DNA from: Arabidopsis thaliana
Taxonomy: Eukaryota > Streptophyta > Magnoliopsida > Brassicales > Brassicaceae
Length of the DNA: 64,000 nt
Assembly (NCBI RefSeq): GCF_000001735.4
Contig: NC_003075.7
Coordinates: forward strand, 10,789,001 to 10,853,000
Reading direction: 5' to 3'
Shown here: piece by piece, positions 1 to 64,000 of the stretch
Numbering within the stretch: the stretch's first letter is position 1
Layout: each line of letters starts with the position of its first letter
Notes under the pieces: model-generated
Told to the model about the DNA's origin: nothing
Databases searched by the model: none
Seen by the model: the letters and a program-made list of their open reading frames with translations, nothing else
Program-made: the position numbers and the translations under genes

Positions 1-120
1 TCAAAAGTTCTAAGAAGGAATCGATTCGACTTAGGAAGAAGAAGAGATAACATTGGAGCTTTAATGGCTCGTCCTCTTGAGTGTGAGACAGAGTTGCAAA
101 AATGTAATCTTTATATATAA
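1..120 (+). CDS. possible 3' end of an upstream plus-strand gene (partial)
   Basis: Two plus-strand frames are open from the window edge. Frame 1 runs to TAA at 118-120. Frame 3 is very basic and stops at 48-50, ending RLRKKKR. Either could be the C-terminus of a gene that starts before the window. I recall a PPR gene lying upstream in A. thaliana, but nothing here proves it. The stretch may equally be 3' UTR. Confidence 0.2.
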   Translation, partial: SKVLRRNRFDLGRRRDNIGALMARPLECETELQKCNLYI

Positions 121-143
121 ATGATTTTATCAAAAAAATAGTT

Positions 144-2433
144 TTATAATACATCGGAGCATCTGATACAACTATGATCAAGGAACTTAGCCACAAGGCT
201 CTCAGGTTCAGGGATCAGTGAGGAAGTTACGCTGTTCCAGAAATGGAACGTTAAGGACTCATTGAGTATCTTCTTGAACGATTCGTCTTGCTGCGATCTC
301 TCATCTTCTATTGCAGGGTATGCAAAATAGCTGCTTCACCAAAATCAAAACAGGATCAAAGTTAAAAGCTTTGCAAAAAGATGAAGTCTTTGAGCAAAGT
401 CATAAAGAGAGCTTTACTTTGTGATCTGTTGTGAGTTGATTGGGAAGAAAACAGAGGACGGTCGAATGTTCAGCTCCTGTTGATTCATACGCCGATTCTT
501 CCCGTTTAAAAACCGTTTAGCTACTCGGGTCAAGAGATCTGCTCCGTTGCATCGCAAACACTTATCATCGTAAGTCAAGTAGTACTCGTTCAAGCATTCA
601 AGTAAGAATGGGCTGCAGAGAGAGGTTAAAAGTTGAAACATCAGACAGAAACATTGTCGGTTACTAAGATGGGAATCGATGTTTTGAATGTAGCAAAGCA
701 TTGGTTTGTGTTTATGAACCTTTTCTTTTCGAATGACATAACAGCACCGTTCAGTGATTCACCGGCTACCTGATCCTCCATGCCAATAGTATTTCTCAAA
801 GACGATAATGAACCCAAAACTATCACATCAGAATCGAGGTAAACCCCGCCATATCTGCATCAATACGCAATCATGCTTCATTTCACAAGTAACAAAAGTG
901 ATCAATTAGTTGATTAGAGAGTGATCAAGATTTACTTATAAAGGGCGGCAAGCCGAACGAGTTCACTGTAGTGAGTAGGATAGAACTTAGTTTTTCTCCA
1001 ATCAAACCATACAGAAGCAAATACATGAGTAGGAGTATCCTGCAGCAACTCATCAAGGTTGGGCATTGCCACAGCAACTTTATAACTGCAACATAGAGAA
1101 AAGAATCAACCAAACCATTACTAAATGGAGGAGTTAAGAGACAGCATTATGTGTTACTCACTAACCTATCTTTCACAAAGCTGTTCCTGAAGAAATCAAG
1201 CTCAACAGTCTCTGAGAAAACCACAACACAAGCATCTCGATGCTGAGACAGTAAGCTCTCAAGCCCTCTTTGATGTCTAACACTAAACATCCAACCAGGT
1301 GAATTCCACACCATAAACACTCTCATAGAACATTTCTCCTTTCTAAAAAACGAATCCATAAAATCCGAAAACGACAAACTCGGTTCTATACCAGGATAAT
1401 ATCCCCATTTTGTTCCATCTGCATACATATGTTCTGTAACCTCATCATGCTTCCTCTCAGATTCCACATTCTTCTGTTCCTCTCTCTCAATTTTCTCATC
1501 ATTGTCTAATGTCTTACGTTCACCTCTCTTGATCTCACCAACACTACTCAGCAACCTAAACTCATTTGGTTCCTTCTTCTCTGAAACAACACTCAATGGC
1601 TTCTTTGCCATAAAAGGGTTTCTCTTAATCTGATTCAACCTCCATTTCTGCACAACCTTATCACCTCTAGTCAATCCAGTATTCCCAACACTATCAGGAT
1701 CCTGCAACATTGGATTATTCAACGGATTCAAAGTCTCAATATTCGACTTAAACATTCTATCTCTCCTCAAGAAATCACCTTTCTTATCAAACCAATCTCC
1801 CCAACCTTGTCTCAAAGGCGAGACCTTTTTACCAGATTTTAACAACAAGGCATCTTCCACACTCGTAACCTCAACAATCTTCCTACGAATAGATTCATCT
1901 AAAGGAACATCATCAGATCCAAACGCAGCTCTACTACTCTTATCTCCTGAACTATCAGAATCTATACTAAAACCTGTGTAATCGTAATCCCATTCATCTA
2001 TAGATCGTTTATTGAAAGCTCTTCTTATAACTCCATTAACATGATCGAAGTAAAACCCAGAAGATGAAGCAGCCTTGTTCCGATTAAGATCCACTTCTTG
2101 CTCTTGCTCTGCGTCTTGATTCTCATCTTCCTCATTCGAAACGCCGTCGTCTTCGATCGCATCGTCGTGCTCGTCGATTCTGTCTTCGGTTGAGGTAGTG
2201 GATCCTCTTCCTCCTCCGCCGGTGGTTTCAACGTCGGAATCTGAGACGAGGACAGAATCAGGGAACAAAACTGTGTCTTCGCTGGAGCCAGAGCGGAGGT
2301 GATTCGGCGAGTGAGATGAGAAGAGTGAGAGACGAGTGTAGAGAAGTGAGACGGAAGCGAGAAGAAGAACGGCAGACATAACGGCGCAAGCTTGTGCACC
2401 GTGACGGGAACGTGAACGCCGTGACCTCAACAT
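144..2433 (-). CDS. alpha-1,4-glycosyltransferase family, Golgi type II membrane protein (5 exons)
   Basis: Coding exons on the minus strand are 2433-1166, 1085-936, 854-720, 612-418 and 330-144, giving 644 residues. ATG at 2433 is the first in-frame ATG; the reading frame stays open slightly upstream without one. A hydrophobic anchor at residues 18-36 (AVMSAVLLLASVSLLYTRL) follows a basic N-terminus, as in Golgi type II enzymes. A long acidic, low-complexity stem of about 300 residues comes next. The catalytic part contains YGGVYLDSDVIVL, which holds the DXD motif that binds metal and nucleotide sugar in the glycosyltransferase sugar-binding DXD family. FHFWNSV near the C-terminus fits the alpha-1,4-glycosyltransferase conserved region. 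The sugar donor and acceptor cannot be read from sequence. Likely AT4G19900 (recollection). Confidence 0.93.
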
Positions 2434-2773
2434 CGCCAATAACTCTCTCCTCCGTCGGAATCTAACGGCGATCCGATCTGATTTATTTGAATTCGTTGCA
2501 ATTGAGAGTGTATCTTAAAATGCCACCTCTCACTGGTCTGTTTAACCAATTAAAGACAAGCAATTAGTAAAACAATAATCGAGGTTTGGTTTCAATATTT
2601 GTGAACTCTTGTAATCAATTTCTCTTACCGAACATGCGAACAATTTTAACATGGTTCCACAGCCTGCACTGAACTCTTGAAGCAAGTTCCTCACGTCTAA
2701 GATCATGTTAACGTCATAGGCATATGCATTTGATGGACTCTACGTAAAAGGAAAGATTTAGAGTCTCCCAATT
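2434..2773. other. intergenic, 5' flank of the glycosyltransferase gene
   Basis: Probable 5' leader and promoter of the minus-strand glycosyltransferase gene. I see no other gene or repeat. Confidence 0.5.
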
Positions 2774-2965
2774 TTAGTCTCGGGGTTGCTCACTTTCATC
2801 AGCTAGAACCTTGAAGTTAGTACCAAACTCTTGTTTAAGCAATCTCACATCGGATGTCTCTAGCTTGTAGGAGATGGGAATGGTCACGAGTTGGCCTTTG
2901 TCCACCAGCTCTTTGATCTTCACCAGCTCATCTAAAGCAACATTTGGATTCGGAGTACCTTTTGG
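2774..2965 (-). pseudogene. TIR-domain fragment (relic)
   Basis: The minus strand reads LDELVKIKELVDKG, then IPISYKLETSDVRLL, then EFGTNF, ending at TAA (2776-2774). This is the middle of a plant TIR domain: the catalytic-glutamate helix (the E of LDEL), a strand, and the x-DVR-x-FG region. The first third of the domain is missing and I find no start codon or exon that would supply it. It is probably debris from the TIR family that survives as three genes between 6.8 and 11.7 kb on the same strand. It could be one exon of an unannotated gene. Confidence 0.65.
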
Positions 2966-3063
2966 AGAAAATCTTGGTTTAAATCAAAATCTGCATAGTA
3001 GACCAAAATTTCGATTATAGTATAGTCCTCAGACCGATCCGAGAAAATCCCAACCTAACTAGT

Positions 3064-3200
3064 CAAGTCTAGGCTCTTAATTTCTTAGTCAAAACGAAAC
3101 ATATACATCATTGTTAAGCAAAAGTGTACAAGGCAAGTCTAGGCTCTTGATTGCTAAGTCAAACGAAACGTATACATCATATGTTAACCAAAAGTCTACA
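3064..3200. repeat. tandem duplication, two copies of about 67 bp
   Basis: 3064-3130 and 3134-3200 are near-identical. Both start CAAGTCTAGGCTCTT, contain ATACATCAT and end in a TCTACA- or TGTACA-like hexamer. The period is 70 bp. No coding potential. Confidence 0.85.
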
Positions 3201-3644
3201 CCATCCCACTTTAACCAATACTGGAGCTTGTTCCTGAGAGGCTGCTTCGCCATATTTGAACCATTTCATATTGAGCCAATAACATGTTTATAGAGATCTT
3301 AAGATCAGTCAGTATAGAAAGTAGAAACACTGAACTCAAGATTCTTATGCAAATTAAAAGGCAAATTCTTTGGTGATGCTAATAAGAAAGTGAGCTAAAA
3401 GGTTTCAAATTGTTTTGGATCTTTGATTTTGGTTCAGTGTTTGATTTTGGTTCTAATGTCGAAACGTCCCATTTTGGTTTTTCTTGTTTGGTTCGGTTGA
3501 GGTTCAATTAACCAGAAATAGTTCTTTTAGAAAAAAATAGAACAAATCCACATTAGACTAATTACATACCGCTATTACGAAAAAATAAACTAGATTCACG
3601 GCGATTTGTTATCTGCTTTAAAAGTAAGATAATTTATACATCTA

Positions 3645-4933
3645 GGGTTGCCTGAATTTTCAGCCCTATACTAGTTGGAATCTCAACTTTCCATCCTAAA
3701 TTTTTAGCCACTTGAAAAACCACCATAAACAATTTTAATCTCGATAAAACTACATGTACTTTCAGATTTGTTCTTAAAACTACACCTCCAATTGAACCGA
3801 CCAGTTAACCAAAAATTATACATCCGGTTTGACTTACCCAAAATTTAACCGAACTTATTCGATTTCGACTCTATTTTAACCCAATTTAGACTCAAAAAAT
3901 ATATTCTCTAGAAGAAAAATACTTTTTATTTATTTTTGATAAAAACTTAAAAATAAATAAATTAATTTTACCAAAATAATAAAATAAAAAAAAAATACCA
4001 CACAAAATTATATAATAAAATTTTAGTATATATTTTGGTAATAAACAAAATATACCGCAAAATAATATAACAAAATAGACAACAAATTCCTTTTATAATT
4101 ACAATGGTGTTATATATATATATATATAAATGTATATGGTATATACTCTAAATTTAATAATTCAAAGGTCATTTTCTTTTTTAAAACACCATAATCATAT
4201 ATAAATATATATATATATATATATACATATATAACTCATCTTGAAATATATAAAAAGAAAACTGAATCTATAAAGAAAAATAAATTTATAAATACCATAA
4301 TATATACTTTGATTATGATGTTTACGGATATATATAAAAATAAATTTGGCATATATTTTGAATTTCATTACATATATAAAGTTCAAAGGTCATATATTAT
4401 GATTTCAAGAAAAATGAATATTTTGTTTAAAATAAAGACATAGCTTTATATTTATAAAAAATATAAATGATTGCCAAAAGGAAAATATATATGTTTGTAT
4501 ATTATCAAAATTTTATAACAAAATGTAGCTCAAAATATAATTTGGGGTATATTTTGTCATAATAATTTTTGCTAAAATTAAGTTATAATTTAATATTTTT
4601 AATTGTTTATCACAAATATCACAAATAAAAATTAATAAAAATAATTTTACTTCTTAATAAGACAATTTATTTACATTTTGTTTGGGTCAAAATTAGGCTA
4701 AAATAAAGTCAAAATCGTATTAATTTCGGTTAAATTATGGGTAAGTCAAACCGAATGTATAATTATCGGTTAACTGGTCGGTTCAATTGGAGGCGTAGTT
4801 TTAAGAACAAATCCGAAAGTACATGTAGTTTTATCGAGATTAAAATTGTTTATGGTGGTTTTTCGAGTGGTTAAAAATTTAGGGTGGAAAGTTGAAATTC
4901 TAACTAGTATAGGGTTGAAAATTCAGGCATCCC
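3645..4933. mobile_element. non-autonomous Mutator-like element (TIR-MULE) with 9-bp target duplication
   Basis: The element is 1289 bp. Its ends are long imperfect inverted repeats of roughly 245 bp (about 3645-3892 and 4685-4933). The left end starts GGGTTGCCTGAATTTTCAG; the right end, reverse-complemented, starts GGGATGCCTGAATTTTCA. Both flanks carry the identical nonamer ATACATCTA (3636-3644 and 4934-4942). A 9-bp duplication is the signature of Mutator superfamily insertion. The interior is extremely AT-rich with TA runs and encodes no transposase, so the copy could only have moved with enzyme supplied in trans. The perfect duplication against moderately diverged inverted repeats suggests a fairly old master with a not-so-old insertion. 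Confidence 0.92.
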
Positions 4934-5164
4934 ATACATCTATTCAAAGTTATATTCTCGCTCAAAAGACATTTGATATTTCTAAGAAGAAACAGGTCAA
5001 TTACATGAAACCCGGTCTATATTGCAGTCATATAGAATATTTAAAAGTTTTTTTATTCATATATATTTGACCATATCCTCCAGTTACATGGAATAGAATA
5101 AGGTACTTAACATTAAAGATTTTTTGCTTTAGTTTAACAGCATACATGAGGAGTACGTCTAAGC

Positions 5165-5758
5165 TTAGCAATTGTACTCACAAGTACAAAGTTGTGAGTA
5201 CTTGTCTCCGCGACAAGTTGCAAATCCGGTATTGTAAACTCGAAAACACTCGTTTAGGCATGATTCAATATCACATGGGTGGCCAAGTTTTATGACCGAG
5301 GTACATGTTTTTAACTGCTTTGCACTTGAAAATACCAAAAAGCCTAAAACAAAAACAAATTGTATTAATACTTAACAATTTTTGAAGTATAGCATATATT
5401 GTCAGATTTATACCAAGTAAATGAAAGAGGCATAAGATATGTATATGTATATTTGCTTTAATATTTTAAAAACATTAAATAAATCGTATTGAATGTTTTG
5501 TTGGGGGAAAACGTTTTTATGGCATTAGACATTAAACATTAAAACAAATTGCAATAAAATAGGTCAATAATAAAATGATTTCTTCTAGGGTCATAAATTT
5601 CCCCAGCCATGCTTAAAAGTAATAGACGCATCGTTTTCGAAAGCTAAGTTTTGAATTTTATAACATAACTAATTCAATGTAATACAAGATATATACGAAC
5701 TTTTACCTGAGAGAACAAACATGCAGATGAACAGATAAGAACACAGTAGTTTTGCCAT
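5165..5758 (-). CDS. defensin-like (DEFL) secreted cysteine-rich peptide
   Basis: Two exons, 5758-5707 and 5343-5165, encode 76 residues. Exon 1 encodes the start of a signal peptide (MAKLLCSYLFICMFVLS) and is interrupted in phase 1, as in most plant DEFL genes. The mature part starts near KQLKTC and has eight cysteines: the order C, C, C-LNE-C, C, then C-T-C and a terminal C fits a cysteine-stabilised alpha-beta fold with four disulfides. Such peptides are secreted and act in defence or in pollen/pistil signalling; which applies here is unknown. A TATA-like CTATAAAT lies about 95 bp upstream. The gene is too short to stand out as an open frame. Likely AT4G19905 (recollection). Confidence 0.88.
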
Positions 5759-5850
5759 GACTTGGGAATCAATAAGAAGATTACGTTAATCTAACAATTG
5801 TTTGTTTCGAAAAATTCTTTACATTGAAAGATGAGATGGGAAAAGAAAGT

Positions 5851-5858
5851 ATTTATAG
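5851..5858 (-). promoter_or_regulatory. TATA-like box of the DEFL gene
   Basis: CTATAAAT on the minus strand lies 93 bp before the DEFL ATG, at a normal TATA spacing if the leader is about 60 nt. Confidence 0.45.
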
Positions 5859-6824
5859 ATTATAAGTGATGTGAGAAACATAGAAGAAATATACTCTTTT
5901 GGCAACATATTTAAACTAATGTGAAAAGAGTCAAAATTATTATTTTGGCAAAAACATTTCTCATAATAATTAGTTTGAACGTTGACCAACAAAATGGAAA
6001 AAAAAAAAGAGATTTCTGAAAAGTAACACCATATATATATAATATTAAATATTTGGTAATGGTCAACATATAATTTCTATGCATTCATTTTCTATGGAAA
6101 ATTGTATAGTAATATAATTACTCATCCAATTATGGAAAGAACAAAAGGGACCAAAAATATTTACAAATTAAAACCATTACAAAAAAATTATTAAAAAAAT
6201 CATTAAACATATAGATTCGATGTATAATAAGTGTACAATAAAATTAGAAAGAATTTAAATATAATTTCAGTTTACTATTTAAAATTTAATTGTACAACTT
6301 AATGTTGATAAAAATTAAAAACTCCACATTATATCGAAAATCAGATCCAAACTAATTAATTTGCATAATCGTTATTAATATGAAAAAAATCATACATGTT
6401 CTAATTCTATCCATTATGGTTTTGAATTGGGACCAACATGTTGAAATTTTCATCGTCATTCCTTTTCTGTAGGATATAATTATAGAACACATGTGTTTTT
6501 CTGAATGTTGATTAATTGTTGAAGAATATAAACAATATTTTGATATTTCTTCCATTTTTAGATCACAAAATCGCGTTGTTCTCGGTTTGAACCCGGTTCA
6601 TGATTCTTGATTCAATAATCATAAGTAATATCGCACCAAAATCTTCTTATCAATGGCAAATCAAAGAGACTAGGAAATGACAGAAGCAGAGAATGAAAAA
6701 AATGAAAAGAAACCTCACACACGTAACGTAACAAACAAGAAACGTTAATCTCTTGCCTACGTACATAACGTAACTAACTTTTTCTGACAAACGGGTTATT
6801 TTTTGTAGTTTCCGCTGTTTCCAA
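5859..6824. other. AT-rich intergenic DNA
   Basis: Low-complexity AT-rich sequence between the DEFL gene and the TIR cluster. The short open frames here have no family features. The last part is probably the 3' UTR of the first TIR gene. Confidence 0.5.
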
Positions 6825-6868
6825 TCAGCTCAGAATCAATCGAAATGTCTTCCGGATGACAACCAAAC

Positions 6869-7687
6869 TCAGAACAGCAACGAGCCACTGAAGGATACTG
6901 AAGACATCCAATCTGTGAAAACAAAAGGGATAATGAAATAGCAGAGCAAAGCAGCAATAGCAACATAAAGCAACTCTTTTCCAAACCCCTCTTGAGCATT
7001 CGGTTGTTTTGGCATGAACATGTCTAAAGGGCTAGGTAGTTTTTCATCTTGCACACGTCTCGGAAGTTTCTTGCCCTGTAGACGTCTCTTAATAGCCCTT
7101 ACAATCTCCTCCACAAGAGAAGTATCATTGCTGCTATGCAAATCATGAAAAAAAAACTAAAACAGTCAAAACCAAAACTCTTTCCAATCTTCTTCTATAG
7201 TCACGTAAATAAAATAAAATTATTACCTGTAATCTGCTGAGGTGAAACCAGTATCTGTGCAGATAAAATTCACATTTCTCATCCAATGCTCGGCAAATGG
7301 ATGATCCCTGAAGCCCTGAATCGTCAACGTTTCCAAAAAACTCTCTCCAAATCTACCATTGAACATATTCACGTCGTCTTCTGAAACCCTATAGAAGACA
7401 GGGATCAACACGAGTTTTCCTTCCCTACGTCGATCATAGATCCTCACCGCTTCGTGCAAACACAACTCTGACGCTGTGTACCGGTCAGAGAAAATCACTA
7501 ATGCGACATTTGAGTTATCGATCGCTCTGAAAATGTGTTCCATGCCTCTTCCTCTTCGCTCGTCACTATCTATGAAAACGTTAAACCCTTCGTCATTTAA
7601 GGCTCTTTCCACATGCCTAATGAATCCGTCGCTCTGATCGCTTTCACCATGATTGATAAACACTAGAGGACGTGCTTGTATCGCCAT
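6869..7687 (-). CDS. TIR-only protein with C-terminal membrane segment (TIR copy 1, tail shifted)
   Basis: Exons 7687-7227 and 7130-6869 encode 240 residues. Exon 1 is a TIR domain: FIRHVERALNDEGFNVFIDS, then VALVIFSDRYTASELCLHEA, then PVFYRVSEDDV. The glutamate of CLHE sits where TIR NADases have their catalytic residue, but the usual W before CL is L, and the SFRG start motif is replaced by INHGES. No NB-ARC or LRR follows. Exon 2 gives a basic linker and one hydrophobic segment, AIAALLCYFIIPFVF. The paralogues at 8.4 and 10.9 kb continue into a second hydrophobic stretch; here it is present in the DNA (6890-6825) but in another frame, so this copy ends early. Role: TIRs cleave NAD+ in immune signalling; activity here is not established. 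Likely AT4G19910. Confidence 0.82.
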
Positions 7688-8391
7688 TGGATTAGGGTCT
7701 TATTGTTTTCGAAACAATCTATTTGTCAAACTACTCTCTTTTTAAGAAACTACACCAGTTTTCAAAATTTCCAACTAGATCAATCTTTCATAATTAAGAC
7801 AACGTTTTTCCATGTACATTTTTTCTTCTAAAACTAACGTTTCAGTTTTCCAAATAAAAATCAAACAAAGTCTAAAAATCGATCATAATTTAGTTAAATA
7901 AACGTTTGCTACAAATTGCCAAATGAAAAATCATTAATAGTTTAATACACATATTTAACTAGGCTTGGGCTTAATTGTGTCCCTTAAAATCTGCTTGGGC
8001 TTGTGTCCCTCAAAACTTACGGGCTCTGTCTACCTCCACTCCCAAGTATTTGCTAAAAACCTTTTATACTTCTTACGGTACGCTAACCTTAATATTCACT
8101 CTCCTTCGTAATATTCGCACATTCCTATGAATGGAACGTTCTCCTCAAGACTGTCGTGCAAGTGAAACATTCAAAAGGCAGTTTTTTGTGATCCTAAGCA
8201 AATTGTTGAAAACATCCTTAACAGTTACACATATTCCAACTCACACAGGCATGAAAAGCGGGTAATGCATATATATGGGTAAATTATGCACATTTTCTTT
8301 ATATATAAATATTAACAAACACACAAAACACACACATGTACAAGTACAAACACGAGCCTGATCATGTCAAAGCACGCGATCACTCACACGG
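7688..8391. other. intergenic between TIR copies 1 and 2
   Basis: Promoter side of TIR copy 1 and 3' side of copy 2. I see no gene, RNA or repeat with clear boundaries. Confidence 0.45.
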
Positions 8392-9360
8392 TCAGGCGAA
8401 CTTCCTGCGGATTAGAACCAAAAACAAAACACCTACAAACCATTGAGGAGTCTTGTAGAAACTCGTGTCATTGAATATTAAAGGTGCTATGAAATTACAG
8501 AGACCAGCCAAAACAAGAGCGAAGAAAATCTCTGTTTCAATGGGCAATTCCTTCTCTTTAGTGGGAACGTATGGTAGCTGTCTCTTAACGTCCCGAACAA
8601 TCGCATCCACAAGATAGCTATCTATTCTGCCAAATCGATAAGAACAGTATTGATATAGTATCAACCTAAAAATTTCTAACTAAAAACCATAAGTTAAATT
8701 TTAATATGTACTCTCAACTGATATTACATTATAAAAAAAAAACCTTAACTTGAGACAGAACACAAAATACCTGTGGACTTCTGAGGTGAAGCCGGTCTTG
8801 GACGAAATAGATTTCACAGAGTTCACCCAACGTTCGGCCATAGGTTCCTCCTTAGGAGACTGTCTCTGCACCGTTTCTATAAAACAACTTCCAAATTTAC
8901 CTTTGAAATTTTTCACGTCGTCTGTATTGACCCTGTAGAAGACAGGGATCACTGTTAGTTTCCCTTCCTTCACGCAATCATCAATCTTCACGAGCTCGTT
9001 TAAGCACCAGTCTGACTCCGAGAACCGGTCAGAGAAGATCACGAGTGCCATCTTTGAGTTTTCGATTCTCTTGAAGAGGTTTTGAAGGTCTCTCCCTTTC
9101 ATCTCGTTGCTATCAATGAAAACGTTGACCCCTGCAATTCTCAAGGCTTTCACTACATGACTCACGAAGCCGTGGCGCAGCTCCTTTCCTCGGAAACTAA
9201 CAAACACCTGGGGTCGTGGTCGGGGTGGAAGACTTTGCGGTGGCTGAAGAGGGCGAGCATAAGGAAGAGGAGGTCGTGGTCGGGTTAGGAGCACGGGAGG
9301 AGTAAGAGGTCGTGGTCGGGATTCAGGAATGGGAGGAGGAGGAGGACTAGGAGGGTCCAT
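8392..9360 (-). CDS. TIR protein with proline/arginine-rich N-terminus and C-terminal membrane hairpin (TIR copy 2)
   Basis: Exons 9360-8771 and 8626-8392 encode 274 residues. ATG at 9360 is the first in frame. Residues 1-50 are rich in P and R (MDPPSPPPPPIPESRPRP, with RPRP recurring). The TIR domain begins PQVFVSFRGKELRHGF, and SDWCLNELVKI retains the W and the catalytic-position glutamate, making this the most canonical of the three copies. PVFYRVNTDDV and GKFGSCF follow. Exon 2 carries FFALVLAGLCNFIAPLIF, then PQWFVGVLFLVLIRRKF, together resembling a membrane hairpin with a basic end. Same strand, intron phase and exon content as copies 1 and 3, so a tandem duplicate. Likely AT4G19920. 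Probable immune TIR; membrane anchoring is inferred. Confidence 0.87.
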
Positions 9361-10317
9361 TGGTCGTTGCCTGGTTGGTTTATCAGCCAAAACCAACAAA
9401 GAAAGGATTTGTGAAGAACACTTGGGAACTTCCTAGTTCTTATTATATGGAAAACGTAAGACTTTCTTTTCTTTATTAATTCATATTCCTGGAGAGCAAG
9501 ACGGTAACTTCGATGCAGTTCCGATCCAGTACTCTTTTTTCGGATAAAGTATTAAGCTTATTTTTTATACCATGGGTTCGTTCGTGATGGCTTAATACGA
9601 TACAATAACTAGCTACCTAATTTCAACTAATCTCTTTTATAATATTGTGCTAGTCAATAAAATTAAGCTGATTAATTTCCTTTAGCCATGTAATTAACAC
9701 TTCATCTAAATGGCTTTCCCTATAAGAATTTTGATTCCAATAAATCGTGTAGTATGGTTTGGAATATGAGTCGGATCTTGTCGCGTTACACCGAGTTTTT
9801 TTTTTTTTTTTTGGGAAAAGTTTACCCAAAAATCATGTTATGCCAGCAAAGAAACCATGTAATAAAACTCATAACCAAATATAGTTTTATGTCAAAATTT
9901 AAATATCGTTATCGATATAATTGTTGTTACTACCAAACCATAAGAAAACCAATCCTTTGGAACAACCCACTGGAGTCTATAGCCGCCAAAGTCTTTCTTT
10001 AGTATATCTCCATCAGAAAAACGCCATTGTAGTCAGCATGTCACCCACTCACCCTACTATCATGGATCAGTTCAATAATGCTTTCGCAAAGCAAATCACC
10101 ATTTAATTTTGGGATCAATTTTTCTTATTATAGTTCATTTAATCTGTTTATATAACCATCACTTAACTCTCTATTTCTAAATATTCGGAGCAGAACAGAA
10201 TGGATCAAATCATATGACTATTTTGCTTACACCTAGTTTCAGCACTATACATATACATGCTCATACTAGAAGATGGTTAAAATTTATAATCAAGCGTCAA
10301 TAACCTATGCTTTAATA
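9361..10317. other. intergenic upstream of TIR copy 2
   Basis: Promoter region of TIR copy 2 followed by AT-rich DNA with a poly-T run near 9800. Open frames on the plus strand here lack family features. Confidence 0.45.
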
Positions 10318-10579
10318 CTCCCTCTGTTCTTTTTTAATTGATCTTCTAGAAAAAAATATTGTTTCTAAAGATTAATTTTGATTTTTGAGATTTTCAATAC
10401 ATTATTTATTAGTTATTATTCATGAATTTTAAACTTCAAGACAAATAATTAAATATTATTGGTTTCTAATTATAGAAAAATGTAAATCACAAACATTAAT
10501 ACATTTATAATCAGTTTTAATATGTTTTCTTAATTTGGGTGTTTTTTCTAAAATATCAATTAAAAAGGAATAGAAGGAG
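10318..10579. mobile_element. Stowaway-type MITE (Tc1/mariner superfamily)
   Basis: 262 bp. The left end reads CTCCCTCTGTTCTTTTTTAA and the right end, reverse-complemented, CTCCTTCTATTCCTTTTTAA. The CTCCCT start is the Stowaway hallmark. TA lies on both sides (10316-10317 and 10580-10581), matching the TA target of mariner elements. Interior AT-rich and non-coding. Confidence 0.9.
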
Positions 10580-10874
10580 TATAGTTCTAAAAAATTACTA
10601 ATGAGTTCAATACGGATAGAAGGTAAAGGTGCAAATGGTTGCACTTTTGGAGAGAAAAATGGATGAATAATTGATTTACCTCAAATTTTACCATTTAGAT
10701 TGAAAGTATAATATCTATTAATCATTTCTTTCAACCTTAATGAGATGAACAAAGAAAAAAACATAGATATATACATACAACATAAAAGCATAAAAAGCCA
10801 AGAGCTCATCGATCATTTGCAAAATATGGCGTACGTTGAGAGTCACGTGTCATATGTTCCACTGTTATTACCCA

Positions 10875-11726
10875 TCACCTCTGAATAGATCGGAGACTAT
10901 GTCGGACAACAAACAACAACATAACAGCTAGATACCAACGTGGGCTAATGAAGAAACCCAAATCCGGGAACACAGAAATAGGGATAAAGTAAAAACACAA
11001 AGCCGCAACAACCGAAGCAGAAAGAAGCTCTGCCGAAACTTCTTCTCCAATCGTTTGTTTTGCCGATATATAAGGTATTTTTTTCTTAATACCCTGAATG
11101 ATCGCCTCCACGAGATCACTATCGTTGCTGCCAATGAAAATTAGAGCTAGTTAGGAATATTCCACATTGGAAGTGAGATGGTATCTTGACTGCATTAATT
11201 AGTTTTGAGTTGGAATACTTTTATTTTACCTATAGTATCCTGACGTGAAGCTAGGCTTTCTAGCAATAGACCTTAGACATCCAACGATGTGATGGGTCAA
11301 CTGATGATTCTGTCTCCCTTGTGTCCTCACCATTTCATCAAAACATTTACCAAATCGTCCCTCCAAATTGTTAACTTCTTCGATGTTCACTTTGTAGAAG
11401 ATGGGGATCACCATGAGTTTCCCTTCGGCCACGCGCTCATGGATCGTCGTCAGCTCATTCAAGCACTGTTGTGACTCTGCGTATTGGTCAGAGAAGATCA
11501 CGAGAGCGAGTTTCGAGTTGTGGATCCTCCTGACGAAAAGGTGGTCATCATGATGATGAGGGCCTCTCCTTTCCCATTGATCATGATCGTTATCTACGAA
11601 AACGTTGACCCGTGCGTCTTTTAAGGCCTTCACGACATGGCTGACAAAGCCTTTTCGCAGGTCGTTCCCTTGAAAACTGATATATATCTGAGGGCGTGGT
11701 CGTCGTCGGAAAGCTGGCATCGTCAT
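10875..11726 (-). CDS. TIR-only protein with C-terminal membrane hairpin and His/Asp insert (TIR copy 3)
   Basis: Exons 11726-11230 and 11127-10875 encode 249 residues. ATG at 11726 is the first in frame; a second ATG two codons on is possible. TIR landmarks: PQIYISFQGNDLRKGF (Q for R in SFRG), LALVIFSDQYAES, CLNELTTI with the catalytic-position E but Q in place of W, and PIFYKVNIEEV. Between strand B and the next helix there is an insert containing DNDHDQWERRGPHHHDDH, absent from copies 1 and 2. Exon 2 gives LSASVVAALCFYFIPISVF, then PRWYLAVMLLFVVRHSL, a hydrophobic hairpin like that of copy 2. Phase-2 intron as in the other copies. Likely AT4G19925. NAD+ hydrolysis is possible from the retained E but untested. 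Confidence 0.85.
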
Positions 11727-12729
11727 GGGACGTAGACGAAGTTTGATATATAGGCAAAAAGAGAACAAATAAATTTCATAAAATGATTGGTGATTATGTT
11801 TTGTGTTTAATTACCTCTGCGACTGTATAGCCTTATAGAGTCATTGGTTTTATTTAAAAATATACAGACGTCCAATATTATTATTTCTCTTGTAATATAA
11901 ATACGTTAATACTAATGACATTTTGATGAATCTTCTTCGTCTTTTCTTATTTATGCTTTCATATTTTGAATAAGGATTCCATTTTCTCTTACTATCCAGA
12001 ATACTTACAAAAGTTAATTAATTTTGGAAATCATTACTAATTAATTTACAAAAGTTAATTTGAAAAGTTCAATGTTCAATCTACTCTGCTCATTCCAACC
12101 ATTTGTTGTTTTCCAAAAGTTAACCTCATTCATATGTTTTAATCGCTAGTCCACTACAGTGGTTGGGAAATTTCCAATTAGATCCCATTAAGAAAGTAAT
12201 ATAAAACTAAAGAAAAGGTAATATAAAATCATGATCAACATTGCGGTTGGTAACACCAATAGAATATGTATCTATTATTTGTACATATCCACAAAGCGTT
12301 ACCGGAGTCTACACCCATACAAAAGTCTTTATTTTGTAGAGATAATCAGTCAGTCATAGACCATCCCAACAACACAAAACTACAATTATGATATTCGCAA
12401 GGAAGAAGTTTCCGCGATCAATCGACGAAATTCATTTTCGCTGCCAAGAGAATTCCACCTCCATTCTAGGAGCTTACTGCTTACATATGGAATTATTAGT
12501 GAGTTGATATTTAGTTTTAGGGAAAATTCGTTTTTGGGTCAACAAAGTATATGAACTCTTTCTATTTACTTTTATTGATATTTTGTTATCTGCGTTAAAA
12601 AGTTGGTAAAATGACTCGAGAAGACGACAAGTCAACTATCACTATTTGGTTTCTTTACTTTATACTGATCCTAAAATGTAATATTTCTTACTGAGATTTC
12701 AGTTGAAGAAGAATTGTAATAGTAATTTC
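11727..12729. other. intergenic upstream of TIR copy 3
   Basis: Promoter region of TIR copy 3, then AT-rich DNA. A short GC-richer stretch near 12390-12480 resembles an intron acceptor plus exon on the minus strand, but I could not tie it to any domain. Confidence 0.4.
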
Positions 12730-12862
12730 TGGAAACCCACATAGAAGACAGGGATTGCTACGAGTCTCCCTTCCCTTACTCGCTCAGCTATCTTCACCGC
12801 CTCGCGTAAGCACCTCTCTGATTCTGCAAACCTTTAAGAGAAGATCACAAGGGCGTTTGCGT
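12730..12862 (-). pseudogene. TIR-domain relic A
   Basis: The minus strand reads NALVIFS, stop, RFAESERCLREAVKIAE, RVREGRL, then AIPVFY. This is the central part of a TIR domain with an in-frame stop after IFS, so it is dead. Its closest look-alike is TIR copy 1 (CLHEAVRIYDRRREGKL). The flanking DNA (TCTGTTTTCA, ATACACTATTT, and a run of AACCGAACC-like repeats) recurs beside relic B at 16 kb, showing the two relics came from one duplication. Confidence 0.85.
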
Positions 12863-13455
12863 ACCTCTGTTTTCAAAAGATACACTATTTACGAGGGTGA
12901 AAAAACAAAAAACTAACGGACATTGTGAAACCGAACCGAACCAAACGAAATTTGATCAATGTGATTATGTGAAGTAAACAAGATTTCATAATAAAAAGAA
13001 AATTAAACATCTTATAATCTTGAAATACAAAAAAAATTATTACATTAACTAAATATAACCAATTAAATGAACTTTCGTACTAATTTTATCTAAAACCAAT
13101 TCAAACCAACGTCCTAATGAAAAGGAAAGTCTTAAAACCTAACCGAAATAAAATTTGGAATCAATTCAAACCTTTTCCTACAACACAAAATATCTAAAAA
13201 AATCTGTAGCATTTACAAAGCAAAATTGTAAACAGAATTTTAATTTTTATGCCCTACTACCTTTCTGAAACTGTAAATCTGTATTTATTCTCTCTGTTTT
13301 AAATACAGATAATTGAACATCAAATTTTCAAACAAGTTGAAAATGATCGATCAATATAGACATATAGTCATAGAAATAGAAAGTGGCTAGAGGAAAAAGA
13401 AAGGGATAAATTTGTTAACTTGTTTAGGAAAATTTACTAAGGGGAAAAATAAAAA
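12863..13455. other. AT-rich intergenic, part of the duplicated relic/F-box block
   Basis: Begins with ACCGAACCGAACC-type repeats also seen after relic B. No coding sequence seen. Confidence 0.4.
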
Positions 13456-14359
13456 GAGAAAATTTGGAAAAATGTCTCTTTTCTAAGCTTTTGTTTGAAA
13501 AATAACCTATCCATTTTTTCTCTTTTAAAATATATTTTCTAAAATATAAAAGAAATATAAAATTATAAATATATCCTTATTAAAATTTACTAATAATTTT
13601 AAAACATTTATATTTAAAACAAAAATCATTTTTTTATTTTATTTTTTATCGACACCAAAAAAAATTATAATTTAATTTAAAAATATTTGACGTAACTAAC
13701 TAACTAACAATTTTACATAAAATTTTATCTTAAATATATTTTTTAAGAAAAATATTGTTACAACACAAAGAAAAAACAAGAATTATTCTTTAAAAGAAAA
13801 AAGTTAGTCGTATATATATGTATAAATTACACCATACATATATATATGTTACACCATGCAGAATTTCATTATCATGTATTCATGTTCTTATAATTGAATT
13901 ATAATTGAAATTACAAATATTTACAAACAAAGCTAAATTAGTTCAAAACTTGGTTAATAATGTAGAGTTAAAGAATTTTAGATTTAAAAAAAAGTGTAGA
14001 GTTAAAGAATTATGTGTTTGGAGTTAGATTGATTTCTTTATATAATGTGGGAAATATGAAGTGATAAACTTAAGAATATTGTTTTGATAATATCATGTTA
14101 GATTTTAATATTTAAAATATATAAATTGTATTCATCTTAAAATGGTTAAAAAAATAATAATTAAAATTTTAAATTAAGTTTATTCTTTATTAAAAAAAAT
14201 CGTATTTAATTTAATTTTATGAAAAATATTTTTCTTTTGTTTTAAATCTGGACAGAATTGTCATTTAACATATTTAAAATTATATATTTTAATTAAAAAT
14301 AGGGTAGAGTATATTTTTCAAACAAAAACTCAAAATTAGGGCAATTTTCAAAATCACCC
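13456..14359. mobile_element. non-autonomous Mutator-like MITE with 9-bp target duplication
   Basis: About 904 bp. The left end GAGAAAATTTGGAAAAATG leads into TTTTGTTTGAAAAATA; the right end, reverse-complemented, GGGTGATTTTGAAAATTG also leads into TTTTGTTTGAAAAATA. Flanks are AAATAAAAA (13447-13455) and AAATAAAAG (14360-14368), eight of nine identical. The interior is AT-rich and non-coding. The right end is only about 200 bp before the first F-box start codon, so it may contribute promoter sequence. Confidence 0.72.
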
Positions 14360-14557
14360 AAATAAAAGTTTAGGAAAAATTCTTTTATTTTCAATATGAT
14401 TAAGGAATTTTTCATGTTAGGGAGGAATAGTGTTTTTATAACTTTTTTTTTTTTTTTTTTACTTTTTGGATAATAGAGCTTGTGATAGATAGAGAGATGA
14501 TATAAAACGTAGTATAAGTTTGTGAGGTTTTCGATCAACAAGTATTTGTGTGATATT

Positions 14558-15853
14558 ATGGCCTTTTCTTTTGACCTAGCCGTCATCTTCCAACGGGAGA
14601 GAAGAATGAAGAGGAAATCAAGAGTAACAATAAGAAGAAGAAGACGAAGAGACATGTGCAAGAGCCACGAACCGATGCCATATATTCCTTTCGATCTCGT
14701 GATCGAGATTCTAACAAGACTTCCTGCCAAGTCCCTTATGAGATTCAAATCCGTCTCAAAGCTCTGGTCATCTTTGATTTGTTCCCGAACGTTCACCAAC
14801 CGTTTGCTAAGGGTTCCATCATTCATACAGCGTCTATACGTGACTTTGACCTTCTTGGACAACAGCCTGCAGCGCAAAAGCAAATTACTATCATCGTCGT
14901 CTTCTCCTGGCTCGGACATTAGTACAATGTCATCATTTGTAGTTGACCGAGATTTGACCACCCCATCGATGAAAGGCTACTACCTCTCTCACGTTTTACG
15001 CGGCTTGATGTGCTTCGTAAAGGAGCCAAGTGTGAAAATATACAACACTACCACTCGACAACTTGTTGTCTTACCCGACATAGAAGAATCCAACATCATA
15101 GCTGAAGACCACAAGAATAAGAAGATCATGTATCGTATTGGACACGATCCCGTTGGTGATCAATATAAAGTGGTTTGCATAGTTGCAAGACCTAATGACG
15201 AATTCGGAGAGCTCAGAAGGTACTTGTCCGAGCATTGGGTCTTCATACTAGGAGGAGATAAATCAAGTGGATGGAGAAAAATTCCTTGCCCATCTCCCCA
15301 TCTTCCTATAACACAAATATTAAGTATCAACGGGCGTATGCATTACCTCGCTTGGGTACAGAAGTTTGATCCTATGCTTGTGACTTTCGACTTTAGTTCT
15401 GAGGAAATCAGTATTCTCCAAGCACCTGAAGATATCCGTTGGTTTAAATCTAACCCTATAGAATACTATGGAAAAGTAGCTCTTTTAAATCTTTCCGATC
15501 TTAAAAGAGAATGTACGATGAACCTATGGGTTATGGAAGATGTAGAGAAGAATATGTGGTCGGAGAAGACTTTGGTAGTGCATCCTTCTCAAATGGATAT
15601 AGTCAAGAGCACTAGTTTGAGGGTAGCAGGTACAACTAGAAACAATGAGGTTATCTTGGTACCTCATAATATACGTTATACTCTAACCGGAGAGGTTATC
15701 GTGGAACCTCAAAATACAACTCTTTTATACATTTTTCTCTATGATTTACAAAAGAATCTGATGAGAAAAGTTGAAATTAAAGAACCACCATATCATACTA
15801 AATTTTGGGATGTTGTTGGGTTAGATGATGTTGAGAACTTCATGTATCTTTAA
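14558..15853 (+). CDS. F-box protein with type 3 F-box-associated domain (copy 1)
   Basis: Single exon of 431 residues. ATG at 14558 is the first true ATG; the frame is open a little upstream. The F-box starts at IPFDLVIEILTRLPAKSLMR and continues FKSVSKLWSSLI, the segment that binds SKP1/ASK proteins in an SCF ubiquitin ligase. A basic stretch (RRMKRKSR and RRRRRRDM) precedes it. The C-terminal two thirds match the plant F-box-associated type 3 pattern: SHVLRGLMCF, IYNTTTRQLVVLP, GHDPVGDQYKVV and HWVF. The substrate is unknown. It is a tandem duplicate of the gene at 17195. Likely AT4G19930. Such F-box genes are fast-evolving and often lineage-specific. Confidence 0.93.
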   Translation: MAFSFDLAVIFQRERRMKRKSRVTIRRRRRRDMCKSHEPMPYIPFDLVIEILTRLPAKSLMRFKSVSKLWSSLICSRTFTNRLLRVPSFIQRLYVTLTFLDNSLQRKSKLLSSSSSPGSDISTMSSFVVDRDLTTPSMKGYYLSHVLRGLMCFVKEPSVKIYNTTTRQLVVLPDIEESNIIAEDHKNKKIMYRIGHDPVGDQYKVVCIVARPNDEFGELRRYLSEHWVFILGGDKSSGWRKIPCPSPHLPITQILSINGRMHYLAWVQKFDPMLVTFDFSSEEISILQAPEDIRWFKSNPIEYYGKVALLNLSDLKRECTMNLWVMEDVEKNMWSEKTLVVHPSQMDIVKSTSLRVAGTTRNNEVILVPHNIRYTLTGEVIVEPQNTTLLYIFLYDLQKNLMRKVEIKEPPYHTKFWDVVGLDDVENFMYL

Positions 15854-16029
15854 ATTCATCTAGCTTGAGCGGTTTTTTGTTTTTATGTTAAAAATTATTT
15901 TATTAACGAAGCTGACGACTGATACATAACACAAGCACAATCATTTTTGTTGTTTAAGCATTTTAAGTTTCAACTGCTTTCTCTGTTGTGAGTTATGAAG
16001 CCAGTATTTGAAGCAATATGATTCAAAGA

Positions 16030-16225
16030 GTGCAACCAAAGATTGTTAACCCTCTCTCATCACCGTTTCAAGAAAACGTTTACCGAATAATCTTTCAAAC
16101 ATTTTCATATCTTCGGTCCAAACCAAAGGAGATTACAACGAGTTTTCCTTTCACTAGCTCAATCATTGATACTCACCTTCTCGGTGCAAACACCACTCTG
16201 ACTCTGCGTCTCTCTGTTTTCAGTA
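16030..16225 (-). pseudogene. TIR-domain relic B
   Basis: The minus strand has ESEWCLHREGEY and, in a different frame, MFERLFGKRFLETV, both TIR-family pieces in the right order, with stops and at least one frame change between them. Dead copy. The flanking motif near 16215-16255 (TCTCTGTTTTCA, then ACACACTATTTCC and AACCAAACC repeats) matches that of relic A. A plus-strand open frame over this stretch is only a shadow. Confidence 0.78.
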
Positions 16226-16545
16226 GATACACACTATTTCCTAGGGCGTGGGAACAGTAAACCAAACCAAAAGAAAATAAACGAACCAAACCGAACAAAA
16301 CTTTCATAATAATTTTATACTGAAGAAATCAAACCAAATCCAAATTTTATGCAATGAACGAAAGTAAAAACAGATCTTATAATAAATTAGATTTTTAATT
16401 TACAATATAAAGATGCATTAAATATACTAATAATACATAATATAGTATTAACTAAATTTTGCTTAACAATTGTTTATAGTTTTTAAGTATTATTTCCAAA
16501 TCCTAACTAAAGCTGATAATTATTTCCAAATAATTTTAAAGATAA
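16226..16545. other. AT-rich intergenic, part of the duplicated block
   Basis: Contains the second copy of the AACCAAACC-like flank of the TIR relic. Nothing coding. Confidence 0.4.
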
Positions 16546-16909
16546 TTAATTCTTATCTTAAATATTTTTAAACAAAATTTTATCCAAAAAGTAAAAAATA
16601 ACTTTAATAAGTGATAGACTTTTCCAAAATATTTTAAATATTATTTTATAAAATTGATATATATATATATATATAATAAATAAAGTCTTTATCTCAGAAA
16701 TAGTTGAAAAAATAATTAAGAATTCAAATTTAATTCTTATCTTAAATATTTTTAAAACAAAATTTCGTCCAAAAAAAAAGAAGTAAGTTTTATTAAGTAA
16801 TAGACTTTAGAATATTTTTCGATATTATTTTGTTAAAATTTAAAATATCTAAAATAAATAATTATTTATCTCAAAAAATAGTTGAAAACATAATTAAGAA
16901 TTCAATTTT
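16546..16909. repeat. tandem duplication, two copies of about 184 bp
   Basis: 16546-16729 and 16730-16909 each start TTAATTCTTATCTTAAATAT and end with AATAATTAAGAATTCAA-like sequence. AT-rich and non-coding. A TA run (about 16649-16675) distinguishes the first copy. Confidence 0.8.
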
Positions 16910-17194
16910 TTTTTTTTAAAAATTTTCTTCTAAATATCGAATTTTGGTTTTAATTTATTTAAAAAACAGCTTTTCTTTTGAATCTGGATAAAACTGTCAT
17001 CTAACATTTTTATTAAAAATAGAGAAAAATGTATATTTCAATTAAAAATCCAAAAACAGGATAGTTTTCAAAATCTCCCTTAAAGAAAGAAGCAAATTTA
17101 CTTCTTTTTTAAAAAAGCAAAATACTACAACTTATAAGGTTGTGACGCTACCAAAGTTTACTATCACATAATTAATTATTACCAAACACTAGAT
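16910..17194 (+). other. upstream region of F-box copy 2
   Basis: Contains sequence around 16965-17085 (TTTTGAATCTGGATAAAACT and TTTTCAAAATCTCCC) that matches the right end of the Mutator-like MITE upstream of F-box copy 1. The left end of that element is not recognisable here. Confidence 0.5.
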
Positions 17195-18430
17195 ATGGCT
17201 TTTAGTTTCGACCTAGCCGTCATCCTCCAGCGGGAGAGAAGAAGAACGAAGAGGAGACGAAGAGACTTGTGCAAGAGCCGCCAACCGATACCGGAGATAC
17301 CTTTCGATCTCGTGATAGAGATTCTCACGAGACTGCCTGCTAAATCCCTTATGAGGTTCAAATCCGTCTCAAAGCTCTGGTCATCCTTGATTTGTTCGCG
17401 AAACTTTACCAACCGCCTGCTAAAGCTGTCCTCCCCACCGCGTTTATTTATGTGTTTGAGCTCCTCCGACAACAGCCACCTCAAAACTGTACTACTATCA
17501 TTGTCTTCTCCTCCTGACTCGGACATTACAATGTCTTCCAGTGTAATTGATCAAGATTTGACCATGCCGGGTATGAAAGGCTACCAGATCTCTCACGTTT
17601 TTCGCGGCTTGATGTGCTTGGTAAAAAAATCAAGTGCCCAAATATACAATACCACGACTAGACAACTTGTTGTCTTACCTGACATAGAAGAATCCACCAT
17701 CTTAGCTGAAGAACACAAGAGTAAGAAGATCATGTACCATATCGGACACGATCCCGTTTATGATCAATATAAAGTGGTTTGCATAGTTTCTAGAGCTAGT
17801 GACGAAGTTGAAGAGTACACGTTCCTGTCAGAGCATTGGGTCTTGCTACTAGAAGGAGAGGGATCACGTAGATGGAGAAAAATATCATGCAAATATCCAC
17901 CACATGTTCCTTTAGGACAAGGATTGACTCTCAGTGGTCGTATGCATTACCTCGCTTGGGTGCGTGTGTCGGATAACCGTGTGCTTGTGATTTTCGATAC
18001 TCATTCTGAAGAATTTAGTATGCTCCAAGTACCTGGAGATATCTTTTGGAAATATAATGGTCTTCTAGAATACGGTGGGAAAATAGCTATTTTAAACTAT
18101 ACCAAAGTTGATATCGAAGGTGTGATGGAACTATGGGTTGTGGAAGATGAAGAGAAGAATCTTTGGAGCAGTAAGATATTGGTGGTCAATCCTTTGCAAC
18201 TGCAGATGGTCAATAGCATTATTAGTTTGACGGTACTAGGAACAACTCGAAACGGCGAAGTTATCTTGGTACCTGGTCCTGAAGACAAAACTGTTTTCAA
18301 CATTTTACTCTATGATTTACAAAAGAATCATATTAGAAAAATCGAAATCAAAGGAGGACCAGACCGCTATCTTAACAATATTTGGGAAGTCGTTGGAATG
18401 GATGATGTTGAGAACTTAATGTATCTTTAA
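17195..18430 (+). CDS. F-box protein with type 3 F-box-associated domain (copy 2)
   Basis: Single exon of 411 residues, ATG at 17195. Same layout as copy 1: basic start (RERRRTKRRRRDL), F-box beginning IPFDLVIEILTRLPAKSLMR, then SHVFRGLMCLVKK, IYNTTTRQLVVLP, GHDPVYDQYKVV and HWVLLLEGE. Both proteins end in a DDVEN-x-MYL tail. The two proteins are clearly recent duplicates, with the middle conserved and the loop after the F-box divergent. It probably acts as an SCF substrate adaptor; the target is unknown. Intact reading frame; no evidence of decay. Likely AT4G19940. Confidence 0.93.
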   Translation: MAFSFDLAVILQRERRRTKRRRRDLCKSRQPIPEIPFDLVIEILTRLPAKSLMRFKSVSKLWSSLICSRNFTNRLLKLSSPPRLFMCLSSSDNSHLKTVLLSLSSPPDSDITMSSSVIDQDLTMPGMKGYQISHVFRGLMCLVKKSSAQIYNTTTRQLVVLPDIEESTILAEEHKSKKIMYHIGHDPVYDQYKVVCIVSRASDEVEEYTFLSEHWVLLLEGEGSRRWRKISCKYPPHVPLGQGLTLSGRMHYLAWVRVSDNRVLVIFDTHSEEFSMLQVPGDIFWKYNGLLEYGGKIAILNYTKVDIEGVMELWVVEDEEKNLWSSKILVVNPLQLQMVNSIISLTVLGTTRNGEVILVPGPEDKTVFNILLYDLQKNHIRKIEIKGGPDRYLNNIWEVVGMDDVENLMYL

Positions 18431-18550
18431 GTTCATTGGCTTGTGTGTTAATTTTTTTTCTTTTTTACCAATTTGTTTTTCTATTATTTTAGTTGTTTTG
18501 TTATGCTACCTAATTTAATTGTGAAGAATTCGAAAAATATTGGACACGAT

Positions 18551-18730
18551 TAGGGTTGTCAATCGGGCCTCCCCGCGCCCAAATGGACCATCCGCATCCT
18601 GCCCGCTTTTCTTCTGATCCGCGACGGACCTGCCTGCCAACGACCGCGGTCTTGAAAAGCGAGTCCTAACCCGCCCCGCAGAGCCCATCGGTTAGACGGG
18701 CTGGCCCGCGGACATTAGTAAAACTCCTTT
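18551..18730. mobile_element. GC-rich hAT-like terminal fragment
   Basis: Starts TAGGGTTGTCAATCGGGCC and runs through GC-rich blocks (CCCGCGCCC, CCCGCCCCGC, GGGCTGGCCCGCGG). A TAGGG-type start followed by GGGC/GCCC subterminal motifs is typical of one terminus of plant hAT elements. The second terminus and an 8-bp duplication were not found, so this is a fragment or an incomplete recognition. Confidence 0.5.
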
Positions 18731-18900
18731 TTTTAATCCTCCGTCTGCTGCTTTCTAGTGTCCTGACTTGTGCGAAATAGGGATGAGCTTGTCATCAATT
18801 CATAAAACCAATTTAACCAATGTAGTTCTTGATTGGTTTAATCAAGGTTCAACATTGAGGGGTCCGAATTCTTGATTAAACCAATTTAGATTAGCTAAAT

Positions 18901-19253
18901 AGAATCGAAGCATAATCTCAAGCCAAAAACTAATTCGATTTTGGTAGATTCTCAACAAAAACCGAATCACTCAGGAACATCATAACTATTTCAATACCAA
19001 AACTCGGAATCAAAAGTGATCAAGCACAAAAACAGATCAACATTAGTAATATTTCACAAACATCAATCGATCTTGCTAGAGTAACATAATTTTTGGCAAG
19101 AATCAATCACAGATCTAAGATCAATCAGCTATGTGATCGATTGTAAGTATATTAGAGCATCGAAAGCATAATCTCAACACAATTTGGTCGAATCTAGCAA
19201 AAAAACACCCAAAATTTCACACAAAAACCTATCAATTTTGGTAGATTTCAACA
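18901..19253. repeat. degenerate direct duplication
   Basis: 18901-18957 and 19157-19253 share ATCGAAGCATAATCTCAA-like and ATTTTGGTAGATT-C-TCAACA segments in the same order, with an insert in the second copy. It may belong to the hAT-like element just before it. Confidence 0.55.
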
Positions 19254-19669
19254 ATTAGAACTCAAAGAAGCTAAATCTACTCTTTAGAACCATGATCGAT
19301 CCCTATTACACCAAATTTCGAAACAAAAACGCAAAATCTGATGGAATTTTGGATCAAATTCAACTTTGGATCTATCTACATGAATCATCAAGCTTCCACA
19401 ATCGAATTGAACAATATATTATCCAAAACTGAAGAGAAATGGTTACCAGAAGAACTTGGGAGAGAATTTCTCTTCATGGCTTCCTTGAGAGAGAGTGAGA
19501 ATTAGAAATTTTGAAATTTGTTTCTGAGAGAGAGAGTGCGCTTAACGGCAAATGAAAGTTTCTCGTCTCAGATATTTATTTGGCTTAAGCGGGAAAGCCC
19601 ACACTTTATTTTTCCGTACAACAGAAAAAACAAAAATAAATACTATTGTTTCAGACGGACACGTGTAAT
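19254..19669. other. non-coding stretch between repeats
   Basis: On the minus strand a GA/CT-rich leader-like stretch (about 19495-19535) precedes ATG and a 29-codon frame starting MKRNSLPSSSG. No family match; probably transposon or dead-gene debris. Confidence 0.3.
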
Positions 19670-19740
19670 ATCGCATTAGCCCAGTGGCTTTGATACCTCG
19701 TCTGCCCAGCCCTGGGTTCGAATCTGGTTTAATACCCATA
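19670..19740 (+). repeat. tRNA-derived SINE-like sequence
   Basis: TAGCCCAGTGGC (19677-19688) matches an RNA polymerase III A box and GGTTCGAATC (19715-19724) a B box, with the spacing normal for tRNA-like promoters. The segment does not fold as a functional tRNA by eye (no clear acceptor stem), so a tRNA-derived SINE head is the better reading. The 3' boundary is unclear; a T-rich stretch follows. Confidence 0.6.
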
Positions 19741-20240
19741 TTCGTTATCTTTTTCCTTCTTCCACGCTCAAACTATTTCCTCTTTTAAAAACTCATACAA
19801 TATCATATTCGAAAAACAAAATGCGACCTCTTTTTTTTTTTTTTTCCCTGTTTCTACCATTTTTTAAAAACACATGAAAGAAAAGAAGAAATGCAAAGTC
19901 TCCTTTTAATTCAAATATATCTACAAATATCCAAAAAATATGAATAAAAACAAACCAGATTCAAAGCTACACATCAAACAAAAAGCAAGACAACGATCCA
20001 ATAATCATTTGATCTCTCATATTGGCAACGTTGTCAATACTTAGGAAACGTTGGAGAGAAGAAGCAACATATTTGATGAGATGGTTTCCCTGTTTATATA
20101 GAGGAGGATATTTTCCAAATTTTTTTGGAAAAAGCAGAGCATAAAGGCTAATAAAGCTCGCAAACAAAAATCAAAAGCAAAAAAAAAATAGTTTTTCTGC
20201 ATTTTCAAAAGTTTGATTTTTATGTCACAACTTGTTAATG

Positions 20241-20464
20241 TTTGGAGCTGATGTTGCGCTGAGTTTTGAATGTTTTGATTTAAATGATTCGCTTCCTTAT
20301 CTGAAGCTGTTTTGCTTGCAATTTTGAGGTTTTTGTGCTCTGATTTTGCTGACTCCAAGTTTGTTGTACGCGATATGGAAGCAAGAAAAGAGAGGAAAGG
20401 AAAGGACATAGATGCTGGTTCAGTTAAAGACCGGATTTAACATCCCTCTCAAGCAAGAAAACGG
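20241..20464 (+). pseudogene. relic of the 5' part of an FRS1-like (FAR1-related) gene
   Basis: 20356-20464 reads almost base for base like the FRS1 coding sequence near 44040-44134: AAGTTTGTTGTACGCGATAT, GGAAGCAAGAAA, GACATAGAT, GGATTTAACAT, CTCAAGCAAGAAAACG. 20241-20350 matches FRS1 non-coding leader at about 43570-43700 (TTGGAGCTGA, GAATG, GATTC, TTTTGAGGTTTT, CTGATTTTGCTGA). About 340 bp between these parts is missing, joined at a short shared sequence. Small insertions break the reading frame. So a piece of a FAR1-family gene, itself derived from a Mutator-like transposase, was copied 23 kb away and decayed. Confidence 0.82.
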
Positions 20465-20976
20465 AAACCCTTTTTGAAATACTAAATTTTTAAGTCCACT
20501 ACTACAAAAATTAAAACTCATTCCTTTTATATGTAGTCTCGATTCATATTTTCAAAAAATTTAAACAATTGAAACAAATAGTATCTGTATAAATTAATAA
20601 AATATTATGATCCAACAGTAATAATTTATAGAATTTTTACGGTGTAGTGTTAAAAAAAAGTTTTACTGTATATACCACTTCTTATATCAATCTAGGAATG
20701 AATAAATATTATTATCCTGAGTTATTTATTCTTGCCATCATATATATATATATATAATATTTTTTTCTGATCAACTTATTAATCTTGTTCTCTAATTTGT
20801 ATTAAGTAATAAACTAATTATTTCCTAATATAGAATTGGTCTCTATCCCAATAAAGAAAATGAAGTCACCTTCTTCTTCCTCTTTTCTCCTGTGTTGATG
20901 AAAAAGCTTCAAGATTCAATCAAATCATCAAAAAAAAAAACTATAACTTCTATTGATCTTGATATCTAAATCCGCC

Positions 20977-21942
20977 ATGGATCTTGCCCCAGAGGAGCTT
21001 CAATTTCTCAACAAAAGAGGAATTCTACGTGAATCAACATCAATCCCACAATATTCTCTAAAAACCTTTTACCTCATAACCCTAACCCTAATTTTCCCTC
21101 TCTCCTTCGCAATCCTAGCCCATTCTCTCTTCACACAACCAATCTTAGCTCAGATCGATACATACCCACAAGCCGATCAATCTCAACTCCAACATGAATG
21201 GACCGTCCTCCTCGTTTTCCAATTCTGCTACATCATCTTCCTCTTCGCCTTCTCTCTTCTCTCCACAGCCGCCGTTGTCTTCACCGTCGCTTCTCTTTAC
21301 ACCGGAAAGCCTGTTTCTTTCTCCTCCACAATGTCAGCGATACCTCTCGTCCTCAAAAGATTGTTCATAACATTCCTCTGGGTCTCTCTTTTGATGCTTG
21401 CGTACAACACCGTGTTCTTGATCTTCTTGGTCACGTTAATCGTAGCTGTTGATTTACAGAACGTGGTTTTAGCTGTGTTTTCGTTGGTAGTGATCTTTGT
21501 TCTGTTTCTTGTAGTTCATGTTTATATGACAGCTTTGTGGCATTTAGCTAGTGTAGTCTCTGTTCTTGAACCGATTTACGGTTTGGCTGCGATGAAGAAG
21601 AGTTATGAGTTGCTTAAAGGGAAGACTCTTATGGCTTGTTCGATGGTTTTCATCTATCTTGTTCATTGTGGATTCATTGCTGGAGTTTTTGGAGCAGTGG
21701 TGGTTCGTGGTGGTGATGATTACGGAATTTTCGCTAGAATCGTCGCTGGTGGATTCTTGGTTGGTGTTCTTGTGATAGTGAATCTAATTGGACTGCTTGT
21801 GCAGAGTGTGTTTTACTATGTTTGCAAGAGTTTTCATCATCAGGAGATTGATAAATCCGCTTTGCACGATCATCTCGGTGGGTATCTCGGTGAATATGTG
21901 CCTCTTAAGAGCAACATTCAAATGGAGAACTTTGAAGTTTGA
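20977..21942 (+). CDS. multi-pass membrane protein of unknown function (plant family)
   Basis: Single exon of 321 residues, ATG at 20977; codons upstream in frame contain no better plant start. After a soluble start (MDLAPEELQFLNKRGILRES) there are about six hydrophobic spans, near residues 27-48, 73-105, 120-150, 155-188, 215-238 and 250-275. The C-terminus is soluble (HDHLGGYLGEYVPLK). The LEPIYGLAAMKKSYELLKGK segment between spans 4 and 5 is a loop typical of this plant family, which databases label as unknown or, for a relative, as a poly(A)-binding-protein-binding protein. No transport or enzyme motif is visible. Likely AT4G19950. Confidence 0.88.
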   Translation: MDLAPEELQFLNKRGILRESTSIPQYSLKTFYLITLTLIFPLSFAILAHSLFTQPILAQIDTYPQADQSQLQHEWTVLLVFQFCYIIFLFAFSLLSTAAVVFTVASLYTGKPVSFSSTMSAIPLVLKRLFITFLWVSLLMLAYNTVFLIFLVTLIVAVDLQNVVLAVFSLVVIFVLFLVVHVYMTALWHLASVVSVLEPIYGLAAMKKSYELLKGKTLMACSMVFIYLVHCGFIAGVFGAVVVRGGDDYGIFARIVAGGFLVGVLVIVNLIGLLVQSVFYYVCKSFHHQEIDKSALHDHLGGYLGEYVPLKSNIQMENFEV

Positions 21943-24249
21943 CTGCATCATCAAACAGAGTAAATCAGGTTTTTTGCAGTTTGAAAATGTCTTTGTATGT
22001 TTGTAATATTTGTAATCTTTTCACTAAGTGAATTTTTGTTTTTTACTTGCATATCCAATGTAACGAGGGAAGAGACTTGTTTTTACAGAGTTTCTGTTAC
22101 TTGTTAGATACTTCTTGTTCTTGCATTCAGGTTATACAATGATATGAGAGAATATTTTGACAAAAGAAAATGGGCTATATAATGGTTCAAGAGTCTGGTT
22201 GTGTTCTGTTTCATTGAGCTAATTAGTTTCAAGATGAATACTCTGCTTCATTCTACATTATACTTGGGAGATATATGACTTTGATCTTGTAGGTATGAGT
22301 TGTGAATTACTTCCATGAATGCTCATTATTAATGTATTACCATGTACAAGCAATGACTCAAAGAGTGGCAACAACAAATTCCTCAAAAGAACTTGACTTG
22401 GGGACTGTGAGCAAAATATCACACCACTCAACTTTCCCATACGTAGGAAGCCAACGAGACTGAGGCGGAAAACTACGACTTGTACCGACACCATTAGATT
22501 CCTTGTTGTGCGACTCTTACTAGACTAAAACGGGAAGTGAACCATCTTGAACTAGGGCTGGGGATTCGAGTTGGTCCACGGCTCAGAGTAAACCAACGTG
22601 GCTTAGAGCTACCATGGAACATTAAACAGAGATAAGGACAACTCTCGGTGCTTCCTAATAGTCTCCGGGTACGGGGTATCGTGAAGATCCGTGGAGGCGA
22701 GGAGAGAGCAGAATATCTTGGAAGCTAAGGAGAGAGTTGGGTAGTACAACCTCGAAAGGCGGGCTAAACAGTTCATCCGTATATGTTAATTTACCATAGT
22801 TTTGTTTTTCGTAGTTTTTCTATTGAATGGACTCAAATTAATATCGTGTGAAACTTTTGAAAATACTGAAAAGGCCCTTTTAGTGCAATAATTCAAATTG
22901 AATATGACCTTGAATTGTTTTAAAATCATTTTTCTTCTCTTGATTGAACCTAATTGAACTACAAAACTATGGTCAAAATATATGAATGGTATTGAGTCTA
23001 TTGAGTTTTGTCCTACTCATATAATTTGGCAGTTCATGAAAAGAAATGGATCTTAAGTGGAATATGCGTCACCTGTCATAATTATAGGTTGAATGATGAA
23101 TGTTTAGTTTTATTTGTCAACTATTTTTTTTTCGAGGATAATGTTTGTTTTTTGTCTTTTCCAGTACGATAATGCTTAAACTAACATTCTCAACTATCAA
23201 AACATTCCAACGTATACCGAAATGAAAGTTGACGTGATAAATCCGATCAAGAACACAGCTTCTTAACGTGGCTACTGTCGTCGACCGACGTTTATTAAAT
23301 TAAGTTTTCTTATATACATAAAATTCGTTCAATTTAAATTAATGTGGTGAATTCGCAAGTTTAAAATTTCACAGAAAAAATGTTTTTTATAACTATAAAC
23401 GCTTAATCTCATGCACGTTCTCTTTTCAGGAGATATGTAACTAACTAATGTATTCCATGATGAATGTTTGGGAAAATTAATTATAGTGGATACTTGTTAT
23501 AAAACTTGTATGAGTCAATGGCCTTAATATTTGATAAGTATACTTAAAACTTTATTTGGACATTAAACCGCCACTAATTTTCCATAGCACATATAGTCAA
23601 CTTAACAAATTATAGGTTAGTGTTGTTTGGTAATAAATTAGTAATTTAGTAAACCAAACAATTTATAACCATTTTATTCAATCAGTGTAGGCAAAGAATC
23701 TTGAAATAGTGTTTTCTATTCTTATGTATATATTTGACAACGTGGTGTTTTGTCAACCAATAAAATTTTCTAACACCATAACATAAATCTAAACTTGACA
23801 TGTTAAATTTCCTTAGCTTAGTGAAACTTGATTAAATTATGCCCTTCCAATTTTTCTCACCATTTTTACCCTCCAAAATTTCTTAAACATTCCACACATC
23901 AACTATTTCACAGCTTTACAATGACGAGCCATCACTTTCGTACAACAACAAAAGTAATAATAGATTTTCTGGTACATGTATCGAAAAGTTGTGCGGCCTG
24001 CGTCAGAAAAATCTAAGAAAAAAACAAAGAGTAAACAAAAATATCCAAACAGTGAATCTAATAATAAATTCTGTTTACTTTCTGCAAAAAATAGGATAAA
24101 ATCGAATTTAATTCTTTTTATCGAAAGTCGGAAATATATCCTATGTCGCAATCAATTAATGTACATATGCAAGAAATTTAAATTAAAAAAAAAAGAACGC
24201 AAAAAAAGAAAAAGAAAAAGAGAGAGAGAAAGAAAGAAATCGAGTTTAA
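21943..24249. other. long intergenic region with one GC-richer block
   Basis: 3' UTR of the membrane-protein gene, then non-coding DNA. 22380-22770 is noticeably GC-richer than its surroundings, with no long frame. 22800-24000 is AT-rich. I see no RNA gene. Confidence 0.4.
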
Positions 24250-24806
24250 CTGCTCGTGTCTCTCTGTGCCACTCGTCTTCAGTTTTGTCAGCGTCTTCAT
24301 AACTTATAAAGTCCTATCGATCTCTCTTCTTCTTTCTTTGGCCACTCTCTGTGTCTTTCTTTGTTAATAATATCTCAAAGAATAAGAAAAAAAAAAAGAA
24401 AAGAACAAAAAAAAGCACAAGTTTCTTGAAACCGTGTTGTTTTCGTGTAATATACACAGTTGTTACAGATTCTCTCCTTTTGGGTTTCTTTTTGTAATCA
24501 TCATTTGATTGACTGATTCTCTGTTCTTTTTTTCCCAAAAAGAGAGTCCTTTTATTACAAAAAAAATATTAAGGTTCTGTTTTGTTTGGTTTAGCTTTTT
24601 TATCCAATTCCATCAGAACCAGAGTTGTTTGTTGCTGCTCTGTAATATACTCGAGTCAATCTTTATACTTAAGGAAAAAAAAAGTTTCAATCTTTGGTTT
24701 CATCTCAGGCGAAAATTGCTACAAATGGTAATCGATTTCTAGGGCTCTGACTGGTTTTGATTAAAGGAATCAATTCAGGGGAATTTCGAGTTCTTTTGTT
24801 ACAAAA
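24250..24806 (+). promoter_or_regulatory. probable promoter and long 5' leader of KUP9
   Basis: CT-rich transcript-leader-like sequence with repeated TCTCTC and TTCTTT runs before the KUP9 start codon. A TATA-like CTTATAAAG lies at about 24302-24310. Confidence 0.4.
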
Positions 24807-27800
24807 ATGGCGGAAAGAGTCGAAGCATCATCTGTACCAGAAGGAGAAAATACAATAGAAGAAAGAGAAGTAGGAGCTATGTGGGAATTAGAGCAGAAAC
24901 TTGATCAACCCATGGATGAAGAAGCTAATAAGCTCAACAACATGTATAGAGAAAAGGTACTTACTTTCTCATTTAAATTCATATGTAGATTTTGAGAAAT
25001 GGAGAAAAAGTTGAGGTTTTTAAAGTTTGCTCTGTTTTTTTTTTTATCAGGGATTATCAATGTTGATGCTTCTAAGGCTCTCTTTTCAAAGTCTAGGGAT
25101 AGTTTATGGAGATTTAGGGACGTCTCCATTGTATGTGTTTTACAATACATTCCCTGACGGAATTGATGATAGTGAAGATGTAATCGGAGCTCTTTCTTTG
25201 ATCATTTACTCTCTTTTGCTTATTCCTCTCATCAAGTATGTGTTCATTGTCTGCAAAGCTAATGATAATGGTCAAGGTAAGGTTTAGACCGCGGTGTTTT
25301 GAACCAACCGGTTTTGGTGTATGCTCATTCGGATTGATCAATGTTGTTTTGCAGGTGGGACTTTAGCTATATATTCGTTGCTTTGTAGACATGCTAAAGT
25401 GAAACTAATCCCGAATCAGCACCGTAGTGATGAGGATCTCACGACTTATAGTCGAACTGTATCCGCTGAAGGGTCTTTTGCTGCTAAAACCAAGAAATGG
25501 TTGGAGGGTAAAGAATGGAGGAAGAGAGCTCTTCTTGTCGTTGTTCTTCTCGGTACTTGTATGATGATCGGTGATGGTATCTTAACTCCAGCTATCTCCG
25601 GTAAAGCTTCTTTGCTTTTTTTCTTCTTAAGGTTAACCAAAAAAGATGATAATAGTTTGCAAAATCATCTTCTTACAGTTCTTTCAGCAACTGGTGGGAT
25701 CAAAGTAAACAATCCAAAAATGAGCGGCGGTAACATTCACTTCACCTTATTTTCAACTTCAGGTTTCGAATCGGTTCTTGTTTTGCTAACTTGCTACTTT
25801 TCCCGTTTGCAGATATCGTCGTGCTTGTGGCAATTGTCATTTTGATAGGATTGTTCAGTATGCAACACTATGGTACAGACAAAGTCGGATGGCTCTTTGC
25901 ACCTATCGTGCTTATTTGGTTCCTCTTCATTGGAGCCACTGGGATGTACAACATCTGCAAGTATGACACAAGCGTTTTAAAAGCGTTTTCGCCTACATAT
26001 ATATACTTGTACTTCAAAAGACGAGGTCGAGATGGTTGGATATCGCTCGGTGGCATTCTTCTCAGCATAACAGGTACTTATACTTACACCTTTAATCTCC
26101 ATGATTTATTTCATAGCCATATCTAAATGTTACTTCTTGAATATTGCAGGCACGGAGGCACTATACGCAGACATTGCCTATTTCCCCTTACTAGCGATAC
26201 AGCTCGCCTTTACGTTTTTTGTGTTCCCTTGTCTTCTTCTAGCATACTGTGGACAAGCTGCTTATCTTGTGATTCATAAGGAACATTATCAAGACGCGTT
26301 CTATGCATCTATCCCGGGTTTGCCTTAAATCTTTTTAAAACATTACTGGTCTTGAAGTCATCATACATAGTGCTCTTATAAAACAGTGAAACTCTTTTTT
26401 GCTTTGACTCCACAGATAGTGTCTATTGGCCAATGTTTATAGTCGCGACAGGAGCTGCTATTGTTGGGAGCCAAGCTACGATCTCCGGGACTTATTCGAT
26501 CGTCAAGCAGGCCGTGGCTCATGGATGTTTTCCTCGAGTAAAAATTGTTCATACTTCCAAGAAGTTCCTCGGTCAGATCTATTGTCCTGATATTAACTGG
26601 ATACTCATGCTCGGCTGCATCGCGGTTACTGCTAGTTTCAAAAAGCAGAGCCAAATAGGAAATGCATACGGTAAGATGACAACAACTTCAAAATACAAGA
26701 AAAATTATTTTAGTCAATGTTAATCGTTTTAAGTTAGTTATCATAAGAATTTTTGGATAATCTGTACTAAAAGAATTTTGGTTTATGATAATGATAATCT
26801 TTAACCGTGACTGTTTTGTTTTCTTGGACAAATTAGGGACTGCGGTTGTTCTCGTGATGCTTGTGACCACATTACTAATGGTGCTGATAATGCTACTCGT
26901 GTGGCATTGCCACTGGATCCTTGTCCTTATATTCACCTTTCTCTCCTTCTTTGTGGAGTTATCGTACTTCTCAGCCGTGATCTTTAAAATCGATGAAGGA
27001 GGATGGGTGCCGCTCATCATAGCAGCGATATCTCTTTTAGTAATGTCAGTCTGGCATTACGCAACAGTCAAGAAATATGAGTTTGAAATGCACAGTAAAG
27101 TGTCCATGAGTTGGATACTCGGCCTCGGTCCCAGCCTCGGGCTTGTCCGTGTCCCGGGGATCGGGTTAGTCTACACGGAATTAGCAAGTGGTGTTCCTCA
27201 CATTTTCTCTCATTTCATCACCAACCTCCCCGCGATTCATTCGGTTGTAGTCTTTGTCTGCGTCAAGTACCTTCCGGTTTACACCGTCCCTGAAGAAGAG
27301 AGGTTTCTTGTGAAGAGAATCGGACCAAAAACATTCCGGATGTTCCGATGTGTAGCCAGGTACTGTACTTTATTCTTCTCTGTTCTTTAGTAGGGTTGAC
27401 AAAATCAATAAGGAGTTTTAAGACCCTTGAAATATCTCAAACATTTTTAACAGATATGGTTACAAAGATCTACACAAGAAAGACGATGATTTCGAGAACA
27501 AACTGCTGACTAAACTCTCCTCATTCATTCGAATCGAAACTATGATGGAGCCAACTTCAAACTCAAGCACCTACAGCAGCACGTATTCCGTCAACCATAC
27601 ACAAGATTCCACCGTAGACTTGATCCACAACAACAACAACCACAACCACAACAACAACATGGATATGTTCTCATCGATGGTGGACTACACGGTATCAACT
27701 TTAGACACGATAGTTTCCGCTGAATCACTGCATAACACGGTGAGTTTCAGTCAGGACAACACGGTAGAGGAGGAGGAGACGGATGAGTTGGAGTTTCTAA

Positions 27801-27997
27801 AGACTTGTAAAGAGTCAGGTGTTGTTCATATAATGGGGAACACCGTGGTGAAAGCAAGAACTGGATCATGGCTTCCAAAAAAGATTGCGATTGATTATGT
27901 TTATGCATTTCTTGCTAAGATTTGTAGGGCCAATAGTGTTATCTTACATGTTCCTCATGAAACCCTTTTAAACGTTGGACAAGTCTTTTATGTTTAG
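24807..27997 (+). CDS. KUP9: KT/HAK/KUP potassium transporter
   Basis: Nine coding exons: 24807-24956, 25051-25276, 25355-25600, 25679-25729, 25813-26073, 26150-26317, 26416-26670, 26837-27359 and 27454-27997, for 807 residues, as expected for this family. The family signature is [22 protein letters not shown] at the first membrane span, split here by no intron. [16 protein letters not shown] and [18 protein letters not shown] are further conserved blocks. About twelve hydrophobic spans end near the [15 protein letters not shown] region, followed by a long cytosolic tail with an N/H-rich run and the conserved [26 protein letters not shown] and FYV ending. It should catalyse K+ (and probably Cs+) uptake across a membrane. 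Likely AT4G19960. Confidence 0.96.
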
Positions 27998-29241
27998 TTT
28001 AGTTTTTATTATTTTGCTTTGTAAAACAATTACAGAGAAAGGGTAATAAAAGGATACCAAATTTAAGATCATACCACTGAAACTGTTACTGGCCTAGGTC
28101 ACGTAGAAGTTCTCTATTGAAAGTCCTGACCCAATCCAATCACGCCCAAGAAGCAATCCGATCATGTAAAAAACTTAAGTTTTATTTATCATAACATTTG
28201 CAACATTTAGTAATTTACATTATATGCGAACTTTATATCTCTAGTTACATTTAGATCACCATATTTATATTTAAGACTTTCATCATAAAGGTTTTCACTT
28301 TTCACTTGTTTTGGACCAAAACTTTTGGTAATTCACAACAGTCAAGTCAACATGTCCGATTCAATCTATAACCACAAGAATATGATGTCTTATTTAGGAG
28401 AGGTCAACATTATAATCAATCTTTAACTTTTCCCTACGCAAATTCAACTAGAGGACCAATAGAAACAGGTATACACAATTGCCATTTTTCTTAGAGCTTT
28501 TCCTAGTTGAATATTGTAGCGAATTATTGACCTTTCAACGCTATGTAACTATATCGTTACGATCCCCTAAACCGAACAGTTTAAACTGGCAGTAGTTAAC
28601 CGATTAAGCCCCTACAGCTGAACCGTTGTACTTGTTGTAGCATATTATACCAAATTGGGAACAGAACCTACGGATACCGAGTTTAAGAGAAATGTGATAT
28701 AGTTACGTCTACCTAGAATCCGAATTTGTACGGTTCCCTAGATCTTGGTTTGGTAATTATATTATTAATTAAGCCACTAATGACTAGTTTCTTAGTCTCG
28801 CTAATCGACCAATATGAAGTAATCTCACTCAAATACAATTTTCCCAATCGGTTCGTCAGAACGTGATTGTCAGAAATCAAAATCGTTTACTTTTCTCGCC
28901 ATAGCACTGATATTTTCGATAAAAACAAATCTGTTCGCGTATTATATTGTTTTATTATGCTCATTTCGACACACAACAAAACCGAACCGGTAAAAAATAT
29001 ATGAACCGGTTTGGTCATCATATTACACTGATATGTATATTCAAAGGAAACTTCCCATGCGGAAGAAGAAAATATCTTCATTAAGTTACAATCACAATAT
29101 TCGTTACAATTTTCTTGACAAGTTAAGTTATATAATTAAGGGAAATAGGAAAACAAAATTCAAAAGAAAAATCAAGACTATTAAATGAGGCTATATAAGT
29201 AACATGTACAAAGAAGGAAAAAGGGATTCATAGCCAAAACC
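27998..29241. other. intergenic between KUP9 and the first GT77-like gene
   Basis: KUP9 3' UTR, AT-rich DNA, and the promoter of the glycosyltransferase (a TATA-like CTATATAAG at about 29192-29200). No other gene seen. Confidence 0.45.
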
Positions 29242-31603
29242 ATGAAGAGCACGAACGACGAATCTCCTTCCTTGGGATACGACTTCGCCGGAGTTAGCAT
29301 CAAGGACGGAAAATCTAAGCCGCCGGCGCCGGTAATATGTTACGATGGCTTGTTCGGAGGGAGAGACGTGATTAGAATCGTGCTATTGGTCACGACCGTG
29401 ACACTTTCTTGTCTATTATTCTACAAATCTGCAAACAATCCACTCAATATGGTGTTTTCTCCATGGAAGACCGATTGTTATGCTTCCAAACTTACAAACG
29501 AGTCTTCCTCAAAAACGGTGAGTATTAATAAATATGTGTATGACGTATAATACGAATTTATTGGTATTTTAAAATAAATTTACGAAGGTTTTTCATGGAG
29601 TTGTTAATATATCGTTTGGTTTATATGAAAATGTCAGATTCCATTTCAAACTAATCTCTGGAATCTACAATCTTCCGTACCTAAAGAGAGAATTTGTCTA
29701 TAAATAAAGCTAATCTCTCTAGTCTTGACATTATTACATTAAGACGATAAAAATTACACACGGTCATGTTGATATGTTAATCTCTCTTAAATGTATCGAT
29801 GTTTTTAGGAACCAAAGAAGGAGCCGGTTTCAGAACTAGAGAGAGTATTGATGAATGCGGCTATGGAAGATAACACGGTGATCATAACGGCGTTAAACCA
29901 AGCATGGGCCGAACCAAACTCTACATTCGATGTGTTTCGAGAGAGTTTTAAAGTCGGAATAGAAACGGAGAGGTTATTGAAGCATGTGATCGCGGTTTGC
30001 TTGGATATCAAGGCATATGATCAGTGCCTAAAGGTTCATCCTCATTGCTATTTGATCAACGCCACAGATTCAGACCAACTCTCAGGTCCGAATCGGTTTA
30101 TGACGCCTGGTTACTTGAAACTTATTTGGCGGCGAATGGATCTTCTTAGGCAAGTTATTGGTTTAGGGTACAACTTCATATTCACGGTACATATACTATC
30201 TCAATCTTCTTCTCTTATTTTAATCATAATTAATTAGTGTATGTTTTCTTTATAGGTACCTTTTTTCCTTCAACATTTTGCAATTACTGACTTCTATGCG
30301 TTGAATTAGAAAATATTACGCGCCATCCCCCAAGAAATTCAATTACTTTTTAAACTATATAATATCAACAATAACAAAATTGTTGATAAAATTGTAAGAC
30401 AAAAATTATAGAAAAATCTTAATATTTGATATAGGTATACCAAAAAACTAAAATTACAGCGTTTTGACTTCTTTGGCATGTATAAAAATTTAAGTTTTAA
30501 GAATAATATATAAGGATTCGATTGTACATAAAAGTGAAATGTTAAGTTTATGAAATATCTATATGTCAACTATTGAGAACACCGTTTAACTATGCATATG
30601 CTTTGTTTTAAATATTGTCCTTTTGTTAGATCTTACTTTTACTTGAGCATTTAGATTTGACTATCGTGTTTCTTTGTTTTTAGCAAACCTCTGACTTCCA
30701 ATTTTACGCTTAATTTTCCTTGATTCATTTATATTAATTTGTGGCTGGCTATAGATGTTTAATTGTCAACTTTATACCGATAGAGAGGTTGCCTAATTTA
30801 ACAAAACATGTTCTAATTGACACCAATTTTATTTTCTTGGGGAAATTAACCGTGATTGTCAAAACATTACATTGTTTTTCTTTATGACCACAAATGTTTT
30901 GACGTCAGCACCACAACTTAAAAAAGTTTCAAATTTGCAATGGTTTTTTTTTTTGAAACTTCAAATTTACAGTAATTTTCTACCAAAATGTTAAAGTCTT
31001 AATTTTGTAATACATACATATCTTGTTCAATTTGGTGACTTAATTTGTATTACTCTGATTGTGCACTTTATTCTTTCTATAAATTATATGTAACAACAAG
31101 AATGATAAGTTTGTCGTATATAGGATGCAGATATATTATGGCTTCGAGACCCATTTCCTCGTTTTTTTCCGGATGCTGATTTTCAAATAACATGCGATGA
31201 TTACAATGGAAGACCATCGGACAAAAAGAATCACGTGAACTCCGGATTTACATACGTCAAGGCAAACAACAAAACTTCAAAATTTTACAAATATTGGATT
31301 AGATCGAGTCGGAAATTTCCTGGAAAACACGATCAAGATGTGTTCAACTTCATAAAAAACGATCTTCACGTCGAGAAACTTGGGATAAAGATGAGGTTTT
31401 TCGATACCGTTTACTTTGGAGGGTTTTGTCAGCCGAGCCGAGACATCAATGTGGTCAACACAATGCATGCTAATTGTTGTATTGGCTTGGACAACAAAGT
31501 GAATAATCTTAAGGCAGCTCTCGAAGATTGGAAACGATATGTGTCACTAAACACGACCGTGTCCGAGACTAAATGGAATATTCCGCCTAGGTGTGGTTAT
31601 TAA
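29242..31603 (+). CDS. GT77-like nucleotide-diphospho-sugar transferase (copy 1)
   Basis: Exons 29242-29517, 29809-30186 and 31124-31603, all joined in phase 0, encode 377 residues. A single hydrophobic anchor (VIRIVLLVTTVTLSCLLFY, about residues 49-67) makes it a type II Golgi-style protein. The catalytic domain runs from NTVIITALNQAWAEP through KLIWRRMDLLRQV to YNFIFTDADILWLRDPF, where DAD is the metal/nucleotide-sugar DXD motif. HDQDVFN, RFFDTVYFGGFC and TMHANCC are family blocks. Plant relatives add arabinose, xylose or galactose to wall glycans or glycoproteins; this one's substrate is unknown. It has the same exon plan as the gene at 34681. Likely within the AT4G19970 locus as I recall it, perhaps fused with copy 2 in older annotation. 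Confidence 0.9.
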
Positions 31604-33336
31604 AGGTCGTAAGAGTATATATATGAATAGTTTCGTACGTTAAGATAGTTTCGTTGATTATTGGAGTCGGTTATTGTTTCTTAATTATATTTAGTGTTGA
31701 GATAGTACGTTTTTTTTTTTGTTATTTGTAAGTATTAAAGTTTTAAACTTATAAGAAATTCTTAAAGGTAAACCTCTAATTTATATTCCAGTGTTGTTGT
31801 TTGATAATTTTAATACTTTTATTCTTGAAGTGTATTTGATGTAGTTCACATAGGTTTATTATAGATGTATTCAAATAGTAATATGAAATAAATTTAAAAT
31901 GGTGACAATAGAACATATATAATCAGATTGAAATCTTAGACAATTAAAAAAATCACAGCTATCAAATTTTACTCTATATGTCATTAATTAATCATAACAC
32001 TGGAATAAAAATTGTCATTTGCATTATTTCTTATGTTTTTGGCAATAATTTGTAACACTGCACAATCGCTTAACGACATAAGTTGCAAATGAAAATTTGC
32101 AGAATAAATATTTGCATGATAAAAGTTATATAATAAACTATTAAACAACTATATACTCATTTATTTGCATAATAAATTTATTTGTATTTTTAGGTAAAAA
32201 TATAAGCCTATCGTTTTTTGCGTTTTGGTAAACATTATATAAATTTTCTTAATGAATATTTTTTTTGCATAATCACATTAGAAAACGTAATTCCATTATT
32301 ATTTGTGTTACTAACCAGAGCTAAAACATAAGAAATAATGTAAAAAACAATTATTATATACTATTTCTTATAATTATTAATTGTGTCGGCAAAAACCTAT
32401 AGTTTTGACCTCGTTTGTTCATTGTTATAGTGTTCCCAAACGTATGGCGAGACGTCCTTATTGTAGAATCTGTAAGCACACCCGATTTTGAAATATCTGC
32501 AAGTTTGTAGGGATTTAAAAATGAGCTTCTACTGTTTTATTATTCCTCAAATAATTCATGTATTAAAATGTAGAGTTGTTCACAAAAACACAAGTTCAAA
32601 AAATTGTCACGGTTCCCCACTATAAAAAAAAAAAAAGATTTAGTTTTACTACGCTTTTGATTACGGTAAATCATTACAAATATTTTAAATGATATAGTAC
32701 TTTCTTTCACATATCTAAAAACTACTTCTAGATTTATGACATGGATCCTCTATAATATTTACATAAAGAAAGTGGTGAAATGTTCAATCTTAATTATTGT
32801 TACAAAACCAAGTCGTTGAAATGTGTCTAACAAGGTATGGTCTTTGATTTGCTGGCGGGAAATCATATACTAGAAGACAACTCAAAACCCTGGCCATTGT
32901 ATTAAATTATCATTAAATTTGTATAGTAATATAATACTAAGAGATATTTCTTTTCCTAATAGCATATGTTATAGCCTACAGTGTTGATAAATAATTATGG
33001 TGAAAGCTACGGTGCAACCAAAAAGAACGAAGAAGATATAAAATTCGAGAAAGGAAAAATTAAGATTTTGAAAGGACAAACTTTCAACCAATAAAATTTG
33101 ATCTGTAAGAGTTTTATAAGAATTCATTTGAACCAGTTTTCAAAACAGAAAATACTTTCGTCACTCACATTTCAACCGTTTGCTATAATACTTAACAACA
33201 CTTATATATTACAATAAATTCAAATTACAAATTTAACAAAACCATAATATTAATAAACCTTTTGTAAAAAAAATACTCCATAATACAATTAAATTTCAAA
33301 AATCTAAAATTTTGTATTTATTATCAAAATTTAACA
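31604..33336. other. AT-rich intergenic, probably including Helitron body
   Basis: No gene. Contains an imperfect inverted repeat at about 32000-32380 and leads into a Helitron-type 3' terminus at 33337. The Helitron's 5' end (TC start) was not found, so how much of this interval belongs to it is unknown. Confidence 0.45.
32000..32385. repeat. imperfect foldback (MITE-like)
   Basis: GCATTATTTCTTATGTTTTT at about 32021-32040 is mirrored by AAAACATAAGAAATAATGT near 32324-32342, with weaker pairing extending on both sides. No target duplication identified. Confidence 0.45.
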
Positions 33337-33366
33337 CCCGAGCGAAGCACGGGTTATCAATCTAAT
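33337..33366 (+). mobile_element. Helitron 3' terminus
   Basis: CCCGAGCGAAGCACGGG (33337-33353) can form a 7-bp stem with one mismatch and a GAA loop. Eight bases later CTAAT (33362-33366) fits the CTRRT end of Helitrons. The arrangement matches Arabidopsis ATREP-type Helitron tails (CCCG...CGGGTTATCA...CTRRT). The base after CTAAT is A, not the expected T, so the junction may be eroded. Confidence 0.75.
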
Positions 33367-34680
33367 AATACGTTAATTTGGAAGTATAATCCAAGTTCCA
33401 ACCATGAAATAAGAAAAAAAAAAAAAACTTATCCAACCAAAAATGATTAACTACACATCATCTAAGACATGACTTTGAGTTCTGAGTTATAAAATCACTT
33501 GATGAATTAAGAGTATCAGTCAATTATGTACAATTTCATAAATGAAAAGCTCATACCGAACTTTCTGACAAAAATGAAAAATCAAATCTTACAGAGTTTT
33601 CTTTAGACTTGGTCTTTTTTTTTTGGTAAACGGTATACCGTATTCGAGTAAGACTAGTCTTTAACTCTTTATCAGTATTTCTTTTTGTTTGGTCGAAAAC
33701 TAATATATAATTCATTCGAGAAGCATAGAGTTCGACGCTTCCTAGTGTAGTCATTAATCAACGAATTAATTTGAGTCATTCACTTAATAAAATCAGTAAA
33801 GGGGAGTAATTAAAATATAACTGCGGCCACGAGTAGTCGGAGATAACGTGAGCGTGATCAAAACTGAATAAAAAGCCACGTGTTGTCACTGGAAGAATTA
33901 AACAATTACTAATTGTCATTCAATTATGTGAAATAAAATATTAGGTGAATTCTGAGAAGAAAGTTTCAATTTGGGGTTATGAAGAGTTGAAGACTATTGT
34001 TTCCCAATCTATAGATTATTATTATGCATTCGAAAGTCGCAACTAGTTTCAGTGATCTGTTCCAAGGTTATGATTATATTTTGACATATATATGTAATTA
34101 TGTATTATGGATTCGCCAGATAGATTTTTTTCTAATTAAGCTAGTACTTAGCGCAATTATTATACGTAATGTTATTAAATAAAAAGTTACTGTATGGTTT
34201 ATTTTTTATTTAAAAAAAGAAGAGAAATAATTAATGTTATGTCCGTCTCTCATCGACCAAATCATGTTTCTCTCGGGTCATTCATGTATCTCTTTGTCTT
34301 TTTCTGCACTTTTTTCCCATTATCTGATGATTCACAGTTTAATATTCGTACACGATTCTATATCACTTGTATAGTTATATATATATTTTTAAACACTCGA
34401 ATATATAATTTGGAATCGGTCTGTTCTCTTGATTCTCTACACTCTAATAAAAACAGGAATTGATTTCAAATGGAGAAAAAGAGTTGGTAAAAGAATTCAT
34501 TCATAAAAATCATTGCTACAAATAAATAATTAGTGTGACAAAACAAGAACAATGACCTTACAAAACTGCCAGTGATGACGTTTGCCTTGACCTTTTGTAC
34601 TTAACTATAAGAACCGACAAAATAAACAGAGAAGAGAACAGAGAAAACGAAAGAAACGCTTTAAACCCCCTCAAGAACAC
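33367..34680. other. intergenic upstream of GT77-like copy 2
   Basis: AT-rich. Short open frames on both strands have no recognisable domain. The last 100 bp is the promoter and leader of the next gene. Confidence 0.4.
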
Positions 34681-36343
34681 ATGAACTCTTCTCCTTCTTC
34701 TTCTTCTTCCCCTTCAAGTTTTCTTGATTATGGATCTGCGATCGGACAAAAAGAAGTAAAGAAAATCCTGGTTTTGGTTCTAGGTTTAGCTGCTTGTCTT
34801 CTTCTTTACAAAACAGCTTATCCTCTTCATCAAGAGCTCGATGTTAACAATCTCAGCTCTCGTCCTTTGCTCGATCACACCTCTTCGTCTTCTCCACTAA
34901 CAGTGAGTTATTAATTGCAACTATACATTGATCTGTAGACTGTACATGTATATGTCTCGATTCATCTTCTGTCTGACATGGGTCTGATCTCTTTCTTAAG
35001 ATCTGTTAGTCAGAAATTTGTTAATTTCTGGTTTCTTTCAGAGATCAAAATCGATCAGTTTTAGGGAAGTTCTGGAGAATGCATCAACAGAGAATCGAAC
35101 AGTTATTGTAACAACGTTGAACCAAGCATGGGCAGAGCCAAACTCTCTGTTCGATCTATTTCTTGAGAGTTTTCGTATCGGACAAGGAACAAAGAAGTTA
35201 CTTCAACATGTGGTTGTGGTTTGCTTGGATTCCAAGGCATTTGCTCGCTGCTCACAACTTCACCCTAATTGCTACTATTTGAAAACCACAGGGACTGATT
35301 TCTCCGGCGAGAAACTCTTTGCTACTCCTGATTACCTCAAAATGATGTGGCGAAGAATCGAGCTTCTCACACAAGTGCTAGAAATGGGATACAACTTCAT
35401 CTTCACGGTACGTATCTTTATCTAAACAAAATTATTTTTTACCAACCTTTTGAATCAAGAAATTAATCTAGAAGATATGCTTAGAAGATGAGTACATTTG
35501 CACTAACATAGAATATACGTTGATGCAAGGCCTTGTTACACAAAATAACAAATCGGTTCTCAGAAAATATCCTAACTATCATTGAATTCACCAAACCAAC
35601 CCATATGGTGGTGAACAAGAGTTTAAAATTCTCCGTTTAGACTTTGATTATGGTTGGCTATTAAAAATGTATATTTTAGAGTTATGTTTAGCATTCATGG
35701 GTTATCATAGAAAAACTTTAAGTCTTGCAAATTTTTGTCTCTTCAGTTTTTTAATTAATTCAAATGGATTCAAACCAAAAAAAATTATATGTATATATTT
35801 ATTTACACAAAAAATCAAATAATAAACAATGATGTCATTTCTAACTATTTCCCTTTATATATTTAGGATGCGGATATAATGTGGCTTCGAGATCCATTTC
35901 CTCGGCTGTATCCTGATGGAGATTTTCAAATGGCATGTGATCGATTCTTCGGTGATCCTCATGACTCAGACAATTGGGTAAACGGAGGATTCACTTACGT
36001 GAAATCAAACCACAGAAGCATCGAGTTCTACAAATTTTGGTACAATTCTCGTCTTGATTATCCGAAGATGCATGACCAAGATGTGTTCAACCAAATCAAA
36101 CACAAGGCTTTAGTCTCAGAGATTGGAATCCAAATGAGATTCTTTGATACGGTTTACTTTGGTGGGTTTTGTCAAACGAGCAGAGACATAAACTTGGTGT
36201 GTACCATGCATGCTAATTGTTGTGTAGGATTAGCGAAGAAGCTTCATGATCTTAATCTTGTTCTTGATGACTGGAGAAACTATTTGTCTTTGTCTGAACC
36301 AGTTAAAAACACAACTTGGAGTGTTCCTATGAAGTGTACATGA
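34681..36343 (+). CDS. GT77-like nucleotide-diphospho-sugar transferase (copy 2)
   Basis: Exons 34681-34902, 35042-35407 and 35867-36343, all phase 0, encode 354 residues. A serine-rich start (MNSSPSSSSSPSS) precedes an anchor helix KILVLVLGLAACLLLYKTA. The catalytic domain mirrors copy 1: NRTVIVTTLNQAWAEPNSLF, YLKMMWRRIELL, YNFIFTDADIMWLRDPF with its DAD motif, then HDQDVFNQIK, RFFDTVYFGGFC and TMHANCCVGL. Exon boundaries fall at identical codons (FIFT/DAD), so the pair arose by tandem duplication with later divergence of the N-terminal stem. Golgi location is inferred; the donor sugar is unknown. Confidence 0.91.
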
Positions 36344-38269
36344 TCTTAAAGACTCAGATTTGGAATAAAATCATTGTTATGGGGAAGATTTGTTATTTAA
36401 TTTGTGTAGATAATAAACTGTGAAATGATGTCAATAAAAAAACAAACTGTGAAAATGGATCTTGTGTTGTAAATAAACAGTCTTCTACTCTTCATTGAAC
36501 ACTTGGTCTACATATAATGTAAAAAACATGTACATTTAGCCACCTTCCTAACATCGAAATTCAAATTTTTGACCTTCAAGCTTACTCATTTTAAAAAGTT
36601 TATGAGAACTCGAAATCAGGATTATTAGAGTGTATATACTTGGTTTAGTTGTGGTTAAGTTTGGTTAGTAGTTTTGGTTTAGTTTACTTGTATTTAAGCT
36701 TAATCATGTATAACTTTTACACTTAATGAAGATTTCACGATTATTGAAAAGGATTTATATATACACAAGTTATCGACCTGCATAGTATTCTTTCAAAAAT
36801 TAATCAATATGTAACACTTAACTCAGACTCGGATCAATGAAAATGGTTGCTAGTGATAAAAATAAGAGAATTGAAATCTGCATAAAATGTAAATTTTTAT
36901 GGTACCAAGTAACAATTTTTATTGAAAGAAACCTATAGTGGTCTATTATTGCCAGATGGTTGTCTTTTGGAGATCCTCTTTGAATGTTCGACTTAATTTT
37001 GGACTATCATCAATGTTGTTGAATGAAAGATTCACCAATTCAATCTGAACGTTATCTTACAGACAATTCAACCTGTTTTTTTCTATCACTAATTTCCGTA
37101 GGAAAAAAACAAAAGATTCTTGATCTCGATCTGCAAAGAAAAATCTCTTACCTTGATTTTTTTTTAAAAGCCAAGTCAGAGTCAGAGCTATCACTTTCAC
37201 ATAAAGTCATGTAAAGGCCTAAAACAGGATCCACATATGTAGGTTCGGCCCAAAACGTATTTTGTATCTCCTTTAAAATTTTGATGGTTAGCAGAAATCA
37301 GAATATCAGTATGTGACTTTTCAAAAACAAATATTCCTTAAGAGTAAACTCTTCCACTGGGTGTATTGAAGCCATCAAACAAATAAGCTTTTTTGGCAGG
37401 TGTTGTAACAAAGGAAATTGGGGAATAAGAAGCACAACATTATGGGTAAGTGTTTCCGGTAGTTATTTGATGTAGAATTTGTATTAAGATAATGAATCTA
37501 GTTATTAACCAGTCAGCATAGTTCGTACCGGCCTATAAACCGCATTTACTTGTGGAGTTTATCATAATTAGGGGATTTGTGTCGAATGGAAAAACAATAT
37601 TAAAAATGTTATAGTGATACCCATTTGTTTTCTTTGAAGTTTCTCTCCTAGACCTAGTGTAGAGTGGCTCGCAATTTTATGCGATGTAACATGCGAATAT
37701 CGTTACCGTCTAATTAAAAACTTATGTCAAGTAGTCAAATAAAGAAACCCTAGAAGTAGAAGACTACGAAAATAGGGTTCGGCGAATTTGTCTCGAGTCG
37801 CTAACAAACATGCATGATGCATCACCTTCCACTATGGCTTACACGAGTTTCCATTTTTTTTCTTTCTTAAATCTTTTTTTTTTTTTTTTAAATCTAGTTT
37901 TCGATACAAACTTTAAGTTTGGTTTAATTTTCTAATTCACTGTTATATTTGGTAAAGTTTAACTAAAAAAAGGTCATGTTTATCATCTATATATTTAGGG
38001 AAATATGTAGACTAACGTAAGAGCTTTTGTTTTGGGTTAATTAGTAAAGTTGTAGAATAATCAAACAAAAAAAAAAGTTGTAGAAGAATATTCAGTAAAT
38101 AAATAAAAATTAATTAATTGATTTACCCAAAAAAAAAACGGAGGAAAGATCTGGTCCATCCAACGGCTGGTCAAATTAAGAAAACATTCTACATAAATTC
38201 AGGATTCAAGTTGCAGAAAATTATTATTTCGTGATTTATGAAATTAAAATTTCTAAAGCTTCAGATTTA
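36344..38269. other. intergenic, no gene seen
   Basis: AT-rich; a short plus-strand frame near 37023-37214 has no family features. TTTGGTTTAGTT-like runs around 36630-36690 are low complexity. Confidence 0.4.
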
Positions 38270-38750
38270 GGGGATGTTATTGATTTCTAATTTACAAGGA
38301 ATTTTGATGATTTCAATTAAATCCTTAAAATGAAAGAAATGAAAGATTTTAAATGATTGTTAGAGAGTTTTTTATAATCTTGTTGATTAGTTTTTCATAA
38401 TCTTGTAAAGTTTCTCAAATAATCTCTCTATTTTGATAATACTTTCCATGACTTTATTTTATAAAGAAAAATGAAGGAAGTCATGAACCAATAACACAAT
38501 AATTTAAATCATTAACAATCATAGATTCTTTTGTTTTAATTGAATAACACAAAACTTATAATGACTTTATAAAAGTATGTATCTAATAACCCAAAATTTA
38601 TGAAGACTTTAGATTACTTTTTATAAATCTTAAATGAATAACACAAAACTTTAACATACTTTTAAAAAATCTTGATTGAATAACAATAGATTTTACATGA
38701 CAATTTATATCACTAAAACTCTTCTGAAATCATAAACGAATAACACCCCC
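38270..38750. mobile_element. PIF/Harbinger-type MITE
   Basis: 481 bp. The left end GGGGATGTTATTGATTTCT and the right end, reverse-complemented, GGGGGTGTTATTCGTTTATG form the inverted repeats. TTA flanks both sides (38267-38269 and 38751-38753), the target duplication of Harbinger elements. GAATAACACAAAACTT-like words repeat internally at about 38545, 38640 and 38680. Non-coding. Confidence 0.87.
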
Positions 38751-39152
38751 TTAAAGTGTTACTATATCAAAATCATATGTGTATTATTATTGGATAGAAC
38801 TATACTATGTATTTGAACATTGAATTGATATTGTTGTTTTTATAATCTACAAGGCCACAAAATCCTCCAATATGAAAACCACCTCTCACAGACTGGGTAA
38901 AATGCAATGTGAATGGGGGCATATCTAAGGAAAGGATTCTGATCTGAGTGAATTGAGAAAAAGTCTTCCAAATCTATGTTCCACTATATTAAAATACAAG
39001 AAAAATTTTGAACATCTTTTTCTTTTAAATAACAATTACCCTTCACTAATTTAATTAAATCTAAGAACTAAATAACCAAATACAGAAAATAAAGAAACTA
39101 GTCTTTTCTTTTTGTAGATAACAAAAACAAAAGAGTAAAATGACAAATTAGA

Positions 39153-39536
39153 TTACATGAATTCATGTGAAGCGCTAGAGAAGGATTCACGAGGAAGTGG
39201 TGGTCTCTTCCTGATATTGTTAGTAGTCGTAACGTATCTTGAAGAAAAAGCATAAAACCGCAAGTAGTAGTCCTCATCATCAGGAAGTGTACCACACGCC
39301 CCTCCGTCGAAGTTGAGTGAATAGCTCATTGGATCGTACCGGCATTGCAAAGAGCTCCCTTGTCTCCGAGCCGTCGACGTAGCCAGCAACAACCTCCCTT
39401 TTTTCTTCAGTTTTCTGATGAGTCTTGCAAGGCACGTGACGCAGCAGTTTGGCGTCGGAGTTGGGACATTGGACTTCTTTGTCACGGCGGTTGCGGTGGT
39501 AGCCTTGCCGCCGTGTATATGCCGGGAAAATCCCAT
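39153..39536 (-). CDS. small plant-specific protein with YDPxSYxLNFD motif
   Basis: Single exon of 127 residues, ATG at 39536. After a short start (MGFSRHIHGGKA) come a cysteine pair (NCCVTCLARLIRKLKKKG), a basic stretch, and CRYDPMSYSLNFDGGACG. The YDPxSYxLNFDxG block is shared by a set of small plant proteins of unknown function, in my recollection. No signal peptide or membrane span. A TATA-like TATAAATATA and a CA/GT microsatellite lie in the leader region. Likely AT4G19980. Confidence 0.75.
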   Translation of the reverse strand: MGFSRHIHGGKATTATAVTKKSNVPTPTPNCCVTCLARLIRKLKKKGRLLLATSTARRQGSSLQCRYDPMSYSLNFDGGACGTLPDDEDYYLRFYAFSSRYVTTTNNIRKRPPLPRESFSSASHEFM

Positions 39537-39563
39537 TTAAGTGACTTTGTCGGACAGAGGAGA

Positions 39564-39581
39564 GTGTGTGTGTGTGTGTGT
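39564..39581. repeat. GT microsatellite in the 5' leader
   Basis: GTGTGTGTGTGTGTGTGT within the leader of the minus-strand gene, so the transcript would carry a CA run. Likely polymorphic between accessions. Confidence 0.85.
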
Positions 39582-39640
39582 TGTTGAGTGTTATAATGAT
39601 GAAGAGAATCTAACTGATAACCTGACAAGCGTATGTATGT

Positions 39641-39653
39641 CTATATTTATAAG
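39641..39653 (-). promoter_or_regulatory. TATA-like box
   Basis: Minus strand reads TATAAATATA about 105 bp upstream of the ATG of the small YDPxSY gene. Confidence 0.45.
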
Positions 39654-41541
39654 TATAATATCTTTATACAATCCAAATTAATATGTTATTAATCTACTTT
39701 AAGATAAAGACAATACTATACTCATTTTGGACCCAAACAAAAGAAAATCTCATTGCTACTTGTTTTAGCAAAATATTAAACGTTTGATTGGAAAGAGTGT
39801 ATAAATAAATTACACAAGGTATTGTGGTAGAAATGTTAACCATAATTAAAAATTGTAGAACCAAAGTTAAGTTCTTGTATACTACCGTTTCAATTCTATG
39901 GTTAGCCACTTCTTCTATAATTTCATAGATATTTTTTGAGTATCACTTCGAGATTCCTCGATCATAACGAAAATAATGTACAAAACTATATAGTAAAGTT
40001 TCTCTATAGATTTGTTTTTCAATTGTATTTTATATGTAGGTCCTAGCCAATAGCCACGATTTTATAAAGTTTTATTTTCTTCGTTTCACATTCTGCGTTT
40101 TTAGATCCATTATCTTAAGATTTTAACGGTTAACTTTTCTTACACTTCGATAGCTCGAATTATAGTTAATAATTTCATATAATTACAACCGTAACAACGG
40201 CATTCGACATATACCTAATCTATCTTTAACCAAGAAGATATATGTACTACAATGTTTTCTCTATATTGATCAAAAATTAGTTGTCGACTTCCACTGAGTT
40301 TGTGTGTTTATAATTGTAGTATATTAAATTGACGACTAAGAAGTAAGAACCCACTATCATAGCCTAATTAAACTTTATCGAAATTAAAAACCTATTACAC
40401 ATACGGTAACATGTATTTACAAGGGTTGCATTAATTCTTTATGTACACTATGTATTGAATAGTGAATAAATTATGGTAGGTAAACAGTGCACATGGCTAG
40501 GATCAAACACATGAAGCTGAGTCAATACTTCGTCTTCTTTACCATCTTTTCCACTCTCATAAGTCATATCTCCCCTTTGTCTAATTTATTTATTTATCTC
40601 AGTAGCATTGGCACATTGTTTTCGATGGTTGGTTTATTTTTTAATTCATTTTAGTCGTCGTAACACATATTTATATATCTTGTGTTTGTGCGGGCACAAA
40701 TGGATATAATTTCAAGGTTTAACGGAAAAGAAAAAAGTAAGTAACCGGCCCATGTGATAGCCTTACAAATATATGAGTGTATAAGCTAATTGCATAGAAA
40801 TATACGCCTGTTAGTGTCAAAAACTAAGAAATATATGCCCATAATATAGATTTTGAATTTAAGAAGATGATCGATCTTAACCAAGTTCATACAACTCTTT
40901 GGAATCTGAAAAAGAAATTACCAATATTTACTATATATTATAAATATATAATAGCTAACCACATCAAGAATGTACTCATAAAGCATACAAGCAAAATAAA
41001 GTAAATATAAACTATAGTCTTAAATCCTCATCAAGTCATCATCATTGACCAAAAGTATATACATAATTACATATAGCCTTAGTGTGTAAAGCACGTGATC
41101 AGCAATGTAATTAGCACTGCCCATCATTTGAACCATCAAACTTGTTAATAACAAATTATTATGTCAAGACTCGAGAGAATTCACTATAAGATATTATAGT
41201 TGCTTATTCTTCTAATCGAAGACAACTTATATTCTTAAGAAAGTTTTGTTGGCTCTCATTCATCACTTTGTTTAGAACAATTCTGCAAATTTCCTCAAAA
41301 GATAAATAAACGGGGGAATAAGAGAGTGACTAGTGAATAAAAGTCAAACATGGGACTAAGTAGATTTCCCTTACATGGAAAGAGATAAGAAGGAAAAAAG
41401 AGAGTAAACCACTAGATATCAATTCCAAATGCAAGAAAGACTCTGAATCTTTGGCCTTTCTCGTTGGTCATCATTTAGAGATCAATATAACTTGCTTTGA
41501 CCTGCAGTTTCTGAAGATCCATCAGCATTCTCGCTTTGCTT
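39654..41541. other. intergenic, no gene seen
   Basis: AT-rich promoter-side DNA of the small gene and 3' UTR side of the GNAT gene. No repeats with clear ends. Confidence 0.4.
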
Positions 41542-42711
41542 TTATGCCTCCAAGCTCTTTGTGAACATCATTGTTGTGGAACCCATCCTGTCATCTCCAA
41601 ACCCACATGCTTTGAAGAATGGCCTGACAAAAATGTTTCTTTCTCATCAGTACAAATGCATAAGGATTCTGCATTCACTAAAATCAATCCCACACATATT
41701 GTAGATATCATTAGTAAGCTACTATCACCAAATTCTTGGTCAGAATAGATCACACTACTATATCCTTCGATCCTAAACCTAGTGTGAAAGGACACAACAA
41801 AGAACTGACAAGCTACTAAAGATGGGTATTAGTTATCTCAGAGGAAAAAGCGGTACCTTTCATCCTCGAAGCAGAGAGCTGCTATGTCGTAAATGTCTCT
41901 GCTTGTGAGTAGCCTATTGTAACAGTTTTTGATGAATGAGGATCTAACCTTTAAGAGAAGTTTAAGGGTTTTAAGTAAAGCAAAATCATAGTGGAAAATA
42001 CCATCAGACCTGACAATTCTGTTTACTATCAGTTTACCAATCCCCATCCTTTGTAGTGAAGGTAAAACCTGGAAAACACTGAGACCAAATCACATATCTT
42101 AGCACCAAACAGAAGCTATTACAGCTCGACTAGACCAGGTAATGAAGCGAATTCCACTATATAACCTGTTAAACTTGTGCTATAGGTAAAAGTACCATTA
42201 GATCATGGATAGAAGCGGTCAAGCCATAATCAGAATAAGCACGACCGAATCCAACAAGCTGTCCATTGGAAGGAGTGAGAGGCACCGCATTCTGAAACAA
42301 GTCTCCCAGAAAACTATCATCCTTATTTTGTCTCCCAAATTCTGAAGTATACAAAGAAGAAGATAAACTTTCTTCTTCTGAATACAAAACCGCATCATCA
42401 ACATCCACGTGTTGTGGTTTGCAAAACACAGATACAATAACATCACTGCGAGAGATAGCTCTACGCAGCTTTTTCATGTCAACAATCTTTTCAACGTTGC
42501 TGTCTTTCTCAGACAAACGGTTGCAAGAATGGTTACAAAGTGAATACAAATTCCTCAATTCCTCTAGATTTATGTCTTTCTTCAACGTAGAGATATATAT
42601 AGGTATCGATCGAGGCAATGCCGATGCAGCATTATCAGATTTTCTCCTCCTTGCCCACCTCAACTCCATAGATACAAGAGAAGACTTACCAACACAACCC
42701 ACCAAACCCAT
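41542..42711 (-). CDS. GNAT3: GCN5-related N-acetyltransferase (GNAT), plastid-type
   Basis: Exons 42711-42196, 42068-42010, 41913-41857 and 41623-41542 encode 237 residues. The acetyl-CoA binding A motif is SLQRMGIGKLIVNRIVR, of the R/Q-x-x-G-x-G type, split across two exons. It is preceded by VGFGRAYSDYGLTASIHDL and followed by YDIAALCFEDERPFFKACGF, the classic GNAT C-terminal half. Residues 1-40 (MGLVGCVGKSSLVSMELRWA) lack acidic residues early and may be a transit peptide, weakly. I recall this locus (AT4G19985) as GNAT3 of the plastid dual N-alpha/lysine acetyltransferase group; treat the symbol as recollection. The small exons (57-59 bp) hide most of the catalytic core from simple frame searches. 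Confidence 0.88.
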
Positions 42712-43847
42712 TTCCTTAAGCAATCTTGGTCACACAATAATGCACCATCTAATCAGGAAACATGACATGATAATCAAAACTCACAGTACCAATTACCAAA
42801 CCTTACAGAAATCTATCAAAGAGTTATTTCTTGAAGAGAAACTATAGACTAAACAAAATACACATTCTACTCAAAGATTCAATTTTTACGTTTACAATGA
42901 ACAAAAGATTGCAAATTTCTCAGAAATCGAGCTCAATCAACATTCCAAGACTCAAAATTTCATGAGAATACTAACTACCATAAGCGTAAATCTCTATGAA
43001 TTATCTGATTAATGATAAAAATATGAAACCTGGGGAAAGTTCTGTCAAATTTCTCGAAGAAAATCAACCATTTTTGCTTCTAAACTCACGATTTTTCCAT
43101 CAGCAGAGGTGAAGAAGAAGAACACCAAAAAAATGTGTGGCTCAAGATTTTTTCTCGTGCAAGAAAAATTATCCGGTTATCGACGAAATGGATCCGGTTA
43201 TCGAAAATAAAAACAGGTTTAAGCAACGATAACCGGAGGAAGAGGAGAGAAGAAGAAACCAACATAACCGCGAGTATAAAAAAGCGAGTACGACGGCGAG
43301 GACGAAGACTCTTTGCCCAAAGATCTGACTCTGTACTCGCTTCCGGTCGTTTCTCAACTTCCCAAGTCTTCTTCATCATGTAATAAACCTTTCCTTTTTT
43401 GCCCTCCCAATTATATCATCTTTGCACTTTAGTTAATTAGTTTCTGATTTTGTCTATTTCATACTGTAATTCTGTAAATAGTCTCTCGATCTTCATTTTG
43501 AGTTTGCTTAAATATCATTTCTGGGTTTTTGCTTTGGTTCCTAAATTTGTTTCTATTTTAAGTGATGAAGATTGGAGCTGACTTTGTTGGTTTTGAATGG
43601 TTGACTTATCATGTTAAAGATGATTCATTTATGTATTTGAAGTTGTTTTTGCTTACATTTTGAGGTTTTAGTATTCTGATTTTGCTGATTATAAGTTTCA
43701 TCTGGTCCATTGATACTCAAATTTATGTTTTTCATAAAAGTTTGCAACTTGGAAACTGATCATAGTGTTTCAACAGGTATAATTTGATCAAACAAGCTTT
43801 GGTTTAGAGGGGTGAAGACTTTTAACTAATCAGGTATTGATTTCGAA
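42712..43847. promoter_or_regulatory. divergent region between GNAT (minus) and FRS1 (plus)
   Basis: Holds both 5' leaders. ATCCGGTTATCG occurs at 43170-43181 and 43192-43203, and its reverse complement CGATAACCGGA at 43227-43237. A probable FRS1 leader intron runs from a donor near 43381 to an acceptor near 43786 (TTCAACAG). A minus-strand frame at 43086-43379 is discussed under rejected items. Confidence 0.45.
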
Positions 43848-46559
43848 ATGTCGTCAGGAGAGTGTAGCAATGTGCAGTTAGATGATCATAGGAAGAATAA
43901 CTTAGAGATTGATGAAGGGAGAGAATTTGAATCAAAAGAGGAAGCTTTTGAGTTCTACAAAGAATATGCTAACTCTGTTGGTTTTACTACCATTATTAAA
44001 GCTAGTCGTCGTTCAAGAATGACCGGGAAATTTATTGATGCCAAGTTTGTTTGTACGCGATATGGAAGCAAGAAAGAAGACATAGATACTGGTTTAGGTA
44101 CTGATGGATTTAACATTCCTCAAGCAAGAAAACGTGGTAGAATTAACCGGTCATCGTCGAAAACCGATTGTAAAGCTTTTTTACATGTTAAGAGAAGGCA
44201 AGATGGGAGGTGGGTTGTTCGTAGTTTGGTAAAAGAACATAACCATGAAATCTTCACTGGTCAAGCTGATTCCTTAAGAGAATTGAGTGGGAGGAGAAAA
44301 CTCGAGAAACTAAACGGTGCTATTGTTAAAGAGGTGAAAAGCAGGAAGCTTGAGGATGGGGATGTTGAAAGACTTTTAAACTTCTTTACTGATATGCAAG
44401 TTGAGAATCCTTTCTTCTTTTATTCCATTGATCTCAGTGAGGAGCAGAGTTTAAGAAACATCTTTTGGGTTGATGCAAAAGGTAGATTTGATTATACTTG
44501 TTTCTCTGATGTTGTATCTATTGACACTACATTCATCAAGAATGAGTATAAACTGCCTCTTGTTGCTTTTACTGGCGTGAACCACCATGGACAGTTCCTG
44601 TTGCTTGGTTTTGGATTATTACTAACGGATGAGTCTAAATCTGGATTTGTTTGGCTTTTCCGGGCATGGTTAAAAGCGATGCACGGATGCAGACCTAGAG
44701 TTATACTTACTAAGCATGACCAAATGCTCAAGGAAGCTGTCTTGGAGGTGTTCCCATCTTCTAGACATTGCTTTTATATGTGGGATACTCTTGGCCAGAT
44801 GCCGGAAAAGCTTGGTCATGTTATCAGACTAGAGAAAAAACTTGTGGATGAGATAAATGATGCTATTTACGGGTCTTGCCAGAGCGAGGACTTTGAAAAG
44901 AATTGGTGGGAGGTAGTTGATAGGTTTCATATGAGAGACAACGTGTGGCTTCAGTCGTTGTATGAAGATAGGGAATATTGGGTTCCTGTATATATGAAAG
45001 ATGTATCTCTAGCGGGAATGTGTACAGCTCAGAGATCAGACAGTGTGAACTCTGGTTTAGATAAATACATTCAAAGGAAAACTACATTTAAAGCATTTCT
45101 TGAGCAGTACAAGAAGATGATACAAGAGAGGTACGAAGAGGAAGAGAAATCGGAGATTGAGACATTGTATAAACAACCGGGACTTAAGTCACCTTCACCA
45201 TTTGGGAAGCAAATGGCTGAGGTATACACTCGTGAGATGTTCAAGAAGTTTCAGGTGGAGGTGTTGGGAGGAGTTGCTTGTCATCCGAAGAAAGAAAGTG
45301 AAGAAGATGGGGTTAACAAGAGGACTTTCAGGGTTCAAGATTATGAACAGAACCGTTCTTTCGTTGTGGTCTGGAACTCTGAATCATCTGAAGTTGTCTG
45401 TTCTTGTCGATTGTTTGAGTTGAAAGGTTTTCTTTGTAGGCACGCGATGATTGTTCTGCAGATGTCAGGGGAACTTAGTATTCCTTCTCAGTATGTGTTG
45501 AAGCGTTGGACAAAGGATGCAAAAAGCAGAGAAGTCATGGAATCTGATCAGACTGATGTAGAATCAACTAAGGCTCAACGGTACAAGGATCTTTGTCTCC
45601 GTTCTTTAAAACTGAGTGAGGAAGCATCTTTATCCGAGGAGAGCTATAACGCCGTGGTCAATGTGCTGAATGAAGCTTTAAGAAAGTGGGAGAACAAGAG
45701 TAACTTGATCCAAAATCTTGAAGAGTCAGAATCGGTTACAGCTCAAGATCTTCCAATACATGAAGAACAGAACAATACATATGACATGAACAAAGACGAT
45801 AATGTCGCTGACACAGGACAGGTATTGTTTTCTTCTCAGCTGGTTTCGTGGAACAAGACTATTAATCTCCTGATTTTTATCCTTAAGGCCTGTATTTGGT
45901 CTAACCTGGCTTTCTCTTTGTCTAGGAATATTCATTGCAAGAAGTCTGGAAAGTAACTGCTTTGCAAGAACAAAGAAACCGATACTCGATTCTCGATGAC
46001 TACCTCAGTGCCCAACATATGTCTCATGAAATGGTATACGAAAATAGTCCTTTACACATTTACAGTATTAAAAGGTTCAAATTTCAAACTTAGTGCCTCT
46101 ATGTGATTCACAGGGACAAATCAACTCGATGGCCTCAAATCGCAATGGATATTGTTCTGTCCATCAAAACATACACTCATTGCAGGGGCAATCCATAACT
46201 CACCCAAGGCTTTATGAAACTGTAAGTTGTTCTCTGAATGAGTCATCATGACCCTATTTTGATCCCATATATGAATTATAGCAGGTTTGATTGAAGTCTA
46301 TGTTTAAAAATTTATGGCAGGAACAATCAAGTTTCAGACCAGAAGCTATGTATGAAAGACTACAAGATATGGTAAAAGACTTGAACTAGACTTTAAAAGT
46401 CAACTCAAAAATTTCACGTGTTTCTCTGTTTACAAAGGAGTGAAAAGAGTTAGTGTTTATATTCATGAATGTTAGGGACAATCAACTGTTAGACATCATC
46501 CTCAGCAACATTGCAATGCTTCGAAACATCAACACTCCAACAGGAATTTCTCTCACTGA
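43848..46559 (+). CDS. FRS1: FAR1-related protein, domesticated Mutator-like transposase
   Basis: Exons 43848-45821, 45926-46033, 46114-46221, 46321-46371 and 46476-46559 give 774 residues; shorter splice forms are possible because intron 1 is open for some distance. The N-terminal FAR1 DNA-binding domain runs from GREFESKEEAFEFYKEYANS to KEHNHEI and has the WRKY-GCM1-type C/H pattern (KFVCTRYG, KTDCKAFLHV, HNH). The MULE transposase-like core starts near FSDVVSIDTTF, and a SWIM zinc finger reads VVCSCRLFELKGFLCRHAM. The glutamine-rich small exons encode the tail. Relatives FHY3 and FAR1 act in phytochrome A signalling as transcription factors; FRS1's own role is less defined. Likely AT4G19990. 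Confidence 0.94.
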
Positions 46560-47000
46560 GTCACTAGCTCTGCCTTTTTCGAGCACTAGGATTTAAATTG
46601 TGAATTTTTCTTAATCTTTGATTTTTACTTTTGATGATAAAAATGAATATATGTACATAAACAAATGTGGCAAATAATAATATATGTATAATTTTGATGT
46701 TTTCTTAATTTTTCGAAATCTTTAAATTACACTTCAAAAATATTGTTTTAGATACAAAATAACTTCATGTATATCAAAAGAAGAAAAATCACAAACATTG
46801 GTGATCAAGTGTGATGCTTAAATTCTTACTCAAGAATGAAATTTCTTATCAACATTTTTGACAGCAGGTAATAAGAAATTCATGATCAATCCTGATAAAT
46901 CATCATCATATATATTCTCCAAATGAAAAGCTTCCATATATGCAACTATCCTGCGTACATTTCTGAAAGTTGCTTGAAAATAAAAAATAAACATAGATGA

Positions 47001-47124
47001 TTTAAAACAGTATATATAAAGATGCATTGACCAGTAAACGATCGAGAGAACCGAAGAGACAGGAAATCATCAAAGTCAAAGTCTTCCTATAGGATCATGC
47101 TTGATGTTATCACCATTTGTCGCT
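47001..47124. repeat. dispersed direct repeat, copy 1
   Basis: GATGCATTGACCAGTAAACG and AGAGACAGGAAATCATCAAA here recur almost unchanged 1.28 kb downstream. Confidence 0.8.
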
Positions 47125-48280
47125 TCTTATAAAATTGTTAATATTGTTCATAATATATAGTTCTTCGAACATTTCTGAGAACTGAGTATTGTGGTTTCTG
47201 GTCAACACATTTGACCAACTCACTATTGACTCTTCAAGACAGTGCTGTATTTGTAGTTTTTGTCATTGACATTTTTTTTATATACTTTGATGATTTGATG
47301 AAGTACCTATTCTAATCCACACTTCTAGTGCTATCGGCCCCAATACGTATATCTGAACTGTAACACTTTTGTATTTTTCCGAATAGCGAATTTAATAGAT
47401 GAACCTTTTTTTAAAAAAAAATGGGGAATTTTACAGAATTAATGAGTTTGTGCACAACTTTCGTAGACCTTCAAAGTTTATATATCATAATTATCCTCAT
47501 ATTTCTTTCTTTTTTGATTAAAGTAAATTTTATAATACAAAATTATAGGCGTATACGATGATAGTGTTTTTTGGTGACTTCTACAAACTACAAGCTTTGT
47601 ATTTATTTTATTTTATACCTTTTATTGTACACATATAACATATAGTTTATGAACGGGAGGAAGCTTCATCAAATAAACAACCCACCGCCTAATTGACGGG
47701 CAAGTGACAGCTCTTTAACGGTAATTAAATTTATTTTAGGGTTTTGTTAAGAATGACAATACATACTTACGCGTGATTTTTCTTAAAATAATCGACGGAC
47801 AAGTGAATCACGTTGGAATGATATACTATACGATGAAATCGATTATTGAATAATTTAGGTTTTAATTTTATTATAATCTTAAACTTATAACGACGTAAGC
47901 AGCTTCTCGTCATTGCTGATCATCACACTTTATATCAAATCTTCAGAAACAAAATTTATAAATTGAGAGTTTGCATCAGTATTTATTTTCTTAATTCTGA
48001 AGCAAATATTAATTCAGTGTTTGATAAATAAAAAAACCATGAAAGGGTGTAAACATTAACTACAAATGCATATACTATCGTTAAGATTCGAATCAGTAAG
48101 TAAAATTTGGATAATTCAAATCGATTATCTTAATAAATACATATATAGTGTTAGCTTTCTTTTTCAGCTTGTATACTTCTGTAATGATGAAAAAAAAAAT
48201 CAATATCACCATAGACTTGGTAAATTGCTGGTAAATGCATCATACAAATTTAAAATCATAATCATGAGAAAATTATTCGT

Positions 48281-48405
48281 TTATAAAACAATATACAAAA
48301 GATGCATTGACCAGTAAACGATCAAGAGAACCAAAGAGACAGGAAATCATCAAAGTCAAGTCCTCATATAAGATCATACTTGACGTTATCTCCATTTTTC
48401 GCTTT
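48281..48405. repeat. dispersed direct repeat, copy 2
   Basis: Second copy of the 47001-47124 unit, same orientation, about 85 percent identical by eye. A short echo (CCATCAAAGTCAAGA) occurs again near 48949-48963. Confidence 0.8.
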
Positions 48406-49366
48406 CAAAATTATTTTCATTATCACTCCATCTCTATCCACCTAAACTACTAATATTTTTGTACATATATAAATAAAAATATTGAAATTAACCTTACATA
48501 CAAGTTAACGCTCTTATGAAAAGCTAGTTTGAAGCCTGACATACATTTCGGTTATTACTAATTTAGTATATGCGATAAAACTTCTGAGGAAAAAAAGATG
48601 ATACATTACAATTTAGTTTAAACCAACAACATGGTTTGATTGTCATAGATCATTTTGGATATATTTTCCTTTTTAGCAATAAAAATAACTAAATGGAAGC
48701 TTAATTTTATTTAGTCTAGGAACTTTTGGTTACAAACAAACTATTATCTTTTTTAGAATAACTTATTCCGGGAGATATATTTAGTTGATTTTAGTACGGT
48801 TGATTTGGAGGATGTATGTCATCAAGTTCTCTTCCAGTAGAAAATGATTTATGATTTATTTTTCGTCTATTGAAAAAGTTACAATAATTGAATTAGTAGT
48901 GAAAGTTATACTAGTTCAATTAAATTCTTACTTACACTTAGGAAACCCACCATCAAAGTCAAGACTCAAGAGAACAACCTTTTATATAACCAAAAGTGTA
49001 CAATTTAGCATTAAATAAAATGATCACAATAAAATTTGGAATCCTGGTCTTCATCAATTTAGTGAATCCTCAGCTATTTCTTACACCATAAATTAGTTAA
49101 ATTAAGAAAAAGATTATGCTAATACTTAAAATTCAAATACTTATTCAACACTCAAATGATTTACACACTGCCCAATTTATTATATTGAAGTTATTTGTAC
49201 ATAAACATATTAAAATCCTCAAAGGTACTAGTCAACGTCAACGACCATCAAGACTTAGCTACATCTCCTTCCCGCATATAAAGTAAAACCTTAATCCTAC
49301 CTCCTATGCAATGTATACAAGCTACACCAAAGAAAAAAAAAATTGACAAACAAATATAAAATCCCT

Positions 49367-49993
49367 ATGAACAACTCTAGAGAAGACCAGTGGTTACAAC
49401 ACTATGAGCAACAAAATATTCAAGAGATTACTCCGTGCTTCAACGCCATTAACATCGCGTCATCGTCGGGATCTTCCCTTGGAGACGGTGGTGCCGCGGC
49501 ACATGAAGCTGCTGGAAGGAGATCTAGGGCTTCGAGGAGAGCCATACCAACAACCCTCCTAAACGCAAACCCTAGCAATTTCCGAGCCCTAGTTCAGAAA
49601 TTTACCGGACGTTCTGCCGGAGGTGAATCCAACCGCAGAAAAGGTCCGGTGACTTTGGATTTCGGGTCTCCCACTACAATCTCCAAAGAAGCTATCTTTC
49701 CAGTCTCAAGCGATCGAAGTAATAACAATCTTGATCATGTGGTCAACCAACACGTGAGTAACGAGCAGCGTCACGTGACTTGGTCAGGTACAGAATCAAT
49801 GATGTCGTATCAGTTAGGCGAGGAAACTAACTCGGCGGTTTACAGCAGCGGGTACGATGATCAAGATCTTCCGAGGGAATACTCCGGGAATAGTAGCTAT
49901 GATGAAAGTTTGGATCACATGGATTATTATCAAGATTTCCACCGTGAGACGGCAACATTGGAAGAGTTTATGATGAGAGATCTCGATTTATAA
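49367..49993 (+). CDS. VQ-motif protein
   Basis: Single exon of 208 residues, ATG at 49367 (the frame is open upstream without another ATG). The VQ motif reads NPSNFRALVQKFTGRSAG, fitting FxxxVQxxTG. VQ proteins bind the C-terminal WRKY domain of group I and IIc WRKY factors and are phosphorylated by MAP kinases, tuning defence and stress transcription. The C-terminus is acidic and tyrosine-rich (YSSGYDDQDL, LDHMDYYQDF). Nuclear location is inferred. No introns, as usual for this family. Likely AT4G20000. Confidence 0.93.
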   Translation: MNNSREDQWLQHYEQQNIQEITPCFNAINIASSSGSSLGDGGAAAHEAAGRRSRASRRAIPTTLLNANPSNFRALVQKFTGRSAGGESNRRKGPVTLDFGSPTTISKEAIFPVSSDRSNNNLDHVVNQHVSNEQRHVTWSGTESMMSYQLGEETNSAVYSSGYDDQDLPREYSGNSSYDESLDHMDYYQDFHRETATLEEFMMRDLDL

Positions 49994-50284
49994 TATAGCT
50001 TGTTTTTAGTCATTAGATATTATGAAGATGATAATAATCATGATCATCATAATGTTACTTAGGGGAAAAACAAGTTTCTTAGAAATATTACTTTACAATT
50101 GATTTTCTAATAATATTTGAAGAAATAAATAAAATATGTTCCAAAAACTTCCAATATATGATGTGAATTTTGTACGAATCACTTGAATTCAATTAAAGGG
50201 TTACGTTGAAAAATTAAAATGGATTTGGTATGGTGAATTACTTAAAAATTTAAAAAGTTTTAGATCTAGGAAGGAGTTTAGTTA

Positions 50285-50561
50285 GAGCATCTCCAAAATA
50301 GAGTAGTAACTTAATCTTAGAGTTGGTTTTTTCTCCAATCTTATTTTGTTTTGGAGGTGAAAATAAAAATCTCCAAATTTTGATGTAAAATGAAAATACA
50401 AAACTCCAAATATGCTGTAAAACAAAAAAAAAAAGACAACTCCAAATATAAATAAAAGTTTGGATATTTCTATTTTGGAGTTAGAAATGAAGATAGGTTG
50501 AAGAATTTTTTTATTATCTCAAAATAGAGTTTAAAGATGAATATGGGGGTTGCAGATGGTC
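50285..50561. mobile_element. PIF/Harbinger (Tourist-like) MITE
   Basis: 277 bp. Left end GAGCATCTCCAAA; right end reverse-complemented GACCATCTGCAAC. TTA on both flanks (50282-50284 and 50562-50564). Internal CTCCAAAATAGAG and its near-complement CTATTTTGGAG add a subterminal foldback. Typical of the common plant GAGCATCTCCAA MITEs. Confidence 0.82.
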
Positions 50562-50564
50562 TTA

Positions 50565-52369
50565 CCATACTACACAACTCGTTTATGTGTTGTTTGTACC
50601 TAGTGTTACTGATAATCCAACTCTGTTTTCTAAAAATTAATTCTAGTTTGCAGTACGTTAAAACGATTTTGATTGATATAACAGATTTGATAAGTATATA
50701 AATCGTTTAAATTTCGTATATTCATAAAATAATTTAATTTCTATATTTAACATAATAAATTTAAAATTAAGTAAAACGATTTTTGAAAACAACTTGTATT
50801 TTTCACCAATACAACCTTTGAATATCTCAATGCACTTTTTGAATCTTCCAATAATCAATGTAAAAGTACAAAGATTTTGAATCTTCCAATAATCAATGTA
50901 TAAGTACAAAAGTTATGTTTTCGTATGTGCTTACGTTCCCATATATGTAAAACAAAATTCATTCATTTTGAAGACTTTTACAATATTCCTTAGGAATGAT
51001 TCTTTTGAACTATATCTAATTAATATCGATTGACAAAAAAAAGATACATATTTCAACAGTCAGTTCCATTAAATATATCGGATAAACTATCGTAATTTCA
51101 TAAAATGAAATTTACTGGTTTATGGTAATGGTACGTACTATTCTACTATTTTGTTAGTATTATTTAGGTTTAGTTTTAGTAATATATATGCGTACGTGTG
51201 AACTCAATAAAAAAAAAAAAAAGAATACTTTCATAACTAAACATGGAACAGTGACTATCAAAATTGAGTGAAGCTGTAAGATGATGTCGGAGACTTAGTC
51301 ATATACTACTACGCGTAAAAAATTTATTTATCTTATATTGGCGAGAGTTTACAAAACATAAGAGAGTTATTTATGCTGTACTAGTGAAGCCGACAAAGAG
51401 AATGAATCAAAGAAACGGCCAAAAGCATCGTCAATTGAACCATTTCTGCAGTCAAAAGTTTTACTCGATTGCCTTTGTTTTCAATTGATCTAAAAATATT
51501 CATAAATTGAATTTCGTGGTCAAAGTTTATGACCAGTCCTATAGGTATATATCATAAAGTCAACTTCGCATCAATTATTGTTAAATTCTGTTCACATTTC
51601 ACTCACATGCTTAGAATCTGCGTTTGACTTTTAAAAACTTTTAATTTGAATTTTCAAAACGTATATTGTTCATTTGTTCATACGAATATATACAACTTCT
51701 TTTTACTAAAAATTTGGAATCATCTTTATTATTAACATTCACGTAACGAATTTGGTAATCATCAAACAAGTAAGAAATTGTATATCATATCGTAAACTCC
51801 GTAAAAAAAAAAAAAAAAAAAAAAAGAGAATGGTAATTTGAAAAGAAACCTCTAATTTTTTATTTTGATTAAAACATAAAATTTATTTCGAGAAAAACTT
51901 TTGACATAAGCGTTGTCTCAAACATTTTGTTGAATACAAAAAGCCAATAAAAGAATAGATGAGAGCTTCTTCCTTATAGGCGAACCACATCGCCATACAC
52001 GTTCATAACGTCGATCACCTTGATCTTGTATGGAGGTAAATACCGATTAATTCTTAGTAACTGCCTGACCTGATCCACAAGTTGACCATGACGCATTTTT
52101 TTTTAGCGTCCTACGGATTATGTATAGAACTATATCGTGTATATAGCAAAATCTATATATAGAGACATTATATAATATACATTTGTATGATGTAATGCAA
52201 AATAACCAAAAGCGTGTGGTCCAAAGGTTTGTTCAAAAGAAGGGTATGGAGTAAAGTAAATGATTAATCTTATGGATCCGTGTCAATTATCAAATTCCGT
52301 TATCCCCGAAAATTGTTATAGTTTTCTTTTAAAACTATTTGAAATGATCTAATTAACACAAATATTAAG

Positions 52370-52403
<34 letters not shown>

Positions 52404-53127
52404 CGATATTTAGTTTCAATATCAGTATAGATCTACTCTAGTTATGACAGCAAACTGTTGTGATTGCACTTGTTAAAATTAAGAAAAGATAAAAGCGACT
52501 CTTGAGCATCAAGTAAGGACAATTAACATCCTCGACAAGCAAAACAACGACCAAGTCAATATAATCATAGCTAAATTCTAATTGTATCACCTAACAAAAC
52601 AAAAACGTTTTATTGTATTTTTATGAGTTTTGAAAATTACGGCTATAGCGTGAAAGGTGAGACGTTTGTCTTTAGTCTTTACATGTCAATTTACGAAATG
52701 ACGACTGAAATCAAATTATTCTACGTGTTTTGATGTGCATGGCGTTTAGCTTATTGTTTTTTTCGATATGCGATAATAGTTTTAAGTCTACCAGTTTTAT
52801 ATAATAAAATGGCTATTATATTTATATCTACTGTATATGATATTTACACCAATTTTAGCAACATGCTTCTTGACTCCGACTATAAGTAATTGAGATGGAC
52901 CCAAAACAATTATAATAGTGAGGCCCATACAAGGCCCAAAGTGAACTGAATAACTAAGATACAGTTATCTCCGCGCCAACACAAAACGACGGTAAATTAC
53001 TACTTGCCTGAGAAAATTTTGCCCCCTTTTGCTTCAATTTGTTGTTTCCTTAAACCCTTCAAAGCAAAATTAGGGTTTCTCTTGGTTTTCGCAAATTAGG
53101 GATTTTTTCTCTCGTTCTCATGAAAAG
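50565..53127. other. AT-rich intergenic
   Basis: No gene seen. A direct repeat of TTGAATCTTCCAATAATCAA occurs at about 50838 and 50878. The last 150 bp, with CCGCGCCAACACAAAACGAC, is the OSB2 promoter. Confidence 0.4.
52369..52402. repeat. TA microsatellite
   Basis: An uninterrupted TA run of about 16 units, the longest in the window. Confidence 0.9.
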
Positions 53128-54989
53128 ATGAGTTTGATTTCCAAATCCTTGGCAAGAATTGAATGTTCGCCATTTTTTTATCCAAGAGCTTCAGAAATCA
53201 CTACCGGAAAACGGATAACCTCTCCGCAAATCCGTTTATACACTGCGGCGGCCGTCGGCGGGAAAACTGGAAATGGAGAAAGGAAACAAAGAGCCAAAGC
53301 ACCGGCGAAAACTCCGGAGGCAGTGACACCTGTGAAACCGCTGGAGATTGCGTCAGTCACGGCGACGACGGAGAATGAATTGCCTCGGCCTAATGAGATA
53401 GCTTACGAGAGTGAAGTAGCGAATTGGGTTAATCTGATTGGATTTGTTGATCAACCAGTTCAATTCGAAGCTTCTTCTGATGGCAAATTCTGGGCTGGTA
53501 CTGTTATTTCCCAGAGGTCTGCTTCAGATTCCTCTGGTTTCTGGTACTCTCTCTAATCTATACTCAAAGATGAGATTTTTATTTGTAACTTTGTTTGTGA
53601 TTCATATTTGAAAAGGTTTTGGATTTTGTTTTGTCAGGATTCCGATAATATTTGAAGGCGATTTAGCTAAAACCGCAGCTCGATATGTAAGCAAAGACGA
53701 TCAAATTCATGTGTCTGGGAAGCTGTTTATAGATTCTCCTCCTCCAAATATGACTTATGCACAAGCCAATGTTCAGGTGTGAGCTTTAAATAGTATTTGA
53801 TCAGTTTTATGATACTTGTGAGAAGAGTACTATGTTGATTTGATTATCCCTCGAGTATGTATGAAAAGTTCCAGAGAACCTTTGTAACTTTAGGTGGTTG
53901 CTACTTGCTTTACAACAGGTATTGGTCCAGAATCTTAACTTTATACAGCCTATGTCCCCGTCTCCGTCGCCATTTATGGTTATGTCATCATCTGAAAAGG
54001 AAGAAAGTGGTATCAAGAAGCAGCCTGGTATGTCTCATGTAACATTTCCAATGAACAATTTTCAATTGGCGCTTGTGTTAGGTCTGAGAAAGGCTCTTAG
54101 GGAGCTACTTTTTAATCTCTTGTGATGTATTTAATGAAAAATGTGTTTTCTTGTGAAATCTTTCTGGCATACATTTGTTTTCAATGCTCTGATTAATGGT
54201 TTGTTAAATGAGTCTCTAGCTAGAGCTAAGCAGGATATAGTCATTGATGAAGCTTCAGATTCTTGGAATCACCTCATTGAAAATCCTAAAGAATGGTGGG
54301 ATCACCGGGAAAATAAAGTCAATGGATTGGTAAATGCCCCATGTGCTTAACTATTCATCCTTATCTCACTCGCAATCTTTTGATATGGTGTCTGCTAAAT
54401 CTCTCTACTAGTTTTCTGACTTCTTGGTTTTTCTCCTACATAGGTAAAACCTAGGCATCCTGATTTCAAAAGCAAGGACAGTAGTTTTTCGCTGTGGCTC
54501 AATAAGGCTCCTAATTGGGTTTTGCCAAAACTCGAAGGACTCGAGTTCGATGTTCTAGTCCCTAAAGCCAGAGTTGTAAAACAACTTAAAGGTAAAGTTC
54601 CCAGTCATTTCCATGTTCCTATGCAACTATACAAAGAAAGTTGTTTACAGTTATGTGGCACTTGTTCAAGTATGTTTGTATAAACTGAAATCTGGGCTGA
54701 TATGTGTAGGAGAAGAATCATGGAAGGACTTGGTTCAGAACCCAGATAAATGGTGGGACAATAGAATCGACAAGGTAGGATACCAATATCTTTTGCTCGG
54801 TTTTTCATCAATCTTTCCAAGAAACTGACCTATTGTCCCAATATCGTTTTTGTTTTGAAGAGAAATGCAAAAGCCCCTGATTTCAAGCACAAGGAGACAG
54901 GTGAAGCACTGTGGCTAAACGAGTCTCCTACTTGGGTATTACCGAAACTGCCACCAGTCAAGAAGAAACAAGAAAGTATTGTCTTTTAG
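53128..54989 (+). CDS. OSB2: organellar single-stranded DNA-binding protein
   Basis: Seven coding exons: 53128-53543, 53638-53776, 53919-54027, 54220-54329, 54444-54591, 54710-54774 and 54861-54989, for 371 residues. The N-terminus (SLISKSLARIECSPFFYPRA) is basic and serine-rich, a transit peptide by appearance. The middle is an OB-fold SSB-like domain (NWVNLIGFVDQPVQFEASS to PNMTYAQANVQ). The C-terminus has two PDF motifs, each W-x-x-L-x-x-NP-x-x-WWD, then PDFK-x-K and LWLN-x-(A/S)P-x-WVLPKL, which bind single-stranded DNA in this plant family. OSB proteins restrain organelle genome recombination; this member (also PTAC9) is found with plastid transcriptionally active chromosome. Likely AT4G20010. 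Confidence 0.95.
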
Positions 54990-55359
54990 CTTTAGAAACA
55001 TTATCTCCATGTAAAGAGCTCCAAGTGTTTACAAAATTCATCATTTCTATTCAAAGTGGTCTTCAAAGTTCCGTTTGATTTTTGGTTAGTAGACTGAATA
55101 CAGTAGCTACAAGTGTGGACGATTCCAAATGTCTCAGGTAAAGCAAGCATATTAGGTCTTAAAAGAACTTCTAGAAAGAGTGTTTCAATTTCACAAGCGC
55201 AACCAACAACGTTAACAAGCTCAACTTAAGAGAAAAAAGGACTAACTATTGTCTTACAAAGTAGAAAGATGACTAAATACTATTTACTGTAAAACTTAAT
55301 AAAAGGCCTTTGACACTTCTCTCCTTATTCAGCTCAATTCACTGCAGCATGCTCTCTGT
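54990..55359. other. convergent 3' regions of OSB2 and MORF1
   Basis: The two genes end towards each other; their 3' UTRs probably share this 370 bp. No other feature. Confidence 0.5.
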
Positions 55360-57085
55360 CTAGTACCTTCTTCCCTGTGGAAACTGAAACACAGGACCAT
55401 CTCAGTAACAAATATGGGGAAAATGGGGTACTTTAATGCCTGATGAGGATATCAAAAAAGAAAGATGCAAGATTCATTATTGATCGAGATCTTACTTGGT
55501 CAGACCCGGGCTGGCCTGCTGGATTATTGTTGTTCCAGTCTCGATTCCTCTGATCTGCCTGTGGGAATGTCTGATTCTGCTCTTGTCCTGGTCCAGAATA
55601 CCCCTGACCATAGCCAGGATTTCCAGCTCCAGGTGCAGGACCTAAGTTTCCAGCTCCAGATGCAGGACCAAAGTTTCCAGCTCCCTGTGGATTGTAATTC
55701 CTAGGTCCTCCTTGGTTGTAACCACCTTGTGGCCCTTGACTATAGTTCCCAGATCCACCTTGACCGTAACTGCTTTGTGTTCCTTGGTATGGAGGCACTG
55801 GAGATCCCTGGACTTGATTGTAACCTGCCTGATATGGAGGCACTGGAGATCCCTGGCCTTGATTGTAACCTGCCTGATATGGAGGTGGTGGAGATCTCGG
55901 GCCTTGGTTATAACCTCCTTGAAATGGTGGAGGCGCTTGAGTTCCCTGACCTTGTCCTGGAGTGGCATAGCCCTGTTGAGGACCATAGCTCCCTCCACCA
56001 CCTTGCATTGGTGGTTGCTGACCATACTGTGTGTTTCTTTGGAAGTTTTGGGGACCACCACTTCCTCCTCCTGAACGGTCAAATCTAGGACGAGGTCTTG
56101 CTCTGCCACTCTGAATCGGTGGTGGCCTGTGTGTTATCACTCCATTCTCGTATTTATCTCCTGAAAACAAGAAACATAATTTTGTTGATAGAGTCCCAAC
56201 AACAAATATCCAAAATAAGACCAGTTTGTAAAAAAAACCAGCTCACCTCCATACTCTTTGTTCTGGGGATCAATGTAGGAATCTGGCAAGATGAAAACCA
56301 CTCCGGGTAGATCTGTTTACATATACCAATAACAGAGTCAATATCTGGTGAAAAAAGTTGAATTCAAAAGAAAACAAACATAAATGATTCGAACTATATA
56401 CCCTTGAACTTTTCTGATTCTTGTTCAGTCATGATTGCTTGAAATCCTTGGTAAGTAGTTGTGCTACAAGCATACATCCTTTGCTTAGCCTCTTCCACGC
56501 TGACTCAACCATAAACACCAAAAATGAATCAATATAATCGTCTTAACCAATATCAATACCAGAAGAAGATACACAAAAATCAAAGCAGAGCTATATAACA
56601 GTGAATGGAACCCTAGCAATGGTAAAGTTCTCACATTTAAGTAACTTACTGAATGATTTTTGGACAATTTAGCCAAAAGCAACGAATCTAAGCAGTGACA
56701 AAAATTCATCTACTAACCTGATGCCAAGTCCTTGGGCGCAAGTTTCTTCATAAGCAGCGACCATTTCTTCTGGAGACTTAGGAGTTTCCTCTTTGGAGAA
56801 ATCCATAGTGATAAGCCAGTGATTATAATCACATCCTTCGAACAACACAGTGTCTTCCGTGATCTCATCACCTTCTTTGTAAAGCTTGTACTGCCTCGTT
56901 GAAAACAGTCTCGCCGGTGCTCGAGTAGCTACTTCCGTCGAACGCCCTATAACGGATCTCTTTAACACCGCCGCCGACACAGAAGGGAAATCAGACGCTG
57001 GTGTGATCGAAGAGCTAATTGATCGGTTAACATAGGAAGTCGCAGTGAGTAAAGCTCGTCGGAGACGGTGAGATATCATAGCCAT
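55360..57085 (-). CDS. MORF1: multiple organellar RNA editing factor (MORF/RIP family)
   Basis: Exons 57085-56718, 56499-56402, 56312-56247, 56160-55496 and 55383-55360 give 406 residues. A second isoform is likely, since reading through the last donor adds a different tail. The N-terminal 60 residues are basic, rich in S and R ([18 protein letters not shown]), a mitochondrial presequence. The MORF box runs from [16 protein letters not shown] through [14 protein letters not shown] to [13 protein letters not shown]. The C-terminus is a G/P/Q/N-rich low-complexity tail with [13 protein letters not shown] repeats. MORF proteins bind PPR proteins and each other to permit C-to-U editing in mitochondria. 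Likely AT4G20020. Not overlapped by real plus-strand genes. Confidence 0.95.
55788..55922 (-). repeat. three tandem 45-bp coding repeats in the MORF1 tail
   Basis: Units start at 55788, 55833 and 55878, each TATGGAGG... on the plus strand, encoding a 15-residue YNQxQGSPxPPYQAG-like unit on the minus strand. The third is more diverged; a fourth degenerate unit may follow. Confidence 0.9.
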
Positions 57086-57361
57086 CGTTGCCAGAGAAAT
57101 TATGAAGGAGTGGAGAGTATTCTGGAAAGCTTTGGAGAAATGAAATTAGGGTTTTTGTGTGGGTTTTACAATATCTAAATAAATAGTAAATTACTTTTTA
57201 AGTCCTTATTGTTTCAAATGTTTTTAGTTTCCGCCTAAAGTTTCAAATTTATCACTGGGCCAAAAAACTTAGGCCTTAGCTTTTTACTATACCGCTGTCG
57301 TTTTATAACTCTCTGTTTGTTTCTTCTTCTTCTCCCTCTCTATTTCCGGCGACTGTGAATT
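57086..57361. promoter_or_regulatory. shared divergent promoter, MORF1 and RRM gene
   Basis: 276 bp separates the two ATGs. A CT-rich stretch (TTTCTTCTTCTTCTCCCTC) forms the RRM leader. ACTGGGCCAAAAAACTTAGGCC includes a GGCC pair like the site II / TCP-type elements common before organelle-protein genes; this is a weak call. Confidence 0.4.
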
Positions 57362-58246
57362 ATGTGGTCGGCGACGTTATCTTTCCCTTCTTTTGTGGCT
57401 TCTTCATCTTCTCTACCTAATTACAGGAACCTTAGGTTTCCAAAGATTAAAGCTTCGCTCTTTAATTACCCTCTAGCGAGCAAAATCATGGTCAGAAGTA
57501 AGATTCAGATTATCTTTTGGTTTATATTTGAATTCGCTTCTAGCTGAGATTAGGACATGGTTCTGTTATTGTTCCAAAAGTAATTTATGATTCTGGTTTG
57601 ATTGAAATTAGTTGATTTGAGTCAGGATTGTGACGGTAGTCATATGTGATAGCTCTAAGCTCTTGTAGCAATCATTAGTGAAGTTGAAGTTGGTTGTAAC
57701 TTCAACTTGGTAATTACTCTACGGTTCTGATGTTTCTTCACTTTGAATTTGTAGATTTACCGTTTTCTACAAGTGAAGATTTTCTAAAGAGAGAGTTTTC
57801 AGCTTTTGGAGAGATAGCTGAAGGTATGTTTGCGGTTTCAATTTTACTCTGTTTTGTTGCTTTAAGGTTCAGTTTTATGGCATTGATATGTTCACTCTTA
57901 TACTTCAAAACAGTTAAGCTTATCAAAGATGAGGCAATGAAGAGATCAAAAGGTTATGCTTTTATTCAATTCACGTCTCAAGATGATGCTTTTCTTGCCA
58001 TAGAGACCATGGACCGTCGGGTAAAAGCTTCTTTCAATCACAAGTTTACATTTTTATGTCTTGAAATCAACCTAAATGTTTCCCATTCCTCTGTTGCAGA
58101 TGTACAATGGCAGAATGATTTATATAGACATTGCGAAACCAGGTAAACGTGATTTCCAAGGACTGCCTAGGACTTCTGGTCCACCTGAGAAGTCGGATGA
58201 GCCAGAAGAAGCCGCTAATGATGAGGTTGCTGATTGCTGGTATTAG
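57362..58246 (+). CDS. single-RRM RNA-binding protein, probably organellar
   Basis: Exons 57362-57497, 57755-57823, 57914-58020 and 58100-58246 encode 152 residues. The first 40 residues (MWSATLSFPSFVASSSSLPN, then YRNLRFPKIK) look like a transit peptide: S-rich, no acids, a few basics. One RRM follows: RNP2 reads IMVRNLPF, RNP1 reads KGYAFIQF, ending NGRMIYIDIAKPG. The C-terminal tail is acidic (EKSDEPEEAANDEVADCWY). RNP2 is interrupted by the first intron, so no single open frame shows the whole domain. Plastid or mitochondrial RNA binding is inferred. The gene is divergent from MORF1, with 276 bp between start codons. Likely AT4G20030. Confidence 0.92.
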
Positions 58247-58347
58247 TTGTTAGTATCAAGCTCACCAAACTGTAACTGAACTTGTATAAATCAGATGTCA
58301 AATCATGCTTTCTTATTAGGAATATGATCAATGTGAAGAATGTTGTT

Positions 58348-59963
58348 TTACTGATAAGCAATTATTGACACGGTTCCAGTTACAGCTCTATCGGTTTCTA
58401 CAACCACCATATTGTTGGAGACATTGGTCACTGCATTTGCAGGGATCTGTCCGGATTGAGCGAAAAACGAATGCTGGTAATGGTTTATCCGGTTAGGGAA
58501 TACCAAAACAGGGGAAAAATCAGCGATCCATCGTGTTCCATTTGCGGAAACCATGGCCTTTCCGGTTGTTGATTTCAGCATCATCCCTTCTGCATTGTTT
58601 TGATCAATCACAACTTGATTAATATCATGAAACTCTCCTTCTAGCTTGACAATCGGGAAGTTGTTTTTGGCGGTACCGCTAAACATGTTGTTGACGATGT
58701 TTACACCGGAAATCTTCCCGTGTACCGATCTCAAGACGATGTTTGCATCTCCTAAGAACAAAGCATTGGTGACATGAACATGGACAGGGTCTTCTATGAC
58801 TATACCTGTGTAATCAAGGTAACAATTATCTATCCTCGTTAAATGTGATTTCACTAGAATGCCAATGCCACCAAACCATGTAGCTTTATTGTAGCAATGC
58901 ACACCCGTAACCATATTTGCACCACCATTCAAAGAGATACCGATACCAGCCGAGAAAATCACTACATCCGTAATGGCATTGTCGTTACTCGAGATATCGA
59001 TTCCTGTCCCAGTAAATCCTCTTTCTTCTCTGTCTCCTCCTACCGTTGAATGTTGCCCCAAGAAGGAGTTTGAAATGTATGTCTCATGACCTCCTTGGAC
59101 TTTAATCCCTTGCGTTGTGAAATGGAGGAAATAACAATTGGTTATACGGATACGAGCTGAGTCAATCACCAAAATACCACCTCCTCGGAATCTTGAGTCG
59201 AAGAGAACATCTTGGAAGGTCACATCCTCATAGAAGATCCCAGAGCTCTGGTCTTTCTGATCGGAGAAAGACTCCTCTGGCGACATTTTCATTGGTTTCT
59301 TAGCGTTTGATGCTACAAGCTCAACTAAATGCCTATCACCAGGAAACAGTTCTGATGCCCGGAAAGTCCCACCTTTCACCTGAATTACACCGAACAATGT
59401 CTTAAAAGACTCAAACCTTTTCATAAGTTTCTTAAGTCAAATTTTAAAATGAGGGACTAACCACAAGATTTCCGCCACCGGAGGAAGGGAACCTGAGAGG
59501 TTTTCCGATCATGTAACTGCCACCTTGGAGATCAATAACTAGACCACCTAAATCAGCGACACGTGGCAGCATCTCAAGTCCAGTTTGTAACTGAAAAGCA
59601 TCAGTTAAAGCTTCAAGTATTGCGTCACTACTGTCTTGTCCACCTGTAGGGTCAGCTCCGTAACCAATCGGGTATATCACCTTCCCAACCTGCACAAACC
59701 AAACTCACACACGCTCACAAATCACACACACGTGCCTGTAATACATTAGAAACTGAACAAGAGGACTTTACCATTTTGGGAGAGTGAGAAGAAGGAGAAG
59801 ACACTGGTGAGAGAGTGGGAGTGACTGCGAGTCTTTCTTGAATCTTCTCTTGGAGCTTTAAAAGCTTGGTCATGTCTCTTCTTAAGGATGATGTCTCTTT
59901 AAACTCCATTGAAATCGTGATGAGAAACAGTAACAACAAGCTAATGAAGCTATAGAGACTCAT
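58348..59963 (-). CDS. pectin-lyase-fold secreted protein, QRT3-like
   Basis: Exons 59963-59772, 59689-59462 and 59379-58348, phase 0 joins, encode 483 residues. A hydrophobic signal peptide (LYSFISLLLLFLITISMEF) begins the protein. YGADPTGGQDSSDAI is the usual start of the right-handed beta-helix in polygalacturonase-like proteins. GILVIDSARIRITNCYF, GHETYISNSFLGQH and GVHCYNKAT are helix rungs matching the neighbour QRT3. Canonical GH28 motifs (NTDG, G/QDD, GHG, RIK) are not seen, so activity on pectin is inferred from fold only. It has the same three-exon plan as QRT3, so a tandem duplicate. Likely AT4G20040. Confidence 0.92.
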
Positions 59964-60910
59964 CTGATTTTTCTTGACTCTTGTCTTGTTCTTGAGTGTG
60001 TGAGAGAGAGAATTTCTTAGGAATGATTATGAAGAAGATGCAGGTAGATATGTGCGTGTGTGTATATGTATTAAAAGGCAAATAATCTCTGTTATTAAAT
60101 TTTGGTTTATTTTTTCAATGTACACCGACTCGAGTTCCAATCTATTAAATAGAAACACTTTAGAAGTTTTTGCTTTATTCATAAGAAAATGCAAAAAGAT
60201 CAAAGCATGTTCGTACGAACCGCTCAAGTTCAACAAAGAAAGATCAAAGTATTTGAAAATTTATTCCTAACTGGCCTAATATCAAAAGTATTATGTGAAG
60301 TATGAAAAATCATCAATAAAAATAAAATGATTACTTGACGAGAAAATAAAATCATTCGTTTTAGACTTTGTTTACAACACATCTTCAGGCTTTATTCGTC
60401 ATAAAGTTTGCTTTTCTTTTTCATAAGTATTCATCATTCAATAAGAAAATGATACTTTTATTTTCACACTTTTTGATGCCAAAAAAAAAACTTACAGAAT
60501 AAAGTATGTCGAAGACTTGAAGTAATACTGAAAATGGGGATTGAGTGTGGAAGTATAAATAAATTTTACTTTATGGCCAACATCTAAAATTTGAAAATAC
60601 AGAGCATCAAAATCTCCTTAGATTATCTTTCATAAGCCACCAACTCTGTAGAAATTTAATTACATTAGGTAAAGCTTTATTTGATTCTAGTGTAATTTCA
60701 GATTAGTCATTGCATTGAATTTCTTCTTCAGACAACAAGTAAATGTCTGCCACCAAACTCTTCCACTGTAGTCACAATTTTCGAGTTTTTATCATTTATT
60801 AGCTGTATAAAAAATAAATTTCCCCCTTACAGGAAAAATTACAAATAAAAACCAACAAGTATAAATCATTTTATAAAATTATAAAACCATTAAACGGCAA
60901 AAACACGACA
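59964..60910. other. intergenic between the two pectin-lyase-fold genes
   Basis: Promoter of the first and 3' UTR of QRT3. AT-rich, no other feature. Confidence 0.5.
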
Positions 60911-63090
60911 TTAAACTCCTTGATTCACTGTTACATAAACTGTCCCAGTAACAGGAGCGTTTGTCTCAACGACCACCCGGTTATCAGAAACGTTCCTTAG
61001 CGCGTGCAGAGGAAACACGCCAGCTTCACTCGCCACAAGTGTGTACTGCACGTGGTTGATTAAATCCGGGAACAACAAAACCGGGTTAAAATCAACGGTC
61101 CAAGACGTCCCGTTTCCATCTACCGAACCTCTAGCCACCGTCGATTTCTCTACCATTCCGTTCACACTGTTACGGTCAACGACCACCTGGCCAACGTCAT
61201 CAAACGCAGTGTTCCTCTGATCCAATTGAACAATCTGGACCCCATGACCCGACCCGGAAAACATATTGTCAACAATACTAACCCCACGAATATATCCGGC
61301 TATCGATTTCAACAAAATAAACGCATCTCCCAAAAAAAACGTCCCTGAAATCTGTAACTGAACCGGATCTTCCGCGACGATACCGGTATAATCCAAATAC
61401 GAATTCACAATCCGGTTCTGAGTTAAACCGGGTAATCTCAAATAAATCCCGGTTCCTCCAAAACCGGTTGCTTTGTTATAGCAATGCACGCCGGACAATA
61501 AGTTAGCTTGTCCCGATACCATTACTCCGATCCTGGCGGAGAATATAACGGTGTCAGTAACGGCGTTATCGTTTCCCATCAAATTGATGGCGGTGCCGGA
61601 AAAGCTTCTTTCTCCTCTGTCTCCACCGGCGGTTATGTGTTGACCAAGAAACGAGTTTCGGATATAAGTCTCGTGTCCACTTTTGACAAGAATCCCGTTC
61701 GTGTCTCCGAACCGTGTGATGTAACAGTTGTCTATGCTTGTCCGGAGAGAGTTGATGACGGCGATTGCTCCGCCGCGGTAGTTGCAATCGATGAGAAGAT
61801 CTCTGAGAGTTATGTATTCGAAGATGTATTGTAACTTTGACGATTCGTCTTTGAGTTCGATTAAGTACCTATCGACCGGGAAATCATTTGATGCTCTTAA
61901 TGTACCTCCGCTTATCTGACGTGTCACACAAGTCAACAAACAAACAAAACCATCAATATATTTCGACATAGAAAATGTATGTGTAATGGAATAAACAAAT
62001 TATTAACGTAGAAAACATGTAACGAAATGTGGAATGAGAGAATTTTTCAATTTTTGTAACAAAGGAGTTTTTGAAAAAAAGGAAGTAAATCTCATAAATA
62101 ATTAATTTTAAATCGAACGAAACTTCTTTTGTTGGAAAGTTATAAAAAGGTCATAATGTTTGAAATTATGAAAGAAACATGCATAGAAAGAAAGGAATCA
62201 GTCTATTCTCGTGAATGAGAAAAAAGATTTAATTACTTTTCCATTAGTTCACCAAACCTAATAGCATCTTTAATCAAGTTTACGTTTAAATTAAGGTTGT
62301 GCTATTTTATGTTTTAGATACTTTATTTAACATATGGATGAAATGTCATATCACGTCACAAAGACGGGCCAAGAAGACATATTTTTATAGAAACATGACT
62401 TTTGTCGATATATTAAATCACACGTAGGAAAAAAATCTAACTCTATTTGTAAACTTGCAATGAATAAAACTCTTGCAATGAATAAATTTAATATAGTTTG
62501 ACAAAAAAAAAATGAGATAGGAAAATAAGAGAGATACTTACAAGAAGATTTCCGGCGCCGGCTGAGGGAAACCGTAGAGGACGGCTGATTAAGTAGCTTC
62601 CACCTTGAAGATCAATTCTTGCTCCTCCGAGATCATTTATACCTTGCATCAAAACTCCATGATTTGGACCATCAAATGCTTCTTCCATAGCTTTTAATAT
62701 TGCATCCGTGCTATCCAATTTCCCTGTGGGATCGGCACCATATGATATCACTTGGTACACGCGCGGACCGGGTACGGCCTACATCATTTTATCTTCTATG
62801 TTATCACTTGATGAAAACCTTCTGAACAAACTCAATCATAGATAAACTACATGATCATTATGACTAGAGAAGGTTATATAATATACCTGAGGAGGGGTAG
62901 GAGGAGGAGATACCAAAGCCGGTAGATTTCGCCGAACCAATGAAGCTTTAAGGGCTTGCATTTCTGCTAATGCCCGATCATGAGGGGACATTGAACCTGA
63001 ATCTTTCTCGGCGAAGACCACTTGACTCACCATTAGACTCATTATTGCCAAGAAAACAGGCATGGCCACTTGAGATTTCCTTAGCTCCAT
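60911..63090 (-). CDS. QRT3: polygalacturonase QUARTET3
   Basis: Exons 63090-62887, 62778-62542 and 61915-60911, phase 0, encode 481 residues. Signal peptide MELRKSQVAMPVFLAIMSLM then VSQVVFA; mature start near EKDSGS. Beta-helix landmarks: VISYGADPTGKLDSTDAIL, ARIDLQGGSYLISRPLRFP, GHETYIRNSFLGQH, GVHCYNKATGFGGTGIY, NSYLDYTGIVAEDPV. QRT3 is a tapetum-secreted polygalacturonase that degrades the pectin of the pollen mother cell wall so that microspores separate; loss leaves pollen in tetrads. It lacks the standard GH28 NTDG and RIK motifs. The identity rests on the gene order and my recollection of AT4G20050; the fold assignment is strong. Confidence 0.93.
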
Positions 63091-64000
63091 GGTTTCCTCC
63101 TATAATAATCGAATGAGCCAAATAAGAGAATGGCTGAAGGTAATGTTTGTGAGACATTTATATATATACGTATGTTGTTGTTAGCACATGGAAAGAGAAA
63201 GGCCTAACTAAGGTTACCAATGAAACATTATACAAACTTGTGTCTTTTCTAATGGGAGTCACACATTTCGCACTCTTGTACATTTTTGATCCTCTTTTTC
63301 CTCTCTATTTCTCTACCGGTTTACGCTATAACTTATTATTTGTACTATAATGAATCTTTGTTATGAATACTAAACTCTATCATATAACTTACCTTGAAAC
63401 CTACCTCTCTTCAAAACATTAATATATATTTTTGACATTTTTACGTTGATTTAATTTGTTAATTTAAATATATAGGGAGGACTTAGAGATAGATATGCTA
63501 GTTAGTATGCGGAAGTTGGAAAAAGATCCGCAAAAGTGCATAAAGGTATAGATTCATGCATTATGAGATTAGATATTGTATGTAAAAGGGTAAACCAGGT
63601 CATGGGGTTTTGGTTGGGGAGGTTTGAGTGGTGGATAGGTTTTTGGTAGAGTTTTTTCTTCTTTATTTGAATATTTCTTCCAACTAAAGGTATTTTCGTC
63701 CACTCTTTCTTTTTCTGATTTCCAAAGTTAAGATTTATTGAAATGCTTAAGAATGGAGTAACTTATTATGTTGATAACTACTAATGCTTTTAAGAACAAT
63801 GGAGGATGAAACAAAACTTTTTTTTTTGTGTTTGGTTACCTGCATTTGCACATTTTTCATAAATAAAAAAATGAAAATTTTCATATATAAAACTGATTTT
63901 TAATATGACATTGACATAAGAAACATTACTTTCTCTCGTCTAGTTAAATATCAGAAAACGGATTATAATATATATTTTTAAAGCAAGAAAAAAAGTAAAA
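63091..64000 (-). promoter_or_regulatory. QRT3 upstream region
   Basis: Probable QRT3 promoter. A TATA-like run (minus TATATATAAA at about 63156-63165) sits 70 bp before the ATG. The rest is AT-rich, and no further gene starts before the window ends. Confidence 0.45.

Follow-up and report, generated by a model that had tools for sequence, protein, structure and literature searches.

The locus at positions 6825 to 11726 of the window, the whole 64,000-nucleotide stretch of Arabidopsis thaliana chromosome 4 analyzed here, raises the question of how three small TIR proteins with hydrophobic C-termini might be held at a membrane and whether they still act as enzymes. The three genes are immune-type tandem neighbors of the TIR-X type on the minus strand, and judged by gene order, copies 1, 2, and 3 are presumably AT4G19910, AT4G19920, and AT4G19925, respectively. 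In all three, a TIR exon is followed by an intron and then by a second exon encoding a strong hydrophobic helix. The first exons of copies 1, 2, and 3 are 461, 590, and 497 nt long, and because each length is 2 modulo 3, the intron is in phase 2 in every copy; the introns are 93, 144, and 102 nt long and have GT..AG ends. These exon lengths and splice sites agree with the arrangement of TIR exon, phase-2 intron, and second exon that a sequence-only reading of this DNA had proposed for the three minus-strand genes. The features are as follows.

7227..7687, minus strand: copy 1 exon 1, TIR domain (ATG at 7687, ends in phase 2)
7134..7226, minus strand: copy 1 phase-2 intron (GT..AG, 93 nt)
6869..7133, minus strand: copy 1 exon 2, to the in-frame stop at 6869-6871
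6917..6973, minus strand: copy 1 hydrophobic segment 1 (LLYVAIAALLCYFIIPFVF; KD19 of 2.59 at residue 208)
6825..6887, minus strand: copy 1, what remains of segment 2 and of the basic tail, out of frame with segment 1
8771..9360, minus strand: copy 2 exon 1, Pro/Arg-rich N-terminus followed by the TIR domain
8627..8770, minus strand: copy 2 phase-2 intron (144 nt)
8392..8626, minus strand: copy 2 exon 2, with charged helix, linker, predicted hairpin, basic end RRKFA, and stop
8473..8529, minus strand: copy 2 hydrophobic segment 1 (IFFALVLAGLCNFIAPLIF; KD19 of 2.45; AlphaFold2 helix 29-50 of exon 2)
8410..8442, minus strand: copy 2 short hydrophobic segment 2 (WFVGVLFLVLI; AlphaFold2 helix 60-76 of exon 2)
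11230..11726, minus strand: copy 3 exon 1, TIR domain whose BB-loop region is enlarged
11128..11229, minus strand: copy 3 phase-2 intron (102 nt)
10875..11127, minus strand: copy 3 exon 2, with charged helix, linker, predicted hairpin, basic end RHSLRSIQR, and stop
10968..11027, minus strand: copy 3 hydrophobic segment 1 (LLSASVVAALCFYFIPISVF; KD19 of 2.17 at residue 200)
10905..10937, minus strand: copy 3 short hydrophobic segment 2 (WYLAVMLLFVV)

Pfam searches found a TIR domain in all three first exons (E values from 1e-23 to 4e-32) and no family in any of the three second exons at E values up to 1. No NB-ARC place lies near 10.796 to 10.801 Mb among the at least 134 listed genome-wide, a lower bound obtained with 122 of 213 candidates scored. 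The earlier claim that NB-ARC and LRR are missing is borne out by these searches, and by content copies 1 to 3 are TIR-X genes, with a TIR domain and neither NB-ARC nor LRR, like TIR-X proteins generally (e.g., TX14 and AT2G32140). TX14 is called soluble in an excerpt of one report (PMC11943168). The TIR domain of copy 2, the only one queried, matched solved plant TIRs, the closest being that of RPS4 (4c6r; E value of 1.6e-35); unlike RPS4-type TNL proteins, the window copies have a predicted membrane anchor and lack NB-ARC and LRR. An AlphaFold2 model of the TIR exon, built with three sequences, was poor (47.8) and was discarded. A genome-wide census of the best 150 of 151 TIR matches gave 87 with none of 73 NB-ARC places within 2.2 kb downstream, 78 of which were scanned; the 73 were taken from the at least 134 places, the 61 omitted coming mainly from the top-scoring rows and from the tail with the lowest scores, and some of the 87 do carry an NB-ARC. 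About a dozen of the second exons in this census end within about 55 residues, without a strong hydrophobic segment.

The glutamate of the CLxEL motif is catalytic in TIR NADases, and the neighboring tryptophan of W-C-x-x-E-L is presumably needed for TIR activity. The glutamate is retained in all three copies and is present in 59 of the 61 TIRs of our set; the tryptophan, found in 52 of the 61, is kept in copy 2 and is L in copy 1 and Q in copy 3. At the 12 motif positions checked, copy 2 shows no departures, copy 1 shows four (W to L, L to A, S to R, and R to G), and copy 3 shows two (W to Q and R to Q), together with its enlarged BB-loop region. Branch lengths in the TIR tree are 0.76 for copy 1, 0.62 for copy 3, and 0.097 for copy 2. 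Judged by these residues, copy 2 looks enzymatically intact and is the likely active member, and copies 1 and 3 have drifted and are probably weaker, regulatory, or decaying. Another reading is that the TIR domains are no longer enzymes and act by poisoning TIR assemblies or as effector baits, or that the genes are turning into pseudogenes. The motif departures and long branches of copies 1 and 3 fit such a reading, as does the reading frame of copy 1, which breaks between its two hydrophobic segments. We nevertheless consider it unlikely, given the glutamate in all three copies and the unaltered motifs of copy 2. Moreover, NG86 estimates gave dN < dS in 12 of 12 exon comparisons, including all six exon-2 pairs among copies 1 to 3 and AtTIK (see below), with dN/dS being rough because dS is 0.8 to 1.8, and excerpts of two expression studies place At4g19925 (p 0.063) and At4g19910 among responding transcripts (PMC3536592 and PMC4697310).

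Turning to the second exons, segment 1 is strong in all three copies, with best Kyte-Doolittle 19-residue means of 2.59, 2.45, and 2.17 in copies 1, 2, and 3, respectively; the usual threshold for a spanning helix is 1.6. The hydrophobic segment previously claimed for the second exon is therefore present in each gene, and the refuting outcome named beforehand, that copies 2 and 3 would lack a membrane helix, was not observed for segment 1. After segment 1, copies 2 and 3 have a 10-residue loop, a short segment 2 of 11 hydrophobic residues whose first residue is W, and a basic C-terminal end. Segment 2 of copy 2 lies under the threshold (17-residue mean of 1.45 and 19-residue mean of 1.02), and that of copy 3 lies over it when loop residues are included (1.84 over 19 residues from residue 222; 1.85 over 17 residues) and gives 1.40 in spans starting at least 4 residues past segment 1. 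The reading frame of copy 1 stops at 6869-6871 after TDWMSSVSFSGSLLF, before segment 2, and a stretch resembling W-x-x-x-V lies in another frame, ending at 6825; by hand count, copy 1 has a loop of 29 nt, compared with 30 nt in copies 2 and 3. The second hydrophobic stretch with a basic end that had been reported for all three genes thus stands in frame for copies 2 and 3 and fails, being out of frame, for copy 1. The shortness of segment 2, its hydropathy in copy 2, and its loss of frame in copy 1 speak against a hairpin.

With the first helix removed, all three pairs of window copies beat 1000 of 1000 shuffles, including shuffles that keep the hydrophobic/polar pattern. The out-of-frame tail of copy 1 resembles copies 2 and 3, either score being reached by 0 of 1000 class-preserving shuffles; against AtTIK, 8 of 1000 reach its score. 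Class-preserving shuffles rejected the idea that AT-rich DNA yields such hydrophobic frames by chance, both among the window copies and in the comparisons of copies 2 and 3 with AtTIK; they did not reject it for copy 1 versus AtTIK or wherever AT5G44900 or AT5G44910 was one of the pair. AlphaFold2, run with three sequences, predicted with modest confidence helices at residues 3-16, 29-50, and 60-76 of copy 2 exon 2 (mean pLDDT of 70.1; pTM of 0.39), and a Foldseek search of the hairpin model against the PDB gave no significant match (two matches, with E values of about 9). In copies 2 and 3, the loop is neutral (one K/R and one D/E) and the end is basic (three K/R and no D/E). The 33 residues ahead of segment 1 are slightly acidic (6 K/R and 7 D/E in copy 2; 4 K/R and 6 D/E in copy 3), and the charge rule is therefore not clear-cut.

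A whole-genome search with copy 2 exon 2 found copy 3 and one other place, identified by its PPPS end as the last exon of AT5G44920 (AtTIK, "TIR-KASH"), and the copy 2 and AtTIK exons match each other reciprocally genome-wide (E values of 8e-6 and 1.2e-5). The same search with copy 3 exon 2 matched copy 2 and not AtTIK, and that with copy 1 exon 2 found nothing significant except itself. In shuffles of the hairpin parts, the score against AtTIK was reached by 0 of 1000 for copy 2 and by 1 of 1000 for copy 3, and it was not significant for copy 1 (65 and 112 of 1000). The window cluster and the AtTIK cluster lie in inverted collinear duplicate blocks. The TIR tree comprised 61 rows, 60 from the best 150 of 151 TIR matches and AtTIK added by hand; stops excluded 15 matches and insufficient length another 10, and AtTIK, whose stop lies at the very end, was restored. 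The window trio forms one clade (100/99) and joins AtTIK, AT5G44910, and C5:18166301 at 94/84, a branch outside those the program trusts; AT5G44900 groups elsewhere (87/40). All three copies are thus placed with AtTIK by the TIR clade, and the last exon is reciprocal for copy 2 only. Second exons of AT5G44900 and AT5G44910 compared no better than shuffles with the others in 9 of 9 pairs, and we therefore do not claim a hairpin by descent for the whole chromosome 5 trio. Overall, copies 1 to 3 are tandem TIR-X genes related to AtTIK.

This kinship also bears on whether exon 2 is normally translated as read. Transcripts that end in the intron or are otherwise spliced would yield a TIR protein that is soluble or anchored in another way; NLR transcripts that terminate prematurely have been reported in Arabidopsis (PMC8116057), and copy 1 offers, on paper, several GT..AG choices within exon 2, three of them with the acceptor at 6913, that would splice out segment 1 and put segment 2 in frame. 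We regard this explanation as highly improbable, given that copy 2 exon 2 is recognizable in the other duplicate block, with dN < dS.

Like the window copies, AtTIK has a TIR exon separated by a phase-2 intron from a last exon, homologous to theirs, that contains segment 1, the loop, and the P-x-W-F start of segment 2; its segment 2, at 16 residues, is longer than theirs, and its C-terminus reads KNNQNKAPPPS. Excerpts of the published work describe AtTIK as a TIR domain with a C-terminal transmembrane segment and PPPS (PMC7746251 and PMC7746247), located at the nuclear envelope/ER (PMC7746247), with SUN1-4 as partners and a nuclear-size defect (PMC7746247, PMC7746251, and PMC8222917). By analogy, the window proteins could be tail anchored and KASH-like, with segment 1 alone crossing the membrane and a lumenal tail joining SUN proteins in bridges between nucleus and cytoskeleton, as claimed for AtTIK. 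Segment 1 is indeed the only segment to pass the hydropathy limits in all three copies, segment 2 of copy 2 fails them, and copy 1, with its frame as it stands, would be single-pass. Like KASH proteins, the window copies have a C-terminal transmembrane segment; unlike KASH proteins, they end in RRKFA, RSIQR, and SGSLLF, with no PPPX or VPT. Segment 2 is also conserved and hydrophobic, which would be unlikely for a free lumenal tail. On these sequence grounds, segment 2 and the basic end argue against a lumenal, SUN-binding C-terminus in the window copies, and we consider the single-pass layout quite unlikely for them.

A TIR domain with a membrane anchor is not new in kind. TIRP (At5g44900) is described in an excerpt as a TIR-X protein with one predicted transmembrane segment that interacts with gamma-secretase (PMC11943168), and part of a plant-wide survey counts nine TIR-class proteins with predicted transmembrane segments (PMC3532234). 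The suggestion that the architecture is little described was thus half right, since TIR-X proteins with a transmembrane segment (TIRP and AtTIK) are already in print. TIRP, which sits in the other duplicate block, resembles the window copies in its TIR exon, phase-2 intron, and hydrophobic C-terminus; its C-terminal segments are no closer to theirs than chance, and its TIR lies in another, weakly supported branch.

Taken together, these data make it reasonably probable that copies 1 to 3 are TIR-X relatives of AtTIK with a C-terminal anchor, presumably a hairpin in copies 2 and 3, that holds the TIR domain at a membrane face, with copy 2 likely active. The membrane-anchored TIR first suggested from the sequence thus remains the best reading, segment 1 being strong in all three copies, and the form that we favor is that of small TIR proteins held at the ER or nuclear envelope, facing the cytosol. 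Such a protein would lack a signal peptide and be synthesized in the cytosol, and its anchor would insert from there as a hairpin into the membrane of the ER or nuclear envelope, leaving both ends cytosolic. Held at the membrane face by this anchor, the TIR domains could become crowded, which may favor the TIR-TIR assembly that NAD+-consuming activity would require. Our literature search found no localization or enzyme data on copies 1 to 3. More tentatively, and with considerable doubt, the hairpin anchor may be ancestral in this crucifer TIR family, retained in both duplicate blocks and placing TIR enzymes at the ER or nuclear envelope on its cytosolic side; the AtTIK C-terminus would then be cytosolic, and AtTIK either not a true KASH protein or one only lately.

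The window genes call the membrane layout of AtTIK into question. A single crossing would place its PPPS end in the lumen, as SUN binding requires, whereas a hairpin would leave that end in the cytosol, and this conflict is testable. If the favored reading is true, plants tether a set of small TIR proteins to an inner membrane, and this tethering would be a means of concentrating or confining TIR signaling that is not available to soluble TIR-only proteins.

Three minus-strand genes at positions 6825-11726 of the window, which corresponds to C4:10789001-10853000, here called copies 1, 2 and 3, join a TIR exon to a hydrophobic second exon; from gene order we take them to be AT4G19910, AT4G19920 and AT4G19925, respectively. 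In extracts of the literature, these identifiers appear as TIR or disease-resistance genes (PMC4697310, PMC10970103, PMC3536592), and a membrane anchor is not mentioned there. In all three rebuilt gene models, a GT..AG intron in phase 2 separates the TIR exon from a second exon, confirming the intron placed there by the sequence-only reading. The second exon encodes a charged helix, a linker and then a strongly hydrophobic stretch (segment 1; 19-residue Kyte-Doolittle values of 2.59, 2.45 and 2.17 in copies 1, 2 and 3), and there is good support for segment 1 attaching the protein to the membrane. Segment 1 of copies 2 and 3 is followed in frame by a neutral 10-residue loop, an 11-residue segment 2 beginning with W, and a basic end. 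The copy 1 frame stops at 6869-6871, upstream of segment 2, a remnant of which lies in a different frame and resembles copies 2 and 3 (0 of 1000 shuffles each) and AtTIK, the "TIR-KASH" protein AT5G44920 (8 of 1000). The hairpin originally claimed for all three genes is thus present in frame in copies 2 and 3 and, since the copy 1 frame ends ahead of segment 2, is common to only two of the three proteins as read from the sequence.

The DNA encoding the end of copy 1 segment 1 (6913-6940) is T-rich and leads into CACAG, resembling a splice acceptor; three candidate introns using it (62, 74 and 107 nt) would drop segment 1 and restore the segment 2 frame. In copy 2, a 36-bp tandem repeat (9262-9345, 2.3 copies) encodes part of the Pro/Arg-rich N terminus, and there is no second Met from the start to the TIR domain.

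Copy 2 segment 2 falls below the spanning-helix limit (1.45 for a 17-residue window and 1.02 for 19 residues), and that of copy 3 reaches it only with loop residues counted (1.84-1.85 versus 1.40). AlphaFold2, run on copy 2 exon 2 alone, returned two helices (29-50 and 60-76) at modest confidence (mean pLDDT 70.1, three sequences). A true two-helix hairpin is probable. The basic C-terminal end of copies 2 and 3 fits a cytosolic C terminus, although the stretch ahead of segment 1 is slightly acidic. AtTIK is described, in the extracts available, as a nuclear envelope/ER protein (PMC7746247), and by analogy the window proteins may be located there too.

Whole-genome searches with exon 2, in which the best first-pass candidates were scored, matched copy 2 (charged helix included) to copy 3 and to a single further place, C5:18139746-18139940 on chromosome 5 (41%, E 8e-6). 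Copy 3 matched, besides itself, copy 2 only, and copy 1 had no significant match but itself. The chromosome 5 match corresponds to the final exon of a TIR gene with a PPPS end; because PPPS is the mark given for AtTIK, in excerpts that know it only from a few Brassicaceae (PMC7746251), we take this gene to be AtTIK. As a query, its last exon matches copy 2 reciprocally (E 1.2e-5). Its neighbors, presumably AT5G44900 (TIRP) and AT5G44910 from their order, are built likewise, with a phase-2 intron between a TIR exon and a second exon that is hydrophobic.

Without the first helix, all three window pairs and the copy 2-AtTIK pair outscored all 1000 composition shuffles and all 1000 shuffles keeping the hydrophobic/polar pattern, and 1 of 1000 of each kind reached the copy 3-AtTIK score. 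In the same test, copy 1-AtTIK (65 and 112 of 1000) and all nine pairs involving AT5G44900 or AT5G44910 were not significant. NG86 dN/dS was below 1 for six of six exon-1 and six of six exon-2 pairs among copies 1-3 and AtTIK, a rough measure given dS of 0.83-1.76.

In a tree of 61 TIRs, copies 1-3 form one clade (100/99), joined by AtTIK, AT5G44910 and C5:18166301 at 94/84, short of the level the program trusts; AT5G44900 branches elsewhere, weakly supported (87/40). The TIR outside the window most like copy 2 (G000:C4:17104824-17105252, 57%) lies outside the window clade; it has an NB-ARC place downstream (C4:17105525-17106193) and so belongs to a TNL-type gene.

Of 87 TIR hits with none of 73 NB-ARC places (out of at least 134) within 2.2 kb downstream, 78 were scanned. 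Manual reading of these, with AT5G44900 added from a separate analysis, gave seven phase-2 second exons carrying both a helix and a strongly hydrophobic segment: the three window copies, the chromosome 5 trio and C5:18300611. The last (L073, G000:C5:18300611-18301021, minus strand), another TIR locus with no NB-ARC place close by, differs from the hairpin type in that its second exon ends in one hydrophobic segment, not two. The remaining hydrophobic frames among the hits look like intron or flank on manual reading.

Other window genes and their best relatives outside themselves
20974-21939: C5:18110691, 83%
53128-53550: C5:18072642, 54%
56669-57070: C5:18068115, 54%

These three partners lie near the chromosome 5 trio, and their order and strands form a single inverted collinear block; a fourth tested gene, 1147-2445, has no partner near the trio. 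We infer, partly from general background, that the two blocks are products of the last crucifer whole-genome duplication.

Between AT5G44900 and AT5G44910 lies a near-perfect inverted repeat (L014:3325-3535, G000:C5:18136824-18137034) with arms of about 90 bp, 97% alike (RNA fold -162.1 kcal/mol, z -28). One arm searched against the genome matched its own locus only, and Rfam gave nothing at the gathering threshold. The repeat may represent a MIRNA or siRNA locus of recent origin adjoining the TIR genes.

The solved TIR nearest to copy 2 is RPS4. Twelve motif positions of the TIR domain, among them the catalytic Glu, the W and the R of FRG, were compared. The Glu is retained in all three copies. 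Copy 2 is unaltered at all 12, whereas four differ in copy 1 (W, L after E, S, R of FRG) and two in copy 3 (W and R of FRG, the latter R present in just 30 of the 61 TIRs), which also has an enlarged loop. These intact motifs and a short branch (0.097), set against the changed motifs and long branches of copies 1 (0.76) and 3 (0.62), suggest that copy 2 is likely the active protein.

The architecture had been put forward as little described. TIR-X proteins with a transmembrane segment are already in print, as TIRP (PMC11943168) and AtTIK (PMC7746247, PMC7746251), and an extract on a plant-wide set counts nine TIR-class proteins with predicted transmembrane segments (PMC3532234). The hairpin itself was not described in the listed titles and abstract openings, mostly from nonsubscription literature, on TIR-X or TIR-only proteins with transmembrane, tail-anchored or ER terms. 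In review extracts, AtTIK is a TIR followed by a C-terminal transmembrane segment and PPPS, with SUN1-4 as partners (PMC7746247, PMC7746251). Its last exon encodes two hydrophobic segments, which we bounded at 21 and 16 residues, and the family comparison raises the question of its topology. With a cytosolic TIR and both segments membrane-embedded, PPPS would be cytosolic. With the first segment alone spanning, PPPS would instead end a lumenal tail of roughly 41 residues.
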